Assembly: GCF_027052235.1 (NCBI RefSeq)
Contig: NZ_JALUFF010000064.1
Span: forward strand, 1 to 64,000
DNA length: 64,000 nucleotides
Direction: 5' to 3'
DNA from: Thermococcus sp.
GTDB taxonomy: Archaea > Methanobacteriota_B > Thermococci > Thermococcales > Thermococcaceae
Each line of letters starts with the position of its first letter. The first letter of the stretch is position 1. Position numbers and translations under genes: made by a program. The notes under the pieces are model-generated. The model was not told the DNA's origin, made no database searches, and worked only from the letters and a program-made list of their open reading frames with translations. Positions 1-64,000 of the stretch are shown in pieces.

Positions 1-1
1 C

Positions 2-436
2 TACTTGACGCTGTACAACGAGACTGGCCTTGAAGTTTTCGAGAAGATTGCACAAAGCGAGCAGAGGCACATGAATGCGGTACTAGGCCTTATCGAGAAG
101 TACAACCTGACCGATCCGGCGGAGGATAAAGGAATAGGAGAATTCACAAACCCTGAGATACAAGCCCTCTACGACCAGCTCGTTTCCAGGGACGAGACGA
201 GTGACATTGAGGCCCTCAAGGTTGGGGCACTAATAGAGGAGGTTGATATAAAAGACCTCGAGGAGTGGCTCTCAAGGACAGACAACGAAGACATAAAGCT
301 CGTGTTCGAGAGCCTGATTGCTGGCAGCAAGAACCATCTGAAAGCATTCACGAGGGTGCTGGCTAACAGCTACGGTGTCGAGTACTCGCCCCGGGTGCTG
401 AGTGAGGAGGAGTACCGCTCCATAGTCGGGAGCTGA
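2..436 (+). CDS. DUF2202-type ferritin-like protein, 5'-truncated by window edge
   Basis: C-terminal part (about 144 codons) of a ferritin-like protein. The frame is open to the first base, so the real start lies upstream; the TTG at base 5 is only the first in-frame start-like codon. The residues near the beginning (EKIAQSEQRHMNAV) and the later stretch KLVFESLIAGSKNHLKAF look like the paired helices with Glu...His metal ligands of the DUF2202/ferritin-like four-helix bundle. The function is unproven; the fold suggests iron or redox handling. More ferritin-like genes lie at the other end of the window. The family assignment is by motif and composition. Confidence 0.7.
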   Translation, partial: YLTLYNETGLEVFEKIAQSEQRHMNAVLGLIEKYNLTDPAEDKGIGEFTNPEIQALYDQLVSRDETSDIEALKVGALIEEVDIKDLEEWLSRTDNEDIKLVFESLIAGSKNHLKAFTRVLANSYGVEYSPRVLSEEEYRSIVGS

Positions 437-507
437 CGGAAAGCTTTTATTCTCCCTTACCTTTCTCATTTTAGAGCTTTGCTTAGGCGTGCATCAGCGT
501 GGTGACA

Positions 508-798
508 ATGGTTACCTTGGAAGAGCTTGTGGCAATCGGGGAGGCCCTCTCAAACCCGATAAGGGTCAGGGTACTCAAGATGCTCTGCGAAAAAGAGTGG
601 TACGTCTATGAGCTGGCAAAGGAGCTCGGCATATCGAGGCAGCTCCTCTACCTCCACCTCAAGAAACTTGAGAAGGCGGGGCTGGTTGAGAGTGAACTCC
701 GACTTGAACCCGGCGACTCGAGGGCCAAGAAGTACTATAGAGCAAGGCAGTTCCGGATAATCATTGACAATGAGATGATAATGAGATTGGAGGGATGA
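508..798 (+). CDS. ArsR-like winged-helix transcriptional regulator
   Basis: A 96-residue protein that is almost entirely one winged-helix domain. The opening LVAIGEALSNPIRVRVLKML is the classic ArsR-type first helix pair. YELAKELGISRQLLYLHLKK is the helix-turn-helix and the wing follows (ESELRLEPGDSRAKKYY). No metal-binding cysteine pair is visible, so the signal is unknown. The ATG at 508 is chosen because GGTGAC sits just upstream; GTG codons at 499 and 502 are alternatives. It abuts a small membrane-protein gene that probably starts 24 bases after its stop, so the two are likely co-transcribed and this may be a membrane-linked or auto-regulating pair. Confidence 0.85.
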   Translation: MVTLEELVAIGEALSNPIRVRVLKMLCEKEWYVYELAKELGISRQLLYLHLKKLEKAGLVESELRLEPGDSRAKKYYRARQFRIIIDNEMIMRLEG

Positions 799-821
799 AG
801 ATGCCTTGGGGAGGTGAACAT

Positions 822-1010
822 ATGCAAACTCCAAGCGGGTGGATAAGCATAATCCTCGGGTTGATAATCCTTGTGGTGCTTATCTTCGCTTTCTATCAGG
901 TGAACAAGGCCTTAAACGACTTCAGGGTCGAGGTCGAGAGACTTAAGAGTGCCCTTGAGGAAACGCGGAGGAACACCGAGGAAATAAGGAAGAAGCTCGA
1001 AGAGGTTTGA
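822..1010 (+). CDS. Small membrane-anchored coiled-coil protein
   Basis: About 62 residues: one hydrophobic segment near the N-terminus (WISIILGLIILVVLIFAFYQ) followed by a charged amphipathic helix with heptad spacing (VERLKSALEETRRNTEEIRKKLEEV). The likely topology is a single membrane anchor with a cytoplasmic coiled coil. The start at 822 has a strong GGAGGTGA ribosome binding site. An upstream in-frame ATG at 795 overlaps the stop of the HTH gene, so translational coupling is also possible. I do not recognise a named family. Its position suggests it is a partner or target of the neighbouring regulator, but nothing in the sequence proves this. Confidence 0.75.
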   Translation: MQTPSGWISIILGLIILVVLIFAFYQVNKALNDFRVEVERLKSALEETRRNTEEIRKKLEEV

Positions 1011-1014
1011 CCCT

Positions 1015-1515
1015 TCACTCTTTTTTCCTGTTATCAACCTCTTCTATCGCCCTCTTCAGCTCGTCGTAGGCTTCCTGAAGGGACTCGGGGATTACTTTGG
1101 TGTCGGCTATTACCGGCATGAAGTTCGTATCCCCGTTCCAGCGCGGGACAATGTGGAGGTGGACGTGGTCGTCTATTCCAGCCCCGGCAACCCTGCCAAG
1201 GTTAACTCCGAGGTTAAAGCCGTCCGGGTTCATGGCCTTCTTTATGGCCCTTATCATGAGCTGTGAGAGCTTCATTATCTCAAGGAGCTCCTCGTCTGTG
1301 AGGTCTTCCCACTTCCCCACGTGCCGGTAAGGGGCTATCATGACGTGGCCCGGGTTGTAGGGGTAGTTGTTCATTATCACGAAGCTGTATTTTCCGCGGT
1401 GGAGGATTAACCTCTCCCTGTCGCGGTTCTCCTTCGGAAAGTCGCAGAATATGCATCCGTCGTGCTTGGGTGAGCGTATGTACTCAATCCTCCACGGTGC
1501 CCAGAGGACTTTCAA
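1015..1515 (-). CDS. HIT-family nucleotide hydrolase/phosphorylase
   Basis: A 166-residue histidine-triad protein of the Ap4A hydrolase/phosphorylase type. A zinc-type CIFC pair (C21, C24) near the N-terminus, NPGHVMIAPYRHV in the middle and the triad HVHLHIVPRW (H117, H119, H121) are all visible. Family members hydrolyse or phosphorolyse dinucleoside polyphosphates or nucleotidyl amidates in the cytosol, through a covalent nucleotidyl-histidine intermediate. The length matches archaeal members. It is convergent with the upstream membrane protein and ends five bases from it. The exact substrate cannot be told from sequence. Confidence 0.93.
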   Translation of the reverse strand: MKVLWAPWRIEYIRSPKHDGCIFCDFPKENRDRERLILHRGKYSFVIMNNYPYNPGHVMIAPYRHVGKWEDLTDEELLEIMKLSQLMIRAIKKAMNPDGFNLGVNLGRVAGAGIDDHVHLHIVPRWNGDTNFMPVIADTKVIPESLQEAYDELKRAIEEVDNRKKE

Positions 1516-1556
1516 GCTCTCACCTCCGGCGGGGGAAGGAAGAGGGGCTTAAAAAC

Positions 1557-2501
1557 TTATAGCTTTGCCCCCGAGAAGAGCAGGTAGAGGTAGAGGGCAT
1601 AGAGCAGGAGGAAGTAACCCCCGATATCCTTTCCAAGCCCCTGGCTCCTCTTGAGCGAGACTATCATCGGTATCATGGCAAGTAGAACCAAAAGCACGGT
1701 GAGTGTTGAGGCCTCGGTAGGGAGGGGCCTTATGAGGGAAGCTATCCCCAGAACGACGAGGGCGTTCATTATGTTGGCCCCTATTATGTTGCCGACGCTG
1801 ATGCTCCCGCGCTCCCTCACGGCCCCGTAGAGGGCGTTCGTCATCTCTGGAAGGGAGGTTCCGATGGCAACTATCGTCGCCCCTATAACGTATTCCGGAA
1901 CTCCAAGGACCTCGGCGATGTTCTTGCCCCCGAAAACTACCATCCTGGCCCCAACGACCATTAAACCGCCGTAGATCAACAACAGCGCGTAGTCCAGCGG
2001 GGTTGCCCTCTCCCTTCTCCTGGCCCTCTCCCTTCCGGGTCTGAAGTGTCTCCTGTAGAGCCACCTGAGGTAAACTCCGTAAGCTATCAGCAGGATTGCC
2101 CCGTCGAGGCGTGAGAGAACCCCGTCAACCGAGAGGAGCATCGCAAGTCCAAGGGAGAGGAGCATAACCAGGGAGTTCTCGTAGGCTCCTTCACCAGCTT
2201 TGAGGGGCCTTACGAGAGAGGCCAAGCCGAGAATGAGGGCGATGTTGGCGAAAATACTTCCAAGGGCGTTTCCAAGGGCTATTCCCTCGGCCCCCTCAAA
2301 ACTCGCCAGGGCGCTCGTCGTTATCTCCGGCAAAGTTGTGGCGAAGCTTATTATGACGAGGCTTATAACCAATGGGGAAACGCCAGCTTTTCTGGCCACA
2401 TCGATGATTTTATCCGACAGCTTGTCACCGAATATTACGAGGAGTATTATTCCAACCGCTATTGCAGAGCCCCAGATTATAATTCCCACTTCCCTCCCCA
2501 C
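1557..2501 (-). CDS. CaCA-type Na+/Ca2+ (cation) exchanger
   Basis: About 314 residues with roughly ten membrane segments in two inverted halves. Each half carries the alpha-repeat of the calcium/cation antiporter family: SLVIISFATTLPEITTSALASFEG in the first (19 to 20 residues of which are characteristic) and ATIVAIGTSLPEMTNALYGA in the second. The acidic residue of each LPE motif is the cation-coordinating glutamate. This is the YrbG/CaxA-like group that exports Ca2+ against Na+ or H+. The start is uncertain: GTG at 2501 or GTG at 2489, the second having a better-spaced GGGAGGGA. It is followed on the same strand by the HIT gene, 41 bases away. Confidence 0.92.
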   Translation of the reverse strand: MGREVGIIIWGSAIAVGIILLVIFGDKLSDKIIDVARKAGVSPLVISLVIISFATTLPEITTSALASFEGAEGIALGNALGSIFANIALILGLASLVRPLKAGEGAYENSLVMLLSLGLAMLLSVDGVLSRLDGAILLIAYGVYLRWLYRRHFRPGRERARRRERATPLDYALLLIYGGLMVVGARMVVFGGKNIAEVLGVPEYVIGATIVAIGTSLPEMTNALYGAVRERGSISVGNIIGANIMNALVVLGIASLIRPLPTEASTLTVLLVLLAMIPMIVSLKRSQGLGKDIGGYFLLLYALYLYLLFSGAKL

Positions 2502-2580
2502 CCGAAGTTTGCCCGCCCATTGATAAGCTTTCCGCCGGCAAAGCTTTTAACCCGCTTAACTAACCACCCTCGGTGATATC

Positions 2581-3816
2581 ATGAAGAAAAGGAAGGGACT
2601 GCTCATAATCCTCGACGGCCTCGGCGACAGGCCAATCAAGGAATTCGGCGGAAAGACCCCCCTTGAGCACGCTGAAACGCCGAACATGGACAGGCTCGCG
2701 AAAATCGGCATTCTCGGTCAGCAGGACCCGATAAAGCCCGGGCAACCGGCGGGAAGCGACACCGCTCATCTCAGCATATTCGGCTACGACCCCTACAAGG
2801 TCTACCGCGGGAGGGGCTTCCTTGAGGCCCTCGGCGTTGGTCTCGACCTCGAGGAGGACGACCTTGCCTTCCGCGTCAACTTCGCCACCATTGAGAACGG
2901 GATAATAGTTGACAGGAGAGCGGGGAGGATAAGCACGGAGGAGGCCCACGAACTGGCGAAGGCCATTCAGGAGAACGTTAAGCTCCCGGTTCCGTTCATC
3001 TTCGTTGGGGCAACCGGCCACAGGGCCGTTTTAGTCCTCAAGGGCATGGCCAAAGGCTACCGCGTTGGAGAGAACGACCCACACGAGGCTGGAAAGCCAC
3101 CACATCCCTTTACCTGGGAGGACGAGGAGAGCAAGCGCGTTGCCGAAATCCTTGAGGAGTTTGTGAGGCAGGCTCATGAAATCCTTGAGAAGCACCCAAT
3201 CAACGAGAAGCGCAGGAAAGAGGGCAAGCCGGTTGCCAACTACCTCCTCATCCGCGGTGCAGGAACATATCCCAACATCCCGATGAAGTTCACCGAGCAG
3301 TGGAAGGTGAAGGCCGGAGCGGTTATAGCGGTCTCGCTCGTCAAGGGCGTCGCGAGGGCGATAGGATTCGATGTCTACACCCCTGAAGGAGCCACCGGCG
3401 AATACAACACCGACGAGATGGCAAAGGCCAAAAAGACAGTTGAACTGCTCAAAGATTATGACTTCGTCTTCCTGCACTTCAAGCCGACAGATGCAGCTGG
3501 CCACGACAACAACCCCAAGCTCAAGGCGGAGATGATAGAGAAGGCCGACAGGATGATAGGCTACATACTCGACCACATCGACCTTGAAGAGACTGTCATA
3601 GCGATAACAGGCGACCACTCAACGCCATGCGAAGTGATGAACCACAGCGGCGACCCGGTTCCGCTCCTCATTGCCGGCGGTGGAGTTAGACCAGACCACA
3701 CTGAGAGCTTCGGCGAGCGGGAGTGCATGAGGGGAGGCCTCGGCAGGATAAAGGGACACGACATCGTTCCGATAATGATGGATTTAATGAACAGGAGCGA
3801 GAAGTTCGGGGCTTAG
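2581..3816 (+). CDS. apgM: 2,3-bisphosphoglycerate-independent phosphoglycerate mutase, archaeal type
   Basis: A 411-residue enzyme interconverting 3- and 2-phosphoglycerate in glycolysis/gluconeogenesis. It belongs to the alkaline-phosphatase superfamily and needs divalent metal. Visible hallmarks are the metal site LDGLGDRP (D12), the phosphoryl-acceptor region GSDTAHLSIFGYD (Ser59), HDNNPKLKAEM, TGDHSTPCEVMNHSGDPVP and the late KGHDIVP histidine. The length is normal for ApgM. The start has GGTGATATC directly upstream and a TATA-like CTTTTAA about 35 bases upstream. It is the first gene of a plus-strand run. I see no Thermococcales glycolytic motif (TATCAC-N5-GTGATA) in front of it. Confidence 0.97.
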   Translation: MKKRKGLLIILDGLGDRPIKEFGGKTPLEHAETPNMDRLAKIGILGQQDPIKPGQPAGSDTAHLSIFGYDPYKVYRGRGFLEALGVGLDLEEDDLAFRVNFATIENGIIVDRRAGRISTEEAHELAKAIQENVKLPVPFIFVGATGHRAVLVLKGMAKGYRVGENDPHEAGKPPHPFTWEDEESKRVAEILEEFVRQAHEILEKHPINEKRRKEGKPVANYLLIRGAGTYPNIPMKFTEQWKVKAGAVIAVSLVKGVARAIGFDVYTPEGATGEYNTDEMAKAKKTVELLKDYDFVFLHFKPTDAAGHDNNPKLKAEMIEKADRMIGYILDHIDLEETVIAITGDHSTPCEVMNHSGDPVPLLIAGGGVRPDHTESFGERECMRGGLGRIKGHDIVPIMMDLMNRSEKFGA

Positions 3817-3843
3817 GCTTTTAACTTTTCTTTCCAAATTCTA

Positions 3844-4863
3844 ATGATGGAGGGCGCTAGGAGGGCACTCCCAAGGTACCTCTCGATTCTCGCCGGGGAA
3901 GAGGAGCCAGCCTTCCTGCAGGCCAGCAAAGTTCCCGTGAGCTTCCGCGGGGATGAGCCTCTAGAAGAGCTGTGGGAGCTCCACGATGAGGGCATGGAAA
4001 AGCTGAGGGAGAACGACCTCCGGGAAAAGCCCGGAAAGAGCCTCCTCGACCTTAAGGCCACCATAGCCGACAGAATACTCGACTCCTGCACCCTCTGCGA
4101 GGTTAGATGCCGTGTGAACAGGAAAGAAAGCGTGGGCTACTGCCGCGTAAGGGAAACCCTCGTTGCGAGCTACTTCCTCCACTACGGAGAGGAGCCGGAG
4201 CTCGTTCCTTCCTACACGGTCTTCTTCTCTGGATGCAACTTCCGCTGTGTGTTCTGCCAGAACTGGGACATAAGCCAGTTCCGCGTTGGGGTTGAGCTTT
4301 CTCCGGAGTTCATGGCCCTTAAGATGGAGAGGGCCTTCAGGATGGGGGCTAAAAACGTGAACTTCGTCGGGGGCGAGCCCACACCGAACCTGCCCTTCGT
4401 TCTCGAAACGCTGAGGCACGTTAAAGTCCCGATTCCTGTCGTGTGGAACTCCAACATGTACATGAGGGAAGATGCCATGGCGCTCCTCGACGGGGTTGTC
4501 GACCTTTACCTCGGCGACTTCAAGTGGGGCAACGACGCCTGTGCCAGAAAGTACTCCAAGGTTCCCCGCTACTGGGAGGTCGTCACCAGGAACTTTCTTC
4601 TGGCTAAAAACCACTACGGTGCGGAGTTCTTCATAAGGCATCTCGTCGTTCCGGGACACCTTGATTGTTGCACGGAGCCAATACTAAAGTGGATAGCCGA
4701 AAACCTTGGGAGGAATATCAGGCTCAACGTGATGTTCCAGTACCGGCCCGAGTACAGGGCGATGGAGTACCGGGAGATAGCCAGAACCCTCACGCTGGAG
4801 GAGATGGAGGAAGCGAGGAGACTTGTGAGGGATTTTGGTTTCAAAAACGCACTCGTCGGTTGA
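3844..4863 (+). CDS. Radical SAM protein, PflX/COG1313-like
   Basis: A 339-residue radical SAM enzyme related to pyruvate-formate-lyase activating enzymes (COG1313/PflX group). The cluster motif is CNFRCVFC (C131, C135, C138). An unusual N-terminal cysteine set precedes it (C82, C85, C89 and C100 in CTLCEVRC...GYC), which probably holds a second Fe-S cluster or zinc. NFVGGEPTPN is the glycine-rich SAM-binding segment. The substrate is unknown; such proteins sometimes activate glycyl-radical enzymes, but none is encoded nearby. It follows apgM by 27 bases and could be read from the same transcript. Confidence 0.88.
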   Translation: MMEGARRALPRYLSILAGEEEPAFLQASKVPVSFRGDEPLEELWELHDEGMEKLRENDLREKPGKSLLDLKATIADRILDSCTLCEVRCRVNRKESVGYCRVRETLVASYFLHYGEEPELVPSYTVFFSGCNFRCVFCQNWDISQFRVGVELSPEFMALKMERAFRMGAKNVNFVGGEPTPNLPFVLETLRHVKVPIPVVWNSNMYMREDAMALLDGVVDLYLGDFKWGNDACARKYSKVPRYWEVVTRNFLLAKNHYGAEFFIRHLVVPGHLDCCTEPILKWIAENLGRNIRLNVMFQYRPEYRAMEYREIARTLTLEEMEEARRLVRDFGFKNALVG

Positions 4864-4953
4864 GCCATTCGTTACCCACATTTGCTCTTTTATCTTAGCG
4901 TTCAGACGGAAACCTTAATTAAGTTCGAATTCCTAATTCTACCGGTGGTGAAA

Positions 4954-5781
4954 ATGGCAAGGGTTTTGGACCTTAAGCGGATAGGCGATGACAAAGTTAC
5001 CGCCATAGGAATGGGCACGTGGGGGATAGGCGGGAAGGAGAGTCCCGACTACTCTAGGGATAGGGAGAGCGTTGAAGTTCTTAAATATGGTCTTGAGCTC
5101 GGAATAAACCTCATCGATACGGCCGAGTTCTACGGTGCCGGGCACAGTGAAGAGCTCGTTGGAGAGGCGATAAGGGACTTCGAGCGCGAGGAGATATTCA
5201 TCATAAGCAAGGTCTGGCCGACTCACTTCGGCTACACCGAGGCCAAGAAAGCCGCAAGGGCGAGCGCTAAGAGGCTGGGAACCTACATAGACCTCTACCT
5301 CCTCCACTGGCCCGGGGACAGCTGGAAAAAGATAGAGGAGACGCTTCACGCACTGGAGGAACTCGTTGACGAGGGGCTGATAAGGTACATAGGCGTCAGC
5401 AACTTTGACCTTGAGCTTCTCAAGCGCTCGCAGGAAGCGATGAGGAAGTACGAGATTGTAGCGAACGAGGTCAAGTATTCCATCAAAGACCGCTGGCCCG
5501 AGACGAGTGGCCTCCTCGACTACATGAAGAGGGAGAAGATTGCCCTGATAGCCTACACGCCACTCGAAAAGGGGACGCTGGCGAGGAATGAATGCCTCGC
5601 CGGGATAGGGAAGAAGTACGGGAAGACCTCTGCTCAGGTCGCTTTGAACTACCTCATCTGGGAGGAGAACGTTATAGCCATTCCAAAGGCCGGCAGAAAG
5701 GAGCATGTGGAGGAGAACTTTGGAACCATGGGCTGGCGCCTGTCGAAGGAGGATAGGGAAAAAGCCAGGAGGTGCGTCTGA
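4954..5781 (+). CDS. Aldo/keto reductase
   Basis: About 275 residues with a complete aldo/keto reductase barrel: GTWGIGG near the N-terminus, the catalytic tetrad stretch INLIDTAEFYGAGHSE (Asp, Tyr), KVWP with the catalytic lysine, LYLLHWPG with the histidine, IGVSNF and the C-terminal AIPKAGRKEHVEEN cofactor loop. It reduces aldehydes or ketones with NAD(P)H. The start at 4954 follows GGTGGTGAAA; an in-frame extension upstream is not conserved-looking. Its TGA overlaps the ATG of the tungsten aldehyde oxidoreductase by one base, so the two are translationally coupled and probably handle related aldehydes. Confidence 0.93.
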   Translation: MARVLDLKRIGDDKVTAIGMGTWGIGGKESPDYSRDRESVEVLKYGLELGINLIDTAEFYGAGHSEELVGEAIRDFEREEIFIISKVWPTHFGYTEAKKAARASAKRLGTYIDLYLLHWPGDSWKKIEETLHALEELVDEGLIRYIGVSNFDLELLKRSQEAMRKYEIVANEVKYSIKDRWPETSGLLDYMKREKIALIAYTPLEKGTLARNECLAGIGKKYGKTSAQVALNYLIWEENVIAIPKAGRKEHVEENFGTMGWRLSKEDREKARRCV

Positions 5782-7646
5782 TGTACGGCTACCACAACAG
5801 AATAGCCCGCGTCAACCTGACCGAGGGGAAGGTTACCTACGAAGAACTGCCGGACGATGTCATAAGGAGGTTCATAGGCGGAAAGGGCCTCGGCTACTAC
5901 TTGATCTACCGCGAGGTTCCGCCGGGAACCGATCCGCTCAGCCCTGCCAACAAGTTCGTCTTTGCACCTGGTGGAATGACCGGCTTAGTTCCGGGTTCAA
6001 GCAAGGTAATAGCGGTAAGCAAGAGCCCGGAGACGAGGCTCATCAGTGACTCCAGCGGAGGAGACGCCTTCGGGCCGAAGCTGAAGGGGCACTTTGACGC
6101 GTTAATAATCGAGGGCAGGGCCGAGGAGCCTGTCTATCTATACATCCACGATGGAAGGGTTGAGATTCTCCCGGCTGGGCACCTATGGGGCAGGGGCAAC
6201 TATGAGGTTGCCCGGGAGATATGGAAGGAGCACCCGAAGGCGAGCATCGCTTTAATCGGCCCGGCGGGAGAGAAGCTCAGCAGGATTGCCAACGTTGTTT
6301 ATGACACCGAGAGGGCGAGCGGCAGAGGTGGGTTGGGAGCGGTCTTAGGGAGCAAGAGGGTTAAAGCCATCGTCGTCGAGCCCGGCCAGAGGCCAAAGGT
6401 TGCCAATCCAGAGGAGTTCCAGAGGCTGTGGCAGGAGTACTACAACGAGTTCGCGACCAACCCGAAGTACGAGCACACGAGGAACTACGGAACGAGCGAC
6501 GCCCTGAGAAGTGCCGCTTCCCTCGGCATGAGTCCGGCCTACAACTTCTCAAGGCCCTACATTCCCGACGAGTTGGCTTCAAAGCTCGCCGGAGATGAGG
6601 TTAAGAAATACGAAGTAACTCCCGAGTGGTTCGTCCACGGCAAGAGCTGTCCCATAAAGTGCGCCCGCTATGTTGAGGTGGAATACAGGGGCAGGAAATT
6701 CCGCATAAAGCCCGAGTACGAGAGCATAGCGATGCTCGGCGCTGCCACCGGCGTTTTCAACTTCCCGGCGGTGGCCTACTTCAACTGGCTCGTCAACAAC
6801 CTTGGATTGGACAGCATAGCGACTGGAAACACGATAGCCTGGCTCTTCGAGATGGTCGAGCGCGGTCTTATTGGTGAAGACGAGATAGGCTTCCCCGTTA
6901 AGGGCTTCGGCGACGAGGAAGCTGAAGAGAAGCTCATCAAGCTAATGGCCGAGAGGAAGGGCTTTGGGGCAATCTTAGCCGATGGCGTGAAGAGGGCCTG
7001 CGAGAGGCTCGGCAGGGGATGCCATTTAGCTGTCCACGTCAAGGGGATGGAGGCACCAGCATGGGATCCGCGCGGGAGGAGGACGTACGCGCTGAGCTAC
7101 GCGACGGCCGACGTTGGCGCTTCCCACCTCCGCGGCTGGCCGAGACCGCACCAGCTGCCAAACCAGGGGCCAGCTAAAGAGCTGGTTCCCTCGATGATAG
7201 AGGGCAGGGACGAGAGCTACATCACGGATATGCTCGGGACGTGTAAGTTCGTGCCCTACAAGATGGAAGACCTTGCGAGGCTTTACTCCCTAGTTACGGG
7301 TGAGGAGTGGACGGTGGAGGAGTTGCGGAGAAGGGCCTGGGGCGTTGAGAGCATCGCGCGCATACATAACGCCCTCGACTGGGTTACGCCGCCGCTCGAC
7401 GACACGATTCCGCCGCGCTGGTGGGAGCCAGAGCCGGATGGGCCGGCAAAGGGCAACGCGGCATTCATAGACTACAACGACTTCCTTGAGGCGAGAAGGG
7501 AGTTCTACCGGCTGAGGGGCTGGGACGAAGAGCTTGGCGTCCCACTGCCGGAGACGATGGAGAAGCTCGGCCTCCCTGAGTTCAGGGAAGACGCGGAGAG
7601 GGCTCTGGAGGTCGTTAGGAAGAGGATGGAGTTCAGGAGCCAATAG
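5781..7646 (+). CDS. Tungsten-containing aldehyde:ferredoxin oxidoreductase family enzyme (WOR4-like?)
   Basis: A 621-residue member of the AOR/FOR/WOR family, which oxidises aldehydes (or related substrates) with a tungsto-bispterin cofactor and passes electrons to ferredoxin. The N-terminal domain is typical (RIARVNLTEGKV, FIGGKGLGYYL, GGMTGLVPGSSK, RASGRGGLGAVLGSK). Pterin-binding segments WDPRGRRTYALSYATAD and DMLGTC are present. Of the four usual cluster cysteines I see C290, C294 and C488. The first position of the CxxCxxxC motif is Gly287, so the cluster may be three-cysteine ligated. From memory, WOR4 of Pyrococcus furiosus was reported with an atypical 3Fe-type cluster, so this may be its counterpart. 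The start at 5781 has AGGAGGTG upstream. Confidence 0.9.
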   Translation: MYGYHNRIARVNLTEGKVTYEELPDDVIRRFIGGKGLGYYLIYREVPPGTDPLSPANKFVFAPGGMTGLVPGSSKVIAVSKSPETRLISDSSGGDAFGPKLKGHFDALIIEGRAEEPVYLYIHDGRVEILPAGHLWGRGNYEVAREIWKEHPKASIALIGPAGEKLSRIANVVYDTERASGRGGLGAVLGSKRVKAIVVEPGQRPKVANPEEFQRLWQEYYNEFATNPKYEHTRNYGTSDALRSAASLGMSPAYNFSRPYIPDELASKLAGDEVKKYEVTPEWFVHGKSCPIKCARYVEVEYRGRKFRIKPEYESIAMLGAATGVFNFPAVAYFNWLVNNLGLDSIATGNTIAWLFEMVERGLIGEDEIGFPVKGFGDEEAEEKLIKLMAERKGFGAILADGVKRACERLGRGCHLAVHVKGMEAPAWDPRGRRTYALSYATADVGASHLRGWPRPHQLPNQGPAKELVPSMIEGRDESYITDMLGTCKFVPYKMEDLARLYSLVTGEEWTVEELRRRAWGVESIARIHNALDWVTPPLDDTIPPRWWEPEPDGPAKGNAAFIDYNDFLEARREFYRLRGWDEELGVPLPETMEKLGLPEFREDAERALEVVRKRMEFRSQ

Positions 7647-8016
7647 AGCCAAAGAGAAGCAGGACAACCAAGTCGAGGAAAAGGTAAGCTGCGAAAATCC
7701 CGGCAACTGGCCTCATTATTCCCCTTTTCTTCCTTATCAGTAGGAGCGGAATGGACGCTATGGCAGTGGCCATCGTTGACGCGAAGAGGAGTATCGCAAG
7801 CAGGTCTAGGGGCGCAGGGAGGTGTGCGTCGATTCCGAAGGTGTCGATCATCGCCGCACTTACGAAGGTGAAGTAGAAAGAAGACGGAAGCAGGACGATG
7901 GCGTACAGAATGGCCGCTATGAGGTCGGCCTTTTCGCGGGGCATCTCATCGTATACCGCCGGGAGCACGAAGAGCAGGGCGTAGGCCACAAGAGGGGTTA
8001 AGACGATTCCCATCAT
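7633..8016 (-). CDS. Small polytopic membrane protein, unknown
   Basis: About 127 residues with four hydrophobic segments separated by short charged loops (DEMPREKAD, RKKRG). I recognise no family. The ATG at 8016 is placed about nine bases after GGGTGAG; a GTG at 8025 directly behind the previous stop is the alternative. It begins right after the stop of the secreted protein upstream and is probably its operon partner. Its last 14 bases overlap the end of the convergent tungsten oxidoreductase gene. Confidence 0.7.
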   Translation of the reverse strand: MMGIVLTPLVAYALLFVLPAVYDEMPREKADLIAAILYAIVLLPSSFYFTFVSAAMIDTFGIDAHLPAPLDLLAILLFASTMATAIASIPLLLIRKKRGIMRPVAGIFAAYLFLDLVVLLLFGSIGS

Positions 8017-8025
8017 CCCCAACAC

Positions 8026-8889
8026 TCACCCGTCAGAGTTCCGGTGAAACGTCAGCGTCCCGTTGCAGTAGGTAGCATAGCCGTCGTACAGCCCGAAGGT
8101 CGCGCAGCCGTTCCCGTCAATCCTGCCCCAGCCGGAAACCACGTAGCAGAGACAGCTTGGGTCGTTCATCTGGAAGAGTCTGCTCCAAACTACTTTTGTT
8201 CCGTTCAGAATCATGACGTAGCCGGATTGAGGCGAGCCATCGAGCTGGGGTTGCTCAAGTCCCATGAGGACGTAGCTACCGTTGGAAACCAAAAACGCGT
8301 TCCTGATGGGGACGTAACCCCCGCCAAGGTCAAACTTTCTAACCGTTCCGTTTTTGCCGAAAACGTAGAAGTAATCCTCCGGTGCATACCTCCTGAGGTC
8401 CGAGAACTGTCTTGGGGAGGTCTGATAAACGAGGACGTAGAGGTAGTCGCTCGTATTTGTTGCAAGGACTACTGGAGCCACTGTTCCGTTTGCTTCAATG
8501 CCGTATTCCCTATCATCGTAGGCCCAAGCGTAGCCGGAAAGGGTGAGGTTCCAGAGGGGCTTTCCATCGTAACTGCAGGCCATTAAAACCACGAGGGGGA
8601 CGTTTGCCGTCACGTTGCCAGTGCTCACGTTCGTTTTGCCGTACTGGCCAACGCTGAACTTTACGAGGGGAACGGTACTAACTTTGCTCTCGTTTCTAAG
8701 GACAACGAAGCCCCAGCTGAGGGAGAATCTCTGTCCGCTGAAAGCTGTTGAAGGGCACTTCAGAGAACTGTCGTTTTGTGAGGGTGGTAAGTTTGGGCTG
8801 TTCTCCCCTCTAGAACCCGGATAATAGACCGCGAGCACTCCTATGATAACGGCGAGCAGGAAAACCAGAGCGACATGGGAGCGCCTCAC
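8026..8889 (-). CDS. Secreted/membrane-anchored protein, unknown
   Basis: A 287-residue protein with a positively charged start and one hydrophobic segment (VALVFLLAVIIGVLAVYY), then a long extracellular-type region rich in Asn-X-Ser/Thr sequons, aromatic residues and beta-strand-like alternation, with a few cysteines near both ends (SLKCPS, CLCYV, NGCATF, TYCNG). This looks like a glycosylated surface domain, possibly a beta-propeller-like fold (repeated YVFGKNGTVRKFD-like strands). No enzymatic motif is visible. It is followed immediately by a four-helix membrane protein on the same strand. Confidence 0.7.
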   Translation of the reverse strand: MRRSHVALVFLLAVIIGVLAVYYPGSRGENSPNLPPSQNDSSLKCPSTAFSGQRFSLSWGFVVLRNESKVSTVPLVKFSVGQYGKTNVSTGNVTANVPLVVLMACSYDGKPLWNLTLSGYAWAYDDREYGIEANGTVAPVVLATNTSDYLYVLVYQTSPRQFSDLRRYAPEDYFYVFGKNGTVRKFDLGGGYVPIRNAFLVSNGSYVLMGLEQPQLDGSPQSGYVMILNGTKVVWSRLFQMNDPSCLCYVVSGWGRIDGNGCATFGLYDGYATYCNGTLTFHRNSDG

Positions 8890-8943
8890 TGGATCCCTCC
8901 TCCGGACACAGTTATCTTAGCTATCCTTAGTCTCAATTTAGTC

Positions 8944-9380
8944 TCAATAATGAAAATTATAAGGTTTCTGCTTTGCTTTATACTTACCAACTAGCTTGTA
9001 TGTTACTGCCCCAACCAAAAAGCCCAAGCTGACCAGTGTCGTCGGGATGAACCATGCACTCTCATCGTCGCAGGTTGTGGGAGTGCAGTTTCTCATGATG
9101 ATGGGGTATATAACAATAGACATTAACATCACAATGGCCGTGGAGACTACCCAAAAAACCCTGGAGACATTTTCTTTTTCCTTAAGAAGATGAATGAGGA
9201 GATTGCAGGCACGAAGATGCCGAGAGCAACCGGTAAAAGGTCGATGGTTAAGCTGGGTTCGTCACCTAAGATGGAAAGATGGGTAAGTGCAAATATAAGG
9301 GATAAGTACAGAGAATACATGGATAGAGCGAAGAAAGGAGTTGAAAAGAAAAATCTAAACCGCACTTCCATCACCTCCAT
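8944..9380 (-). pseudogene. Four-helix membrane protein gene split by a -1 frameshift
   Basis: Two abutting same-strand reading frames (77 codons, 9147-9380; 62 codons, 8944-9132) join into one sensible four-segment membrane protein if a single base is added in the A-run near 9175. The joined reading passes from ISSFIFLRKKK into NVSRVFWVVSTAIVMLMSI. The first part has two hydrophobic segments and the second has two more (VFWVVSTAIVMLMSIVIYPI and a later FIPTTLVSLGFLVGAVTYKL). Neither part has its own good ribosome binding site at the junction. It may be a real null mutation, a sequencing error in a homopolymer, or less likely a programmed shift. The family is unrecognised. Confidence 0.6.
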
Positions 9381-9496
9381 ATCACACTCGCATACCCTTT
9401 TTCATATTGAATTGTCTTAAGCATAATGCGATCTTTATAGTACGCCAAAGACAAAATCAGTCTTCAAAAAAGCACAGCAAAAAGTAAAAATGTTAA

Positions 9497-10550
9497 CTAT
9501 GGAATACCGTCATATACGGAAATCTCTATGTCCTTGGGTGGTTTTGTTACTGCTGGTACTACTCCTACTGGCATTTGGAAATAAAACTTGGCACTTGCTT
9601 TATATTTAAAGACACCGAAATAACAGGCATCTCCCGGTGATATAGATTTCATTGTTAGAGCAGTATTGAAGTAGAATGACCTGCCCCACGCAGGATAGTC
9701 CTTTAGCCAGGATTTTCTATTGAAGTCATAGGCATAAAAGTCAACGTACTTGTTTGGATTAAATGTGTGGGCGTCCATCCTGAAATAGAGTATTTGTGGT
9801 ATATCCTGCGCTTGCACTTATCTGTGCAACTTTGTTGGAGTGGAGTTCTACCATGACCGACTGGGAGTAACTTGTAACGGGTCCAATGTGTCCGTCGGGA
9901 AGGAAATCATCTATCTTCTCGTAGTCTTTTGGTCCACTAACATGAAGGTGAATTTCTTTGAGTGCAGCTCTAGGAGAAACATCCCCGCGAACTTTTGTTT
10001 TTGCATAGTATTCGATGGTGTTCTCATTGATAATGCAATAGTAGTAAAACCCTTTGAGTTGGAGCATTCCTTTTTGGTCTAGGAACGATACAGCTGATGT
10101 TATATATTCAATACTCCCTGCATAGTTCCATTTTACACTAGGTTCAATGGATGAGGCTATTTTTATATTCGAGACCCTGGCCTTGAAATGGCTTTTTGCA
10201 ACTTCAAGGAACTTCTCTTGAAGGGTGGGGTAGTCTTTTGGCTTTGCCCCTTGAACTATGTAATAGGCTGGGATGTAAACTCCGCTATCTGTGGGTCTTA
10301 GAGCTACTCCAAAGAAAGTTACATCGCTCAGTGAACTGAGGTTTAAAGTGAGCGTCACTGGAAGCTTTTTAAGAAAAGCTTGGGCTTGAACTAGTGCAGT
10401 GGATCCCGTAAAAACTTTTATCAATGTCTCGGGGGAGTGAATGGGAGAGCCAGGTTTTTGGGGTAACGCATAGGAATTTCCGGCCATCACTCCAACCATC
10501 AGCAGTCCTAAAAGGACTGCGAACAGTGGCTTCCATCTCAAGTTGTTCAC
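9497..10550 (-). pseudogene. Secreted protein gene with apparent frameshift near its 3' end
   Basis: The first frame (9759-10550, 263 codons) begins with a clear signal peptide (PLFAVLLGLLMVGVMAGNSYA) and runs as a secreted beta-rich protein. In its last 20 codons (GYTTNTLFQDGRPHI) it overlaps a second frame (9497-9817), which continues naturally as AQDIPQILYFRMDAHTFNPNKYVDFYAYDF and onward. A one-base shift around 9800-9817 would give one protein of about 345 residues. The second frame opens only directly behind a TAA, without an independent ribosome binding site. The start is GTG 10550 or, better spaced after GGAGGTGA, TTG 10541. The function is unknown. Confidence 0.6.
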
Positions 10551-10564
10551 CTCCCGAGAGTTTT

Positions 10565-10577
10565 CATAACGCTTATG
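10565..10577. promoter_or_regulatory. Inverted repeat in promoter of secreted protein gene
   Basis: A perfect dyad, CATAA-CGC-TTATG, lies between the TATA-like TTTATAT (minus strand, about 10586-10592) and the start of the secreted-protein gene at 10541-10550. It falls where transcription would begin, a usual repressor position in archaea. No regulator can be assigned. Confidence 0.4.
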
Positions 10578-10737
10578 AATGTTAGCATATAAATCTTTCC
10601 TTTTATTTTAAGTAAAAATTCCTCCCTTTTTTTCGAGTACGAATTTATTCAGAGGTGGGTTTTACGAGGGGAATGCGCTAAAAGAAAGAAGAGTAATCGA
10701 GTAAGCTAGCGGATACATTGAAACAAAAAGCGAAAAG

Positions 10738-11472
10738 TCAACTCTTCAGAAACGCCTCAACTAAATTCCTCGTCTCGTTGAGAGCCTCAAGGGGAATCCC
10801 CTTCGGAAGCCCTCCGATTTCTCCTTTAACGTCCTTTAGAATGCCTTCTCCAGCTCCAAGGAACATGCCCTCGCTGACTATTCCCCTGAAGTTTGCCGGC
10901 GGGAGAAGTGCAACGGCCACGCGGTTTCCTTCCTTAACGCTTAAATCGTTCGTCACGACGGTAACAGCTCTGTCGCCGATGTTGACGTTTGTAACCAAAA
11001 GCCTGTCGGCGTTTGGATGCTTAGCGACGCTCATAACCTCGCCGACCTTTATGTCCACCGCTATGACCGGGTCGTTTATCTTACCTAGGGCTAAGCGTTT
11101 GTCGAGACCGAGAATCGTGTTGAGGAAGAACTTTATCTTTGCAACCTGCTCCTCAACTTTCTCCCGCTCATCCTTTAAGGCGTTGCTGAGGAACTTGTGG
11201 TGCCAGTCTTCTCCGCCCAAGGCCTCAATTATGGCCAGGGCCTTCTCTTTTAGTGCTTTCATCTGGGGGGTCTCTATGAGCTCCTTTGGCTCTATGTAGC
11301 TGTAGCGCATCGCCTGTATCTCAGGGAGCATCTCCTTCGCCAGCTGAATCGCCCTCTTCTTGTCCCAGTGTCCCTTGAACTTCGCCCCTTCTATCGTCTT
11401 CAGGAAGAGCTCTATCGCCTTCTCCGCCACCAGTAAGCGGTAATCCTTGCTCGTGTCCCACACCTTTACCAC
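10738..11472 (-). CDS. tRNA-binding (EMAP-II/MetRS-C-like OB fold) protein
   Basis: A 244-residue protein. The N-terminal 130 residues are helical ([34 protein letters not shown]). The C-terminal OB-fold domain of the Arc1p/EMAP-II/Trbp111 type carries [37 protein letters not shown] and [20 protein letters not shown], which bind the outer corner of tRNA. It probably acts as a free tRNA-binding factor aiding aminoacylation or tRNA handling. The GTG start lies inside the reading frame of the upstream gene, giving a 152-base same-strand overlap that may reflect a frameshift in that gene rather than a real overlap. Confidence 0.9.
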
Positions 11473-12514
11473 CCTGAAGGGCTTTCAAAACGCGGTTCTT
11501 AATGCTTTCGTCACTTATCCCCTCCGCGATGGCCCGCGCCCTGTTCTCTTCACCGGCGCGTGCGTAGGCGACCGCTATCTCCCCCAGAAGTTCTGAGGCA
11601 AGCTTTCTATCCCTCACGAGGCCAGCCAGGACGAGGGGTTCCTCAAGACGGCCTATCCTGAGGAGGGAACGCGCTATTCCAGCAATCTCAACGTCTCTGG
11701 GTGTAAACTTCCCGACGAGTATGAGGTCGAGGGCGTCGCCGAGCACTTCCTTCGCGAGCCTCTCCCTCCCGTGGAGGAACAGCCAGTAGGCGAGCTTCAG
11801 CAGTTCCACAGCCCTCTCCTCCGGTTCGAGGAAGCGCATAAGCTCCACAGCCCTTGAGGCCTCTCCCTTCTCTATCAGCTCGTCTATCACCCGTCTGCCC
11901 CTCTTCCTGAGGTCTTCTATGAGGGCTATCTTCTCCTCAAGATACCTCGCCTGTAGCTGAAAGTGGGCGGACTCGTAAACATCCCGGGCGAGGCGGTAGA
12001 GGCTGAGGGCCATCTCGCTACCTGTCTCGTCGGCACTCTTCTCTATGAGCCTCGCGAGCTTGAGGAGGGAGGAGATGACGCCCGAAGAAAGGCCCCTCGA
12101 TGAGTTCAGGGTCTCAACGGCCTCCCAGAAGAGGAGGTACGCGTCGGTGTACCTGTCGGAGCAGGCGAGGTTCCTCGCTATTCCTCCGAGAACTTCGCCT
12201 CTGAGCTTGGGGGAGCGTATCCTTCTCGCCAGCTGTATGGAGCGCTCAAAGTAGTTCTCGGCGTCTATTTCTCTGTCCATGATGTAGAGGGCCCTTCCGA
12301 CTATCGAAAGTCCCAGGGCCTTTCCTGGGGTGTCCTCTACTTTCTCCAGGGTTTCGAGCATGTGGTAGAGAACTTCCTCCCTGGGGAACTCCTCCAGAAC
12401 CCTTAGAAGGGCCACGAGTTTCCTTAGGGGGTCTTCAACGGTGAGGGCCTCCCTGAGGGAGCCCCTGTAATCGCCAACTCGGAGCCTTTCGGCTACCTTC
12501 TCCACGCCCTTCAC
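11321..12514 (-). CDS. Helical-repeat (TPR-like) protein; 3' end doubtful
   Basis: The reading frame is 397 codons. Residues 1 to about 345 form a run of antiparallel helix pairs of TPR-like character ([52 protein letters not shown]), so a cytosolic scaffold is likely. The last 50 or so codons are Gly/Glu-rich, unlike the rest ([12 protein letters not shown]), and lie wholly on top of the tRNA-binding gene in another frame. They look like a readthrough shadow. The genuine protein probably ends near KALQGG (about 11470). The family is unrecognised. The gene belongs to a minus-strand cluster of translation and RNA genes. Confidence 0.75.
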
Positions 12515-12546
12515 CTGAGGGGTTTAGGGCGGGAACACTAAAAAGC

Positions 12547-12873
12547 CTACCCCTTCACCTTCCTGTCCCACTGTTCAAGCATCGTGTCCAGTGCCAGAAG
12601 ACTGTTCAGCCTCAGGCGAACCTTCTTCCTCTCCCAATCTATCGAGCCTTTAAACTCGTTGAGGAGCTCAAAGACCTTCTCGACCTCCTCCCTCGGGAGG
12701 TATCTGCCATAGAACTCCTCACCGCAGTGAGGGCACTTGAAGACAAATTCCTCAAGGGTTTCGATGAAGAGCTCCCTGTCCTTCATAACCTCCCTCGCGT
12801 TTTCTAGGGCCAGCATCTGTTCCACCAGCTGCCCCCAGTCGAGGGGCTTACCACAAACCGGACAGCGCGCCAT
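12547..12873 (-). CDS. Small two-CxxC zinc-ribbon protein
   Basis: A 108-residue protein with two CxxC pairs (CPVCGK at the N-terminus and CPHCGE in the middle), forming a probable zinc ribbon, flanked by long charged helices. The function is unknown. Its ATG overlaps the TGA of the DHH phosphoesterase gene (ATGA-type overlap) and GGAGG precedes it, so the two are translationally coupled. That link suggests a nucleic-acid or nucleotide-related role, but this is only inferred from position. Confidence 0.78.
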   Translation of the reverse strand: MARCPVCGKPLDWGQLVEQMLALENAREVMKDRELFIETLEEFVFKCPHCGEEFYGRYLPREEVEKVFELLNEFKGSIDWERKKVRLRLNSLLALDTMLEQWDRKVKG

Positions 12874-13856
12874 CACTCCACCTCCTTCAAAAACTTCTCA
12901 ATCTCCTTAAGGATGAGCTTCACGGCCTCGTCGAGGTTCTTCCTGCCGTTGGCACCAGCGGCCCCGGCGTGACCACCTCCAGAGCCCTCTATAATCGGTC
13001 CGACCCTCTCCATTATCCTCCCGAGGTGGAGGCCTTTCTTGACGAGGCTCTCCCTGGCCCTCGCCGAAATCCTCACTCCCTTCTTTTCGCTCCCGACTAT
13101 CGCTATATCCGCCCCGAGCTGGAGAAAGACCTTGCAGGCGTAGGACTCGTAGGCAGAAACCCTTGAGATGGCTATAACGTACCTCCTGAACTTCCTTATC
13201 TCAAGCCTCTGACAGGCCTTCAGGATTGCCATCCTCTTCGCTTGGTCGGTGTTCTCATCGCTAACGGGAGCCACCAGCTGGAAAATCTCGCCCATCTGAA
13301 CTGGAAAGCGTCCCAACATCTCCGAGACTGCTTTGAACGTCCTCGCGTTGGCAAAGCGGAAATTCGCCGTGTCGGTGACTATTCCCGCTAGCAGGGCCTT
13401 CACGCTCTCCTCATCAGCGAAGCGGAAGTACTTGAAAAGCTCCCATACAATTTCAGCGGTCGAGGTCTTGGAGGAGTCAACAACAGCTATGTCCGCTTTA
13501 ATCGGCTTCTCCTTCTCAACGTGGTGGTCTATAAGGACAACGAACCTCCCAGGGGGAATCTCGATCGGCTCAAGTTGCTCCAGCGACGAGGTGTCGAAGA
13601 TTACAACAACGTTCTCACTCACCTTGGGGTTTTTCTCTACCGGAACGGGGGAGAGAGATAGGAGCTTTTTCGCGTAGGAGGAGACGCTCTGGGCGACGCC
13701 TATCTTAACCCTCTCGTAACCCCGGGACTTCAGAAACCTGGCGAAGGCTATGGCCGAGCCCAGAGAGTCCGGGTCAGCATTGTGGTGGCAGAGGAGGAGG
13801 AAGGACTTATCCCCCGGGCTCTCAAGGAGGCGTTTGAGTTTTATCTTTCCTTTCAT
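12873..13856 (-). CDS. DHH-family phosphoesterase (NrnA/RecJ-like)
   Basis: A 327-residue DHH/DHHA1 protein. The N-terminal domain has the metal-binding motifs CHHNADPDSLGSAIAF, VIFDTSS and LIDHHVEK (the DHH signature), then IVTDTANFRF. The C-terminal DHHA1 domain ends in the glycine-rich substrate loop GSGGGHAGAAGA. Members of this group degrade short oligonucleotides or (cyclic di-)nucleotides with manganese. It starts within the last 35 bases of the DUF3194 gene and is coupled to the zinc-ribbon gene downstream, so the three form one operon with prefoldin beta. Confidence 0.92.
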   Translation of the reverse strand: MKGKIKLKRLLESPGDKSFLLLCHHNADPDSLGSAIAFARFLKSRGYERVKIGVAQSVSSYAKKLLSLSPVPVEKNPKVSENVVVIFDTSSLEQLEPIEIPPGRFVVLIDHHVEKEKPIKADIAVVDSSKTSTAEIVWELFKYFRFADEESVKALLAGIVTDTANFRFANARTFKAVSEMLGRFPVQMGEIFQLVAPVSDENTDQAKRMAILKACQRLEIRKFRRYVIAISRVSAYESYACKVFLQLGADIAIVGSEKKGVRISARARESLVKKGLHLGRIMERVGPIIEGSGGGHAGAAGANGRKNLDEAVKLILKEIEKFLKEVE

Positions 13857-14160
13857 TGGATATCTCCCTCAGCTTCCTCTCAACGGCCTCATAGGCCTTT
13901 TCTATTGCCTCCTCAACGAGGGCATCAACGTCAACCTTTACAAAGATTGGAACCTCCAGGTAGACCTCAATCTCAAGGTCGAGGGTTTCCCCCCTGTTTA
14001 TCCTTGCCGTGACCTCTATGTCCTTGACCTCGCTCCTCGCTAGCTCGTCGAATACCCTCTTCAGGATGACCTTCTGGGCCAGCTCGCCGAGGGCTATGAC
14101 CTCATCCTCGCTCAACTCAGGGAGGCCTATGTGGATTACCCTCGTGCTCCCCCCGCTCAT
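13822..14160 (-). CDS. DUF3194 family protein
   Basis: A 112-residue archaeal protein of unknown function (DUF3194-like). The sequence alternates short beta strands and helices (VKDIEVTARINRGETLDLEIEVYLE is the central sheet region; only part is conserved) and ends in a basic tail. No catalytic motif is visible. ATG 14160 (MSGGSTRV) is preferred to ATG 14175. The gene sits directly after prefoldin beta and overlaps the DHH gene by 35 bases, an arrangement I recall as common in Thermococcales, suggesting a housekeeping role. Confidence 0.8.
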   Translation of the reverse strand: MSGGSTRVIHIGLPELSEDEVIALGELAQKVILKRVFDELARSEVKDIEVTARINRGETLDLEIEVYLEVPIFVKVDVDALVEEAIEKAYEAVERKLREISNERKDKTQTPP

Positions 14161-14187
14161 CGGAAGGCCCTCCAAAGAAAGAAGAGG

Positions 14188-14541
14188 TCAGCCCGCCACG
14201 GGCGGTTTGAGGGAGGCCTGTATCTTGGCCGTCAGCTCCTTGAGCTTTTCGTTGAGCTTCTTCTCCTGCCTCTCAAGGGCGTTCAGGCGGACTTCGAGGG
14301 TTTCGACCTTCTCCCTGAGCTCCTCCAGGGCCTTCTCCTTCGTGGTCTTCACTATCAGCGTTCCGACTGTCTTGTAGATTACCGAATCTTCGGGGAGCTT
14401 CTCGATTTCCTCAAGGGCCTTCTTTGCCTCCGTCAGCTCTGCCTGAACCTTTCCCTTCTGCTGGATGACGAGCTGGAGCTGCTGCTGGTAGCTCTCAAGC
14501 TGGGCCAGCATGTTTTGAACCTGGGGCGGGATGTTCTGCAT
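14188..14541 (-). CDS. pfdB: Prefoldin beta subunit
   Basis: A 117-residue coiled-coil chaperone subunit. Two long helices (NMLAQLESYQQQLQLVIQQK at the start and LREKVETLEVRLNALERQEK at the end) flank the short beta-hairpin segment DSVIYKTVGTLIVK, which is the hallmark of prefoldin beta. With the alpha subunit it forms the jellyfish-shaped hexamer that passes unfolded proteins to the thermosome. The length is typical. The promoter lies about 50 bases upstream (TATTTAAA on the minus strand). Confidence 0.95.
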   Translation of the reverse strand: MQNIPPQVQNMLAQLESYQQQLQLVIQQKGKVQAELTEAKKALEEIEKLPEDSVIYKTVGTLIVKTTKEKALEELREKVETLEVRLNALERQEKKLNEKLKELTAKIQASLKPPVAG

Positions 14542-14700
14542 GTTCGCACCTCCGTAATCGTAATACCGGGTTAGAATAAGGGCCGAGCTTTAAATACTTT
14601 GGGATACACCCGGCCTTTGCCGGCCTCATACTCCGGTGTATAACCTGATGACCCCCAATGGAAAACACTTTAATACTTTGAGGGCTGAGAAAGGTGATGG
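14542..14700. promoter_or_regulatory. Divergent promoter region between pfdB and coiled-coil genes
   Basis: It contains two similar AT-rich promoter elements: TTTAAATACTTTGGG (14590-14604; read on the minus strand as a TATA box for pfdB) and TTTAATACTTTGAGG (14669-14683; TATA-like for the plus-strand gene). Between them is a two-tier hairpin-capable sequence: an outer TACACC/GGTGTA stem (14605-14610 with 14635-14640) and an inner CGGC/GCCG stem. It could be a regulator site or a transcript hairpin. Confidence 0.45.
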
Positions 14701-15471
14701 GTGCACACCGTGGGGGAAGAGGACATTGAGTTTATTACAGGACAGCTTCAGACCACTGTTCTAAAACTGACCAAGATGCAGAGGAGCATCGAAGAGGTTC
14801 TCTCCGAGCTTAAGAACGTTGATGAGCACGTTAGGGCCCTTGAAGAGAACCAGAACGCAATACTAACTTCTATCTCCGCCCTCGGCAAGAGGATTGAGAC
14901 CGGGAACTCTGAAATTTCCAAGGAGATTGGGGCCAACAGGAAGGCCATAGTGGCCATTGGGGAGGCCCTAAACTCCTCAGAAGGCAGAATCTCGGAGAAC
15001 ATCTCACGCCTCGGGGAGCGCATATCGATTTCCGAACAGGAACTCAGGAAAGCCATCAAGGAGGCCTCCGATACCCTCACCGGCCAGATAGTTGACCTTG
15101 AGTACAGGATAAGCGCTCTGGACGAGTCCATAGCTATGATAAAGACCCTGAACACCGAGCTGAAGGCCAACATCAGGGCGATGACATACGAGCTCAAGAA
15201 GCTCCTCTCAGAGCTCTCCTCGGCCGAGGAGGAACGCTACCAGAGTTTCATGGAAGAACTTAGGGACTTTGAGGAAGCACTCACCAAGCAGATAGAGCTC
15301 CAGGAGAGGCTTCTCGACATACAGGGTGAGAAGCTTGAGGCCCTTAGGGGCGAGCTGTTCGAGCTCAGGGAGTCCACCCTCGTCAACTTCGGGCTTCTCT
15401 CCTCAAAGTTTGACGCGGTTGAGGGCCTTAAGGCAATTGAAAGGGGTGTTGAGGATGTCCGAAAGCCTTGA
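14701..15471 (+). CDS. Coiled-coil protein, unknown
   Basis: 256 residues, nearly all predicted coiled coil with regular heptads (LKTLNTELKANIRAM, SEEELSSAEEER-like stretches) and very few aromatic residues. No Walker motif, so it is not a complete SMC/Rad50 protein. GTG start with GGTGATGG upstream; the GTG is supported by agreement of frame with the downstream overlap. The last 17 bases overlap the next coiled-coil gene, so the two are co-translated and likely form a filament or tether together. The pair stands between Pcc1 and prefoldin beta on the opposite strand. Confidence 0.7.
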   Translation: MHTVGEEDIEFITGQLQTTVLKLTKMQRSIEEVLSELKNVDEHVRALEENQNAILTSISALGKRIETGNSEISKEIGANRKAIVAIGEALNSSEGRISENISRLGERISISEQELRKAIKEASDTLTGQIVDLEYRISALDESIAMIKTLNTELKANIRAMTYELKKLLSELSSAEEERYQSFMEELRDFEEALTKQIELQERLLDIQGEKLEALRGELFELRESTLVNFGLLSSKFDAVEGLKAIERGVEDVRKP

Positions 15472-16849
15472 GTTTAAGACTCTCGAAGGATATCGGAAGT
15501 ACTCCCCGGATGCGGCCAAGATTCTCGCCAAGGTCGAGAGAGGCAAGGGTCTTTCGAAGGAGGAGCTTACCCTGGTTCTCGCGACGGTTCTCCTTGAGGA
15601 GCAGAGGGCCAGCCTCAAGGAATACGCCCGGCTAGTTGAGAAAATCGGGGAAGTGCTCTCGGAGCTCAGAGGGACAAACGAAACCGCCGGAAAAGTCTTT
15701 GATGACCTCAAATCCCTACTTGAAAGGCTGGAGGAAGAGGGGAAACGTTACGAAAAACTGCTTGAAGACCTGAAGCTCATCTCGGAGGAACTGCCAGACT
15801 CGATAAGAGGACTGGACGATGCAATCAAACTCCTCAGGAGTTCCTCCAGAAGCCTGGAAGAGGAGAGGGAGAAGCTTGAAGATGTCAGAAAGTACGTACT
15901 GGAGAGGATTTCACAGCTGGAGGATCTTGAAAGGAGGAAAACCCAGCTGGAGGAAGAACTCAGCGAACTCTCTGAGAAGGTCTCCTCCCTGAGGGTGGAG
16001 AAGGAGGCCCTCCTTGCCGAGCTGGGGGAACTTGAGAAGAGGAAGGAGGAAATAGCCTCCCGGGAAAAGCACGTCTCCGAAATTGAGAAATCCCTCGATG
16101 AAAAGCTAGCAAATGTTCTCTCAAAGATTGAGGAGCTCGAAAAGAGGGAATCCGAACTCCTTGAGAGGGAGAGGAGGCTCAAGGACATCGAGGCCGAGCT
16201 CAAGAGGAGGGAGGAGGAAGTCGCGTCGGCTGAGGAACTCAAAGCGGAGCTCGATGAGAAGCTTAAAGAGATTGCCGAGAGAGAAAAAACGCTCGATGAA
16301 AGCCTTCGGAGGATAACCGAGCTCATAGAACTGCTGAAAGAGAAGGAGAGCGAACTAAAGGAAAGGTCCGAGGAGCTCGATGAAAGGGAGCTCTCAATAA
16401 AGGAGGAGGAGAAGAAGCTGTCAGCGCTCAGGGAGGAGCTTGAGTCCTACGAGAGGGAGCTTAACTCCCGGGAGGAGAGGCTTGAGGCACTGGAAAAGGC
16501 CCTTGAGTCCCGGAGAAAGGAGCTTGAGGAGGAGAAGAGGAAGCTCTTCGAGGAGTACTCCAAGCTTGAGGGGGAGAGGGCAGAGGTATCCAAGAAGTTG
16601 CTTGACCTGACGAGCCAGGAGAGGGCGCTTTCAGCCCTTATGAGGGAGTATTCAGAGAAGATGGCGGAGCTGAAGGAGAAGGAGCTCTCGCTAAAGGAAA
16701 AAGAGTCCGAGCTCACCCGTCTGGAGGCCTTCGTTAAGAACAGGGAGAAGGAGCTTACGGAGGTCATCGAGAATCTCAGGAAAGAGAACGAGGCGTTGAG
16801 GAAGAGCCTTGAGGAGTGCAGGAACCGTTTGAAGGAGTTGAGCTCTTGA
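15455..16849 (+). CDS. Long coiled-coil (SMC-arm-like) protein, unknown
   Basis: A 464-residue protein. The first ~95 residues are a mixed helical head (LEFKTLEGYRKYSPDAAKIL, GLSKEELTLVLATVLLEEQ) and the rest is one long, highly charged coiled coil made of repeated E-L-E/K-R-E-x-E-L units (for example ELEKRESELLERERRLKDIE). There is no ATP-binding motif, membrane segment or signal peptide. ATG 15455 follows GGTGTTGAGG; in-frame codons further upstream lie inside the previous gene. It probably pairs with the preceding coiled-coil protein. The cellular role is unknown; chromosome or division scaffolding is conceivable. Confidence 0.72.
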   Translation: MSESLEFKTLEGYRKYSPDAAKILAKVERGKGLSKEELTLVLATVLLEEQRASLKEYARLVEKIGEVLSELRGTNETAGKVFDDLKSLLERLEEEGKRYEKLLEDLKLISEELPDSIRGLDDAIKLLRSSSRSLEEEREKLEDVRKYVLERISQLEDLERRKTQLEEELSELSEKVSSLRVEKEALLAELGELEKRKEEIASREKHVSEIEKSLDEKLANVLSKIEELEKRESELLERERRLKDIEAELKRREEEVASAEELKAELDEKLKEIAEREKTLDESLRRITELIELLKEKESELKERSEELDERELSIKEEEKKLSALREELESYERELNSREERLEALEKALESRRKELEEEKRKLFEEYSKLEGERAEVSKKLLDLTSQERALSALMREYSEKMAELKEKELSLKEKESELTRLEAFVKNREKELTEVIENLRKENEALRKSLEECRNRLKELSS

Positions 16850-17143
16850 TCAGACCTCAAGGGAATCAATGGCCACCTTAATCCATCTCAGGTAGGAGTT
16901 CAGAGTTCCCCGCAGGGCAGAGCTGTCACGGGCGAGAACTTTTATTATTATCCTGTTTTCCCTTCTCAAAAACTCAATCCTGCTCCTCCTGTAGGGCACG
17001 CTCTCGTGCTCGTATCGGACGCTCTCGTAAACAACCCTGGCGGTTTCCTCGTTTGGAAGGGCTATCTCTATCAGCCCCTCGATTGGCCACTCTTTGCTAG
17101 GGCCTCTTTGTAGTCCCATCTCCGGCCGTCCTCCATTATCCAT
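16850..17143 (-). CDS. KEOPS complex subunit Pcc1
   Basis: Up to 97 residues. The core IEIALPNEETARVVYESVRYEHE and the C-terminal LNSYLRWIKVAIDSL are typical of Pcc1/CTAG-family proteins, the dimerising subunit of the KEOPS complex that makes t6A37 on ANN-decoding tRNAs. The start is uncertain: ATG 17143 gives 73 bases of overlap with the Brix gene and ATG 17119 gives less; the first ~20 residues look non-conserved. It is the last gene of the L37Ae-Rpo12-Brix-Pcc1 operon and is convergent with the coiled-coil gene, with adjacent stops. Confidence 0.85.
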   Translation of the reverse strand: MDNGGRPEMGLQRGPSKEWPIEGLIEIALPNEETARVVYESVRYEHESVPYRRSRIEFLRRENRIIIKVLARDSSALRGTLNSYLRWIKVAIDSLEV

Positions 17144-17703
17144 ATCTTGACGAGGATGAGCGGGCCAACGGCCCTGTCCTTCGTAACGTCGAGGCGGTAG
17201 AAGTTGACCGCCATTCCCCGCGGGTAGTTCTCTATGACCCCTATGACGTCTGTATTGTATCTGTCCGCTATTGCTGTCAGGCTCTTGTTGCCCCTCGGGA
17301 CGAACTTTCCGCCGGTCAGCTCGGCGAAGGCCTGGGCAAAGGCCGTGTGGTCTATCCCGACGCGCTTGGCCGTTGTCACAATGAAGGGCATCTCCTCCCG
17401 GATGGGCCTCAGGTTCCTGAAACCTATCTCCCGCTGGAGCTTTATGCCGTGAAGGTAGAGGTATCCGAGGTAGCCCCAGTCGTTGGGGTCGACCTTGATA
17501 AAGGTCATCTTGAGGGGGTTTCCCTTCCAGACGTTGATTATCAAAAGCCTCTCGTAGTTTCTCTCGTAGGCCTCCATCAGCAAATCCTGGATGGTCTTCT
17601 TCCCCCTGGTTAAGTAGAGGGAGTTGGGGAAGACTCTCTCCAGGTCGTGGCCGAAGCTCCTCGTCCTCCTCGTCGGTCTGTGGGAAGTCGTTATCAGCAT
17701 CAT
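17071..17703 (-). CDS. Brix-domain ribosomal biogenesis protein (archaeal Imp4-like)
   Basis: About 210 residues. The N-terminus MLITTSHRPTRRTRSFGHDL and the later LTRGKKTIQDLLMEAYERNY, FIKVDPNDWGYLGYLY and LRPIREEMPFIVTTAKRVG follow the Brix/Imp4 family pattern. Such proteins bind rRNA and take part in ribosome assembly. The start ATG 17703 has GAGTGATAGCC upstream; a second ATG follows at 17700. It is encoded between Rpo12 and Pcc1, a conserved archaeal arrangement. Confidence 0.9.
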   Translation of the reverse strand: MMLITTSHRPTRRTRSFGHDLERVFPNSLYLTRGKKTIQDLLMEAYERNYERLLIINVWKGNPLKMTFIKVDPNDWGYLGYLYLHGIKLQREIGFRNLRPIREEMPFIVTTAKRVGIDHTAFAQAFAELTGGKFVPRGNKSLTAIADRYNTDVIGVIENYPRGMAVNFYRLDVTKDRAVGPLILVKIWIMEDGRRWDYKEALAKSGQSRG

Positions 17704-17754
17704 GGCTATCACTCAGAAGGAAGTTGAGGCTAAAAGGCTTTCGAAACGAAAGAA

Positions 17755-17904
17755 TCAGATGGCCTTAACACGCCTTGCAACCCTAGGCCTGGGCTTGTAG
17801 AGAATTTTACTGCCACAGTAGGGACAACGAACCTCTCTCGTAGTCGCGAGGTCGAGCTCAACTTCTCTTCCGCACTTCGCACAGCGATAAAGAGCCTTTA
17901 CCAT
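17755..17904 (-). CDS. rpo12: DNA-directed RNA polymerase subunit Rpo12 (RpoP)
   Basis: A 49-residue polymerase subunit. Translation of the minus strand gives a zinc ribbon with CAKCGR near the start and CPYCGS in the middle, followed by the basic tail KPRPRVARRVKAI. This is the archaeal counterpart of eukaryotic Rpb12, which stabilises the Rpo3-Rpo10-Rpo11 assembly platform. GAGGTGGTTACC precedes the ATG. It lies between L37Ae and Brix on the same strand. Confidence 0.95.
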   Translation of the reverse strand: MVKALYRCAKCGREVELDLATTREVRCPYCGSKILYKPRPRVARRVKAI

Positions 17905-17929
17905 GGTAACCACCTCAAATTAGAAAGGA

Positions 17930-18190
17930 TCAGGCCTTGGAGGCCACAACGCGCTTGGCGACCTTCCCGGCCGGGGTGGTCGGGAGGTATGCTCCGCCGG
18001 CGAAGGTTGCACCGCACTTCTGGCACTGCCAGATACCGGTGCTTATTCTCCTGACGGCCCTCCTTCCGCAGACGGGACAGACGTGCTTCTGTCTCATCTT
18101 GGCCTCAACGGCGGCTACTCTTCTCCTAATCTTCAGACCGTACCTGGGCCCAAACCTTCCAGCTGAACCGACCTTAACAGTCCTTCCCAT
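17930..18190 (-). CDS. rpl37ae: 50S ribosomal protein L37Ae (eL43)
   Basis: An 86-residue zinc-binding ribosomal protein. The N-terminus [20 protein letters not shown] and the zinc ribbon CPVCGR...[13 protein letters not shown] are diagnostic. ATG 18190 is chosen because GGTGATGCTC lies upstream and homologues start at this MGRT; ATG 18199 is less likely. It is the first gene of the operon that continues with Rpo12, Brix and Pcc1. Confidence 0.97.
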
Positions 18191-18309
18191 GAGCATCACC
18201 TCTTATTGACCTCATTTTCGCGACTGAAGGGGTTTCCCGGAGACGTTTTATAAACCTTTGCATGTTGGCCTTTCCATGGGATGTGTTGAGGCTTGGAAGA
18301 ATAGTTGCA

Positions 18310-18386
<77 letters not shown>

Positions 18387-18408
18387 TCGCCAGAAGGTTT
18401 TAAAGCGG

Positions 18409-18420
18409 TCTTATAAAATT
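18409..18420 (-). promoter_or_regulatory. TATA-box promoter of the tRNA-Arg gene
   Basis: On the minus strand AATTTTATAAGAC contains a good archaeal TATA box (TTTTATAA) about 25 to 32 bases upstream of the first base of the tRNA, the normal spacing for TBP/TFB-dependent initiation. Confidence 0.65.
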
Positions 18421-18437
18421 TGTGGTAAAAAGGAAAG

Positions 18438-18527
18438 GTTCACTTTCTCTTCCTTAGGAGGAGTGGTAGGACTGCCAGTGCCACCACGAGGGCTGGCCCG
18501 CAGACCTTGTTGGTGGTGGAAGTTGAA
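18438..18527 (-). repeat. CGP-CTERM-coding inverted repeat, copy 1
   Basis: About 90 bases encoding the Thr-rich linker end, the CGP-CTERM tail, the stop and two further bases are identical at 88 positions to the plus-strand segment 52438-52527, in opposite orientation. The last 55 bases match exactly. The third CGP-CTERM gene in the window (near 45180) differs widely at DNA level, so coding constraint alone does not explain the match. Confidence 0.85.
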
Positions 18528-19594
18528 CTTGCCTTGGAGCTCTGTGAGGGAGTTGGCGATATCTCCTCGGGACTCTTACCCTCGACCATTACGGCCGTCC
18601 ACTCCTTGAGCCACTTGTCAGTGTTCTTGGCGAGCTCCTCGCTCGGTATCGAGACGATCTTTGCCTTGCTGACATCGAGGGCATAGCCGAAGCAGGCCGG
18701 GGGCTTTACCTCCTCGTTCACGGGATACATCCACTGGTTCAGCGGGAGCTTCTCCTGGGCTTCCTTGCTTATGAGGAAGTTTATGAACTTCTTCGCCAGC
18801 TCGATGTGCTTGGAGCCTTTGACTATGCCTGCCCCTTCAATCTGGAGGTAGGCGGTGTTGTTGAGGAATATCGCCCCGATGTTGGTGCTGTTCTCCTCGC
18901 AAGCGGCGTACGCTGGGTCAGTGGCATAGCTCACGAATAGTGGGGCCTGTCCCTTGTCCCACATCTCCCAGCCAGCCGACCAGCCCTTGACTATTATAAC
19001 ACCATTGTCCCTGAGCTTGGCCCAGTAGTAGGGCCACCTGTCGCCGTAAACCGCTATCGTCCACAGGAGGAAGGCCATACCAGTCGAGCTCGTCCTCGGG
19101 TCTTCGACTATGAGCTTCCCCTTCCACTCGGGCTTGAGGAGCTCTTCAAAGGTCTTCGGCGGGTTCTTCAGCTCGTCCTTCTTGTAAACGATTGCTATGG
19201 CACCGTAGTCGTATGGGGTCAGGTAGAAGTTGGGGTCGAAGTTCTTGATTATCCAGTCCGGGATGTACTTGGCGTTTTCGGGCTTGTAGGGGACGAGAAC
19301 GCCCTCGTTTATTGCCTTCTGAAGGTAGCTGTTGTCTATTCCGACGACGACGTCGGCCTGGGGGTTGTCCTTCTCCATTATGAGCCTGCTGAGAACCTGC
19401 CCCGCATCACCGAGGAGAACGAGCTTTACCTTAACACCGTACTCCTTCTCAAAGATAGGGACTATCTGCTTCATCCACGGCTCTATGCTGTCGTAGGAGT
19501 ACACCGTCAGCGTCTCCTCGGCCTTGGCTGGAACGGCGCTCCAGCCGAGCGAGAGGAGGAGCACCGCGAGGAACAGCGCGAGTATTCTCTTCAC
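18440..19594 (-). CDS. Thiamine-type ABC transporter substrate-binding protein with CGP-CTERM
   Basis: A 384-residue surface protein: signal peptide (MKRILALFLAVLLLSLGWSA), a type-2 periplasmic-binding fold of the thiamine/iron(III) binding class (LTVYSYDSIEPWMKQIVPIF, GDAGQVLSRLIMEK, DVVVGIDNSYL, YDYGAIAIVYKK, GWSAGWEMW), a Ser/Thr-rich linker, then the Thermococcales CGP-CTERM sorting tail (NKVCGPALVVALAVLPLLLR plus basic end). It probably captures thiamine or a similar solute and is anchored through the C-terminal signal. No permease or ATPase is adjacent. The nearest such genes, 27 kb away, have their own lipoprotein. The GTG start follows GAGGTGGTATC. Confidence 0.88.
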   Translation of the reverse strand: MKRILALFLAVLLLSLGWSAVPAKAEETLTVYSYDSIEPWMKQIVPIFEKEYGVKVKLVLLGDAGQVLSRLIMEKDNPQADVVVGIDNSYLQKAINEGVLVPYKPENAKYIPDWIIKNFDPNFYLTPYDYGAIAIVYKKDELKNPPKTFEELLKPEWKGKLIVEDPRTSSTGMAFLLWTIAVYGDRWPYYWAKLRDNGVIIVKGWSAGWEMWDKGQAPLFVSYATDPAYAACEENSTNIGAIFLNNTAYLQIEGAGIVKGSKHIELAKKFINFLISKEAQEKLPLNQWMYPVNEEVKPPACFGYALDVSKAKIVSIPSEELAKNTDKWLKEWTAVMVEGKSPEEISPTPSQSSKASSTSTTNKVCGPALVVALAVLPLLLRKRK

Positions 19595-19678
19595 GATACC
19601 ACCTCCATTATCAGGTTGTTGTCTCCAATAACTCGATAATAGAAGGTGCTAAAAAGTTTGCGTCCCAGCTTTGGGAAC

Positions 19679-20170
19679 TTACTCGGACTTCCGGCGCTCC
19701 ATCTTTATAACGTAGTCAGCAGCGTTCTGGAGAGCCACCGAGAAACCGGGCTCGGTCCCTATGACTATGGTCTCCTTTCCGCGCCTTTTGGCCTCCTGTA
19801 TTATGGGCAGGAAGTCGGCATCCCTCGTTGCGAGGGCTATGACATCGACGTCCGAGTTGTAAATCAGCTCCATCGCCTCTATCGCTATCCTGACGTCGGT
19901 GTCGCCGGCCACGATGACCGGTTCCAGTCCCTGGTTCACAACGGCCTCTATCAACCCCTGAGGCGCGTACTGGTTCAGAACGACCTTCGCGACCCTTATC
20001 TTGCCTATTCTTTCAAGGGCCTCCACTATGTCCTCAAGCTTTATCCCGAACTCCTTACGGAGTATGTTGGGCCCGTCTATTATCAAGCCTATGGTTCTCG
20101 TCTTTTCTTCTTTTTTCTCTTCCTTCTCGCCCCGTTCCCTCTTAAGAACCTTGTACAGGGTTTCCCTCAC
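19679..20170 (-). CDS. NYN-domain (PIN-like nuclease fold) protein A
   Basis: A 163-residue protein of the NYN/LabA-DUF88 family (TIGR00288-like). The conserved acidic motifs are present: [27 protein letters not shown] and [13 protein letters not shown], which together form the metal-dependent RNase-like site of the PIN/NYN fold. A charged Arg/Lys/Glu-rich N-terminal tail precedes the domain. The GTG start overlaps the stop of a paralogous gene, so the pair is co-translated. It is probably an RNA-processing nuclease; the substrate is unknown. Confidence 0.88.
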
Positions 20171-20679
20171 TCCTCCTCCCTCCTTGGGGTGAGGACTATG
20201 GTGTAGTCCGCCGCGTGCTTGAGCGCAACTGAAAAGCCGGGTTCAACGCCTATCACTATCGTCTCCTTCCCCTTCTCCTTGGCTTTCAGAATTACGGGCA
20301 GAAATTCCGCGTTCCTTGTTGCGAGGGCTATTATGTCTATGTTTGGATTGTAGATTTCCCTCATGGCCTCAACCGCGAGCTTCACGCCCGTCTCGCCCGA
20401 TACTATTATGGCCTCAAACCCCTGGTTTGAGACCGCCTCTATCAATCCCTGGGGGGCGTACTGGTTGAGGATTACCTTCGCGACCCTTATGTCCCCGAAG
20501 CCTTCAAGGGCCTCCACTATATCCTCAAGCTTGACACCGAGGTCTTTGCGGAGCATGTTGGGACCGTCGATGAGAAGGGCTATCCTCTTCCCCCTCTTCA
20601 CTTTCCTCTTCATCATCCCGATGCTTTTGATGCCGTCCTTTGTTATTGAGACTATCCTTTCCCAGCTACCCCCGGGCAT
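20167..20679 (-). CDS. NYN-domain protein B, paralogue with altered acidic residues
   Basis: A 170-residue paralogue of the following gene. It shares [20 protein letters not shown] and [16 protein letters not shown], but the acidic positions differ: SGETGVKL where the partner has AGDTDVRI, and [10 protein letters not shown] where the partner has [10 protein letters not shown]. Only the first Asp (IDGPN) is clearly kept. This suggests weak or lost nuclease activity and a regulatory or structural role, perhaps as a heterodimer partner. The start at ATG 20679 follows GGTGACATCC; GTG 20688 is possible. The overlap with the downstream paralogue is four bases. Confidence 0.85.
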
Positions 20680-20774
20680 GGATGTCACCGATGATATTTT
20701 GACATGAACTAAGCGGTACTATCGCCGTTTCTACGGCTAATCCCTATAAAAATGTGTTGTTCAGGGAGGAGACC

Positions 20775-23207
20775 TCAGAGAAGTCTCTTGTAGTAATACC
20801 AGAGTCCCCTGATGATGTCCCTGAGTTCTATCATCGTGAAGGTTTCCGTCCTGTCTATGAGCTTTGCGGTTTCTTCCCAGCTATGAGCTTGTAAAACGCG
20901 GTAGATGAGGAGCTTTATCTGCCTCTCGTCGAGGTAGGGCTTCATCCAGCCGTCGAGGAAGTAGAGCTTCACTATCGGCTTTACGGCATCAACCACCGTG
21001 TCGTAGGTTAAAACCTTGCCCGTGAAAGCATCCAACCTCTTCCTCTGTATCTCCGTGAGGTGAATCGGGTAATCAACGGCCTCGCCAAAGGGCGTCTCGA
21101 AGAGCCAGCGCGCTATCTCGGGTTCGAGCTCGCGGTGGGTATCGCCCAGCCACTCTGTGAACCTTATCCTGAACTCGTCGTTGGCTTTCTTGATGAGCTT
21201 TCTTGCCTTCTCGCTTATCGGTTTGAGGACTATCGTGGTGAACTCACCGCTGACCGGGTTTCTCGCTGGACTGAGATGCACAACGGCAAAGCCGTTCCTT
21301 ATCCAGAAGCGGACGAGCTCTTCACTTGCCCCAAAGCCCGAGCCGATCCAATCGAGGCCCTTCTCTCTGGCCTCTTTCTCAAGAAGCTCTAAAGCTTTGC
21401 TTCCCAGTCCCATGTCCATGGCATCCGGGTGGGTCGCTATTCTAACTATGCGGTATCCCTTAAGCCTTGCGAACTCCTTCAAATAGTGGTGCTTGACCAT
21501 CATATCCGGGATTATGTTTCCCCTCGGCTTGTAGCCCTTGGCCATCTTCTCTATGACGTTCTTCGGTATGTTGCCTTCTTTAGCTATCTGGATTGCCGTC
21601 ACTATCTTGCCGTTCTTGAGCCTCAAAACTCTCGCCTCGTGGTGGGGGGCATCTGCCAGAAGAGCGACATCACTCGGCCTGTTGCGGTAGTGGGCTAAAA
21701 TGTAGATTCCGACGAAGTGCCTCAGTTCTGGCCTGTCGTTCTCGAACCAGTCGTCGAGGTCAGGTTTTTCGAGGTAGACCTCCTTTCTCTTTATCAGCTC
21801 ATAGTCTTCATCGGTGAGCTCGACGGGTTCCGCATCGAGGAGGAGGACGTCAAAGAGCCACTTCTCTATCGGGTCGCCGTAGGCGTATCTAATCGGCTCG
21901 TCCATGTGGAGCTCCTTAAACTCTCTCTTCTCCCTTGCCTTCTTGAGGAACTTGACGGAGAAGCCTCTGCCAGCACCTTCGTAGCCGTGGATTGTCGAGG
22001 AGTAAACGACGCGCTCCTTGTTGAGGTACTTGTGAAGTATTGGCACGTGGATTCCCGCCGCTTCATCGAGGATGTAGAGGTCTGCGCTCTTTCTGTAGCC
22101 CTCGGCTGGAGGGTAATACCTCAGACCTATCTTCCTTGCATAGAGCTCCTTTATGAGGCCCTTCTCCTCCACAACGTAGGGCTTGAAGCCGAGCTTTTCA
22201 AGGGCCCTCTTGGCGAAGCGGAAAAGCGATTGAACGTTTTCGGGCTCGGGAGCGGTCACCACTATTCTGGTGCGCTTTCCAAGGGCCAGTGCAAGGCCTA
22301 TGGCGGCTATTCCAACGGAGACGCTCTTACCCCTTCCCCTGTCGGCCGTGAGAACGAGCATTCCCTCCCTTTCAGCCAACTCCTCAAAGGCCTTGAGAAC
22401 TTCAACCTGCCCCTCTGTGAGGGCCATCTTATAGAGTTCTCTGGGAAAGAGAGTCTCCTCCGGAATGGGGACGCCTTTCCTTCCCTTTATCCTCGCCTGG
22501 CTTTTGCTCCTCTTCGGCTTCTTCTTTATCTTCCCGTTCTCGGTTATGATGTAGATCCCCTCGTGCTCCGTGAACTTCCTGATGAGCCTTCTGTTGAAGC
22601 GCTTCTTTACGTCGTCTATGGTGTAAGGTGGCGTAACCAGGCTCTTGTGGAAGCCCGTCCACATATCCTTCCACTTCTTGAAGGGGTGAGCGAGGATGAA
22701 TATCAGCCCGCCGCCCCTCACCGTCTCGATGATCCTGCCGAGGTCGTTAGGTGAATAATCGTAGCTCATGTCCAGAATTAGAAGGTCATAAGTCCTCCCG
22801 AGTATGTCGCGGGTGTGCTTGAAGGTGACAGCCTGAACGTTAACCTCAGAACCCGCCAAAACGTCAAAGTGCTTTCTAAACGCTTCATAACGCTTCCTTC
22901 CGAAGGTCTCCTCGCCGAGGGCATCAGTTGCGTAAAGAACCTCGATTTTATCCTCGCTTTCATCGCGGAGGCGCTTCTTAATCAGCTCGTCAAGGATATC
23001 GCTTAAAACCCTCGCAGAAGCACCAGCTAGGATCCCCGCCACTTCGGCTTTCCTCTCGGTGTCCCCTTCGATGACTATCATTCTCCTGTGAAACTTCTCA
23101 AGGGCTTGAGCGAGGGCAGTCTCGGTGAGCTTCAAAACCTCGTCCTTGACCTTCTCACTTTTAGCGTAGTCTCTCACTTCCCTGTCAAAGCGAACCTTAA
23201 CCGTCAT
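20775..23207 (-). CDS. tmcA: tRNA(Met)/RNA cytidine acetyltransferase TmcA (Nat10-like)
   Basis: An 810-residue enzyme making N4-acetylcytidine. The order is an N-terminal domain, an RNA-helicase-like ATPase (Walker A TADRGRGKSVS near residue 285, DEAAGIHVPIL as Walker B), a GNAT acetyltransferase domain (ATHPDAMDMGLGSKALELLE near residue 595) and a C-terminal tRNA-binding region. Acetyl-CoA and ATP are substrates. In Thermococcus the homologue acetylates many RNAs and supports growth at high temperature (established knowledge). Its start is preceded by GGGGGAGGAGAG. The AT-rich island gene upstream is on the same strand but 110 bases away. Confidence 0.96.
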   Translation of the reverse strand: MTVKVRFDREVRDYAKSEKVKDEVLKLTETALAQALEKFHRRMIVIEGDTERKAEVAGILAGASARVLSDILDELIKKRLRDESEDKIEVLYATDALGEETFGRKRYEAFRKHFDVLAGSEVNVQAVTFKHTRDILGRTYDLLILDMSYDYSPNDLGRIIETVRGGGLIFILAHPFKKWKDMWTGFHKSLVTPPYTIDDVKKRFNRRLIRKFTEHEGIYIITENGKIKKKPKRSKSQARIKGRKGVPIPEETLFPRELYKMALTEGQVEVLKAFEELAEREGMLVLTADRGRGKSVSVGIAAIGLALALGKRTRIVVTAPEPENVQSLFRFAKRALEKLGFKPYVVEEKGLIKELYARKIGLRYYPPAEGYRKSADLYILDEAAGIHVPILHKYLNKERVVYSSTIHGYEGAGRGFSVKFLKKAREKREFKELHMDEPIRYAYGDPIEKWLFDVLLLDAEPVELTDEDYELIKRKEVYLEKPDLDDWFENDRPELRHFVGIYILAHYRNRPSDVALLADAPHHEARVLRLKNGKIVTAIQIAKEGNIPKNVIEKMAKGYKPRGNIIPDMMVKHHYLKEFARLKGYRIVRIATHPDAMDMGLGSKALELLEKEAREKGLDWIGSGFGASEELVRFWIRNGFAVVHLSPARNPVSGEFTTIVLKPISEKARKLIKKANDEFRIRFTEWLGDTHRELEPEIARWLFETPFGEAVDYPIHLTEIQRKRLDAFTGKVLTYDTVVDAVKPIVKLYFLDGWMKPYLDERQIKLLIYRVLQAHSWEETAKLIDRTETFTMIELRDIIRGLWYYYKRLL

Positions 23208-23317
23208 CTCTCCTCCCCCGATAAAGGGGAGAGGGGGGATTTAAAAAGATGGTGATCAGTTTCTATAAATCCTTGATGTTACCACAATACTCTCTAGCGT
23301 CAACTTCTGTCTTTGTG

Positions 23318-25138
23318 TTACTCATCTAACAACTTCTTTAATGTCGCGGTGAGTGCTCTCAAATGAACTTTCTTCCTGATTTCTGAATTAACTCTCCTTC
23401 TTAACTGAGTTTCATCTGGAAGGAGGATTATGGAGACTTTTCCATTTAGCTCTCTTTGGACTCTTTTGACAATTTCCCTGTATGATTTACTACCAATATA
23501 TGCAACAACCCACCTATTTTTTGCATAGGTTTCTAGAAACTCTTTAAGTCTGGTGGATACTAGGTTCACTTGTTTCTCAGGGGTACGAGAGGATAATATG
23601 AAGTCATATTCCAAGATTGGGGGCTCCGTTTCAAAATTCTGCGGAACTGGACCATACATGCCAGAGAGAGTGACTTTTTCGATCTTCCTTAAGTTAATGC
23701 CCTGCTCCTGAAGATATCTAAAAATAACTTTGTGGGTTGTAGATTTTGAGTAAGGTTTCTTAGGAGTACATGATAATAGTAGAATAACTTTCTTCTCGGG
23801 AGAGACATAATAAGAGGTTTTTGTTATGTCAAACTTGGTGGGGTCACGCTTTAAGGATATTTTTCTAGTGTAGAACTGCTCTCTAGAGATTTTTGGAAGT
23901 TTCAGCCCCAATTCATTGATAATCTCAATAAAATCATCATCAATTGTGGACAATTTGGCAATTATTTTTAAAAGCTTACTATCATTGCGAGAATAATTAA
24001 CAAGCCACTCCTTAAATTCACGGGAATTTGGATAGTATGCAGTTATTTCATCAACAAGTTTTAGTTGCATAGAGAGGTTATGCAGGGCGATTATGCCATA
24101 AATGTCTGACTTGATTATTTTTTGACCATTAAGATGGTAATGAGAATAACTCTTGCTTCTTAAGATTTTTTTGACCATTCGAAGATTTTGACCTCCAATC
24201 CGAGCACAGAAAGGACATGAGTCTAGGTCTTTGTTTGTGATTTCATGAAATCTCTTTTTTCGGTTATACGAAACAAAAAACTGGAGATTCTGAGCTGCTT
24301 TGACATACGTATTACTGTCAAAACTATTCACACCAAGATAATACATAAAAGGCACAATCTTTCCTGAAATACCAAAAATATGTACAGGCACATCTTCCAA
24401 AGTATGGGACATCTCCCGCAATGTATCCCTAACGGCCTTTATTATCTCAACAATAAGCTCATAATGATTCTTTATTGGAACCATTGAACCTATCGCCAGT
24501 CCAAACGGGTAATTAGAATACCTGTTGAATCCTGCTTCTTCAAGTGCACCCACCAATGAGTTGAGATAATATTGAATCTCCTTGTAGGATCTGCCGTGAA
24601 CGGCAAGATACGGAAAAACTAGTGCTTTGTATGTGTCATACACTAACTCCATTAGACGTACTGCGTTTAGGATACTTTTCCCCATTCTCTCCTTAGTTTC
24701 TTTTTCATTTAAACCAGGAGGTATTGGATAATCCAAAGAGGCAACATAGTCTGCACCAAGTTTAAGTTGCAAATCTAAGATGCTCTCAGGTGTCGCCTTG
24801 AGCTTGTATTTTGATAAATCGTACTCCTTATTGTACAGGAGTTTGAAACCACCGCTATCTGCAAATAACGTTGGAGAATACTCAGGATTTTCTTGTGCAA
24901 TCCAGTCTTTTAATGTTCGCCCTCCTTCAAACCACTCATTAAAACTCTTTTCACTGAGATCAAAATCCACAAAATGGAGAACTTGAGTCATAATTGCAGG
25001 CAATTTCAACTCCCGTATAATTCCCCGTTTAATAGATTTCCAGATACCACCATTTCGAAGAACTCCTGGGGGACCTGTCATGAAATTAACGACAGGGAAA
25101 AATGTGAATTCTTGTAATGGCTTTGGACGGGCCGACAT
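23318..25138 (-). CDS. DpdA/TgtA5-like 7-deazaguanine transglycosylase with ArcS-type catalytic motif
   Basis: A 606-residue protein. Residues 1-360 look like a tRNA-guanine transglycosylase barrel: FADSGGFKLL (Asp94, aligning with the TGT DSGGFQ acid), SLDYPIPP, HIFGISGK, NSFDSNTY (Asp274, candidate nucleophile), a degenerate zinc site DSCPFC (C308, C311) and the TGT-like LHNL (His353). Residues 450-550 carry CTPKKPYSKSTTH, an exact match to the ArcS pattern C-x3-KPY-x2-S-x2-H (DUF5591-type), then SGMYGPVP. No PUA domain is seen at the C-terminus, which argues against ordinary tRNA archaeosine enzymes. DpdA/TgtA5 relatives insert preQ0-type bases into DNA. It is strongly AT-rich relative to tmcA, a sign of transfer. 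The substrate (DNA or RNA) is inferred. Confidence 0.8.
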   Translation of the reverse strand: MSARPKPLQEFTFFPVVNFMTGPPGVLRNGGIWKSIKRGIIRELKLPAIMTQVLHFVDFDLSEKSFNEWFEGGRTLKDWIAQENPEYSPTLFADSGGFKLLYNKEYDLSKYKLKATPESILDLQLKLGADYVASLDYPIPPGLNEKETKERMGKSILNAVRLMELVYDTYKALVFPYLAVHGRSYKEIQYYLNSLVGALEEAGFNRYSNYPFGLAIGSMVPIKNHYELIVEIIKAVRDTLREMSHTLEDVPVHIFGISGKIVPFMYYLGVNSFDSNTYVKAAQNLQFFVSYNRKKRFHEITNKDLDSCPFCARIGGQNLRMVKKILRSKSYSHYHLNGQKIIKSDIYGIIALHNLSMQLKLVDEITAYYPNSREFKEWLVNYSRNDSKLLKIIAKLSTIDDDFIEIINELGLKLPKISREQFYTRKISLKRDPTKFDITKTSYYVSPEKKVILLLSCTPKKPYSKSTTHKVIFRYLQEQGINLRKIEKVTLSGMYGPVPQNFETEPPILEYDFILSSRTPEKQVNLVSTRLKEFLETYAKNRWVVAYIGSKSYREIVKRVQRELNGKVSIILLPDETQLRRRVNSEIRKKVHLRALTATLKKLLDE

Positions 25139-25218
25139 ATTTAATCCCTACTCTCAAAGCCTCACGTTAGATTTAAAAATGTTTAGTGCTCTGCTATAGA
25201 AATGAAGGTGTAGTCATT
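25139..25218. promoter_or_regulatory. Shared divergent promoter of the two-gene island
   Basis: Eighty bases separate the two divergent start codons. The only strong TATA-like element is the AT-rich TTTAAAAATG core around 25172-25181, which reads as a TATA box in both directions. The helicase gene has AAGGTG nine bases before ATG 25219. The transglycosylase-like gene has no clear ribosome binding site and may be translated from a short leader. Overlapping promoters would couple expression of the two. Confidence 0.5.
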
Positions 25219-28200
25219 ATGAGTAAGGCAGGCTTAACGTTACATCCAAGCGAGATTGCTAGATATTTTGAGCTTGATAAATGTCCAAAATATGTCTTCT
25301 GGCTAAGTAGAAAGAACGAGCTTGAAAAAAGTTCAGAGAATCTAGATGAGAAAATAAAAAAACGCTTGAAAGGTGAAATTGATAAAGTGCTAAGGAAACA
25401 TGGTAAAAATTTCGAAAAAGCTCAGCAAAGAATATTGGCTAGGATAAGCCAAATCTCTGAAGTACGAGACAATAGCAGTTTTGATGAACTAGTAGATTAC
25501 ATCATCAACAAACGAGGATGCAATAAAGAAGCGTGCATCTTTACCCAACCTTCTTTAGAAGGTACAATTGGGATTTATGTTATTGAAGGCAGGGCTGATA
25601 TTGTCTTGGTAAGACACTCAGGACAAAAAACCGAGATATGGGTTTTTGAAGCAAAGTTCACTAATCAAGAGAAGTTCCATCACAGACTCCAAGCTATAAT
25701 ATACGCGAAGTTGATTTACGATGCTGTCCACAAGCAAATCCAAGAGCAAGGACGTTCGCTTGAGATTTATGTTTCGGTTCTAACAAAAAAGAACAATCTA
25801 GAATTGGGATTAGATAAAATAAAAAAACTCAGATTTCCCGACGAAACAAGAACATATGTTGAAATTTTAGAAAGTACTTTGAAAAAAGATGGAATTTTTG
25901 ATAAGATACTAACAGGGGAGGAGACTCCCAGATTCTGGATTAGCAAAAGATGTCAAGGGTGCCCCTACGAAGCATTTTGCATTAAAGAGGCTGTGGAGAA
26001 AAAAGGTCTGGAATTGTTAGGCATTCGACCTGGTGATCAAGAAATTCTAGAAGAGATAGGTATTCGCTCGTTAGAAGATTTGGCAGATTTATATGAGTAT
26101 CCTGAAAAGTTTTATCCTGCAGGACGTGAGGGATTTAAACATTTCAGACCAAAGCCCGGTAAAGAGGATATTATAAATACTGTATTAAATAAGCTCAATA
26201 TATCCAATCTCCAAAAACTTGCCCAAGGTGCATATCGGCTCGTAAGGGAGTTAAATTGTAATCCAGATAATTTCTCTGATTGGATACAAGGCTCTGGATA
26301 TAATCTACCAAGGGACATCTACGATGAAACTCAACTCAGGAGGAAGGGCATATCCCCACCAGGATATCCTTCGGGTTCGCTAATCCGAGTTTATATCTTT
26401 GTCCAACATGATCCTATCCATGATAGAGTGGTATTGTTGAGTGCAACTGTAGATAATACTTTAACTGGCAAGTCTAGGAATATCTCTGAGCTAATACACA
26501 TACCAATCGAAAAATTAAGTAACTCTCAATACAGGGATTTTGAAGATAAGATACTAGACTTTTTTGAGAAGGAACTTTTAGAGAATTTCTTTAAAAAGCT
26601 AATCTGGGCAATTAATGATATCAAACCACAATTACCTGGGGATCAATGTTATATTCACCTATACTTTTACAGCAAGTTCCAGCGCTTTAAATTTATGGAT
26701 GCAATAAGAAGACATAAAAAACTCTATGGATACAAACCCATAAGATGGCTACTTGGGCTAAGAAAAGAGATTGATCAAGAGATGGTGTCTATTCTCAAAG
26801 ACGAAATAACTAAAAGACATGCCTTAAGATTTCCTGGACTTGGAATTATCCCAGTTGTAGCCCACTATTATTGGAATGGAAATGATTATTATTGGAATAA
26901 CGAGTATAATGGATGGTTTAGGTGGGACCCGGACATAAAATCAGAGTTTGAAGAACTTTTTAGAATTGGAGCAGCAAAAAAGTGCTCAGATAATAATGAC
27001 GACAATGATATACATCTAGACCTGGCCAGAGTTGAAGATATATTTCCCAATGGTACTGCGAGAATCCCCTCTTGGATATATCCCGTAATAAACAGAGAGA
27101 TTGAACAGATTCCCCTTGAGTACATCTGGAAGTTAACTACTTCAAAGTCTGGAAGAATAAAACTTGAGAAACTCGCAATTAATCTTGCACTTGCAATAAG
27201 GCATATAGAACGGAGTATACCTGAATGGTCCAAAGACGTAACAATCCCAAAAGAACCTATTCCCGCAGATGCATTAGAAACACTAGGATTTGAAAACATT
27301 TCACTAGCAGAGGTCTTAATTGAGTATCAGAAACTAGAATATCAAGCAAAGAAAGAGCAACTCTTTGAGCATTACCGGCTAAGCACTCTCGAACGGACAA
27401 ATACCGACAAATCTGTCCGACTTAAAGTAGTTGAGATTAAGACTGATGAAACTTCCAATATCATAATATCTGGGAAAATTGTGTCTCCTGAGGGAGACTT
27501 ATACAATCTGGATTCTGGGTCTCCACTTTCTCTTTCGGAGGGATCATGGGTAGTGATAACACCTATTGATCGCTCTGGAAGAGAAATTTGGCCATACTCC
27601 TTCCCAGAGTCAAAAAGAATGTCAATATTGTCGTCCATACTTAGAATAAGAGAAACCTATGATTCAGTAACTATGGATCTCTTGGTATACAAAATTTCGA
27701 AGACCCCTTGGAATAGAGATTCATTATATTTCGTTGAGAAGCATCCGCAGTCATTTAAAGTAAGAGGCAATTCTATAATAATCACGGATACCTACCATCC
27801 TCTTTACGGTACCCAGATTAGCAAAGAGCAAGATATTATTATTGACGAAGCGTTGGATAATATTGTTATGTCATATTCCCACAAATACCTTTTGAATATT
27901 CTCCGTTTAGAACAAACACCTGAACAATTAGCTCACTTCAATCCAATATATTATGTATTAGCTAATATTTACACTAACTCGAGTAAAATCACAAAGAGTT
28001 TTATGAATTCGATATTATTGCCATCCAAATGGAATCCAAAGGATGTTGTTGAATTCGTCAAAAAACTTGAACGCTCTGGAAAACACCCCAACAGAAGTCA
28101 GAAGCGATTTATTCATGATATTTCCAGAAAAATAGTCCTTTTACAAGGACCTCCTGGAACCGGGAAAACTTCATCTGCAATAGCCCCTGCAGTTCTTAGT

Positions 28201-29796
28201 AGGGCATATTCTGCAATAAAAAACAAGAAGAAGCAGATGTTTTTTGTCACGGCAATCTCTCATACTGCCATTAACGAAGCTCTTAAAAAAATAATTAGTT
28301 TAAAAAAGGAACTGGCCAATCCAAACTTAGACAAGAACTTCACAACAGCGTTAAACAACATTCATATATATAGGCTTGTAAACAGCGAGTATCAAAGAAA
28401 CATTCTAATTGAAAGAGAGCTACGAGGATATGAAGACTACATTGAATTCATCAACTACAAATCTGAAAGAGATGTAGACAAAATTTTACACAAATATCTT
28501 GTGGCTGGGAAGAAAAGACGTAAAAAATCAAAATCTAAGTATCATGATTTAGAGTCATTTATAACCGGATTTTCTGAAATTCCCATATTCTTTGGAACCC
28601 CCGGAGCAATGAAAAAGTTCTTTGAAGAACTCTCCGAGAAATTACCTAAAGAGGACTCTTTCTTAAAGGATTCCAAAGAATTTGTAGACTTATTAGTTAT
28701 TGATGAAGCTAGCATGATGGACTTACCAACGTTTTTCTTAGTAACTTCCTTTCTCAAAGAAAATGGGCAAATCCTACTAGTCGGGGACCATAGACAAATG
28801 CAACCGATTCAACAACATGACTGGGAACATGAAGATCGTGAAACAATTGAACAACATACACCATTCCTGTCTGCTATCAATTTTATAAGATTCCTACGTG
28901 GAGAACTCTCCGGATTGGAAAGAGAAGAGTTCAAAAAAGTCCTCTATAGAGACCCCCCATCTTGGGAATGCGATAAGCTGAAAGACGTAATCTTACCCTT
29001 CCATCGGCTTGATGAAACATATAGGTTGCCCCAGGTCTCTGCAGATATGCATACTGATTTATTTTATAAATACGATGGTATTAGATTAAAGAGCAAGAAA
29101 GAGGACTCACCAAGATTTAGGGAGATGCTATCAGAACACATCAATTCTGAACTAAAAGGTAGACCATGTGCTAATGCTCTCTTTCCGGAATATCCTATAA
29201 CACTGATACTCCATAATGAAAACAAATCCACAAAGATTAATGAAGTTGAAAAGCTAATTATTGCAGAGTTAATTAGAAACCTCCCAGAAGAATACACTGC
29301 CCAAGACAAGCTTGGGATTGTTGTACCATTCAAGGCACAGCGCGCTCAGATTAAAAGTCTCCTCAGAGGGCTGGGGCTAGAACATGTTCAAGTTGATACT
29401 GTTGAAAGATTCCAAGGTGGAGAAAAAGACATTATAATCATCTCTCTAACGGCAAGTGATCCCTCCTATATAAGTGCAGTCTTAGAGTTTCTGTTTAACC
29501 CCAATAGACTTAATGTTGCCATGAGCAGAATGAAAGAAAAGCTCATATTGATAGGATCGCAAGAAGTATTTAATGCAACAACAACAGATGTCCAGAAGTT
29601 TGAAGAACTAATAGAACCTTGGAGAGCCCTGTTTAGAAAGATACGGACTTATGGGGAAGAATTGTGGCGTGGGACTCTGGAGGATTTTGTTAGAGAGATG
29701 GACACCGATAATAATGGATATCAAAAAACACTAGAAAAATACAAGGAGACTAACATAGAAATCTTCGGAATAAACAAATGGCCTAAGCGTCCATAA
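25219..29796 (+). CDS. Dna2-like protein: Cas4-type Fe-S RecB nuclease fused to SF1B (Upf1-like) helicase
   Basis: A 1525-residue protein. The N-terminal nuclease shows C22 (DKCPKY), GRADIV near 124, FEAKF near 142, the QAIIY (Q-x3-Y) motif and the Fe-S cysteines CQGCPYEAFC (C245, C248, C254), as in Cas4, AddB and Dna2. A helix-hairpin-like segment follows (LLGIRPGDQEILEEIGIRSL). The middle ~500 residues are unassigned. A beta-barrel precedes the helicase: Walker A GPPGTGKTSS near 978, TAISHTAINEAL, VIDEAS near 1160, LVGDHRQMQP, ERFQGGEKD near 1397, RLNVAMSR near 1430. ATG 25219 has AAGGTG; an in-frame upstream start at 25186 is weaker. AT-rich with AGA/ATA codons, unlike its neighbours. It likely acts as a DNA end-processing or restriction effector. 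Confidence 0.88.
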   Translation: MSKAGLTLHPSEIARYFELDKCPKYVFWLSRKNELEKSSENLDEKIKKRLKGEIDKVLRKHGKNFEKAQQRILARISQISEVRDNSSFDELVDYIINKRGCNKEACIFTQPSLEGTIGIYVIEGRADIVLVRHSGQKTEIWVFEAKFTNQEKFHHRLQAIIYAKLIYDAVHKQIQEQGRSLEIYVSVLTKKNNLELGLDKIKKLRFPDETRTYVEILESTLKKDGIFDKILTGEETPRFWISKRCQGCPYEAFCIKEAVEKKGLELLGIRPGDQEILEEIGIRSLEDLADLYEYPEKFYPAGREGFKHFRPKPGKEDIINTVLNKLNISNLQKLAQGAYRLVRELNCNPDNFSDWIQGSGYNLPRDIYDETQLRRKGISPPGYPSGSLIRVYIFVQHDPIHDRVVLLSATVDNTLTGKSRNISELIHIPIEKLSNSQYRDFEDKILDFFEKELLENFFKKLIWAINDIKPQLPGDQCYIHLYFYSKFQRFKFMDAIRRHKKLYGYKPIRWLLGLRKEIDQEMVSILKDEITKRHALRFPGLGIIPVVAHYYWNGNDYYWNNEYNGWFRWDPDIKSEFEELFRIGAAKKCSDNNDDNDIHLDLARVEDIFPNGTARIPSWIYPVINREIEQIPLEYIWKLTTSKSGRIKLEKLAINLALAIRHIERSIPEWSKDVTIPKEPIPADALETLGFENISLAEVLIEYQKLEYQAKKEQLFEHYRLSTLERTNTDKSVRLKVVEIKTDETSNIIISGKIVSPEGDLYNLDSGSPLSLSEGSWVVITPIDRSGREIWPYSFPESKRMSILSSILRIRETYDSVTMDLLVYKISKTPWNRDSLYFVEKHPQSFKVRGNSIIITDTYHPLYGTQISKEQDIIIDEALDNIVMSYSHKYLLNILRLEQTPEQLAHFNPIYYVLANIYTNSSKITKSFMNSILLPSKWNPKDVVEFVKKLERSGKHPNRSQKRFIHDISRKIVLLQGPPGTGKTSSAIAPAVLSRAYSAIKNKKKQMFFVTAISHTAINEALKKIISLKKELANPNLDKNFTTALNNIHIYRLVNSEYQRNILIERELRGYEDYIEFINYKSERDVDKILHKYLVAGKKRRKKSKSKYHDLESFITGFSEIPIFFGTPGAMKKFFEELSEKLPKEDSFLKDSKEFVDLLVIDEASMMDLPTFFLVTSFLKENGQILLVGDHRQMQPIQQHDWEHEDRETIEQHTPFLSAINFIRFLRGELSGLEREEFKKVLYRDPPSWECDKLKDVILPFHRLDETYRLPQVSADMHTDLFYKYDGIRLKSKKEDSPRFREMLSEHINSELKGRPCANALFPEYPITLILHNENKSTKINEVEKLIIAELIRNLPEEYTAQDKLGIVVPFKAQRAQIKSLLRGLGLEHVQVDTVERFQGGEKDIIIISLTASDPSYISAVLEFLFNPNRLNVAMSRMKEKLILIGSQEVFNATTTDVQKFEELIEPWRALFRKIRTYGEELWRGTLEDFVREMDTDNNGYQKTLEKYKETNIEIFGINKWPKRP

Positions 29797-29862
29797 TTTT
29801 AGATACCCATCGAAACGCTAAGCTTTTATACGAAAAGAGCCGAGTTAATTTGGTGGTTCTAA

Positions 29863-31761
29863 ATGGTGAAAGGCCTTACCGAGAAAGACCTCGGAAAGTT
29901 CAAGCTCGTGGGAAACATCGACGCCTTCAAGAGAAGGCTCGTTTTCCAGGTGACGGAGATAAACCTCGAAAAGGATGACTACTTCTCAAGGCTCTACCTC
30001 TACGACGGGAGAAAGGTTAAACCCTTTACCTCAGGCAAGAAGGACTCCAATCCGAGATTTTCGCCGGACGGGAGGCTCGTGGCCTTCACCTCGAAGCGTG
30101 ACAAGGAAAGTAAAGAGGCCGAGCTCTACGTCATCCTGACCGACGGCGGCGAGGCGAGGCTCTTAGCAAAGTTCAAATATGGGATAAGAAACCTCCGCTT
30201 TACCGAGGACGGGAAGAGCATAGCGGTCGTTACGCCGATAGACGTCGAGAAGAAGCCGAAGGATGACGTCCACATCATCAAGGAAATACCCTTCTGGTTC
30301 AACGGCGTTGGCTGGGTTTACGGGAAGAGGAGCGTTGTCTATCTGGTGGACGTCGAAACCGGGAAGAAGAAGCGCCTGACGCCAAAGAACCTCGACGTCT
30401 CTCAAATCCGCTTCCACAACAGCAAGCTCTACTTTATTGCCCAAGAGGACCGCGAGAAGAAGCCGATGGTCAGCGACCTCTACGTCCTTGAGGGGAGGAA
30501 AGCAAAGCGCCTAACCCCCGGGAAGTGGAGCATTAGCGACTTCATCCCGCTTGAAGATGGAACCTTCATTCTCAAGGCTAACACTAGGGAAAGGGGAATT
30601 CCAACGAACACGCACATCTACCACTACAACCCCGAGACCGGCGAGATGAGAAAGCTTACTGCGGAACTCGATCGCTCCGCTTACAACTCGCTCAACTGCG
30701 ACGTTCGCGGTTCTCAGAGGGCGGAGTTAGCTTTTAAGGATGGCTGGGTTTACTACGTCGCCACCGACGGCCCGAGGGCGAACCTCTTCAGGGTAAACCT
30801 CGACGGAAAGATAGAGCGCGTTGTCGGCGGAGACAGAAGCGTCGAGAGCTTTGCGATAGGAGATTACATAGCCTTCACCGCTCAGGACGCGGTCACTCCA
30901 ACGGAGCTTTACATCCTGAGGGACGGGAAAGAAAAGAGGGTTACGGACTTCAACGGCTGGATAAAGGAGTACACTCTCTCACAGCCCGAGCACTTTAAGG
31001 TCAAGGCGAGCGATGGGGTTGAGATAGACGCGTGGGTAATGAAGCCCGTTGGCTTCGAGCCGGGCAAGAAGTATCCCGCGGTTCTTGAGATCCACGGCGG
31101 GCCTAAAACCACTTACGGCTACTCCTTCATGCACGAGTTCCATGTTTTGACGGCCAAGGGCTTCGTGGTCATCTTCTCCAATCCGCGCGGAAGCGATGGC
31201 TACGGTGAGGAGTTCGCCGATATAAGGGAGCACTACGGGGAGAGGGATTATCAGGACCTGATGGAGGTCGTTGATGAAGCCGTTAAGCGCTTCGACTTCA
31301 TTGATCCGGAGAGAATAGGTGTCACCGGGGGTTCATACGGCGGCTTCATGACGAACTGGATAGTGGGCCACACGAACCGCTTTAAGGCCGCGGTAACTCA
31401 GCGTTCCATCTCGAACTGGACGAGCTTCTTTGGGACGACGGATATAGGATACTACTTTGCCCCGGACCAGATAGGCTCTGATCCGTGGAGCAACACCGAG
31501 GGCTACTGGGAGAAGAGCCCGCTGAAGTACGCGCCGAACGTTGAAACGCCCTTGCTGATAATCCACTCGATGGAGGACTACCGGTGCTGGCTTCCGGAGG
31601 CACTCCAGTTCTTTACAGCTCTCAAATATCTCGGAAAGACGGTCGAGCTTGCACTCTTCCCGGGCGAGAACCACGACCTATCCCGCTCTGGCAAGCCGAA
31701 GCACAGGGTTAAGAGACTTGAGCTTATTGCCGGGTGGATGGAGAGGTGGCTGAAGGAGTGA
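29863..31761 (+). CDS. Acylaminoacyl peptidase (S9C prolyl oligopeptidase family)
   Basis: A 632-residue serine peptidase. The N-terminal ~370 residues form a beta-propeller (repeats such as NPRFSPDGRLVAFTSKRD). The C-terminal alpha/beta hydrolase carries GGSYGGFM with nucleophile Ser491, HSMEDYRCWLPEA with Asp572 and GENHDLS with His604. It releases N-acylated amino acids or short peptides in the cytosol, and Pyrococcus homologues are well studied. The length is normal. TGGTGGTTCTAA precedes the ATG, and a TATA-like CTTTTATAC is about 40 bases upstream. GC content returns to the genome norm here, marking the right edge of the AT-rich island. Confidence 0.96.
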   Translation: MVKGLTEKDLGKFKLVGNIDAFKRRLVFQVTEINLEKDDYFSRLYLYDGRKVKPFTSGKKDSNPRFSPDGRLVAFTSKRDKESKEAELYVILTDGGEARLLAKFKYGIRNLRFTEDGKSIAVVTPIDVEKKPKDDVHIIKEIPFWFNGVGWVYGKRSVVYLVDVETGKKKRLTPKNLDVSQIRFHNSKLYFIAQEDREKKPMVSDLYVLEGRKAKRLTPGKWSISDFIPLEDGTFILKANTRERGIPTNTHIYHYNPETGEMRKLTAELDRSAYNSLNCDVRGSQRAELAFKDGWVYYVATDGPRANLFRVNLDGKIERVVGGDRSVESFAIGDYIAFTAQDAVTPTELYILRDGKEKRVTDFNGWIKEYTLSQPEHFKVKASDGVEIDAWVMKPVGFEPGKKYPAVLEIHGGPKTTYGYSFMHEFHVLTAKGFVVIFSNPRGSDGYGEEFADIREHYGERDYQDLMEVVDEAVKRFDFIDPERIGVTGGSYGGFMTNWIVGHTNRFKAAVTQRSISNWTSFFGTTDIGYYFAPDQIGSDPWSNTEGYWEKSPLKYAPNVETPLLIIHSMEDYRCWLPEALQFFTALKYLGKTVELALFPGENHDLSRSGKPKHRVKRLELIAGWMERWLKE

Positions 31762-31819
31762 GTTTCCCTTTTCGCAATCTTTAAATACGTGAATACACAT
31801 AATTACGTGCGGTGATCCC

Positions 31820-32092
31820 ATGCCCAACATAACCCTCTCCGTCCCCCCGGAGCTTTACAGGAAGATGAAGGAGCATCCGGAGATAAAGTGGAGCGAAGTG
31901 GCGAGAAGGGCCATAGCCGAATACCTCGCGAAAATCGAGGTGGAAGAGCTTGAATCGGAGGAACTGCTCTCCCTCCTCGGTGAAGACTTCAGGAAGGAGC
32001 TTGAGGAAACTCCCGTTGAGAAGTACGAGGAAGCGCTCAAAGAAACGAGGGATGCGGAATGGAAGAGGCTCTCTACGACACCAACGTCCTGA
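31820..32092 (+). CDS. VapB-like ribbon-helix-helix antitoxin
   Basis: A 90-residue protein. The first 45 residues fit a ribbon-helix-helix DNA-binding domain (NITLSVPPELYRKMKEHPEI then WSEVARRAIAEYL). The acidic C-terminal half would bind and neutralise the toxin. GGTGATCCC precedes the ATG. The last 34 bases overlap the PIN-domain toxin gene in another frame, as usual for VapBC pairs. It probably represses its own promoter, where TTTAAATACGTGAATACACA lies upstream. Confidence 0.88.
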   Translation: MPNITLSVPPELYRKMKEHPEIKWSEVARRAIAEYLAKIEVEELESEELLSLLGEDFRKELEETPVEKYEEALKETRDAEWKRLSTTPTS

Positions 32093-32385
32093 TTGATGCC
32101 CTCAAATCCGGGGAGAAGCTCAATGGCTACACAACGGTTCTCAACATCGTCGAGTTCCCGAAAGGTCTTGAGCTTGGCTTGACCGTGATAACCCCAACTC
32201 TGGAGGATTACCTCCTGGCAATTAAAATTTCGCAGGCGATGGTGAAAAAAGGAACCTCGGTTCCGGCCGTTGATGCACTCGTAGCGGCCGTGGCCATCAA
32301 CAGGGATTTAAAGCTCGTAACGAAAGACAGGCACTTCGGGTGGATAAAGGAGGAGTTTGGGGGGTTAAAACTCATCGAACGGTGA
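32059..32385 (+). CDS. vapC: VapC-like PIN-domain toxin
   Basis: A 108-residue PIN-domain ribonuclease. The four acidic positions are visible: LYDTNVLIDAL (Asp near 7), VEFPKGLELG, PAVDALVAAVA and LVTKDRHFGWI. VapC toxins cleave tRNA or rRNA when the antitoxin is lost. The domain is slightly shorter than average but complete. It overlaps and follows the antitoxin gene. Confidence 0.9.
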   Translation: MEEALYDTNVLIDALKSGEKLNGYTTVLNIVEFPKGLELGLTVITPTLEDYLLAIKISQAMVKKGTSVPAVDALVAAVAINRDLKLVTKDRHFGWIKEEFGGLKLIER

Positions 32386-32422
32386 TTCCCAATGGTTAAG
32401 CCTCCAATTTTTAACTCTCATC

Positions 32423-33577
32423 TCAAAGGCCTCGTTTCGTAGCTCTCTCGAGAGCTCGTTTGATTTTAACATACTGGGCTTCCTCTTCCGAGGAACTCTC
32501 TGGGATTTCATCAGCTCTGGAAACCCGAATCCAGATATAAAGAGGAAACAGCATGGCTATACTGGCGAAATAAATCGTAAATACTGAGTCTGCTCTAATA
32601 GACTTGAGGATGTAGAATACCCATCCGACGGAGGCAGGAAGAGCAATTACCCTTAGGACTCTGTTCAGGAGCTCATACCTGTTGATGAACAAAGCTACAT
32701 AAAAAGCCAAGATACCGAGCCAAGCAGTATGCTCACCGTAGGTTATGAGCGATATGGGTACAATCTCAACTCCCGTTAAAGCGGGTTTTTTGAGAGTGTA
32801 GCCTTTTCCAACCTCTTCAAGTGTGTTAGCCTCTTCTCTGAACAGGAGAAGGAGGAAAGTGGCAATCAGCGAGGGAATGAGGATAGAAAAGTCCCCCTCC
32901 ATGTTCTCAGGACTTCCGAGGAAGTAGAGTATGACAAGCGAAGTATAGAGAGAAATCACAAGAATGGCGTACAATGTGAGCCCATAGAGCCATCTGCTTG
33001 GACCTTTTGGCGTTTCTTTTTTCTCAGGTTTGGTCCTGGGAGCCTTTCCAGTTGCTAGCCTTGCAATTTCAAGCAGGTCTTTGTAAAAAGCAACAATGAT
33101 GGCGATAAAGATAAGTGGAAGAACGGGTTTTATTGAGTTCCATATGGTTGAAAGAACGTCCCCGTCTATGAACACTTTGGCAGTTACCCTTTCCTCTTTT
33201 CCATCCTTAATAACAAAAGTTAGAGTATGCCACTTGTCGTAGAAGACCCACTTTTCACAGCAGTAGTCCGAGCCCCGATACACAAAGGAAATCACTTCTC
33301 CAGAGGGGATTTCAACCGTGAAGGAGCCCTTTCCTGTGTAAAAGCCGTCGCTATTGGGGTACAACATCTCCCCACTTTGGTAGGATATGAGAAAGGAACC
33401 ACTAACTTTATACCCGTCAATTGAGAGGAGTTTAATCGAAACGTTTCCTTCTCCATAAACGGTACAGGTTATAATGTCTCCTATGTGAACTTTCTCTATG
33501 CAGTCTATTTTGGCCCCAGAAACCGGGTTGAGAGCCATCAAGAGTAACAGAACCAAAACCAAAAAGCTCTTTCTCAT
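32423..33577 (-). CDS. Signal-peptide membrane protein, paralogue B
   Basis: A 384-residue protein: signal peptide (SFLVLVLLLLMALNPVSG), about 120 residues of extracellular beta-type domain with paired cysteines (KIDCIEKVHIGDIITC), a transmembrane helix near 150, a charged cytosolic loop (KAPRTKPEKKETPKGP) and four or five further helices, ending in a basic tail. It clearly resembles the preceding gene in layout and in local sequence (SPENMEGDFSILIPS versus TPERIPNDFRLYLPT). Its ATG overlaps the stop of that gene (ATGA). No known family; a receptor or polymer-associated role is possible. Confidence 0.72.
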   Translation of the reverse strand: MRKSFLVLVLLLLMALNPVSGAKIDCIEKVHIGDIITCTVYGEGNVSIKLLSIDGYKVSGSFLISYQSGEMLYPNSDGFYTGKGSFTVEIPSGEVISFVYRGSDYCCEKWVFYDKWHTLTFVIKDGKEERVTAKVFIDGDVLSTIWNSIKPVLPLIFIAIIVAFYKDLLEIARLATGKAPRTKPEKKETPKGPSRWLYGLTLYAILVISLYTSLVILYFLGSPENMEGDFSILIPSLIATFLLLLFREEANTLEEVGKGYTLKKPALTGVEIVPISLITYGEHTAWLGILAFYVALFINRYELLNRVLRVIALPASVGWVFYILKSIRADSVFTIYFASIAMLFPLYIWIRVSRADEIPESSSEEEAQYVKIKRALERATKRGL

Positions 33578-34776
33578 GCACTTCCCTCCCTCTTCATCTC
33601 CCTTATCACTCTATCGAACTTTTCGAGAAGTTCTCTCACTTCAGGGCTCCTCTGGATTATGGGCAGTTGTTCAATCGTTGGAGCGCTCTTGACTTTCGAG
33701 ACGACGTAATGGGGATGGAGAAAGGCTAGAGCCAAAAACGCAATGATAAAGAGGAGGTCCGCGTTCGTGATGAAGACAAGGGTAAAGGCCACAGCCAGGG
33801 AAACCGGGAGGGCGAGCCTTCTCATTTTCCTGTTTAACTCATGGTCTTGGTTGAGGAGGAAGGGAACAAAGAAGAGAAACGAACCCAGAGCTGTAGGCCA
33901 TCCACCAAATGGTATCATCACCGAGGGTGTCCATTCAAGGCCCGTAATAGGAGCCTCTCTGATTACGTAGGGATGTCCGCTTTTTTCTGCTTCCCTGACG
34001 AACACCAGCCACTCGAGGGTTAATCCTATCAGCACGGTTGTGGGAAGGTACAGCCTGAAATCGTTCGGGATTCTCTCTGGGGTGGCCAGTAGGTAGAAAA
34101 TCCACGGCGCTGCAAGTATCCCAAGGAAAAGGAAGAGAAAGGCCGAACTTATGAAGGAAGACCTCGACGGTTCGGGTGGTTTTGGCCTGTTCTCTTCTTC
34201 CCGGTTCTCCGCCCGTTTGACCTTCAAAAGCTCCACCAGTTTTGAGAGAAATATTATCGCCAGGGCAATACCAAGAGCAACTCCAATCACGTAAAGAAAA
34301 CGAACGATCTCCTTATCCTCCCATGGATAAGGAATTCTGCCGGAGATGTAGACTGTGACGTTCTCTTCTTCAACCGTTCCGTTTCTATGGATCACGGCAA
34401 ACGTCACGGTGTTTTTCTTGTTGTAGAAGACCCAGTAATGCTCCGGCTCCAGCCACGCTTTATCCGCGACAACCCTCATAGCGTCCTTTAAGTCAGCTGA
34501 GAAGTTGAAAGGAACCCTGAAATAATGCCTTCGTGCGTTTCCGGTTATCATTCCGTTCCAGTCGATTGAATGGCCGGTTGCCCAGACATCTGAGTCAATC
34601 TGAATCCCGTCAAACGCCTTCAGATAGACCTTAACGCTCTCATTGTTCTCCCCAAGAAGGGTGCACCTTAAGGTGAGGTTTGGAGCACTGACGTGGTCAT
34701 CGCAGGAAAGACTAACCCCCGCAACAGAAGGAATGAAGAGGAGTGTGATCAGGATCGGTACTATTAGCCTCCTCAT
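33574..34776 (-). CDS. Signal-peptide membrane protein, paralogue A
   Basis: A 400-residue protein: signal peptide (MRRLIVPILITLLFIPSVAG), an extracellular domain with cysteines and several N-glycosylation sequons (SCDDHVSAPNLTLRC), a transmembrane helix near residue 170, a charged loop (KRAENREEENRPKPPEP), then four or five further helices. It is paralogous to the following gene, with which it shares a four-base overlap, and faces a third protein of similar layout across a 60-base divergent promoter. The function is unknown. Confidence 0.72.
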   Translation of the reverse strand: MRRLIVPILITLLFIPSVAGVSLSCDDHVSAPNLTLRCTLLGENNESVKVYLKAFDGIQIDSDVWATGHSIDWNGMITGNARRHYFRVPFNFSADLKDAMRVVADKAWLEPEHYWVFYNKKNTVTFAVIHRNGTVEEENVTVYISGRIPYPWEDKEIVRFLYVIGVALGIALAIIFLSKLVELLKVKRAENREEENRPKPPEPSRSSFISSAFLFLFLGILAAPWIFYLLATPERIPNDFRLYLPTTVLIGLTLEWLVFVREAEKSGHPYVIREAPITGLEWTPSVMIPFGGWPTALGSFLFFVPFLLNQDHELNRKMRRLALPVSLAVAFTLVFITNADLLFIIAFLALAFLHPHYVVSKVKSAPTIEQLPIIQRSPEVRELLEKFDRVIREMKREGSA

Positions 34777-34836
34777 TTTAAACTCCCGCGTAGTTGTGGT
34801 GTAAAACTTTTTAAAGTTATCTCCATATTTAGTACC

Positions 34837-35994
34837 ATGAGAAGAGTGGCAGTCTTTGGAATCCTAGTTTTAATGATGGTTATATCCACCCCATGGAAAG
34901 TTAGCGCTGGGAATATTTTAGATAATGGAAATCTCTCACTTAACTGCGGTCATTTCACGGTAAAAGGGATATGGACACCATATTCGGGTCCAGATGTGAT
35001 TGTTGAAGGTAGGTGTGCCGTTGCTTTCTTTAATCCCACCAACACCACCGTTAGGTATTCTCTCACCTACTGGAAAAAGGTGAAGATAACCCCTGAGGGA
35101 GTTTACTTCGGCTACCCCTTCCTCAAACTGCCGAAAAGGTGGATAAAACCCGGCGAGATTGTTGTGTACAACCTCTCCATGAAGGGCGAAGTTAAAGGAA
35201 TAACCGACGTTCTCAAACTAATCGCAGACGGCAGAATCTCAATAGTCGGCACGGGCGAATTGTGGATGGAAACGAAAGAAAAGACGTCAAAGCACATTCC
35301 CTTCAGTGCTAAAACTACTATCCCAGTTAGAGCCGAATGGTACAGCGTTTTACTCGCGGTTTCGGCTATTGTTATGCCTCTCATGTGGTTGATTTTTACC
35401 TTCTCCATAGCGATTGGGAACAGGGAAGATAAGCCAAAAGCCTGGGGATGGGCCATTCTCGCATCGCTCGGACCTGTTGCAGTACCATTTTTCGGGATTT
35501 TGACAACTCTCAACTTAAAAGCCCAGCTGTTCGCCCTTCTCTCACTCGAACTTGTATGGCTGGCAATGTGGCTATCCCTAGTAAACAGGACAACGCCTGA
35601 GAAGCCCGAGAAGATTACAAAGCTCCTAGGCAACGCGGTTCTCTTCTTTCTTGGACTTTCGATTTTTACAGCAGTCCTTGGAGGCTACGTTGAGAGCAGT
35701 TCAGCCCTTGCAGGCGGGATAATTTTCCTGGTAGTTCTTCTAGTGGGGGCCGTTCAGTATTTTATGGAGGAGAGTGTGGGTGAAGAGGAAAGACTGGGCA
35801 GAATACCGAGAATAGATCCGTCCCCCTTTGGTTTTGCGCTCTTGTTCCTTTCATATCCTGCTTTGGCTGATTCACTTCTCGCAGGATGGAAAGAGGGCTT
35901 CATGCTAATGTCCTTTGCGACACTCCTCCTATTTGTCCTGGGGATATTGCTCGTAAGAAAAGCAAAAAGCGGAAGGGAGCTTCAAAGCGTGTAA
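34837..35994 (+). CDS. Signal-peptide membrane protein, unknown
   Basis: A 385-residue protein with signal peptide ([22 protein letters not shown]), an extracellular domain of about 150 residues with one disulfide-type cysteine pair (LNCGHFTVK...GRCAVAFF) and N-glycosylation sites, and about seven membrane helices in the second half. The overall plan matches the two paralogues transcribed divergently, so the three may build one surface assembly. There is no ribosome binding site before the ATG, so the message may be leaderless. The last 13 bases overlap the end of the convergent DUF1931 gene. Confidence 0.7.
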
Positions 35995-36443
35995 TCCAGC
36001 ACCTTCCCCGCTTCCTCAATGTGCTCGGGATAGACGTTCTTGATCTCCGGGTGGAGGGCCTTGATGACCCTGCCGACGAGCACGAAGAGGGTTCCCGCTA
36101 TAATCGGAAGCTCGTTAACGACTTCCTCCTCAAGGGGTATGTCACCGGGTATCTTCTTGAGGACGTACTTCCTGATGGGCTCAATCTCAACGCCCTCGTC
36201 CTCTATGACGGCCCTGAAGAGGTTCATGCTGTTCCTGAAGCCCTTGGTTATTGGTATGTGCCTGAGCTTTATCGTCTCTGACCGCTCGGTCTTTGCATTG
36301 TCATAGGCGACCTCAAAGAGGTCAGCCAGCTTCTTTTCAACGATGTCCATCATCTCCTCGGCACGGGGCTTTATCACGGCCAGCTCGCAGGTCCTCTCCA
36401 GTATCTTCTGGAGCTGCGGGTAGGGTATTATCATCTCCGCCAT
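35982..36443 (-). CDS. DUF1931 (double histone-fold) protein
   Basis: A 153-residue protein of the DUF1931 family, which has two histone-like folds in one chain. The characteristic sequence is seen in [40 protein letters not shown] and [15 protein letters not shown]. Despite the fold, these proteins are not established as chromatin proteins; the role is unknown. ATG 36443 follows GGTGGTGGCA. The promoter probably lies at TTTTATATACCC on the minus strand, about 50 bases upstream. Confidence 0.9.
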
Positions 36444-36537
36444 TGCCACCACCTCCTCTTTTTGCCGGAAGATTTTAGTAACTCAGGGTATATAAAACTT
36501 TCGAACCCTTTTTAAAAGCCGTTTTTTATTGGCCCCC

Positions 36538-37131
36538 ATGCTCGGCGTAATCCTAGCCTTCCCCGAAAAGAGGTGGGAGAACTACACTATTCCAGTCAAC
36601 GGCGAGCCTGCGGTAAAACTCACCGAAAAAAGACTGCTGATGAGCAAGAGGATTGACGAGGTTCTCACCATCGTCAGAAAGGACAAGCTGAAAACCTACT
36701 CGCTCCACGTTTCAAACCCCGTTCCTGTCTCGGCGAGGAGCAAGATGGAGGCCCTCCTCAGGGCCCTTTTTGATGAGCCATTCTTTCTGGTTGAAGGCAA
36801 CATGCCCCTTCTCATGCCCTTCCTCGTGAACTACCTGATTGGTCTCTACTATGAAAACGAGCCCGAGGCTGTAATTCCCGTCTGGAGAGATGGCAGCGCG
36901 GAGGTCTTCCACGCAGTTTACGAGCCAGATGCACTTGAGAACGCGATAAGATCAGCAACTGCAGAGGGCTACACAAGCTTTTCGAAGGTTGTGGAGTTCC
37001 TCGACTACGAGCCGGTATCTATCGAAGAACTTGCCAAGAGAAACCCGAAGGTGACGATGAGCTTTTTCAGGATTAAAAACTCGCCGGACGTTCGTTTTGC
37101 CGAGGAGTTTCTCAGGGAGAACCCGTTATGA
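36538..37131 (+). CDS. MobA-like nucleotidyltransferase
   Basis: A 197-residue protein of the MobA/GT-A nucleotidyltransferase fold: N-terminal MLGVILAFPEKRWENYTIP in place of the usual LAGG loop, then KRIDEVLTIVRKD, FFLVEGNMPLLMPFLVNYLI (the acceptor D/G-N-M-P segment) and EAVIPVWRDGSAEVFHAVYE. MobA attaches GMP to molybdopterin. The tungstopterin enzyme in this window would need pterin cofactor chemistry, but the weak nucleotide loop leaves the exact reaction open. ATG 36538 is preferred; TTG 36529 would add three residues. Confidence 0.75.
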   Translation: MLGVILAFPEKRWENYTIPVNGEPAVKLTEKRLLMSKRIDEVLTIVRKDKLKTYSLHVSNPVPVSARSKMEALLRALFDEPFFLVEGNMPLLMPFLVNYLIGLYYENEPEAVIPVWRDGSAEVFHAVYEPDALENAIRSATAEGYTSFSKVVEFLDYEPVSIEELAKRNPKVTMSFFRIKNSPDVRFAEEFLRENPL

Positions 37132-37753
37132 GTTTGACGAGGTTAGTTACCGGTATCGAGTGCTCGCCAACGGCGGAGACCTTTTCAGGGGGTGCCCTAA
37201 GAACAGTTATATTCATCCGGTAGTGGCCCCTATAGGAGCTCGTTCTCAGGACGAGGAGCGAATCGAAGAGCTCCGGCAGTTTGAAGAGCCTTGAGAACTC
37301 GCCCGGAATGTCGAGTTCGTTGAAAATAACAGCATCGTGATGAAGCACGATAACCAGTGACCGCTCATCGGCAACCCGCCTGAGGCCAAGAACCGTCTCG
37401 GCACTTATGCCGGCGAGGAGGGGAAACCTTGAGACGAGGACGAAGGAACCCGGCTCGACGTAGTTGAGGGCCTCAAGTAGCTCTCCGGCGGAATAAACGT
37501 TCCCCGTGAGGAAGCTGTCGGTCTCAACGTCGAACCGTGACAGGAGCGCCGGCGAGGGAGCTTTTCCCGGGCCGACGTGGTAAGCTTTTCCACCCCTGAG
37601 GGCGCTGGCTATGCTGGAGCTGAGGAAAAGGGAAGACGCGAGGTTGTCGGTCGAGACCACTGCCGATAGTGTCCCCTGGGGGAACGACAGGGGAAAGCCC
37701 TCGAAGGGCACTATGCCTTCATCCTCTTCCGGTGGGTGGAAGAACGCCGGCAT
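37112..37753 (-). CDS. RecA/KaiC-like fold protein lacking a clear Walker A, unknown
   Basis: A 213-residue protein with alternating beta strands and helices like a RecA/RadB core (LSAVVSTDNLASSLFLSSSI, GSFVLVSRFPLLAG, RSLVIVLHHDAVIFNEL). The place where a P-loop would be expected reads STDNLASS, so ATP binding is doubtful. It may be a degenerate ATPase or a regulatory partner. It converges on the MobA-like gene with a 20-base overlap. I do not recognise a named family. Confidence 0.65.
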   Translation of the reverse strand: MPAFFHPPEEDEGIVPFEGFPLSFPQGTLSAVVSTDNLASSLFLSSSIASALRGGKAYHVGPGKAPSPALLSRFDVETDSFLTGNVYSAGELLEALNYVEPGSFVLVSRFPLLAGISAETVLGLRRVADERSLVIVLHHDAVIFNELDIPGEFSRLFKLPELFDSLLVLRTSSYRGHYRMNITVLRAPPEKVSAVGEHSIPVTNLVKLITGSP

Positions 37754-37791
37754 CTCTGAAAACTACATCCTCAAGGGTTATATCGTTTTCG

Positions 37792-38190
37792 TCAAACCAG
37801 TGAGTGGAGGGCAACGAGACCTACCGCGCTCAGGAGGAAGAGTATTATTACCTCGATAACCATCGCAAGTAGCCACGCAATAAACGCCCGAAGCCAGTTT
37901 GTGTGGAAGACGGCCTTGATGACCCAAACGTAGGTTATCTGAAAGGCAAGTCCGGCGAGGGAACGTTTGCGGGGGTCATCCACACGAAGATGAGCACCAA
38001 CAACTCCGAACGATGCACCGAGGATGGCAGCAATCGCCCCAATTACTGGGGCGTTCTCTATCCCCCACGAGCTCGGCTCTGAAGGCCGGAATCAGCCCGC
38101 TATGAAGGGACCAATGAGAGGCCACAGGAGGGTGCCCAGTCCGGTCAGAAAGACGTGCCCCGGGGGATCGTACATCTTATCACCACTCAT
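37792..38190 (-). pseudogene. Small membrane protein gene interrupted by an in-frame TGA
   Basis: From ATG 38190 the frame reads MSGDKMYDPPGHVFLTGLGT and on through a hydrophobic segment to FIAG, meets TGA at 38092-38094, and continues in the same frame for 100 codons (FRPSEPSSWGIENAPVIG, GAIAAILGASFGVVGAHL, then three further hydrophobic stretches) to the natural stop. The two parts together make a coherent ~131-residue membrane protein. The distal part alone could start at GTG 37983 without a ribosome binding site. A nonsense mutation or base-call error is most likely; selenocysteine is not expected in Thermococcales. Confidence 0.6.
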
Positions 38191-38263
38191 CTTTGTGTCT
38201 TAAACCTCAAAGGTCTTCCAAAAGCTCTTTAAGGTCGTAGCCCGAGGATGGGCGGGTGGTAGA

Positions 38264-39058
38264 ATGGGCCTTGAGACGGAGCTCTGGCAGTTCTTCTACA
38301 ACTACTTCTGGGAGCCGATGTTCACTAGGAGTGGCTACAACGCCGTAAACACCTTCGTTTACGCCCTGCTCTTCGGTTTCGGCGTCATCTACAGTTACCG
38401 CTACATAATAAAACCCCTCAGGATACCGGTTGATGAAAGGCTCTTCTGGGCCGTCACCCCGATGGTGATCTTCGGGGCAACTGTGAGGGCCCTCGTTGAC
38501 GGGGGAGTGCTCCCCCAGAATCCGCTGATTCTGACCCCGGGGATATTCTTTACCGCCTTCGCGCTCATAGTCCCTGCGATAGCCCTCGATGCAAAGGCCG
38601 GGACTTACCCGAAGATAACAGTCGCCTGGGGAAGCGTTCTTGCCCTGTGGGCCACATACCTCCTGATTGTAAACGCGAAAAACTGGAGGCCCTACGGCCT
38701 TACACTTCTCCACACGGCCATCAGCTGGGCGGTCGTTCTGGCCTACTACCGCTGGAGGCCCTTCGACAGGCTCTACCTCTACCCCGTTCTGGCGCACTAC
38801 TTCGACGTCGCCTCAACGGTGGTTGCAATCCACTTCTACGGCTACCGTGAGGTTCACTGGGTGGAGAGCTACCTGGTCAACTGGTTCGGGGCCTACGTCT
38901 ATTACCCATGGATAACGCTCATCCTCCTGGTGGTTTACTACGGCCTAAAATACCTCGTCCTTGACGAGGAGGAGAGGCGCTTCTGGTACCTTGCAATCTA
39001 TATCCTCGGTCTTGGGCCGGCAATCAGGGACCCGAGCCAGATGATCCTTCAGGTTTAG
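38264..39058 (+). CDS. DUF63 family membrane protein
   Basis: A 264-residue polytopic membrane protein with about seven helices and the conserved DUF63 features YNAVNTFVYALLFG, VTPMVIFGATVRALVDGG, LYPVLAHYFDVASTVVAI and GLGPAIRDP. The family is euryarchaeal and of unknown function; conserved Arg, Asp and His in the membrane-proximal region hint at an enzyme or transporter. A GGGCGGGTGGTAG ribosome binding site precedes the ATG, with a TATA-like CTTTAAGG about 30 bases upstream. It converges with a DUF257 gene, overlapping by four bases. Confidence 0.9.
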   Translation: MGLETELWQFFYNYFWEPMFTRSGYNAVNTFVYALLFGFGVIYSYRYIIKPLRIPVDERLFWAVTPMVIFGATVRALVDGGVLPQNPLILTPGIFFTAFALIVPAIALDAKAGTYPKITVAWGSVLALWATYLLIVNAKNWRPYGLTLLHTAISWAVVLAYYRWRPFDRLYLYPVLAHYFDVASTVVAIHFYGYREVHWVESYLVNWFGAYVYYPWITLILLVVYYGLKYLVLDEEERRFWYLAIYILGLGPAIRDPSQMILQV

Positions 39059-39738
39059 TCCAGATCATGCATTACCTCTATGGCCGCGTTCTCTAAATCT
39101 TTCCCCACAGAAAAGCCTTCGAGACTGAAATTCAGTGCCTTAACAATCCGCACACCCTGTCTTCTGGGCCTTTTCACGACTTCAACAACCGTTGTGCAGA
39201 TTGAGTTCATCATCGGGAGAACCATTGGGGCAGCGCTCTTCATAAGATCAACGTTAACAAAGTAAAACGTTTTTCCATTTTCGTTCCCGGCAAAGCCCAG
39301 GAAGTAGTCCACGAGGGAAATGGCATCCTTTGGGGAGTAAAGCGCGAAGACCTTCGAGATCCCTAATATAACTACGACTGTTTTCGTTGAGTACTCTTCC
39401 ACCAGGATGGGGGTTAGTTCCCTCTCAATCTTTGCTTCCTCGATTCTTGATATCTTCTTGATTATTTTGCCAACCTCATAGCGTCCGCCGACCTTTATCA
39501 CCTTCACATTGTCGTACCTATCCCTTGGTATTCCAAGGAGCGAAAGGTGCGATTGGTATTCCCTGAATGTGTCGAGGACGTCAATGACGACGATGTTGTA
39601 ACCGTTCTTCCGTGCCCAGTTTACGCAGGTCAGAAAAACGAGGCTCGGAAAGGCCGTGCTATCAAACGCTATCAGACCGAGTTCGCCCCAGTAAGTCCCT
39701 TCCCAGACTCTGTACATCGGCAGAGAAGTGTCCTCCAT
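39055..39738 (-). CDS. DUF257 family protein (KaiC/RecA-like fold), copy 1
   Basis: A 227-residue Thermococcales-restricted DUF257 protein. The family pattern is visible in YNIVVIDVLDTFREYQSHLS, VKVIKVGGRYEVGKI, TVVVILGISKVFALY and TFYFVNVD, which resemble beta strands of a RecA-like core without a P-loop. The role is unknown. A second member lies at about 53.2-53.9 kb with the same DxxDxxxxxxxHLxLxG segment. It is preceded by an AT-rich stretch with no strong ribosome binding site. Confidence 0.8.
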   Translation of the reverse strand: MEDTSLPMYRVWEGTYWGELGLIAFDSTAFPSLVFLTCVNWARKNGYNIVVIDVLDTFREYQSHLSLLGIPRDRYDNVKVIKVGGRYEVGKIIKKISRIEEAKIERELTPILVEEYSTKTVVVILGISKVFALYSPKDAISLVDYFLGFAGNENGKTFYFVNVDLMKSAAPMVLPMMNSICTTVVEVVKRPRRQGVRIVKALNFSLEGFSVGKDLENAAIEVMHDLD

Positions 39739-39826
39739 ATTGGAACACCCCTCTAATCTGAGGTTTTAGAACTTAAATAAGTTCCTGTAACGGATCTTTG
39801 AATGGGTCGATGGCAATATGATTGTT

Positions 39827-42382
39827 TCAGCCGGTGACGTTTCGTTTTCTCCGGGCTTTCAGTTCCCTACCCTCCTCAATCTCCCTCTTCAGGATTTTAG
39901 CCTCTTCCTCCGTGGTTCTAACCCTGAAGACCCTAGCTATTCTTTCTATTGCCTCAAGCTTCCTCACCACACCGTCGAGCCACGTGAAGACGTCGCCGGG
40001 ATAGACTATCAGGCCATAGATCTTTCTGAAGTGCTCCGCTATCTGGCTCGGATGTTTTCCGCTCCGTCTAAGTTCGATTATTAGGTTGCTTGCCCTCTCC
40101 ATCGCGTACTCGGTGCAATCCTCTTCACCGCACATGAAGAAGTCCTGGTAAATGGTGAAGAGCCTCTCAGCTGAATTTGGGTTTAACTCGGGAATAACCC
40201 TGTCGAGCTCCTCAAGGATAGCCGAAAAGCTCGAAGAGAAAACGTTGGCGCTTATCCTTCCCCTTACGGCACCTTCAAGCTCCCTCTGGAGGGTTCCGCT
40301 CAAATAGAGGTTCTCAAAGGGCAAAAGCTTAACCGCTATCCACCGGGCGGGCTTTTTCCCGAGGCTGGTTCTTATGAACTCGGCCTCCTTAGGCAGGAGA
40401 AAGCTCATGCTCACGGCCCTTCCGTAAGGTGTAACCTCGACGAAGGGCCTCTTCAGCCTTACAAGCCCGAACTCCTCAAGCTTTTCCAGAACTTTCTCGG
40501 CGCTCTGGTTCGCCCCAAGACATCTCGCCTGAACTTCCTCGATGACCTCAAGCCTGTTGAAGACGCAGGAATGAGCTAAGACGTTGTCCTGCTCAAGCTC
40601 ATCGCTCCATTCGACCGTTACCGGCTCTATCGGAGCTGTCAGAAGCTTAAACGCCACTTCATCCTCAGTCCCCTCCATCCCGGCCGAATACTTCCTCCCG
40701 GGCTCGACTATGAGATAAACCTTCCCCTTCTCGTGGTAGAGAGGCCTTCCAGCCCTTCCGAGCATCTGGTGGAACTCCCTAACGCTGAGCCACTTGTTGC
40801 CCATCGCGAGGCTCTCAAAGATGACCTGAGATGCCGGAAAATCAACGCCAGCTCCGAGAGCCGCGGTCGTGACAACGACGTCGAGTCTCTGTGCCAGAAA
40901 CTCCATCTCAGTTAGCTTCCTCTGCCTGTAGGGTAACCCGGAGTGATAGGGCTTCGCTTTGAGGCCTTTGCTCGTGAGATACGCTGAAAGCTCGTGGGTT
41001 CTCTTGCGCGAGAAGGTGAAGACTATCGTCTGGCCTCTGTAGCCCTGCCTCGACTTTCTCGTTGCCTCTGCTTTGCAGAGGTTAGCTATGTACCTCCACT
41101 TCTCGCTCTCGTTTCTCGCTATTATCACGTGCCTCTCAAGGTCAACGGGCCTCTCATCGTAGAGCACCAGCTTCAGCCCGAGTTCCTTTGCCAGCTCCTC
41201 AGGGTTTCCAACGGTCGCGCTCAGACCTATGAACTGGGCCTTCGGATAGAGTCTCCTCAACCTCGCGATAAGGCCGTCCAACCGGGGCCCGCGCTCCTCG
41301 TCGTCCAGCGTGTGGATTTCGTCTATAACTATCGTCCCGACGTTGCCTATCCTTCTTCCAGCCCTGAGAAGGTAGTCTATCCCCTCATAGGTTCCGACGA
41401 TTATGTCCGCGTCAATGCCCGTATCGACAACGACTAGCTCGTCCCTCGTCTTTATCCTGCTCATGCCAACGCGGATGGCAACCCTAAGGCCGAGTTTGGA
41501 ATACCTCCTTTTGAAGTCCTCGTACTTCTGGTTTGCGAGGGCCACCAGCGGCACCAGGAAGAGCATCTTTTTGCCTTCCATCGCCTTTGGAATTCCAGCT
41601 AGCTCACCGATTAGGGTTTTACCGCTCGCCGTTGCCGAAACGACGAGCAGGTTCTCTCCACTGAGGAGGCCGTTTTTCACGGCCAAACTCTGAACCGGGA
41701 GGAGCTCGTTTACGCCTTCCCCCTTCAGGACTTCCTTGAACTTCTCTGGCAGTGGGAGCTCATCGACCTTAATTCTCTCAACCTTAACGTGCTTTGCCTT
41801 GAGCTCGTCCCACTTGGTAATCTCTGGATGCCTCGTAGGGTCGAAGCGCGGGTCGAAGGCGTAGAGGACTTTGTCAAGGTCTCTAAATCTCTCCAGGAGC
41901 TTCTTCGCCTGGTCGAACATTGCCACGCTGTTGAAGCGGAAGCGGAGTTCCCTTTTAAGCTCGTCCTCGGCACAGCGCTCGCAGATGTACTCGTTGCGGT
42001 ACTTTATCCTGTTGCCCTCAGTCAGGACGGTGATTCTGCCCTCAAGTAGGCAGAGACGACAGAGCTCGGCCTTCTCAACCCTCCTGTTCTGGAGCCTCCT
42101 TTTGAAGTAGTCCTCCCACTCATCGGCGTTTACAAGCACTATTCTGGCACTCCTGAGTAGCTTCTCTATCTCCTTCGGATTCCTGTACTGGCTCCCCTCA
42201 AGGACCTTGAAGAGCCTTCCCTCGCGCATTATGAAGCGGTAAACCCTGTCAGCCTTAAGCCCCTGCATCTGGGAGAGCTTTTCAGGTTCTTTCTCGATGA
42301 AGAAGGCCTCAAGTTCGTTCCTCTTCCTCCCGGGTCTCACAACGAAGAGCATCTTTACCGCCTCGGGGAGCCGTCCATTCAT
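39827..42382 (-). CDS. Archaea-specific Ski2-like helicase (ASH-Ski2, COG1202)
   Basis: An 851-residue SF2 helicase. The N-terminal ~200 residues contain a zinc finger made of CRLC and CERC pairs and a probable RNA/DNA-binding module. The helicase core shows LLVVSATASGKT (motif I), VPLVALANQ, IVIDEIHTL (motif II), IGLSATVGNPEELA (III), IVFTFSRKRT (IV) and HQMLGRAGRP (VI), followed by winged-helix and ratchet-like segments. Family members unwind RNA or DNA with ATP and are thought to act in RNA maturation or decay. It is the last gene of the tyrS-lrp-helicase operon, two to six bases behind the Lrp gene. Confidence 0.92.
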   Translation of the reverse strand: MNGRLPEAVKMLFVVRPGRKRNELEAFFIEKEPEKLSQMQGLKADRVYRFIMREGRLFKVLEGSQYRNPKEIEKLLRSARIVLVNADEWEDYFKRRLQNRRVEKAELCRLCLLEGRITVLTEGNRIKYRNEYICERCAEDELKRELRFRFNSVAMFDQAKKLLERFRDLDKVLYAFDPRFDPTRHPEITKWDELKAKHVKVERIKVDELPLPEKFKEVLKGEGVNELLPVQSLAVKNGLLSGENLLVVSATASGKTLIGELAGIPKAMEGKKMLFLVPLVALANQKYEDFKRRYSKLGLRVAIRVGMSRIKTRDELVVVDTGIDADIIVGTYEGIDYLLRAGRRIGNVGTIVIDEIHTLDDEERGPRLDGLIARLRRLYPKAQFIGLSATVGNPEELAKELGLKLVLYDERPVDLERHVIIARNESEKWRYIANLCKAEATRKSRQGYRGQTIVFTFSRKRTHELSAYLTSKGLKAKPYHSGLPYRQRKLTEMEFLAQRLDVVVTTAALGAGVDFPASQVIFESLAMGNKWLSVREFHQMLGRAGRPLYHEKGKVYLIVEPGRKYSAGMEGTEDEVAFKLLTAPIEPVTVEWSDELEQDNVLAHSCVFNRLEVIEEVQARCLGANQSAEKVLEKLEEFGLVRLKRPFVEVTPYGRAVSMSFLLPKEAEFIRTSLGKKPARWIAVKLLPFENLYLSGTLQRELEGAVRGRISANVFSSSFSAILEELDRVIPELNPNSAERLFTIYQDFFMCGEEDCTEYAMERASNLIIELRRSGKHPSQIAEHFRKIYGLIVYPGDVFTWLDGVVRKLEAIERIARVFRVRTTEEEAKILKREIEEGRELKARRKRNVTG

Positions 42383-42388
42383 CACAGC

Positions 42389-42865
42389 TCAGTGTCGGGA
42401 GGCCTCCTCATAGGCAACCCAGCAGTCTTTGAGTTCCTCCTCGATGAGGTTGACCTCGATGAACTTTAAGTTTCTCCCGAACAAAGCCTTGAGCCTCTCG
42501 ATGAAGCGCCTCAGAGCATCCATGTCTTCAAAAGTTGCCTTCATGATTACCTGGTAGTCCCCGGTCTTCACGTAGAGGAACTCGACGTTCTTGAGGGATG
42601 CAACCTTCCTGAGCTCAATGCGTAGCGCCTCGTCAAAGTGCTCGAAGCGCAGGCTCAGCAGGGCCGAGATGAACTCGTCTAGGAAGGCAGGATCAACAAC
42701 CGCTGAGTAGCCCCTTATCGCACCTAGCCTTTCGAGCTTTTCCAGCCTGTTCTTCACGCTCGCGGGTGAAAGGTTGAGGAGCTTCCCAAGCTCGGTCAGG
42801 GTTATCCTCCCGTTTTCCCTGAGAATCCTCAGCAGTTCCCTGTCCTTGTCATCTACCCTCGGCAT
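42389..42865 (-). CDS. Lrp/AsnC family transcriptional regulator
   Basis: A 158-residue regulator: N-terminal HTH (DKDRELLRILRENGRITLTE, LGKLLNLSPASVKNRLEKLE) and a C-terminal RAM-type alpha/beta domain (NVEFLYVKTGDYQVIMKATF). Lrp proteins sense amino acids and control metabolism. Starting at ATG 42865 (after GGTGGAGCAG) gives the usual Lrp N-terminus PRVDDKDREL. Sitting directly behind tyrS, it may respond to an aromatic amino acid; that is only an inference. Confidence 0.93.
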   Translation of the reverse strand: MPRVDDKDRELLRILRENGRITLTELGKLLNLSPASVKNRLEKLERLGAIRGYSAVVDPAFLDEFISALLSLRFEHFDEALRIELRKVASLKNVEFLYVKTGDYQVIMKATFEDMDALRRFIERLKALFGRNLKFIEVNLIEEELKDCWVAYEEASRH

Positions 42866-42888
42866 CTGCTCCACCAAAAATTTGGAAA

Positions 42889-44016
42889 TCAGCGGGTTAT
42901 CCTTACCTCCCTCATGAGCTCAAGCGGTTCTGGGTGCTTTTCAAAGTACTCCCTGACGGGCTTGAGTAGTTCGATGAGGTACTCAGCTACACCGTTCTTG
43001 AGGTCGAGCGGATGGAGCTTTCCTTCGGCGAAGTCCCTCTTGAGTTCCTCGAAGGTTGTGTATGTTACATCACCGCCGAACTTGGCCGGCCTGTGGATGG
43101 TGAACTCTGTCGGCTCTTCGCGGAAGATTATGTACTCGGCCCAGTCGAGGACGGGATTGTAGTTGACCTCTTTAGCGGGACAGAAGGCCTTCCTGAGCTT
43201 TTGCTTTATCTCCTCTGGGCTGTCGTGGATAAAGACGGCCGAGTAGGGCTTGCTCTTGCTCATCTTCATCTGGGTCTTCAGCTCTTTGAACTGCTCCTCG
43301 CTCTCTATCGGCCAGATCGGTGGCTCCTGCAGGCCGAGGAGGAGGTGGTGGTGCAGAGCGACCGGCTTGAGCTTCTCGCCCTTCCATTCGAGGGGGTGGT
43401 ACCTGAGCTTCTGAGCCACCTCAATCGCTATGACGTGGGCCTTCCTCTGATCGAGGCCGGCGTGGGCTATGGTGACACCCTGGTAGAAGATGTCCGCCAC
43501 CTGCATCATCGGGTATATCAGCTTGGCGAAGTCTATGGCCTCTCCCATCTGCCTTCCCATTATCGTTATCGACCTCATGACCCTGCTCAGAGTGACGTTC
43601 TTCGAGATGTCTATGACGGTCTGCCAGTAATCGCCCTTCTCAAGTATCTCACTCGCGAGCACGAACTCCACCTTATCCGGGTCGCCACCCATGACCTTTA
43701 TGCTCTGCTTCATGCCCTCCTTGAAGTAGGTCAGTGCAACCTTCTGGATTGTCTCAAGGTCTCCACCGAGCTTGTCGTTTATCCAGCTGTGCCAGTCTGC
43801 GAGGAAAACCCTCGTTTTAACGCCAGCCTTCTGGAGGTCGGCTATCTTGGCTCCAGCCATCAGTCCGGTTCCGAGGTGAATGTAACCGCTTATCTCAAAG
43901 CCTATGTAGTGCTGGAGCGGTGCACCAACCTCAAGGAGAAGCCTCAGGTTTTCCTCCGTTAGGAGTTCCTCCGTGGGCTTTCTCTTGATGAGCTCAATCT
44001 TCTCCTCGATGTCCAT
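42889..44016 (-). CDS. tyrS: Tyrosyl-tRNA synthetase
   Basis: A 375-residue archaeal-type class I synthetase that charges tRNA-Tyr. The ATP-binding HIGH-equivalent is ISGYIHLGTGLMAG and the second signature is KMSKSK. The tyrosine pocket segments YPMMQVADIFYQGV and HAGLDQRKAHVIA are typical of archaeal and eukaryotic TyrRS. The start ATG 44016 follows GGTGATAGAG. It heads an operon with the Lrp regulator and the ASH-Ski2 helicase. Confidence 0.96.
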   Translation of the reverse strand: MDIEEKIELIKRKPTEELLTEENLRLLLEVGAPLQHYIGFEISGYIHLGTGLMAGAKIADLQKAGVKTRVFLADWHSWINDKLGGDLETIQKVALTYFKEGMKQSIKVMGGDPDKVEFVLASEILEKGDYWQTVIDISKNVTLSRVMRSITIMGRQMGEAIDFAKLIYPMMQVADIFYQGVTIAHAGLDQRKAHVIAIEVAQKLRYHPLEWKGEKLKPVALHHHLLLGLQEPPIWPIESEEQFKELKTQMKMSKSKPYSAVFIHDSPEEIKQKLRKAFCPAKEVNYNPVLDWAEYIIFREEPTEFTIHRPAKFGGDVTYTTFEELKRDFAEGKLHPLDLKNGVAEYLIELLKPVREYFEKHPEPLELMREVRITR

Positions 44017-44138
44017 CTCTATCACCTAAGCCGGAAAAGGCGAAAGCCTTTAAGGGCTTTGCGGAAGTTTTTCAAGCGAGTTAAACTTTCATTCATAAGA
44101 TTTATAACTTCTTTTCCGTTAGATAACCCGGTGATACC

Positions 44139-45245
44139 ATGAGGAAGGCTGCGATACTCATAGCGGCTTTCGTTTTGTTTGGTCTCTTTGGAACCGCAAT
44201 GACCAGCGCCGCAGGGACAACACCGACCGTTGCAGTTGATCTGGCCCACGGTGAGAACCCGAAGGGCCTTCTGGACGTTACCTATAAGAACGAAACCCTG
44301 ACGGCGGGAATACTCAGCACGATCAAGGACATGAAGTTCGTTTACTTTGGAGACCCCAAGTACGAGGAAGAGCTTGGAATCAAGGGGCTTGGTCAGAAGA
44401 TAACCTACGATGCCCTCAAGGGCGTTGACATCCTCATCATAGGACAGCCAAGCAGCCCGTTCTACCCGGACGAGGTTCAGGCCATCAAGCAGTGGCTCGC
44501 CGAGGGCGGGCATGTCCTCTGGGTTGCCGGTGACAGCGATTACGGAAACGGTGTCAAGACCCAGCAGTTCGTTGACAGCCTCCTCGACCAGCTCGGAATT
44601 ACCAACCTCCGCGTTGACCTCTGTTCCGTTGAGGACCCGGTCAGCAACGCCGGTGGAAAGTCCTACCGTGTAGTTGCCATCGTCAAGCCCAGTCCCGACA
44701 CTCCGGAGAAGGACATGATAACCAAGGGCTTCAAGAACGGCGGTAAGATACTCGCCCACGGTCCGGGCGTCGTTGCTTGGGTTGATGACAACGGCAACTG
44801 GCACCCGCTTAACGACAGCAGCAGGCCAAAGAATGCCTATATTATCGTCAGAACTACCAAGAACGGTCAGATAGTCGAGAACAACGCTCCAGCGGCAAAC
44901 GCCTATCAGGCCGGTGACCAGGGCGAGTTCCCGATAGTTGCCGTCCAGATCGTTAGCGAGGAGGGCAAGAAGCCAAACGTCATAATCGTCAGCGGTGAGA
45001 CCCCCATCGGTGGCTACGAGCCTATGTGGGTCAGCAAGTACTACGATGTTCCGCTCGATGGTCCAACTTTCATAACTAACTTCCTCCACTGGAGCCTTGA
45101 GATGACCAAGGGTACCCCCACAAGCTCAAGCTCCAGCGCATCCCCACAGTCCAGTGCCAGCACTTCAAGCAAGGGCAAAGTCTGCGGGCCGGCTGCGATA
45201 GTCGGACTCGCGGTAGTTCCGCTCCTCCTCAGGAGGAGGAAGTGA
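44139..45245 (+). CDS. CGP-CTERM surface protein with Rossmann/GATase-like domain
   Basis: A 368-residue protein: signal peptide (KAAILIAAFVLFGLFGTAMT), a domain with alpha/beta order resembling DUF4350/glutamine-amidotransferase-like ABC accessory proteins (VAVDLAHGENPKGL, GVDILIIGQPSSPFYPDEV, IKQWLAEGGHVLWVAGD), a Ser-rich linker and the CGP-CTERM tail (KVCGPAAIVGLAVVPLLL plus basic end). It is probably a cell-surface binding or accessory subunit of the ABC importer encoded just downstream. GGTGATACC precedes the ATG and TTTATAACTT is the likely TATA box. Confidence 0.82.
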   Translation: MRKAAILIAAFVLFGLFGTAMTSAAGTTPTVAVDLAHGENPKGLLDVTYKNETLTAGILSTIKDMKFVYFGDPKYEEELGIKGLGQKITYDALKGVDILIIGQPSSPFYPDEVQAIKQWLAEGGHVLWVAGDSDYGNGVKTQQFVDSLLDQLGITNLRVDLCSVEDPVSNAGGKSYRVVAIVKPSPDTPEKDMITKGFKNGGKILAHGPGVVAWVDDNGNWHPLNDSSRPKNAYIIVRTTKNGQIVENNAPAANAYQAGDQGEFPIVAVQIVSEEGKKPNVIIVSGETPIGGYEPMWVSKYYDVPLDGPTFITNFLHWSLEMTKGTPTSSSSSASPQSSASTSSKGKVCGPAAIVGLAVVPLLLRRRK

Positions 45246-45252
45246 CCCCTCC

Positions 45253-45258
45253 TTTTTT
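45253..45258 (+). terminator. T-run terminator after the CGP-CTERM gene
   Basis: CCTTTTTTAT begins five to eight bases after the stop codon. A run of six T on the coding strand is the usual intrinsic termination signal in archaea. Read-through into the ABC operon is possible, since the next gene starts about 58 bases later without an obvious separate TATA box. Confidence 0.4.
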
Positions 45259-45315
45259 ATATTGTTGAACCAACACCTTTTTTAGGAAGGTTTCCAATAG
45301 GGGGTGGGGATCGCC

Positions 45316-46785
45316 ATGAGGAAGCTGTTCGGTCTTCTCGTCATTCTGTTGCTCGGCCTTAGTGTGGTTGCCAGTGGGTGTATAAGCGGAGGAGGAACCT
45401 CCAGCGGAACGGGCACCGGCACCGCCGGCGGTAAGGGAATAACCCTCGTAATCGTTACCAGGCACGACACAACGATCCAGTACAAGGTCAAGCAACTCTT
45501 CCTTCAGAGCGACATAGCGAAGAAGTACCACATCACCAACCTCAAGTTCATCAACGTTCCAGAGGCCCTCTGGCCCCAGTACATCAAGCAAGGAGCGGAC
45601 ATTGGCTGGGGTGGAGGACCGACCCTCTTCGATGACATGTACAAGATGGGCTATCTCCAGCCGATAACCGACCAGAAGATACTCGACCTCCTCGGCAAGC
45701 AGATACCGACCGAGCTGGCCGGCATGGCAATGATAAGGAAGAACGGAACCAAGGTTTATTGGATAGCCGCGGCCCTCTCGTCCTTCGGTTTCACCGTCAA
45801 CAAGCAGATTCTCCAGAAGCAGAACCTCCCGTTCCCCAAGAAGTGGGAGGACATTGCTTCAGTTGACTGGGCCCGTGACCCGCCGATGTACGGCATAGCC
45901 GACCCGACTAGGAGCACCTCCAACACGAGGATTTACCAGATCATCCTCCAGGCCTTTGGATGGGAGGAGGGCTGGCGCATAATGACGATAATAGCCGCTA
46001 ACTCAAGGATATACGAGGCAAGTGACGCCGTCAGGGATGCCGTCATAAACGGTGAGATTGCGGCTGGAAACACCATTGACTTCTACGGCTACACCGCAAT
46101 GAAGCAGAACCCGAATTGTATCTACGTCATCCCCGAGGGGGAGAGCATCATCAACGGAGACCCGATAGCCCTGCTCAAGTACAGCAAGCACCCCACCGAG
46201 GCCCAGGCCTTTATCTACTGGGTTCTTACCGAGGGACAGGCCGTCTGGATGAGCCCCGACATCAACAGGCTCCCGATAAACGAGGCGATATTCAACAAGA
46301 CCATCACAGAGCAGGAGGCTAAGGTTCTCTTCAACGGCAAGTACGCAGGAAAGACCTACGCCGAGGCAAGGCCGGCGCTTCTCAAGGCCTACAAGCTCTC
46401 CATAACCAGCAAGGGAATACCCTTCGACGACGCGAGGGCCCTCAAGACAGTTAACTCCCTCCAGTACTACTTCAAGGCAACCCTCATCGACGCGAACGGC
46501 CCGCTCCACCAAGCATGGATGGCAATCGTAAAGGCTTACAAGGACGGAAAGATAACCAAGGATCAGTTCGAGAAGCTCAAGAAAGAGCTGACAGACCCGA
46601 TACAGTTCAAAGACCCGCTGAGCGGACAGACGGTTACCTTCACCGAGGACTACGCAGCTAAAATAAACGACAAGATAGCCACCGATGCGGGCTTCCAGAG
46701 CCAGCTCATGCAGGAGTGGCGCCAGGCTGCAATCGACAAGTACAACAAGGTGCTGAGCGACCTCAAGAGCATGGAAGGTAGCTGA
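45316..46785 (+). CDS. ABC transporter substrate-binding lipoprotein
   Basis: A 489-residue extracellular binding protein. The N-terminus is a lipoprotein signal with lipobox VASGC (lipidated Cys22) and a Gly/Ser/Thr linker. The mature part has the two-lobed binding fold of the iron(III)/thiamine/polyamine class (TLVIVTRHDTTIQYKVKQLF, GADIGWGGGPTLFDDMYK, FTVNKQILQKQNLPFPKKWE, YGIADPTRSTSNTR). Together with the permease and ATPase behind it, it forms one importer. The substrate is not clear; the class takes metals or small organic ions. ATG 45316 follows GGGGGTGGGGATCGCC. Confidence 0.9.
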   Translation: MRKLFGLLVILLLGLSVVASGCISGGGTSSGTGTGTAGGKGITLVIVTRHDTTIQYKVKQLFLQSDIAKKYHITNLKFINVPEALWPQYIKQGADIGWGGGPTLFDDMYKMGYLQPITDQKILDLLGKQIPTELAGMAMIRKNGTKVYWIAAALSSFGFTVNKQILQKQNLPFPKKWEDIASVDWARDPPMYGIADPTRSTSNTRIYQIILQAFGWEEGWRIMTIIAANSRIYEASDAVRDAVINGEIAAGNTIDFYGYTAMKQNPNCIYVIPEGESIINGDPIALLKYSKHPTEAQAFIYWVLTEGQAVWMSPDINRLPINEAIFNKTITEQEAKVLFNGKYAGKTYAEARPALLKAYKLSITSKGIPFDDARALKTVNSLQYYFKATLIDANGPLHQAWMAIVKAYKDGKITKDQFEKLKKELTDPIQFKDPLSGQTVTFTEDYAAKINDKIATDAGFQSQLMQEWRQAAIDKYNKVLSDLKSMEGS

Positions 46786-46916
46786 TTTACAGGAAGCAGT
46801 CAAGACCTTCCTCTACTTTTCTCCCTCTTTCCACGCCCTTTTCAGAAACATTTAAATGTTTCTCGCCAATCCCCGCTTAGGTTGAGAGTGGCTATAAAAG
46901 GCGAGGTGATTCTGTC

Positions 46917-48764
46917 ATGAAGGTTAGCAAGTGGAGCGAAAGACTCTTTGGAACGCCCCTTCCGGATGCCGTCGTCATGACGTCCTTCCTGTTTCCCCTG
47001 CTGTACCTCATAGCCTTTTTGGTGATACCCGTCCTCGTGATGCTGGCAACGGCCTTCGAGTACAACGGCCATATATCGCTCTACTGGTTCAAGAGCATCT
47101 TCGGGTCGAGCTATTACTTCAATCCGCTCCATCCAGGGGGATACCTTGTGACGACGAGACCCTACGGTGACCAGGAGGTTTACTACCTCCTTGGCAAGGA
47201 TTTCGGAGTCGTCCTGAACTCGATAATAGTCTCGATAAGCGTCATGATACTGACGACAATACTCGGAACGAGCTTCGCATTCATAATGGCCCGCTACGAC
47301 TTCCCGGGCAAGAACATAATGAGGGTTCTCCTCTTCATCCCGCTCCTCGTGACGCCCTTCGTCAACGTTGTCGTCGTCAAAAAGATGTTCCTGCCCGACG
47401 GGCTTATCAACTGGATATTCTACAAGCACCTCCACCTCTTCCCCAAACCGGTCTGGATCGATGGTCTGATAGGCGTCATCATAGCCCAGACAATAACTTA
47501 CTACCCGATAGTCTACCTCAACGCTTACGCGAGCTTCATAAACATCGACCCCAGCCTTGAGGAGCAGGCCGAGAACCTTGGGAGCAGGGGCTTCCACCTC
47601 TTCAGGACTGTGACCTTCCCGCTCGCCCTGCCCGGTATAACCGCCGGTGCGATCCTCGTTGGAATCTTCAGCCTTGAAGACCTCGCCGCGCCAATCGTCT
47701 TTCAGGGCAGCAACATCGCGAAGAAGCTCATGTCATACCAGATTTACAGCTCCTTCGTCTCCGGCTTCGCCGTCGGGAATCCCCAGATGGCAGCTCTGGC
47801 ACTCGTAATGCTCACGATAGCCCTCATAATGTTCCTTGCCGTCAGATGGTACGTCGGCCTGAGGCAGTACGCTATGCTGAGCAAGGGCGGCAGGTGGAAG
47901 CCGAGGGTTGCAAAGCCCAAGTGGTGGCAGGCGTTACTCATAGCATTTGTAGCAATCCCAACGCTCCTCCTGACGATATTCCCGCAGATAGGCGTTGTCC
48001 TTCTGGCCTTCTCGAAGAGCTGGTACGGAACGTGGCCGAGCGAGTTTACGCTGGAGAACATGAAGGCGATCCTCACCCAGCCTGATATAGTGAGGGTCAT
48101 AGAGAACAGCCTTCTCTATTCGACCGTTGCCATCGTCATAATAATCCTCCTCTCGCTGACGGCCTCCTATGCCTCCGGAAGGTTCAAGAAGGCAAAGCTC
48201 TCCCCGATACTCGATAGCCTTGCGACGATACCGATAGCGGTGCCGGGAATAGTCATAGCGATGAGCTATTTCTTCTTCTTCTCAAGCGTGCCCCCATTTA
48301 AGGGCAGCATTCTCGACCCCACAAACCTGCTGTACTTCTTCCCGGGAGCGGCTCTCATCCTCGCCTACTCGATAAGGCGTCTTCCCTTTGCGGCACGCTC
48401 AATATCGGCTGGAATTCAGCAGGTTCACGTGTCCCTTGAGGAGGCAGCTATGAACCTCGGGGCTGGCAGGTGGAAGGCACTCACCAGCGTCCTTCTACCT
48501 CTGATATACCTCAACCTCCTCGGAGGTGCGATGCTCAGCTTCGTTTACTGTATGAGCGAGACCAGCGTCGGCATCACACTCGGTTCGATAAACTCCACAT
48601 GGTACCCGATAACGGCGAAGATGAAGGAGCTGATCATAGGCGCTGTGGGTAGCGCCAACCTCGCCGCCGCGCTGGGTGTGTTCCTGATGGTCGTCCAGAT
48701 AACGGCCATTGTGATAGCCAACGTGATAACCAAGCAGAGGTACTCCTTCATAGGTCTCACATGA
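46917..48764 (+). CDS. ABC transporter permease, fused two-domain
   Basis: A 615-residue permease with about twelve membrane helices, the two homologous halves fused. Each half keeps an EAA coupling loop, EEQAENLGSRGFHLFRTVTF in the first and EEAAMNLGAGRWKALTSVLL in the second, which docks to the ATPase. Fusion of the two halves is typical of the Fe3+/thiamine (FbpB/ThiP-like) permease group. It follows the lipoprotein gene by 131 bases and precedes the ATPase gene by a few bases. Confidence 0.93.
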   Translation: MKVSKWSERLFGTPLPDAVVMTSFLFPLLYLIAFLVIPVLVMLATAFEYNGHISLYWFKSIFGSSYYFNPLHPGGYLVTTRPYGDQEVYYLLGKDFGVVLNSIIVSISVMILTTILGTSFAFIMARYDFPGKNIMRVLLFIPLLVTPFVNVVVVKKMFLPDGLINWIFYKHLHLFPKPVWIDGLIGVIIAQTITYYPIVYLNAYASFINIDPSLEEQAENLGSRGFHLFRTVTFPLALPGITAGAILVGIFSLEDLAAPIVFQGSNIAKKLMSYQIYSSFVSGFAVGNPQMAALALVMLTIALIMFLAVRWYVGLRQYAMLSKGGRWKPRVAKPKWWQALLIAFVAIPTLLLTIFPQIGVVLLAFSKSWYGTWPSEFTLENMKAILTQPDIVRVIENSLLYSTVAIVIIILLSLTASYASGRFKKAKLSPILDSLATIPIAVPGIVIAMSYFFFFSSVPPFKGSILDPTNLLYFFPGAALILAYSIRRLPFAARSISAGIQQVHVSLEEAAMNLGAGRWKALTSVLLPLIYLNLLGGAMLSFVYCMSETSVGITLGSINSTWYPITAKMKELIIGAVGSANLAAALGVFLMVVQITAIVIANVITKQRYSFIGLT

Positions 48765-48774
48765 GGTGATGGAG

Positions 48775-49839
48775 ATGGTTGACGTTAAGCTTGAAAACAT
48801 CGTCAAGACCTTTGATGGAACGACCGCCCTCAAGGGTATAAGCCTCAGCATAAAGCACAGGGAGCTCTTCACACTGCTCGGCCCGAGCGGGTGTGGAAAG
48901 TCGACGACACTGAGAATCATAGCGGGCCTCGATTATCCCGACACCGGGCACATCTACTTCGGCGATGAGGAGGTGACCTACCTCCCCTCCTACGAGAGGG
49001 GTGCCGTGCTTGTCTTCCAGAACTACGCCCTCTGGCCCCACATGACCGTCTTTGACAACGTCGCCTACGGCCTCAAGATAAGGAAGGTTCCCAAGGAAGA
49101 GATAAGGAAGAAGGTCGAGTGGGCCCTCGAACTGGTCAAGCTCAAGGGCTTCGAGAACCGCTATCCTACCCAGCTGAGCGGTGGACAGCAGCAGCGTGTC
49201 GCCATAGCCAGAGCTTTGGTCGTTGAGCCCAAGGTTCTGCTCCTCGACGAGCCGTTGAGCAACCTCGACGCGAAGCTCAGGCTTGAGATGCGCTCGGAGA
49301 TAAGGCGCATACAGCGCGAGCTCGGAATAACGGTTATCTACGTCACCCACGACCAGGAGGAGGCAATGGCGATAAGTGACAGAATAGCCGTCATGAACGT
49401 CGGGACAATAGAGCAGATTGGAACACCGAGGGAAATCTACGAGAAGCCAAGGACGGAGTTCGTTGCGAGCTTCATGGGCAAGACCAACGTTATCCCGGCC
49501 AAGGTCGTTGAGAGGAACGGCGACCGCGTTACCGTTGAGTTCGGTAGCTTCCGCCTCGACGGTCTCCACTACACCGAGAAGAGCGACAACGTTGTGCTGG
49601 TCATCAGGCCGGAGAGGATAAAGCTCAAGCCCGGCGACAACACCGTCTCCCTCACTGGAACGGTTGACCTCATCGAGTACTATGGCTTCTTCACGGAGAT
49701 AGTGGCCCTCTTCGAGGGCGAGCTGAGGATAATCGCCAGAACGATAAGCGACAAAGAGGTCGCCGGCCTGAGGCCGACTAACCCGGTGACATTCTACATA
49801 GACAGGGACGACATAATAGTCCTCCCCAAGCAGCTCTAA
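48775..49839 (+). CDS. ABC transporter ATP-binding protein
   Basis: A 354-residue ATPase of the MalK/FbpC type. Walker A is GPSGCGKST, the Q-loop is VFQNYALWPHM, the signature is LSGGQQQR, Walker B is VLLLDEPLSNLDAKL and the H-loop is VTHDQEEAM. The C-terminal ~110 residues form a TOBE/OB regulatory domain (NVIPAKVVERNGDRVTVEF, VLVIRPERIKLK). It energises the permease encoded directly upstream. The start may be ATG 48769 or 48775; the second is better spaced from GAGGTGATGGAG. Confidence 0.95.
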   Translation: MVDVKLENIVKTFDGTTALKGISLSIKHRELFTLLGPSGCGKSTTLRIIAGLDYPDTGHIYFGDEEVTYLPSYERGAVLVFQNYALWPHMTVFDNVAYGLKIRKVPKEEIRKKVEWALELVKLKGFENRYPTQLSGGQQQRVAIARALVVEPKVLLLDEPLSNLDAKLRLEMRSEIRRIQRELGITVIYVTHDQEEAMAISDRIAVMNVGTIEQIGTPREIYEKPRTEFVASFMGKTNVIPAKVVERNGDRVTVEFGSFRLDGLHYTEKSDNVVLVIRPERIKLKPGDNTVSLTGTVDLIEYYGFFTEIVALFEGELRIIARTISDKEVAGLRPTNPVTFYIDRDDIIVLPKQL

Positions 49840-49850
49840 TCCCTTTTCTT

Positions 49851-50420
49851 TTGGTGGTCGACTTGCTCGTGGAGAACCTCCTATACGAGATGCTCCTCGT
49901 TACGAGAACAAACGTTACCCCGGTCGGGGTTGTCCGGAGGGGAAATTCTCTGAACTTCAAGCTCTTCCCTGGAAAGAGCTTCAGAGAGCTTAAGGTTGAC
50001 AGCCACGTGGCAATCCAGGCAACCAACGACCCCGAGCTACTCGTGAGAACCGCGTTGAACCTTCCCGTTGAGCTGGAGTTCGAGGAGCGGGAACCCTACC
50101 GCTGGATCAAAGGACTTCCGGGGTGGCTGGGAGAGGCCAGCTGTGCCGAGGAAACCTGGAGGGACGAGATTGGCGAGACCAAAGTTTTAAAGTGTAGCCT
50201 AAAGCCCGAGGAGGAAATCCCCGGCAGGCTCCCTCAGAGGCCCTTCACGAGGGCAGACTGCCTCCTCGTGGAGATGGCCGTTCTCTTTACGCGTTATCTT
50301 GTCTCCCCAAGAAAAGCCATCAGGGACGAGATACTCAGGCTTTACACTACCTACCGTCGCCTCGGCGGTTCCTCAGAGAGCGCCGAATACATAATCGGCC
50401 GTTTAGACCGAAGCCAGTAG
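49851..50420 (+). CDS. DUF447 family protein (flavin-reductase-like barrel)
   Basis: About 185-189 residues of the DUF447 family, archaeal proteins with an FMN-binding split-barrel core: YEMLLVTRTNVTPVGVVRRG at the start, LFPGKSFRELKVDSHVAIQA, and a helical end (FTRADCLLVEMAVLFTRYL). Ligand and reaction are unknown. The start is GTG 49851 or TTG 49863, the latter eight bases after GGTGG. It follows the ABC ATPase gene by only 12 to 24 bases and is likely in the same transcript. Confidence 0.8.
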   Translation: MVVDLLVENLLYEMLLVTRTNVTPVGVVRRGNSLNFKLFPGKSFRELKVDSHVAIQATNDPELLVRTALNLPVELEFEEREPYRWIKGLPGWLGEASCAEETWRDEIGETKVLKCSLKPEEEIPGRLPQRPFTRADCLLVEMAVLFTRYLVSPRKAIRDEILRLYTTYRRLGGSSESAEYIIGRLDRSQ

Positions 50421-50488
50421 GCAGTGTTACCCAAAGATGGGTAGGGAAATGTTTTAAGCAATTTTTCTCCCCTTTCTCAGGTGATACC

Positions 50489-52525
50489 ATGAAGAGGCGC
50501 CTCTTGGCCCTGTTCGTTGTTCTGTTCAGTGCAATGGCCATCGCCAACGTGGGCACAGTTTCGGCAAGCGAGTACTCCTACACCTACAGCAAGTTCCTCT
50601 ACCAGCCGGCCCCGGTAGTTCCCGCGATGGCAGTCCCGGGAGGGAACTTCACGCTCTACTTTAGGGGTGACATCAACAGCATAGACTCAATAACCGCCGT
50701 TTCGATACTCCACGGTCCCTACCAGCTCCACATTCTAGATGCGAGCTTCAGTAAAGGAGGAAAAAACTATGCGGTGGTAGCGGTTCCCGAGGACATAGTG
50801 CCCGACGACTACTTCCTGATAATCAAGACCAACAAGGGAACCCTTGTCCTCCCGAACGGCCTCAAGGTCTTCAAGGAGTGGCCGAAGACGCTTAAGCTCG
50901 CATGGGTGAGCGACACCCACGTGACCAGCGGTTCCAAGGTCGGCTTTGTCTGCGGGGAGTACTTCCAGAGGGACATCTACAAGCTCGAACAGATGTGCTC
51001 CAACCCGATACCGCTCCACAGTGTCGTTGCCACCGACAGCGCCTACACCTACTGGGCGATGAAGGGCGCGACGCTGTTGATAAACACGGGAGACGAGGTT
51101 GATACGAGCAGTGACCTCACCGGTTACAACATCATGTTCAACATCGTAAAGAAGGCCACCGCAGCTGGACTGCCCGTCGTCGGAATCAAGGGCAACCACG
51201 ACGATCCGCCGACGGTCTACACCCAGCTCCTCGGGCCGAGGTACTTTTACATAACAATTGGGAAGTTCATAATAATCGGCCTCGACACCGGTGGCGATAG
51301 AGGTTACCCGACGATGGACGAAATCGAGTGGATGGAGAAGGTTCTCGACGAGCACAAGGGCTACACGCCGATAGTCCTCTACCACCACCCGTTCTTCTTT
51401 GCACCGCGCTGGAACTACCTGGGTGGAATTATCAAGGGCCTTGACCCAAGCACTGACTGGGATCAGATTAAGGACTACATCGGGCGCTACTGGGGTGCCA
51501 ACCAGGAGGTCGCCAAGCGCTTCCTTGAGGACGTCGTCAAGTACAACATCCCGCTCACAATGAGTGGTCACATCCACCACGACATGTTCTGGCTCTACAT
51601 CGACAAGAGCGGCAACAGGCATTACTTCGTGACCCTCACAAGCACCGGCGCGCCGGACAAGGAGACCAACCCGCAGACCATAAAGACCCACAGCCCGACT
51701 TGGTACGGTAGCAACCTCGTTGTTATAAGCGAGAACGGGAGCGTTTCGATGCCCTACGTTCACGTGAACATAAAGAACAACAAGGTTCAGAGCGATTTTA
51801 TGAGCGTTCCTGTTCCGCAGGAGTTCATAGTCTTCAGGCATGAGAGCGAGCTTGGCTCGGCGGTAAAGTTCATCAACGAGCTCAACGAGAGCATCAGCGG
51901 GCCGATAGTGCTGGAGATACCCAAGGGCGCCAAAGTTGACCCGAGCGTGACCAACGTCACCTACAAGGTCATCGGCGAGAGGCAGATTGGCGACAGGTAC
52001 TACATGCTCGTCAACCTCACCGTGCCAACTGGAGTGTCCCAGATAGTCGTTGACACCGCCAAGGACACCGAAAAGCCACAGGTTCAGATAGCCTATCTCC
52101 AGCCGAGTCGTCCGCGCCCGAAGTCCCCGTTCATGGCCTACATAGTGGCCAGCGACAACCTCGGCCTCAGGAACCTCTACGCGGTCGTATACGACTCCAA
52201 CGGCAATCCAGTTAAGTTCGGAAAGGTTACCAAGTTCCCGGCCGAACCTGCCAGCGGAAAGCCCGGCGACAACTTCTACATCCTTGAGTTCCCAGCTCTT
52301 GAGAAGGGCAACTACAAGCTTGAAATCGTCGCAGAGGACTTCTACGGCAACAGGGCAACCATAACCAAGGAGCTCGCCATAGGCACCGAGACCACCAAGG
52401 CCACAACTTCATCACAGGCGTCCAAGACGAGTTCAACTTCAACTTCCACCACCAACAAGGTCTGCGGACCGGCCCTCGTGGTGGCACTGGCAGTCCTACC
52501 ACTCCTCCTAAGGAAGAGAAAGTGA
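50489..52525 (+). CDS. Secreted metallophosphoesterase with CGP-CTERM
   Basis: A 678-residue cell-surface enzyme. A signal peptide precedes a beta domain and a calcineurin-type phosphoesterase with all five metal motifs (WVSDTHVTSG, INTGDEVDTSSD, KGNHDDPP, LYHHPFFFAPRW, MSGHIHHDMF). Then come an Ig-like region with repeated beta strands (QIAYLQPSRPRPKSPFMAYI), a Thr/Ser-rich linker and the CGP-CTERM tail. It likely hydrolyses extracellular phosphomonoesters or diesters. Next to the ABC importer it could feed that importer with a released solute. GGTGATACC precedes the ATG. Confidence 0.92.
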   Translation: MKRRLLALFVVLFSAMAIANVGTVSASEYSYTYSKFLYQPAPVVPAMAVPGGNFTLYFRGDINSIDSITAVSILHGPYQLHILDASFSKGGKNYAVVAVPEDIVPDDYFLIIKTNKGTLVLPNGLKVFKEWPKTLKLAWVSDTHVTSGSKVGFVCGEYFQRDIYKLEQMCSNPIPLHSVVATDSAYTYWAMKGATLLINTGDEVDTSSDLTGYNIMFNIVKKATAAGLPVVGIKGNHDDPPTVYTQLLGPRYFYITIGKFIIIGLDTGGDRGYPTMDEIEWMEKVLDEHKGYTPIVLYHHPFFFAPRWNYLGGIIKGLDPSTDWDQIKDYIGRYWGANQEVAKRFLEDVVKYNIPLTMSGHIHHDMFWLYIDKSGNRHYFVTLTSTGAPDKETNPQTIKTHSPTWYGSNLVVISENGSVSMPYVHVNIKNNKVQSDFMSVPVPQEFIVFRHESELGSAVKFINELNESISGPIVLEIPKGAKVDPSVTNVTYKVIGERQIGDRYYMLVNLTVPTGVSQIVVDTAKDTEKPQVQIAYLQPSRPRPKSPFMAYIVASDNLGLRNLYAVVYDSNGNPVKFGKVTKFPAEPASGKPGDNFYILEFPALEKGNYKLEIVAEDFYGNRATITKELAIGTETTKATTSSQASKTSSTSTSTTNKVCGPALVVALAVLPLLLRKRK

Positions 52526-52527
52526 AC
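52438..52527 (+). repeat. CGP-CTERM-coding inverted repeat, copy 2
   Basis: The 90-base partner of 18438-18527 in opposite orientation, differing at two positions only, and covering the Thr-rich linker end, the sorting tail, the stop codon and two bases after it. Sequence similarity ends sharply just past the stop. Recent duplication or gene conversion between CGP-CTERM genes is the simplest explanation. Confidence 0.85.
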
Positions 52528-52594
52528 TTTTTCCCTCTACTTTTCTTTCGATATCCATTTAAACGACTTCTCCAATTTATCTCCGGTGAAGGCC

Positions 52595-53236
52595 ATGACA
52601 AGAAAGCTCTACTACGAAGACGCCTACCTTAAGGAGGCCAGAGCGAAGATTCTGGAGGTCAAGGGTAATGCCCTGCTCCTCGACCAGACGATTTTCTACC
52701 CGACAGGCGGTGGCCAGCCCCATGACAGGGGAACCATAAACGGTGTTGAGGTTCTCGACGTTTATAAGGATGAAAAAGGGAACGTCTGGCACGTCGTTGC
52801 CGAGCCGGAGAAGTTCAGGGTTGGGGATGAGGTCGAGCTCAAAATAGACTGGGACTACCGCTACAAGCTCATGAGAATCCACAGCGCAATGCATCTTTTA
52901 GAGCATGTCCTCAATGAGGTACTTCCCGGGAAGTGGGAGCTCTACGGGAGCGGGATGAGCGCGGAGAAGGGGCGCTACGACATAGTTTATCCCGAGAACG
53001 TCAACAAGTACAAGGAGAAAATCATCGAGACATTCAACCGCTACGTTGACGAGGGCGGTGAGATGAAGATATGGTGGGAAGGGGAAACGCGCTACACCCA
53101 GATAAGGGACTTCGAGGTCATCCCCTGTGGTGGAACCCACGTGAGGGATATAAAGGAGATAGGGCATCTAAAGAAGCTCAAGCGCTCCAGTCTCGGAAGG
53201 GGAAAGCAGAGGCTTGAGATATGGCTTGAGGACTGA
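52595..53236 (+). CDS. alaX: Alanyl-tRNA editing protein AlaX
   Basis: A 213-residue stand-alone editing enzyme that hydrolyses Ser- or Gly-mischarged tRNA-Ala. The FYPTGGGQPHDRG loop, HSAMHLLEH (His96, His100) and CGGTHVRD (Cys178, His182) supply the zinc ligands, as in the AlaRS editing domain. The length fits the AlaX-M type. ATG 52595 follows GGTGAAGGCC. It lies alone between the CGP-CTERM enzyme and a convergent DUF257 gene, whose stop is two bases away. Confidence 0.95.
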   Translation: MTRKLYYEDAYLKEARAKILEVKGNALLLDQTIFYPTGGGQPHDRGTINGVEVLDVYKDEKGNVWHVVAEPEKFRVGDEVELKIDWDYRYKLMRIHSAMHLLEHVLNEVLPGKWELYGSGMSAEKGRYDIVYPENVNKYKEKIIETFNRYVDEGGEMKIWWEGETRYTQIRDFEVIPCGGTHVRDIKEIGHLKKLKRSSLGRGKQRLEIWLED

Positions 53237-53238
53237 GT

Positions 53239-53895
53239 TCATTCCCCGATCAAAACTCTGACCCTGTACCCGTAGTCCTCAGGGATAATGGACTTAACGA
53301 CCCTCAGCTCAAAGCCCTTTCCCTCGAACCTGCTCTCAAGAACCCTGGTTGCATGCTCCCTCAGCTCTTTTAAGATTTTGTCGCTTATTAAGTCCTTGTT
53401 TATGATGTACAGGGTGATGCGGCTTTTGTCACCAAGATGGGGTCTGAGAAGGTACCCAAATATTCTCTCCCTTTCCTTTGGATCGTTCTCATGGCTTAAA
53501 AGAACCTTGTCAAAACCAACCACAACCCTGAACCTGTGCTTCCCTGTTAAGGGTTTTAGGATTTCTTCATAGTGCTTCTTCCGCACCGGAGGCTCCTCGT
53601 TCAGATCAACTTTTCCGAGTATGTTTCCCGTTGGGATTATGCCTCCCATCTTGATTACCGGAGAGCCGTCTATCAGAGAGGTATCCACGCCGGAGAGATG
53701 CAGGTGAGTCCTGAATACGTGGAGCTGGTCGAGTTCGTCAACTATTATAACTTTACCCCCGTTGGTAAGACCCTTCAAGATTTCGTAGAAGAGCATATGC
53801 ACGGGTCCCTCTGGAGTATATTCAATTATTACATCCTCCCCAAGTTGAAGTTCCTGTATGAACTTTTCGAACGATACACTCTTCTCATCGACCAT
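53239..53895 (-). CDS. DUF257 family protein (KaiC/RecA-like fold), copy 2
   Basis: A 218-residue second DUF257 member, distantly similar to the copy at 39.1-39.7 kb (GKVIIVDELDQLHVFRTHLH matches NIVVIDVLDTFREYQSHLS; SPVIKMGGIIPTGNILGKV matches VKVIKVGGRYEVGKI). No ATP-binding loop is visible. The function is unknown. ATG 53895 has GAGGTGAGTATT upstream; GTG 53904 is less likely. It is convergent with alaX. Confidence 0.8.
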   Translation of the reverse strand: MVDEKSVSFEKFIQELQLGEDVIIEYTPEGPVHMLFYEILKGLTNGGKVIIVDELDQLHVFRTHLHLSGVDTSLIDGSPVIKMGGIIPTGNILGKVDLNEEPPVRKKHYEEILKPLTGKHRFRVVVGFDKVLLSHENDPKERERIFGYLLRPHLGDKSRITLYIINKDLISDKILKELREHATRVLESRFEGKGFELRVVKSIIPEDYGYRVRVLIGE

Positions 53896-53959
53896 AATAC
53901 TCACCTCATGTTGGAAAAAGATAAGGGCCGTAAAAACGTTTCGATATTAACGTCTCCTT

Positions 53960-54955
53960 TTATTTTTCGAACACGTAAAAGTACCTTTCAAGGCTTTTAT
54001 GAACCCTCTGGTAATACTTTCCGACCAGCCTGAAGCCGAGCTTTCCGGCCTCTTCCTCCCCCCTGAAGTCCGCGGGAAAGGCTATGGCAAGCCTGCCTCC
54101 CGGCTGTAGAACGCTGTAGATGCTCCTTAAAACCGCCCTGTAGAGGTCGTTCCTTTTTCTTCCCGCGAGAGTTGCCGAGGTTCCGTAGGGGGGATCGGTC
54201 GCCACCGCCTCAAAGCGCTTTCCTGGAAAGAACTCCTCCAGTCTTGTGGCGTCCCCAAGTTTAAGCACGTAATCCCTTATCCCGTAGTGCCTAAGATTCT
54301 TCTCAGCTCCCTTAACCATCTCCGGCTTTATGTCGACACCGTAAACCTTAAGGCCGATGAGACCGGCCTCGATTAGTATCCCTCCTGCCCCCATCATCGG
54401 GTCGAGGAGCTCTTTTTTTGCCTTCGTGAGGTTTACGAGAGCCCGGGAAACCCTTGGGTGAAGGGATATCGGCCTGAAGAAGGGCCTGCGGTGGGCCTTT
54501 CTCATCTCGAATTCCTTCGGATCGAAGAAGCGGAGCCTTATTCCGGCGTAGAGTTTCTCACCGCAGTAAACCCTGACAACGGTGTCGGGCCTTGAGAGGT
54601 TCACCCTAAAACCCCGGGCGTGGATGACTGCCCCGAGCTTCCGCGGGAGGTCAGTAACGTTGTGCCTGCAGTTGGCCATTGTCTCGGTATCGACCTTGAA
54701 AGTCCCTCTGATTGGCCACTCCTCTCTCTCCGCCTTCCTGAGGAGCTCTTCAATGGAACCGGCCTCGACAATCAGCTCCCCGTACTCGTGGGCAAGGCCC
54801 AGCCTGTCGAGGTATGGAAAGGCTCTCCCGTCTCCCCTGACCTTCAGGAGAAGGTAGTCCCGGCCGAGGATCTCTCCTCCGGCCAGCTCAAGCATGGCCT
54901 TTACCTCGTCCTGTGCCATCTCCGGGAAGTTCCCGAGGATTTCAACGTAGAGCAC
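53960..54955 (-). CDS. trmG10: tRNA (guanine10-N2)-methyltransferase TrmG10
   Basis: A 331-residue tRNA methyltransferase that makes m2G/m22G at position 10, using SAM. The N-terminal THUMP domain (about 1-150, ending in [20 protein letters not shown]) binds tRNA. The Rossmann methyltransferase domain shows [27 protein letters not shown] and the catalytic DPPYG. It closely follows the Pyrococcus abyssi Trm-G10 pattern. The GTG start overlaps the end of the GNAT gene by 14 bases, so the two are co-translated. Confidence 0.93.
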
Positions 54956-55487
54956 CCTCTCCCCTCCCCGTGTACTTCAGGACGACGAAGTCTTTGTAGT
55001 CCATAACCTTTTCGAAGCCTTTCACGAGGTAGTAGGAGTAGGCTTTGAGGCTGGGGAATGTTACGACATAGGGAGTTTTTCCAAGGTCTTTCAGCCGCTG
55101 AATTGCAAAGGAGAGGAGCACCGAGCCGTAGCCCTTTCCCCTCACCTCAGGGGAGGTCATGAAAAACTCTATTAAACCGGTCTTTTCGTCCCTTATCTCC
55201 TCGGGAACCCACCAAACTCCTTTTCCGGAGAGGTCGTAGACGAGCGCCACCGTGCCCAGGATTTCCCCGTCTCTGAGGACGTAGAGCTCGTCGAACTCTT
55301 TACCAAGCCTGAACTCAAGGAAGGGCTCGTAGACTCGCTTAAAGCCCTCGAAGTCGTCAGTTGAGGGCTTCTCCTCGGCCCACTCAAGGGCCGGATACGC
55401 CCCGTTGGTGCTCTGATAAACTTCAAACACGAACCTGAGAAGCTCTTCCTTCACATCAAGTGGCCTCTCGACCCTTTCGATTCTCAC
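54942..55487 (-). CDS. GNAT-family acetyltransferase
   Basis: A 181-residue GCN5-related N-acetyltransferase. The strand-loop [20 protein letters not shown] (acetyl-CoA binding R/Q-x-x-G-x-G/A motif) and the following helix [12 protein letters not shown] are diagnostic, and the C-terminal [20 protein letters not shown] is the family's usual last strand pair. The acceptor substrate is unknown. GTG start at 55487. It is paired by overlap with TrmG10, which may mean only shared expression. Confidence 0.88.
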
Positions 55488-55542
55488 AACTGCCCACCAA
55501 GTTTTATTAAGGGTGCGGGTTAAATATAATTTGGTGGGTCTT

Positions 55543-56019
55543 ATGAACGAGCTTGAAGCCTTGGCTTTAGCCCTTGAAGTCGAAAAAGCCGAGCTTAAGT
55601 TCTATATCAGGCTCGCTAGGAAGGCGAAGGACGAGAGGGCCAGGAAGATGTTCCTGTTCCTGGCTAAGGAGGAGGCAGAGCACTGGGACGAGTTCGAGAA
55701 GACCTTCCTCGAGAGGGTCGCCGAGGAGTGCAAGCTCCCAGCGGTAAGTGAGGAGCTCCTTGGTAGCTTACTTGTCAAGGAACCAGAAAGTCTGAGTGAG
55801 GTCGATGCCGTAAAGGTGGGAATGGAGCAGGAAAAGTTAACCTGGGAGTTCTACGAGAAAGCCGCGAAGGAAGCGGAGCACGAGAGCGTCAGGAGAATCT
55901 TCGAGCAGCTGGCGAAGGTGGAGAAGGCTCACTACGAGCTCTTAAAGGCCCAGTACGATTCAATAATGAAGACGGGCATATGGATGGACTACCAGGACTT
56001 CAGCCTAGAGGTGGACTGA
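55543..56019 (+). CDS. Rubrerythrin-like ferritin-family protein
   Basis: A 158-residue four-helix-bundle protein with the two ExxH-type iron motifs of the ferritin-like superfamily: EKAELKFYIRLARK...EEAEHWDEFEK and EQEKLTWEFYEKAAKEAE...VEKAHYELLKA. There is no rubredoxin-like Cys4 tail, so it is an erythrin or ferritin-like oxidase or iron-binding protein. ATG 55543 follows GGTGGGTCTT. It heads a cluster of four ferritin-like genes with a Fur-like regulator, suggesting iron or peroxide defence. Confidence 0.88.
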   Translation: MNELEALALALEVEKAELKFYIRLARKAKDERARKMFLFLAKEEAEHWDEFEKTFLERVAEECKLPAVSEELLGSLLVKEPESLSEVDAVKVGMEQEKLTWEFYEKAAKEAEHESVRRIFEQLAKVEKAHYELLKAQYDSIMKTGIWMDYQDFSLEVD

Positions 56020-56020
56020 G

Positions 56021-56398
56021 CTATTCAACCAGAACGTTGACAAGCTTCACGTTCTTCCCCGTTTTTCTCCGTATGGCTTCTATTATCTCCGGGTCATTGA
56101 CGTCGATTATTTTCTCTCCCTCGATTAGGTTGACGTGGGGGGTTGTGTTTACCTCTATTCTAGTCTCCCCTTCAAGGGAGAAGAGCTCCACCAGTCCCAG
56201 CTCCTTCAGAGTAAGGACGTTGGAGTACAAAGTCGAAAAGCTGACCGTTGGGAATTCCCTCCTCAGCCTCTCGTGAACCTCGCCGAGGGAGGGATGCTTT
56301 TTTCCAATCTCTTCAAGGACTTCGAGGAGCTTGAGCCTCTGGGGGGTTATCTTGTATCCTTTTTTCCTCAGTGCTTCAACAGCTTCTTCCTTCCACAT
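56021..56398 (-). CDS. Fur/PerR-family regulator with reduced metal motif
   Basis: A 125-residue Fur-like repressor: winged helix (YKITPQRLKLLEVLEEIGKK, FPTVSFSTLYSNVLTLKELG) followed by a short dimerisation domain. The usual His-rich motif (HHHDH with CxxC pairs) is reduced to TTPHVNLI with a single His (His88), and no CxxC is present, so sensing must use other ligands. Its stop lies one base from the convergent ferritin-like gene, and its promoter faces the Dps-like gene across 104 bases. It probably controls the surrounding ferritin genes. Confidence 0.85.
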   Translation of the reverse strand: MWKEEAVEALRKKGYKITPQRLKLLEVLEEIGKKHPSLGEVHERLRREFPTVSFSTLYSNVLTLKELGLVELFSLEGETRIEVNTTPHVNLIEGEKIIDVNDPEIIEAIRRKTGKNVKLVNVLVE

Positions 56399-56432
56399 GG
56401 GCTGAAATAAGGTACCCCCTTTATAAGCCTTC

Positions 56433-56460
56433 CTAAATAGAAATAACTTCTAAATAGAAA
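56433..56460. promoter_or_regulatory. Direct repeat in the fur-like/dps-like divergent promoter
   Basis: CTAAATAGAAA occurs twice (56433-56443 and 56450-56460), 17 bases apart, inside the region shared by the Fur-like and Dps-like genes and next to the AT-rich TTTATTAAG that is probably the TATA box of the Dps-like gene. This is a candidate operator for the Fur-like protein. Confidence 0.45.
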
Positions 56461-56502
56461 AGTTTATTAAGTAAAAGCAACAACTAATAACTGGTGACAC
56501 CC

Positions 56503-57054
56503 ATGTCGGAACACAACAGAAGGCTTGTTGAGAAAGCTGGGATAGACGTAGAGAAGCTCTTGGAGATGCTTTTGAAGGCCGCCGCGGCGGAGTTCACGAC
56601 CTATTACTACTACACGCTGCTGAGGAACCATTCGGCCGGTCTGGAAGGCGAAACCATAAAGGAAATCGTCGAGGATGCACGCCTCGAAGACAGGAACCAC
56701 TTCGAGGCCCTTGTGCCGAGGATTTACGAGCTCGGGGGCGAGCTTCCGAGGGATATTAGGGACTTTGCGGACATGGCCTGGTGTAGCGACGCCTACCTGC
56801 CAGAGAATCCAACAGTTGAGGAAATCCTGAAGGTACTCCTCCAGGCGGAGCGTTGCGCGGTTGGAGTTTACACCGAGATATGCAACTACACGATGGGCAA
56901 GGATCCGAGAACCTATGACCTCTCCCTTGCTATTCTCCACGAGGAGATAGAACACGAGGCATGGTTCGAGGAACTTTTGACAGGAAAGCCGAGCGGTCAC
57001 TTCAGGCGCGGAAAACCCGGTGAGAGTCCCTACGTTTCCAAGTTCCTTAGGTGA
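56503..57054 (+). CDS. Dps-like thioferritin (DPSL)
   Basis: A 183-residue ferritin-like protein of the archaeal Dps-like (thioferritin) class, which forms a 12-mer cage that oxidises iron with H2O2. Metal ligands are suggested by [13 protein letters not shown] (Glu30), [14 protein letters not shown] (His66), [14 protein letters not shown] (Cys118, Cys127) and [10 protein letters not shown] (Glu/His 148-151). The cysteine pair near the ferroxidase site is the thioferritin hallmark. ATG 56503 follows GGTGACACCC. From memory, the P. furiosus homologue is directly beside the encapsulin gene, and here it precedes a related but shell-less ferritin domain. Confidence 0.93.
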
Positions 57055-57103
57055 TGGAGGTAAGGGTTATTAGGCCCTGCGAGTAAGACTGGGAGGTGGT
57101 ACA

Positions 57104-57406
57104 ATGCTGGCCAAATACCCCTTTGAGCTCCCTAGGGACAGACCCCTGACCAAGAGGGAGATAGCCCAGGCCTTGAGGTGGGCAATAGAGGCCGAGCTCG
57201 ATGCAATAAACATCTACGAACAGCTGGCCGAGGGTATCGAAGACGAGAGGATAAAGGGTATCTTCCTTGACGTTGCCAACGAGGAGAAGGAGCACTTCGG
57301 GGAGTTCCTCGCGGCCCTCTTCGAAGTCGATGAGGAGCTCGCGAAGTACATGAAGGAGGGCTTCGAGGAAGTCGAGGAGGAGACGGGGATAAAGGTCGAA
57401 CTCTGA
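57104..57406 (+). CDS. Stand-alone encapsulin-type ferritin domain (EncFtn-like)
   Basis: A 100-residue half-ferritin with one Glu and one Glu-x-x-His motif (LRWAIEAELDAINIYEQLAE and ANEEKEHFGEF), enough for a dimeric ferroxidase site. It strongly resembles, from memory, the N-terminal ~100 residues of P. furiosus PF1192, in which this domain is fused to the HK97-type encapsulin shell. Here the frame stops directly after the domain (EEETGIKVEL) and no shell-protein gene follows. It may be a naturally free iron-oxidising unit, or packaged by a shell elsewhere. GGGAGGTGGTACA precedes the ATG. Confidence 0.85.
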   Translation: MLAKYPFELPRDRPLTKREIAQALRWAIEAELDAINIYEQLAEGIEDERIKGIFLDVANEEKEHFGEFLAALFEVDEELAKYMKEGFEEVEEETGIKVEL

Positions 57407-57469
57407 GCCTTTTCTTTTTCATTCGAAAACTTTATCGGATATTCATGCCATTTAGTAGTGGTGATGGCC

Positions 57470-57910
57470 ATGTCCGAACCACTTGTTAAACACGCCTACG
57501 AGACCGAGAAGAAGGCCGCCTCCAGCTACCTCGACGGTTTGAAACTGATAAAGGGGCAGGGACTCAAGTACACCAAGGTTGAGGAGATAGTCCTGCGCAT
57601 AGCCGTTGACACCGTCATCCACAAGCACCTGATGGAGGCGATTCTCAACGCCCAGAAAGAGCTGGGAAAAATCTCGGAGGGGCCGATTGAGGAGCTTAAG
57701 GAGGTTGAGCTTTCGCCGGAGCAGAAGGCCTTAGTGAAGCGCTTCGCCGAGATGCATCTTGAGATAGAGAAGGATATGATACAGACCTATCAGAAGATGG
57801 CTGAGAAGATGACCCACCCGCTCTTCAAGGGCATAGCCGAGGCCCTCGTGGAGAATGAGAGGGAACACCACAGGCTTCTTGCGGAGCTGATAGCGAAGTA
57901 CAAGGAGTGA
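57470..57910 (+). CDS. Ferritin-like protein
   Basis: A 146-residue all-helical protein with the ferritin-like metal motifs (YETEKKAASSYLDGLK, VIHKHLMEAIL, MHLEIEKDMIQTYQKMAEKM, NEREHHRLLAELIAKY). The His-rich final helix EREHH is typical of iron-binding four-helix bundles. The enzymatic role is unknown. ATG 57470 follows GGTGATGGCC. It is the third of three plus-strand ferritin-family genes in a row. Confidence 0.85.
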   Translation: MSEPLVKHAYETEKKAASSYLDGLKLIKGQGLKYTKVEEIVLRIAVDTVIHKHLMEAILNAQKELGKISEGPIEELKEVELSPEQKALVKRFAEMHLEIEKDMIQTYQKMAEKMTHPLFKGIAEALVENEREHHRLLAELIAKYKE

Positions 57911-57944
57911 CTTTTCTCCATTCTTTATAAAATTGGAAAGGGCC

Positions 57945-58472
57945 TCACGGCCCGACGTTCATCATCTGGCTGTACATGGCCCAGTCCAGAAGGAGCTCGT
58001 ACTCAGCTTTGAGGTTGTAGTAGTGGCCCCACTCCATGTCGCTGAGATATCTCATCAGCCTTTTCTTCTCCTCGCCCTCGACCATGTTTTCCAGCTCTGC
58101 GTAGAACTTCGCGGCTATCTCCTCCGCCTTCATGGCCCAGCGAATGAGGTCTATTATGTCCTGCACTCCATGGAGCTGTCTGGCAACGGGCTTGAGCTCA
58201 GGCCCTATGTGCTCCTTTGGGAAGACCACTTCCTTTCCCGGGAACATATTTTCATAGATTCTTCTCAAAAGCTCCTCGTGCTTCTTTTCTTCACCGGCAA
58301 GCCACTCGATCTTTTCCCTGAGTTCCCTGATGTCAACCCTCTCGGCGAGGCTCTCGTAGAACTTTCTGGCACCTATCTCGGCCTTTACCGCCATTCCAAG
58401 GAGCTCCTCAAGGGAGAAGTCCTTAATCCTTTCGAGGGGAAGTCCCTCTTCGAGTTCGGGAACCATGCTCAT
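57945..58472 (-). CDS. Ferritin-like (rubrerythrin-type) protein
   Basis: A 175-residue four-helix protein: AVKAEIGARKFYESLAER and AGEEKKHEELLRRIYE in the first half, IRWAMKAEEIAAKFYAELE and MEWGHYYNLKAEYELL in the second, each with Glu and Glu-x-x-His-type ligands. No rubredoxin domain is present. The GTG start overlaps the end of the following MIP18-type gene by four bases, so it is co-translated with Fe-S assembly proteins, a link between iron storage and cluster assembly. Confidence 0.88.
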   Translation of the reverse strand: MSMVPELEEGLPLERIKDFSLEELLGMAVKAEIGARKFYESLAERVDIRELREKIEWLAGEEKKHEELLRRIYENMFPGKEVVFPKEHIGPELKPVARQLHGVQDIIDLIRWAMKAEEIAAKFYAELENMVEGEEKKRLMRYLSDMEWGHYYNLKAEYELLLDWAMYSQMMNVGP

Positions 58473-58816
58473 CCCTCCGCGAGTAACAGTCCAAGTTCAT
58501 TGTAGACCTTCACGCTATTAAACCCTTCGGCTTTGAGTGACCTAACGACGTTGTCCAGTATCTTCCTCTGGACGTTTATCGCGAGAACCTGACAGAAATG
58601 GCATTCCGGCGTCGAACGCGCGAGAAGGAGGAACACGTCAACTTTCTTCCCCTCGACGGTCACGCCGTAAACGAGCCCTTCATCAACTATGTCAAGCCCG
58701 GTCTCAGGGTCGATAACTCCCCTCAGAACCTCGACGACCCTCTTGACCTCCGGTGGAAGGTCTTCGCGGGGGCCGGTTTTTTGAGGCCTTTTCTTGAAGA
58801 TTCCCAGGAGACCCAT
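58469..58816 (-). CDS. MIP18/DUF59 Fe-S assembly-type protein with CxxC
   Basis: A 115-residue DUF59 protein. VEVLRGVIDPETGLDIVDEGL and VYGVTVEGKKVDVFLLL are the family core; the CHFC pair replaces the single cysteine usual in MIP18. Such proteins help insert Fe-S clusters. It is coupled to the ferritin-like gene downstream and follows a second DUF59 protein by one base. Confidence 0.87.
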   Translation of the reverse strand: MGLLGIFKKRPQKTGPREDLPPEVKRVVEVLRGVIDPETGLDIVDEGLVYGVTVEGKKVDVFLLLARSTPECHFCQVLAINVQRKILDNVVRSLKAEGFNSVKVYNELGLLLAEG

Positions 58817-58817
58817 C

Positions 58818-59177
58818 TCAGGCCCTCTCCGGCGAGATGTCTTCTATGCGGTAGCCCTTCTTGTTCTCGAAAATCCCGACTATGTGGTTCCCGAGGTCGT
58901 AGATGTAAACGTTGTTGAACTTCACGAGGGCGAAGCGCTCCATTATGTCGCCGATTATCTTGGAGTAGGCTATCGCACTCTCGCCTATGATGTTGTACTC
59001 GGCGTGGCTCTCGAATCTCAGCCACACCTTAAGCGTCTCGTCGCTCACCTCAAGACCTGCCACGACACCGGAATCGAGTATGTCCCCGCCGGTCACGGGA
59101 TCGGTTATCTTCCTGAGCTCCTCTATAACCGCCCTGTATTCGGGGGGCCATTCCCTATCGGGGGTATAGATTTTCAT
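58818..59177 (-). CDS. MIP18/DUF59-like protein lacking the cysteine
   Basis: A 119-residue paralogue of the next gene (RKITDPVTGGDILDSGVVAG in place of RGVIDPETGLDIVDEGLVYG; LKVWLRFESHAEYNIIGESA where the partner has LLARSTPECHFC). It has no cysteine, so it may be a structural partner of the CxxC-containing copy in a heteromer. The first gene of a three-gene operon with that copy and a ferritin-like protein. Confidence 0.82.
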   Translation of the reverse strand: MKIYTPDREWPPEYRAVIEELRKITDPVTGGDILDSGVVAGLEVSDETLKVWLRFESHAEYNIIGESAIAYSKIIGDIMERFALVKFNNVYIYDLGNHIVGIFENKKGYRIEDISPERA

Positions 59178-59210
59178 CTTTACTCACCGCTAGCGAGTTT
59201 GGATGAGTGG

Positions 59211-59825
59211 TTATAAGCCTTCTTGGACAGAAGTGATTAATCTCTCCTTGGCAAACGTGTGAAGCCTTAGCAGGGTGTAAAGCCAGACACTGAGTGAGAT
59301 GTAGTAAATGAGGACACTGGCCAACTCAAAGCCGGGAAAGTTTTCTAGGAGTAGAAAGAGCACGAAGAGCCACGATGCCACTCTAACGAGGTCTGCAAAT
59401 TTTCTGGGCGAGTAAGCGTAGGATGGAATGGCGTTCATCAGGATAACAGCGGATACCGCCGAAAAGGACTCGGCGATTCCCTGGGATGAAGAGTTTCTCA
59501 TTACAACTGCTATAAATGCCATGGCGGACTGCAGGAACATCTCCGGACTTGCTTTCACAAGGTTGCTCTCAGCTAGGGCATACGCTATAAAAGCAGGTCC
59601 GAGAAGGACTGCCCAGAATACTGGGCCGTTACCTTTATTCGATGCAACTGAAATGAACCCCAGTGCCGTTAAAAGGCCGCCAAGGAGAAGAAGCCAGGAG
59701 AGTCCTCTTCGGTTCAGCCGAACTCTCTCAACAGCCCTGGCGAGGCTCCACGTTAACAGGATTCCCAGAAATGTCATGGCCCCGGCAATGCTCATAAGTT
59801 CAGTGTAGAGGGTCATTAACGTCAC
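59211..59825 (-). CDS. Polytopic membrane protein, unknown
   Basis: A 204-residue protein with about six hydrophobic helices (SIAGAMTFLGILLTWSLA, LSWLLLLGGLLTALGFIS, PVFWAVLLGPAFIAYALA and others) and a basic cytosolic loop (VERVRLNRR). No family is recognised. Its start is not certain: two ATG codons lie close together. It is located between the MIP18 operon and the superoxide reductase, with a weak AT-rich promoter upstream. Confidence 0.65.
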   Translation of the reverse strand: MTLMTLYTELMSIAGAMTFLGILLTWSLARAVERVRLNRRGLSWLLLLGGLLTALGFISVASNKGNGPVFWAVLLGPAFIAYALAESNLVKASPEMFLQSAMAFIAVVMRNSSSQGIAESFSAVSAVILMNAIPSYAYSPRKFADLVRVASWLFVLFLLLENFPGFELASVLIYYISLSVWLYTLLRLHTFAKERLITSVQEGL

Positions 59826-59904
59826 CGACTATTAGATTAGAAGGATGTAAGAGCTCCCCGGTAATAAACCTTCCGGAATGAAAAGGAGCCGAAAAGGAAA
59901 AAAA

Positions 59905-60252
59905 TCACTCAAGGCTGACCTCGTTCTCCCAGAGACCGTGAATGTTGCAGTAGCTGAGGGCGTAGAGCTTGCCCTTCTTGTTAGTCCTGAAGAAGAAGAC
60001 AGCCCTCGGCTCTGTCAGCGGGTCGCTGTGGTTGGTGAACTCAGCCACACCAACGAGAACCGGGAAGTTACCGTCCTCGGGGTGGAACCAGAGCTGTATC
60101 CAGGCTATGTGGTGCTCCGGGGTGTTCGGATGCGGTATCTCCTTGCCAACGCTGACCTCGACCTTGACGAGGTCTCCCTCTTTCTCGTACTCTATAACGG
60201 GAACGTGCTTCTCACCCTTCCAGTCACCACTCTTTATGGTTCCGCTGAGCAT
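59905..60252 (-). CDS. Superoxide reductase (neelaredoxin type)
   Basis: A 115-residue superoxide reductase that reduces superoxide to peroxide without making oxygen. The iron site is GEKHVPV (Glu14, His16), HPNTPEHH (His41, His47) and YCNIHG (Cys102, His105). It is about ten residues shorter than I recall for the P. furiosus enzyme, the difference lying in a mid-protein loop. ATG 60252 follows GGTGATGGAG. It is transcribed behind rubredoxin, its electron donor, with only ten bases between. Confidence 0.97.
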   Translation of the reverse strand: MLSGTIKSGDWKGEKHVPVIEYEKEGDLVKVEVSVGKEIPHPNTPEHHIAWIQLWFHPEDGNFPVLVGVAEFTNHSDPLTEPRAVFFFRTNKKGKLYALSYCNIHGLWENEVSLE

Positions 60253-60262
60253 CTCCATCACC

Positions 60263-60424
60263 TCACTCTATCTTCTCAAACTGGTCCTTGGGTGCCCCGC
60301 AGAGCGGGCAGACCCAATCGTCGGGGAGGTCTTCGAACTTGGTTCCGGGTGGTATTCCGCTGTCGGGGTCCCCCTCGTCCTCATCGTATATGTAACCACA
60401 GATAAGGCACTTCCACTTGGCCAT
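60263..60424 (-). CDS. Rubredoxin
   Basis: A 53-residue electron carrier. Minus-strand translation gives [20 protein letters not shown] at the start and [15 protein letters not shown] at the end, supplying the four iron-binding cysteines. It passes electrons from NROR to superoxide reductase and rubrerythrin. GGTGGTGAAAGAA precedes the ATG. It has its own promoter after the rubrerythrin stop (TTATAAGG on the minus strand near 60456-60465). Confidence 0.98.
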
Positions 60425-60462
60425 TTCTTTCACCACCCTAATGTTATTAAGTCGTCCTTATA

Positions 60463-60481
60463 AGGTTTGTGGTTCAAACCT
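60463..60481. promoter_or_regulatory. Inverted repeat at the rubredoxin promoter
   Basis: AGGTTT-N7-AAACCT is a perfect dyad overlapping the upstream edge of the TATA box that serves rubredoxin and superoxide reductase. Its AAACC/GGTTT half-sites are the same as those of the dyads before rubrerythrin and NROR, though in the opposite arrangement. Confidence 0.45.
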
Positions 60482-60502
60482 GTGAAAAGGAAAAACGAAA
60501 GC

Positions 60503-61018
60503 TCACTCGAAGACCACGAACTTGTCCTTGGGGGTCCCACAGATTGGGCAGTAGTCGGGAACCTCATCAACGGCCGTGTAACCGCAGACCGGACAGATGT
60601 AGACCTTCCCTATCTCGATGTCCTCGCCCTTCTCGGCCTTCTCCTTGGCCCTGGCGTAGAGTTCGGCGTGTATCTTCTCCGCCTCAAGGGCGTAGTGGGT
60701 GGTTCTCACAGCTTCCTTCTCCCCTTGGAACTCCGCCGAGTTTTTGTAAACTGGATACATCTCCTCGACCTCAAAGGTTTCTCCATCTATTCCTGTTTGA
60801 AGGTTTTCCGGCGTCTTGCCAAGCTTGCCGAGGGCTATGAAGTGGTTCTTCGCGTGAACGAACTCAGCGTACGCTATAGCCCTGAAGAGCTTGGCTATGT
60901 TGAGGAAACCTTCCTTCTCGGCCTGCTCGGCGAAGATTAGATACTTCATGTGGGCCATGCTTTCGCCTGCGAATGCATCCTCCAAAAACTTCCGGGTCAT
61001 TTCCCTCTTGACTACCAT
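60503..61018 (-). CDS. rbr: Rubrerythrin
   Basis: A 171-residue peroxide reductase. The N-terminal diiron four-helix domain has FAGESMAHMKYLIFAEQAEK, AYAEFVHAKNHF and HYALEAEKIHAELY. The C-terminal rubredoxin-like domain has CPVCGYTA and CPICGTP. It reduces H2O2 produced by superoxide reductase, taking electrons from rubredoxin. ATG 61018 follows GGTGGTGGAC. The promoter lies upstream with TATATA at 61059-61064 and the AAACC-N3-GGTTT dyad just behind it. Confidence 0.97.
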   Translation of the reverse strand: MVVKREMTRKFLEDAFAGESMAHMKYLIFAEQAEKEGFLNIAKLFRAIAYAEFVHAKNHFIALGKLGKTPENLQTGIDGETFEVEEMYPVYKNSAEFQGEKEAVRTTHYALEAEKIHAELYARAKEKAEKGEDIEIGKVYICPVCGYTAVDEVPDYCPICGTPKDKFVVFE

Positions 61019-61074
61019 GTCCACCACCTGGATTGGTCGTGATAAATAGGGGGAAATGTATATAACGGTTTTCT

Positions 61075-61087
61075 AAACCAAAGGTTT
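61075..61087. promoter_or_regulatory. AAACC-N3-GGTTT operator at the rubrerythrin promoter
   Basis: A 13-base dyad, AAACCAAAGGTTT, about ten bases upstream of the rubrerythrin TATA box (minus strand). The identical sequence occurs at 62225-62237 in front of NROR. The upstream position suggests an activator or an upstream-bound regulator. Confidence 0.6.
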
Positions 61088-61098
61088 TGAATACTCCC

Positions 61099-62181
61099 TC
61101 ATCGGAGGGATGCGCTTTTTCTGATTTTCCTTTCGAGGATAAGGGCCCTACGGACGTTTCCTATTACAACCGCACCAACGGGCTTTCCGCCCTCGTAGAA
61201 GACCTTCACCTCGTCGTCAAGCCACCTTCCCTCACCGCGCGTTCTCCCGATGATTGCCAGGCTTAAGTCCGCGAACTTGAAGACCGCCGAGCGGAAGAAA
61301 TCGTAGCTTGCTTTCCCACCCTTCACTATTTCGGCGAGCGCCCTGGCCTGCTCAACCGCCCCTTTAGCTGTTCCGGCTATTGTCCCGTTGTGCTCCGCGC
61401 AGTCGCCGATGGCGTAGACGTTTTCCGCGGAGGTTCTAAAGTGGTCGTCTATCAGAACGCCCCTCCCCGTTTGTATGCCGCTCTTAAGGGCCAGCTCGAT
61501 GTTTGGAGTAATCCCGTAGGCGCAGACCTTGAGCCTGCCCGGGATGGTTCCCCTATCGGTTTCGAGCCCTTCCTCCGTGGCCCTGAGGACTTTAGCATCG
61601 AGGTGAAATTTCACGCCAATCCCTTCCATCCTTTTCCTTATCCTCCCGCTCAGCTCATCGTCGAGGCCGAGCAGGTTTTTCCTGCGGTGAACGAGTCTGA
61701 CCCTGTAGCCGGCCTTTGCAACGTTGCCGGCGAGTTCAAGGGCTATAAAGCCCCCTCCAAGGATTACCATCTCCTCCTCCTTCTCCAGCTCTTCCCTTAT
61801 CCTCTTGGCATCGCTTAGTGTCCTCAGGGTGAGTATATATTCCTTCCCCGGAACGACGGGTTCCCTCGCCCTCGCCCCCGTCGCCAGAACAAGGACGTCG
61901 TAGGGAAACTCGCCCCCTGAGTTTATGAGGACGTTCCTTGCCCTGTCTATGAGAAGGGCACTGGTTCCGAGGTGCAAATCAATCCCCTTCCTCCCGTACC
62001 AGTCCATCGGAAGTGGGAAGAGCTTTTCCTCGGGCAGAAGGCCGGCTATGTAGTGGGTCAGCATCGGCTTGTTGTAGTAAGGTAGCTTTTCCCTCTCGAT
62101 TATCGTGACCTCAAACTCCCCGGAGAGAGCTCTGGCGAGCTCAACTCCCCCGGGCCCGTTTCCAACGATAACGACCCTCAT
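61099..62181 (-). CDS. nror: NAD(P)H:rubredoxin oxidoreductase (NROR)
   Basis: A 360-residue flavoprotein that moves electrons from NAD(P)H to rubredoxin. The FAD-binding N-terminus is [18 protein letters not shown], the NAD(P)H-binding fold is [17 protein letters not shown], and the FAD ribose loop is [10 protein letters not shown]. The length matches the 359-residue P. furiosus enzyme. ATG 62181 follows GGTGCTT. An in-frame extension up to 62226 would include the operator and is not credible. Confidence 0.95.
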
Positions 62182-62224
62182 AAGCACCAATGAAAATTGG
62201 GAGGGGGAGTTAAAAAAGAATCTC

Positions 62225-62237
62225 AAACCAAAGGTTT
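62225..62237. promoter_or_regulatory. AAACC-N3-GGTTT operator at the NROR promoter
   Basis: AAACCAAAGGTTT, identical to the site upstream of rubrerythrin, lying just upstream of the TATA-like TTTTTTAA of NROR (minus strand, about 62209-62218). A second palindrome, CCCAAACTTGGG, is nearby at 62253-62264. Confidence 0.6.
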
Positions 62238-62273
62238 TATACCGGTATTTTACCCAAACTTGGGGAGAGTTAT

Positions 62274-62660
62274 CTAACCAAAGAGCTCAAGGCAGATCCT
62301 GCACTCGCTTGGATTGAGCTCGGGGTCAATGAGGGCGTGGAACTGACAGAAGTAGCCCCTCCCGAGCCCGTATAACGTTATCTCAACGAGCCGGGCGTGT
62401 ATCCAGTATTCGTCGGGTCTCTTCTTCACTATCTCCTCCGCGAGGGAATGCAACCTTTCCTCAACGTCCGGAAGGGAGGAGACCTCTACCAAAGCACCTC
62501 TCTCCTCCCTCAGGTAGCGTGAAACCGCCGGCTGGGTTATGTGCAGAAGCTCCGCTATCTCTGCCTGCCTGAGACCCTTCTCCCTGAGTATCTCGACGAG
62601 CCTCCTCCTCAGGGCGGGGTAAACGTAGCGCGAGGCCACCTCAAAGGCGCTGGTCTTCAT
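62274..62660 (-). CDS. HTH regulator with C-terminal Cys/His metal site
   Basis: A 128-residue regulator (COG2522-like). The HTH is [22 protein letters not shown] (about 30-51). The C-terminus has FCQFH (Cys105, His108) and [10 protein letters not shown] (Cys120, Cys123), which could hold zinc or an Fe-S cluster and make it a redox or metal sensor. The TATA box is about 25 bases from the ATG, so the message is probably leaderless. The promoter contains a 16-base motif also found at the next gene, which suggests auto-regulation. Confidence 0.82.
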
Positions 62661-62670
62661 GGTTCTTCAC

Positions 62671-62686
62671 ATGACGGGCGGAATAT
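62671..62686 (-). promoter_or_regulatory. Shared promoter motif, copy 1 (HTH regulator)
   Basis: ATGACGGGCGGAATAT on the plus strand overlaps the TATA box and the expected start region of the minus-strand HTH regulator gene. It matches the site at 63183-63198 in 15 of 16 bases, with the same position relative to the TATA box. Confidence 0.55.
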
Positions 62687-63163
62687 TTAAGGCTTTTCGA
62701 GGGCCTTAAGTTCTGCCATCATCTCCCTGAACTTCTCATCGCTCATTCCGATGAGCCTCTTCGCGCCTTTCAGTGTTATCGTCCTCGCCAAAGTCTTCCT
62801 CATCACGGGGTTCTCAAGTGGAGAGAAGCCATACTTGACGAGGATTCTGAGGGACTCAGGATAGGCCTTTAAAAGCTTGGCCACGTTTGTGTCCTCTGTT
62901 ATCTCCTCGAGTTTATCGTCGCACTCCTTGACCTCCATGCTGAGCTCCTCCGAGTTTTCGGTTTTAGTAACCCTGAGCACGAAGAAGCCGGCCGCTTCTT
63001 TAATCTCCACTTTGTAGCCAGCCTCCTCAAGCTTGGGCAGTATGTCCACGAAGGGCTTGTCTCCGATTACCTCAAGCGTCTCCCCCGTCTGGAGCTTTCC
63101 GAGGGATTCGATTATCATCAAAGCGGGCCCTGGCGCCTTAAGACCGCGAACGTCGAGCAACAT
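62687..63163 (-). CDS. TusA-like/DUF1858 two-domain protein
   Basis: A 158-residue protein. Residues 1-75 resemble the sulfur carrier TusA (MLLDVRGLKAPGPALMIIES, GETLEVIGDKPFVDILPKLE), but the CPxP cysteine is replaced by Ala (KAPGP), so classic sulfur transfer is unlikely. Residues 85-158 are DUF1858 (AKLLKAYPESLRILVKYGFS, MRKTLARTITLKGAKRL). ATG 63163 follows GGTGAAGGAG; the long in-frame extension upstream is not coding. It is divergent from the DUF438 gene, a frequent functional partner in hypoxia or Fe-S repair contexts. Confidence 0.82.
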   Translation of the reverse strand: MLLDVRGLKAPGPALMIIESLGKLQTGETLEVIGDKPFVDILPKLEEAGYKVEIKEAAGFFVLRVTKTENSEELSMEVKECDDKLEEITEDTNVAKLLKAYPESLRILVKYGFSPLENPVMRKTLARTITLKGAKRLIGMSDEKFREMMAELKALEKP

Positions 63164-63182
63164 CTCCTTCACCGCTCCAAAT

Positions 63183-63198
63183 ATGACGCGCGGAATAT
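63183..63198 (-). promoter_or_regulatory. Shared promoter motif, copy 2 (TusA-like gene)
   Basis: ATGACGCGCGGAATAT, overlapping the minus-strand TATA box (TTTATATT) and start region of the TusA-like gene. It is the second copy of the motif at the HTH regulator promoter, so that regulator is a candidate for binding both. Confidence 0.55.
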
Positions 63199-63207
63199 AA
63201 ACTTTAC

Positions 63208-63223
63208 TGGGCATATTTGCCCA
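63208..63223. promoter_or_regulatory. Inverted repeat between the TusA-like and DUF438 genes
   Basis: TGGGCA-TATT-TGCCCA is a perfect 6-base dyad just upstream of the DUF438 TATA box (TTATAAG, about 63231-63237). A further palindrome, ATGAC-ACTC-GTCAT, is at 63245-63258, close to the start of transcription. Either may be an operator. Confidence 0.5.
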
Positions 63224-63269
63224 AAAATGCTTATAAGCGCTGATATGACACTCGTCATGAGGTGTGAAA

Positions 63270-64000
63270 ATGACAGAACTGCTCAACACTCGCGAATACA
63301 AAAAGGAGCAACTCAAAAGGCTCCTCCTTAGAATCCACGAGGGGGAGAGCGTTGAGAAGCTCAAGGAGGAGTTCAGGGCTGTGCTCAGCGGTATATCACC
63401 CCTTGAGATACCCCTCATAGAGCAGGAGCTCGTGAAGGAGGGCATCTCGGCGAAGGACATAGCCAAGATGTGTGATTTGCACGTCGAGCTTTTCCGCGAA
63501 GCTGTGAAGGGAACCGACGAGCTTGAGGAGAAGGATTTGCCGGACGGCCACCCGCTCAAGACCCTCTATCAGGAGAACAAGGAGATAATGAAAGATGCGG
63601 AGATGCTCAACCTCTACGCGCGAACTTTAGCGACTACCAAGGACGAGCGCATGAGGGAGGAAATCCTCGGTGTTCTGGAGGAAATAGTGAATAACCTGAG
63701 AAAGGTCGGCTTCACCCACTACAACCGCGAGGAGATGCTCACCTTCCCCTACATTGAGAGGCGCGGCTTAACGGCGATAGCAACGGTTCTCTGGACGAAG
63801 CACGACGAGATAAGGTTTATGATAAAGTACTTGGTTGAACTTCTGCGGAGGAGGGACGAAATGCCCTGGGAGGAGTTCGTGGAGCGCTTCAAGGCGAAAG
63901 CTGGGGAAGCTGCATTCGCGCTCAGCGACATGGTCTTCCGCGAGAACAACATCTACTATCCAACGCTTAAGGCACTCCTCAGCGAGGGCGAGTGGAAGGC
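63270..64000 (+). CDS. DUF438/hemerythrin-type protein, truncated by window end
   Basis: The frame is open to the end of the window (243 codons). Residues 1-75 are DUF438-like (YKKEQLKRLLLRIHEGESVE, LIEQELVKEGISAKDIAKMC). Then comes a hemerythrin-type helical domain with candidate iron ligands DLHVELFREA, DGHPLKTLYQENKEI, HYNREEMLTFPYIERR and TKHDEIRFMI, binding O2, NO or redox signals. Full-length family members often continue with a PAS domain. ATG 63270 follows GAGGTGTGAAA. It is divergent from the TusA-like/DUF1858 gene, a pairing seen in NO/O2-stress repair modules (established for the domain families; role here inferred). Confidence 0.85.
   Translation, partial: MTELLNTREYKKEQLKRLLLRIHEGESVEKLKEEFRAVLSGISPLEIPLIEQELVKEGISAKDIAKMCDLHVELFREAVKGTDELEEKDLPDGHPLKTLYQENKEIMKDAEMLNLYARTLATTKDERMREEILGVLEEIVNNLRKVGFTHYNREEMLTFPYIERRGLTAIATVLWTKHDEIRFMIKYLVELLRRRDEMPWEEFVERFKAKAGEAAFALSDMVFRENNIYYPTLKALLSEGEWK

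Follow-up and report, generated by a model that had tools for sequence, protein, structure and literature searches.

What does an archaeal protein act on when it joins a TGT barrel to an ArcS-type module in a genome that already has both TgtA and ArcS? The question is raised by a gene in a 64,000-nucleotide stretch of Thermococcus DNA (the window). The first-pass annotation had read its product as one enzyme performing both base exchange and side-chain conversion on a non-tRNA target.

A single polypeptide with two modules

The fused protein and its two modules lie in the window as follows.

23318..25138, minus strand: fused DpdA-like TGT and ArcS-type DUF5591 protein, 606 aa (ORF list; domain, profile and PDB matches)
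24044..24868, minus strand: TGT barrel, Pfam PF01702 match, aa 91-365
23429..23821, minus strand: DUF5591 (ArcS catalytic-type) module, aa 440-570 (Pfam and profile comparison)

That one polypeptide holds a TGT barrel together with the ArcS motif was borne out, since a single 606-aa ORF gives two Pfam matches above cut-off, TGT at aa 91-365 (6e-13) and DUF5591 at aa 440-570 (8.5e-20). Sequence searches of the PDB paired the N-terminal half with the P. horikoshii ArcTGT (1iq8, 6e-9) and the C-terminal half with AF0587 (2q07, 2.6e-10). By profile comparison, the fused family matches TgtA residues 6-347 (99.8%, E 1e-27), an alignment that extends the barrel to about aa 3-381, and its C-terminal part matches ArcS 274-399 (97%). 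The family models of ArcS and TgtA both score far below their cut-offs: 71.9 bits against a cut-off of 440 for the ArcS equivalog NF040592, confined to aa 442-569, and 68.8 bits against 350 for TgtA/ArcTGT TIGR00432, over aa 90-508. An AlphaFold model calculated on a 3-sequence alignment had a pLDDT of 40.5.

The Pfam scan of the fused protein returned neither a PUA nor a C2 domain, in agreement with the earlier claim that PUA is missing. The same scan of control proteins from the same genome found TGT, C1, C2 and PUA in TgtA (TGT_C2 above cut-off), and DUF5591 and PUA in ArcS (TGT_C2 weak and below cut-off).

Active sites are retained in both halves

24857..24859, minus strand: Asp94 of DSGGF, counterpart of the Asp in the DSGSF of TgtA (alignment)
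24317..24319, minus strand: Asp274 of FDSN, counterpart of the Asp that serves TgtA as nucleophile (alignment)
23732..23770, minus strand: motif CTPKKPYSKSTTH, aa 457-469 (sequence and alignment)

Asp94 and Asp274, previously proposed as the TGT acidic residues, pair with the TgtA aspartates of DSGSF and FDSAS in the PDB match, the alignment and the profile comparison alike. Like TgtA, the fused protein has a complete barrel with both catalytic aspartates; like ArcS, it has a TGT-derived part followed by a DUF5591 module with the exact motif C-x3-KPY-x2-S-x2-H, as the first-pass annotation had noted. The residues Asp94, Asp274, Cys457, Lys461, Pro462, Tyr463, Ser466 and His469 are invariant in 7/7 full-length homologues from Thermococcus and haloarchaea. 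There are also differences from the two enzymes. The canonical ArcS of the same genome has lost the DSGSF segment and its barrel goes undetected by Pfam, while C2 and PUA are kept; judged by these sequences, the ArcS barrel is degenerate, whereas the fused protein keeps both halves. TgtA, in turn, has either a C1 domain or a DUF5591 that has degenerated and lost its Cys and His, followed by C2 and PUA.

Two details vary among the copies. The published ArcS motif starts with P-C; the haloarchaeal fused proteins also have P-C at this point, and the Thermococcus copies S-C or A-C. The zinc site of the Thermococcus copies consists of C-P-F-C and a His, the first Cys of CxCxxC being absent.

In informative pairs, dN/dS is about 0.09-0.17, and for both halves of the gene about 0.09-0.16 where changes are numerous enough; one very close pair gave 0.43 for the barrel, a value resting on 5 synonymous changes. 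Purifying selection acts on both halves. Taken together, the two significant domain matches in one ORF, the six further full-length homologues and these low ratios place the TGT-DUF5591 fusion far beyond chance.

These data also bear on the idea that only one half is active (exchange only, for instance, with DUF5591 used for binding), or that the gene is a decaying mobile passenger. In favour of this idea, the middle domain of TgtA and the barrel of ArcS have each undergone degeneration, the copy in the Thermococcus MAG G016 is frameshifted, and a MAG from another archaeal phylum (G389, L075:165-8693) has a degenerate, frameshifted TGT-DUF5591 gene with the catalytic Cys replaced. We nevertheless regard a monofunctional or decaying protein as very unlikely, given that the catalytic residues of both halves persist in seven homologues from two distant archaeal groups and that dN/dS is far below 1 in both halves in the informative pairs.

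The host has its own archaeosine machinery

The source genome has a canonical ArcS (G000:C48) and a canonical TgtA (G000:C84), together with a QueC match (E=4e-60). Consequently, preQ0 should be available in this organism, and the fused protein is surplus to the requirements of tRNA archaeosine. The alternative raised in the first-pass annotation, a simple ArcS orthologue with a degenerate barrel in a genome lacking another ArcS, is ruled out because the genome already has its own ArcS and TgtA.

The proposal of one enzyme with a non-tRNA target fared less evenly. In its favour, the active sites of both modules are complete and conserved, there is no tRNA-binding tail, and the neighbourhood (see below) points to DNA and defence. 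The loss of PUA is by itself weak evidence for a non-tRNA target, because TgtA without PUA still makes archaeosine (Sabina and Soell 2006, as cited in PMC11298593); tRNA may be the target of a PUA-less protein as well.

The domain order also suggests where TgtA and ArcS came from. Profile comparison detected a degenerate DUF5591, without the Cys and the His, between the barrel and the tail of TgtA in two other archaeal lineages (95%, E 3e-8; at most 0.9% in 20 column shuffles), and gave no direct detection of the C1 domain of Thermococcus TgtA as a degenerate DUF5591. Because TgtA of these two lineages holds the degenerate module, the ancestor was probably ordered barrel-DUF5591-C2-PUA, and TgtA and ArcS would each have lost the activity that the other kept. 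In G235 (L131) and G090 (L127), TgtA-like proteins have a middle domain that can still be recognised as DUF5591 but is inactive.

The barrel lies on the DpdA-like side

24596..24598, minus strand: His181, a DpdA-type residue, Gln in TgtA (alignment; PMC6884629 for the conserved DpdA His)

A maximum-likelihood tree of 26 barrel sequences, some on long branches and none of them a characterised bacterial DpdA, contains a branch (support 96/98) that has TgtA and a bacterial Tgt on one side and every DpdA-like TGT on the other, where the fused proteins also fall. In the alignment, His181 is common to the fused proteins and is replaced by Gln in TgtA. A conserved His196 is present in DpdA and missing from DpdA2 (Hutinet et al., PMC6884629), and His181 of the fused protein would be its equivalent. 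Against a DNA-marking role counts the DpdA HMM NF041059, which gave no match to the fused protein at E<=1. The same model matched the stand-alone TGT of Thermococcus genome G024 at 2e-18, below its cut-off.

Stand-alone TGTs of 337-400 aa were matched in all but one of 21 sampled non-Thermococcus genomes of the class. They form a clade of their own and have the DpdA-type His in the copies examined; they may serve tRNA in a queuosine-like way or act on DNA.

A nuclease-helicase is encoded divergently

25139..25218, strand not applicable: intergenic region between the two divergent genes, 80 bp long with ATG 25219 taken as the start of the partner, containing a TATA-like, AT-rich stretch
25219..29796, plus strand: partner gene, Dna2/Cas4-like Fe-S PD-(D/E)XK nuclease and SF1 (UPF1-like) helicase (ORF, Pfam, profiles)
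25588..25662, plus strand: PD-(D/E)XK core GRAD...FEAK of the partner (sequence)
25951..25980, plus strand: CxxCx(5)C of the partner, whose cysteines and one nearer the N-terminus are the likely Fe-S ligands (sequence)
28147..28170, plus strand: Walker A GPPGTGKT of the partner helicase (sequence)

The partner, a protein of 1536 aa, joins an N-terminal PD-(D/E)XK nuclease to a helicase of the AAA_11/AAA_12 type (Pfam). Its ORF is open from GTG 25186, and its orthologues suggest a start at ATG 25219. Its nuclease and helicase motifs are all intact and conserved among relatives.

Across 61 Thermococcus-genus genomes, the fused gene occurs in only five (G000, G012, G054, G055 and G016). The divergent pair is present in 4/4 genomes with an intact copy (G000, G012, G054, G055), and the partner is also encoded divergently beside the frameshifted copy of G016 and beside a copy on a stray 6-kb contig. 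The converse does not hold: three genomes of the same set (G002, G025, G035) have a partner relative at 42-43% alone, without the fused gene, and in G002 and G025 it stands directly within a type I R-M operon (HsdM, HsdS, HsdR and a YgjP-like peptidase). As the partner family is also found without any TGT, it may not need a 7-deazaguanine modification.

A 98% identical copy of the fused protein, again with the partner beside it, is filed under Thermodesulfovibrio (JALUAR010000042.1, L005); this contig is probably misbinned, since its GC and gene order are those of the Thermococcus locus.

Relatives in other loci

Among haloarchaea, for which our counts cover plasmid records only, a plasmid of Haladaptatus sp. 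YSMS36 carries the best plasmid match both for the fused protein (33% over 94%) and for the partner (29% over 96%), and the two are again divergent. The same island encodes a second fused protein, a stand-alone DpdA-like TGT, a DUF6884 protein, a PLD protein, a HATPase and a helicase that matches the DpdJ HMM at 2.5e-47, below cut-off. The island (L040:1042-19595) thus holds three TGT-family proteins, two of them TGT-DUF5591 fusions. In Natrinema a single fused protein is encoded next to large helicases, and the degenerate G389 copy sits after a DEAD helicase and before Cas7/Cas5-like genes (Cas naming by eye).

In Thermococcus G024, the two modules are adjacent separate genes, a TGT of 350 aa and a DUF5591 protein of 256 aa. 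Following the Rosetta-stone argument, neighbouring genes in one genome and a fusion in another suggest that both modules act together in defence loci. The G024 locus (L030:8471-18031) has, in a row, NurA, HerA, a 1451-aa ATPase, DUF5591, the DpdA-like TGT and DUF6884; it resembles BRC systems but has two nitrile-type modules.

Haloarchaeal proteins of 734-969 aa, annotated as queuine tRNA-ribosyltransferase and located near DpdA-like genes, have a divergent TGT-like N-terminus (L043:8784-11678, L042:7777-10686, L125:3003-5207), and the two longest also have a DUF6884-like C-terminus (CSGSK).

Viral relatives were found neither by tblastn against phages nor in three viral-contig scans, and a fourth scan gave one distant TGT-only match; as scans with divergent alignments confirm against the first sequence only, distant viral relatives may be missed.

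An insertion cassette between tmcA and a peptidase gene

20775..23207, minus strand: tmcA, a host gene outside the system that borders the insertion site on the left (neighbourhood comparison)
29863..31761, plus strand: S9 peptidase gene, a host gene outside the system that borders the insertion site on the right (neighbourhood comparison)

In 16 genomes the site is empty, with 118-128 bp between the divergently oriented tmcA and S9 peptidase genes, and in 26 others it holds 0.65-3.7 kb of other genes. All four intact copies of the cassette occupy 6.5-6.7 kb exactly between these two genes. The cassette has a GC content of 37% against 53% in the rest of the window, a contrast that repeats in relatives. 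On gene order and composition, the fused gene and its partner are, to all appearances, a mobile, horizontally moved cassette. No further gene was found between tmcA and the peptidase gene; DpdB, a separate DpdC, a YprA-type DpdJ and preQ0 genes are absent from it.

A functional link to tmcA was considered and ruled out, because tmcA is a fixed edge of a site that in other genomes holds different genes; nor do the stand-alone TGTs of the class adjoin tmcA.

Three further observations concern this region. The inserts of the 26 Thermococcus genomes belong mostly to families without annotation, one being a NucS-type nuclease. Contig C25 of the source genome (L107) has a second peptidase gene, 93% identical, beside tmcA at an empty site, which indicates a second Thermococcus strain or species in this MAG. 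Just downstream of tmcA, at 19679-20688 of the window, are two tandem genes for small 'IDGPN' proteins, 65% identical to each other.

The genomic context weighs on the possibility that the fused enzyme modifies RNA, a particular tRNA or another, with a partner that acts on RNA or independently. Both modules are homologous to tRNA-modifying enzymes, ArcS acts on small preQ0 RNAs and nucleosides without an L-shaped tRNA (PMC11298593), TgtA works without PUA according to the reference given there, RNA is a possible substrate for UPF1-like helicases, and the gene adjoins that of a tRNA acetyltransferase, tmcA. This last point loses its force with tmcA being merely one edge of a general insertion site. 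Moreover, the barrel groups away from TgtA, relatives of the partner lie in type I R-M operons and haloarchaeal relatives in Dpd-like islands, and the fused gene is patchy and foreign in composition, unlike tRNA genes. An RNA target is, in our judgement, unlikely.

Comparison with known systems

The components and the idea are already known from Dpd, BRIGADE and BRC (PMC12458937, PMC12839542, PMC6884629). The bacterial Dpd system (DpdA-K) shares with the fused pair a TGT-family exchange enzyme, a helicase and a nuclease, a mobile island and a protein for processing the nitrile, whose family (DUF6884/YaaA-type) is detectably related. The fused pair differs in having two genes only, with exchange and conversion modules fused and no DpdB; an ArcS-type DUF5591 stands in place of a separate DpdC, and one Fe-S PD-(D/E)XK-SF1 protein replaces both DpdJ, a YprA helicase, and DpdK, a PLD nuclease.

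BRIGADE, the haloarchaeal Dpd-like system (PMC12458937), is approached by the full-length homologues of Haladaptatus and Natrinema, which lie among DpdJ-like or large DEAD/DEAH helicases, in Haladaptatus together with a PLD protein. BRIGADE is defined by YprA-like helicases, however, and the Thermococcus pair has none, its partner being an SF1 helicase; the DpdJ-like helicase is found in the Haladaptatus island only. The text of the BRIGADE paper (PMC12458937) mentions neither a TGT-ArcS fusion nor a pairing with an SF1 nuclease-helicase. With BRC (HerA/FtsK-TGT, PMC12839542), the G024 locus shares a TGT by HerA and a large ATPase but has extra DUF5591 and DUF6884 genes, and the window locus differs in lacking HerA, PglZ and GNAT. 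Neither a bifunctional TGT-ArcS protein nor the two-gene arrangement was described in the literature searched, from which most subscription journals and supplements were missing.

A proposed mechanism

Our preferred reading, which we consider probable, is that the fused gene and its partner form a compact, horizontally moved, Dpd-like modification-restriction system. Mechanistically, the N-terminal barrel would replace guanine in DNA by preQ0, a base already produced by the host for its tRNA, and the DUF5591 module would then act through Cys457 on the nitrile of the inserted base. This second step could be the transfer of an amino acid or ammonia, as in ArcS (preQ0-lysine to archaeosine), or hydrolysis of the nitrile to the amide, as in DpdC. 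Profile comparison relates DUF5591 to the DUF6884 (YaaA/DpdC-like) island proteins (90%, E 1.6e-6; at most 2.3% in 30 column shuffles), which makes DpdC-like amide formation a real alternative to ArcS-like amino-acid transfer (PMC11298593). The product could accordingly be preQ0-lysine, archaeosine or the ADG amide. The modified base would mark self DNA, and the partner would unwind and degrade DNA that lacks the mark. We infer the DNA target, the self-marking, the final base and the restriction activity of the pair from the conserved modules and their setting. Points that count against this reading are the absence of DpdB, DpdC and preQ0 genes from the cassette and the missing first Cys of the zinc site.

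A related possibility is a defence system whose TGT acts on invading DNA or nucleotides, damaging them or tagging them for degradation. The mobile cassette with its nuclease-helicase would suit such a role, as would the covalent nucleic-acid intermediates and released guanine of TGT chemistry, and neither a sequence-specificity subunit nor DpdB is encoded. The conserved C-terminal conversion module suggests instead a finished modified base, and characterised Dpd systems mark self DNA (PMC12839542), so that we hold action on the invader to be rather improbable.

In its fullest form, the modification-restriction reading would have a hyperthermophilic archaeon marking its own chromosome with a hypermodified 7-deazaguanine, such as a preQ0-lysine adduct or deoxyarchaeosine, which one bifunctional enzyme would build directly in the DNA, with one nuclease-helicase policing unmarked DNA: a two-protein R-M system and a relic of the bifunctional ancestor of TgtA and ArcS. 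This complete picture is tentative, and we would not expect all of it to hold.

Implications

If the proposed system is real, 7-deazaguanine marking of DNA would need one modification protein and one restriction protein, compared with the eleven-gene Dpd island. It would also mean a host-encoded 7-deazaguanine DNA mark in hyperthermophilic archaea, an ArcS-type reaction carried out on DNA, and a system of this kind within reach in genetically tractable relatives among Thermococcus. For the family itself, the fused protein would offer a concrete model in which TgtA and ArcS descend from a bifunctional protein through reciprocal loss.
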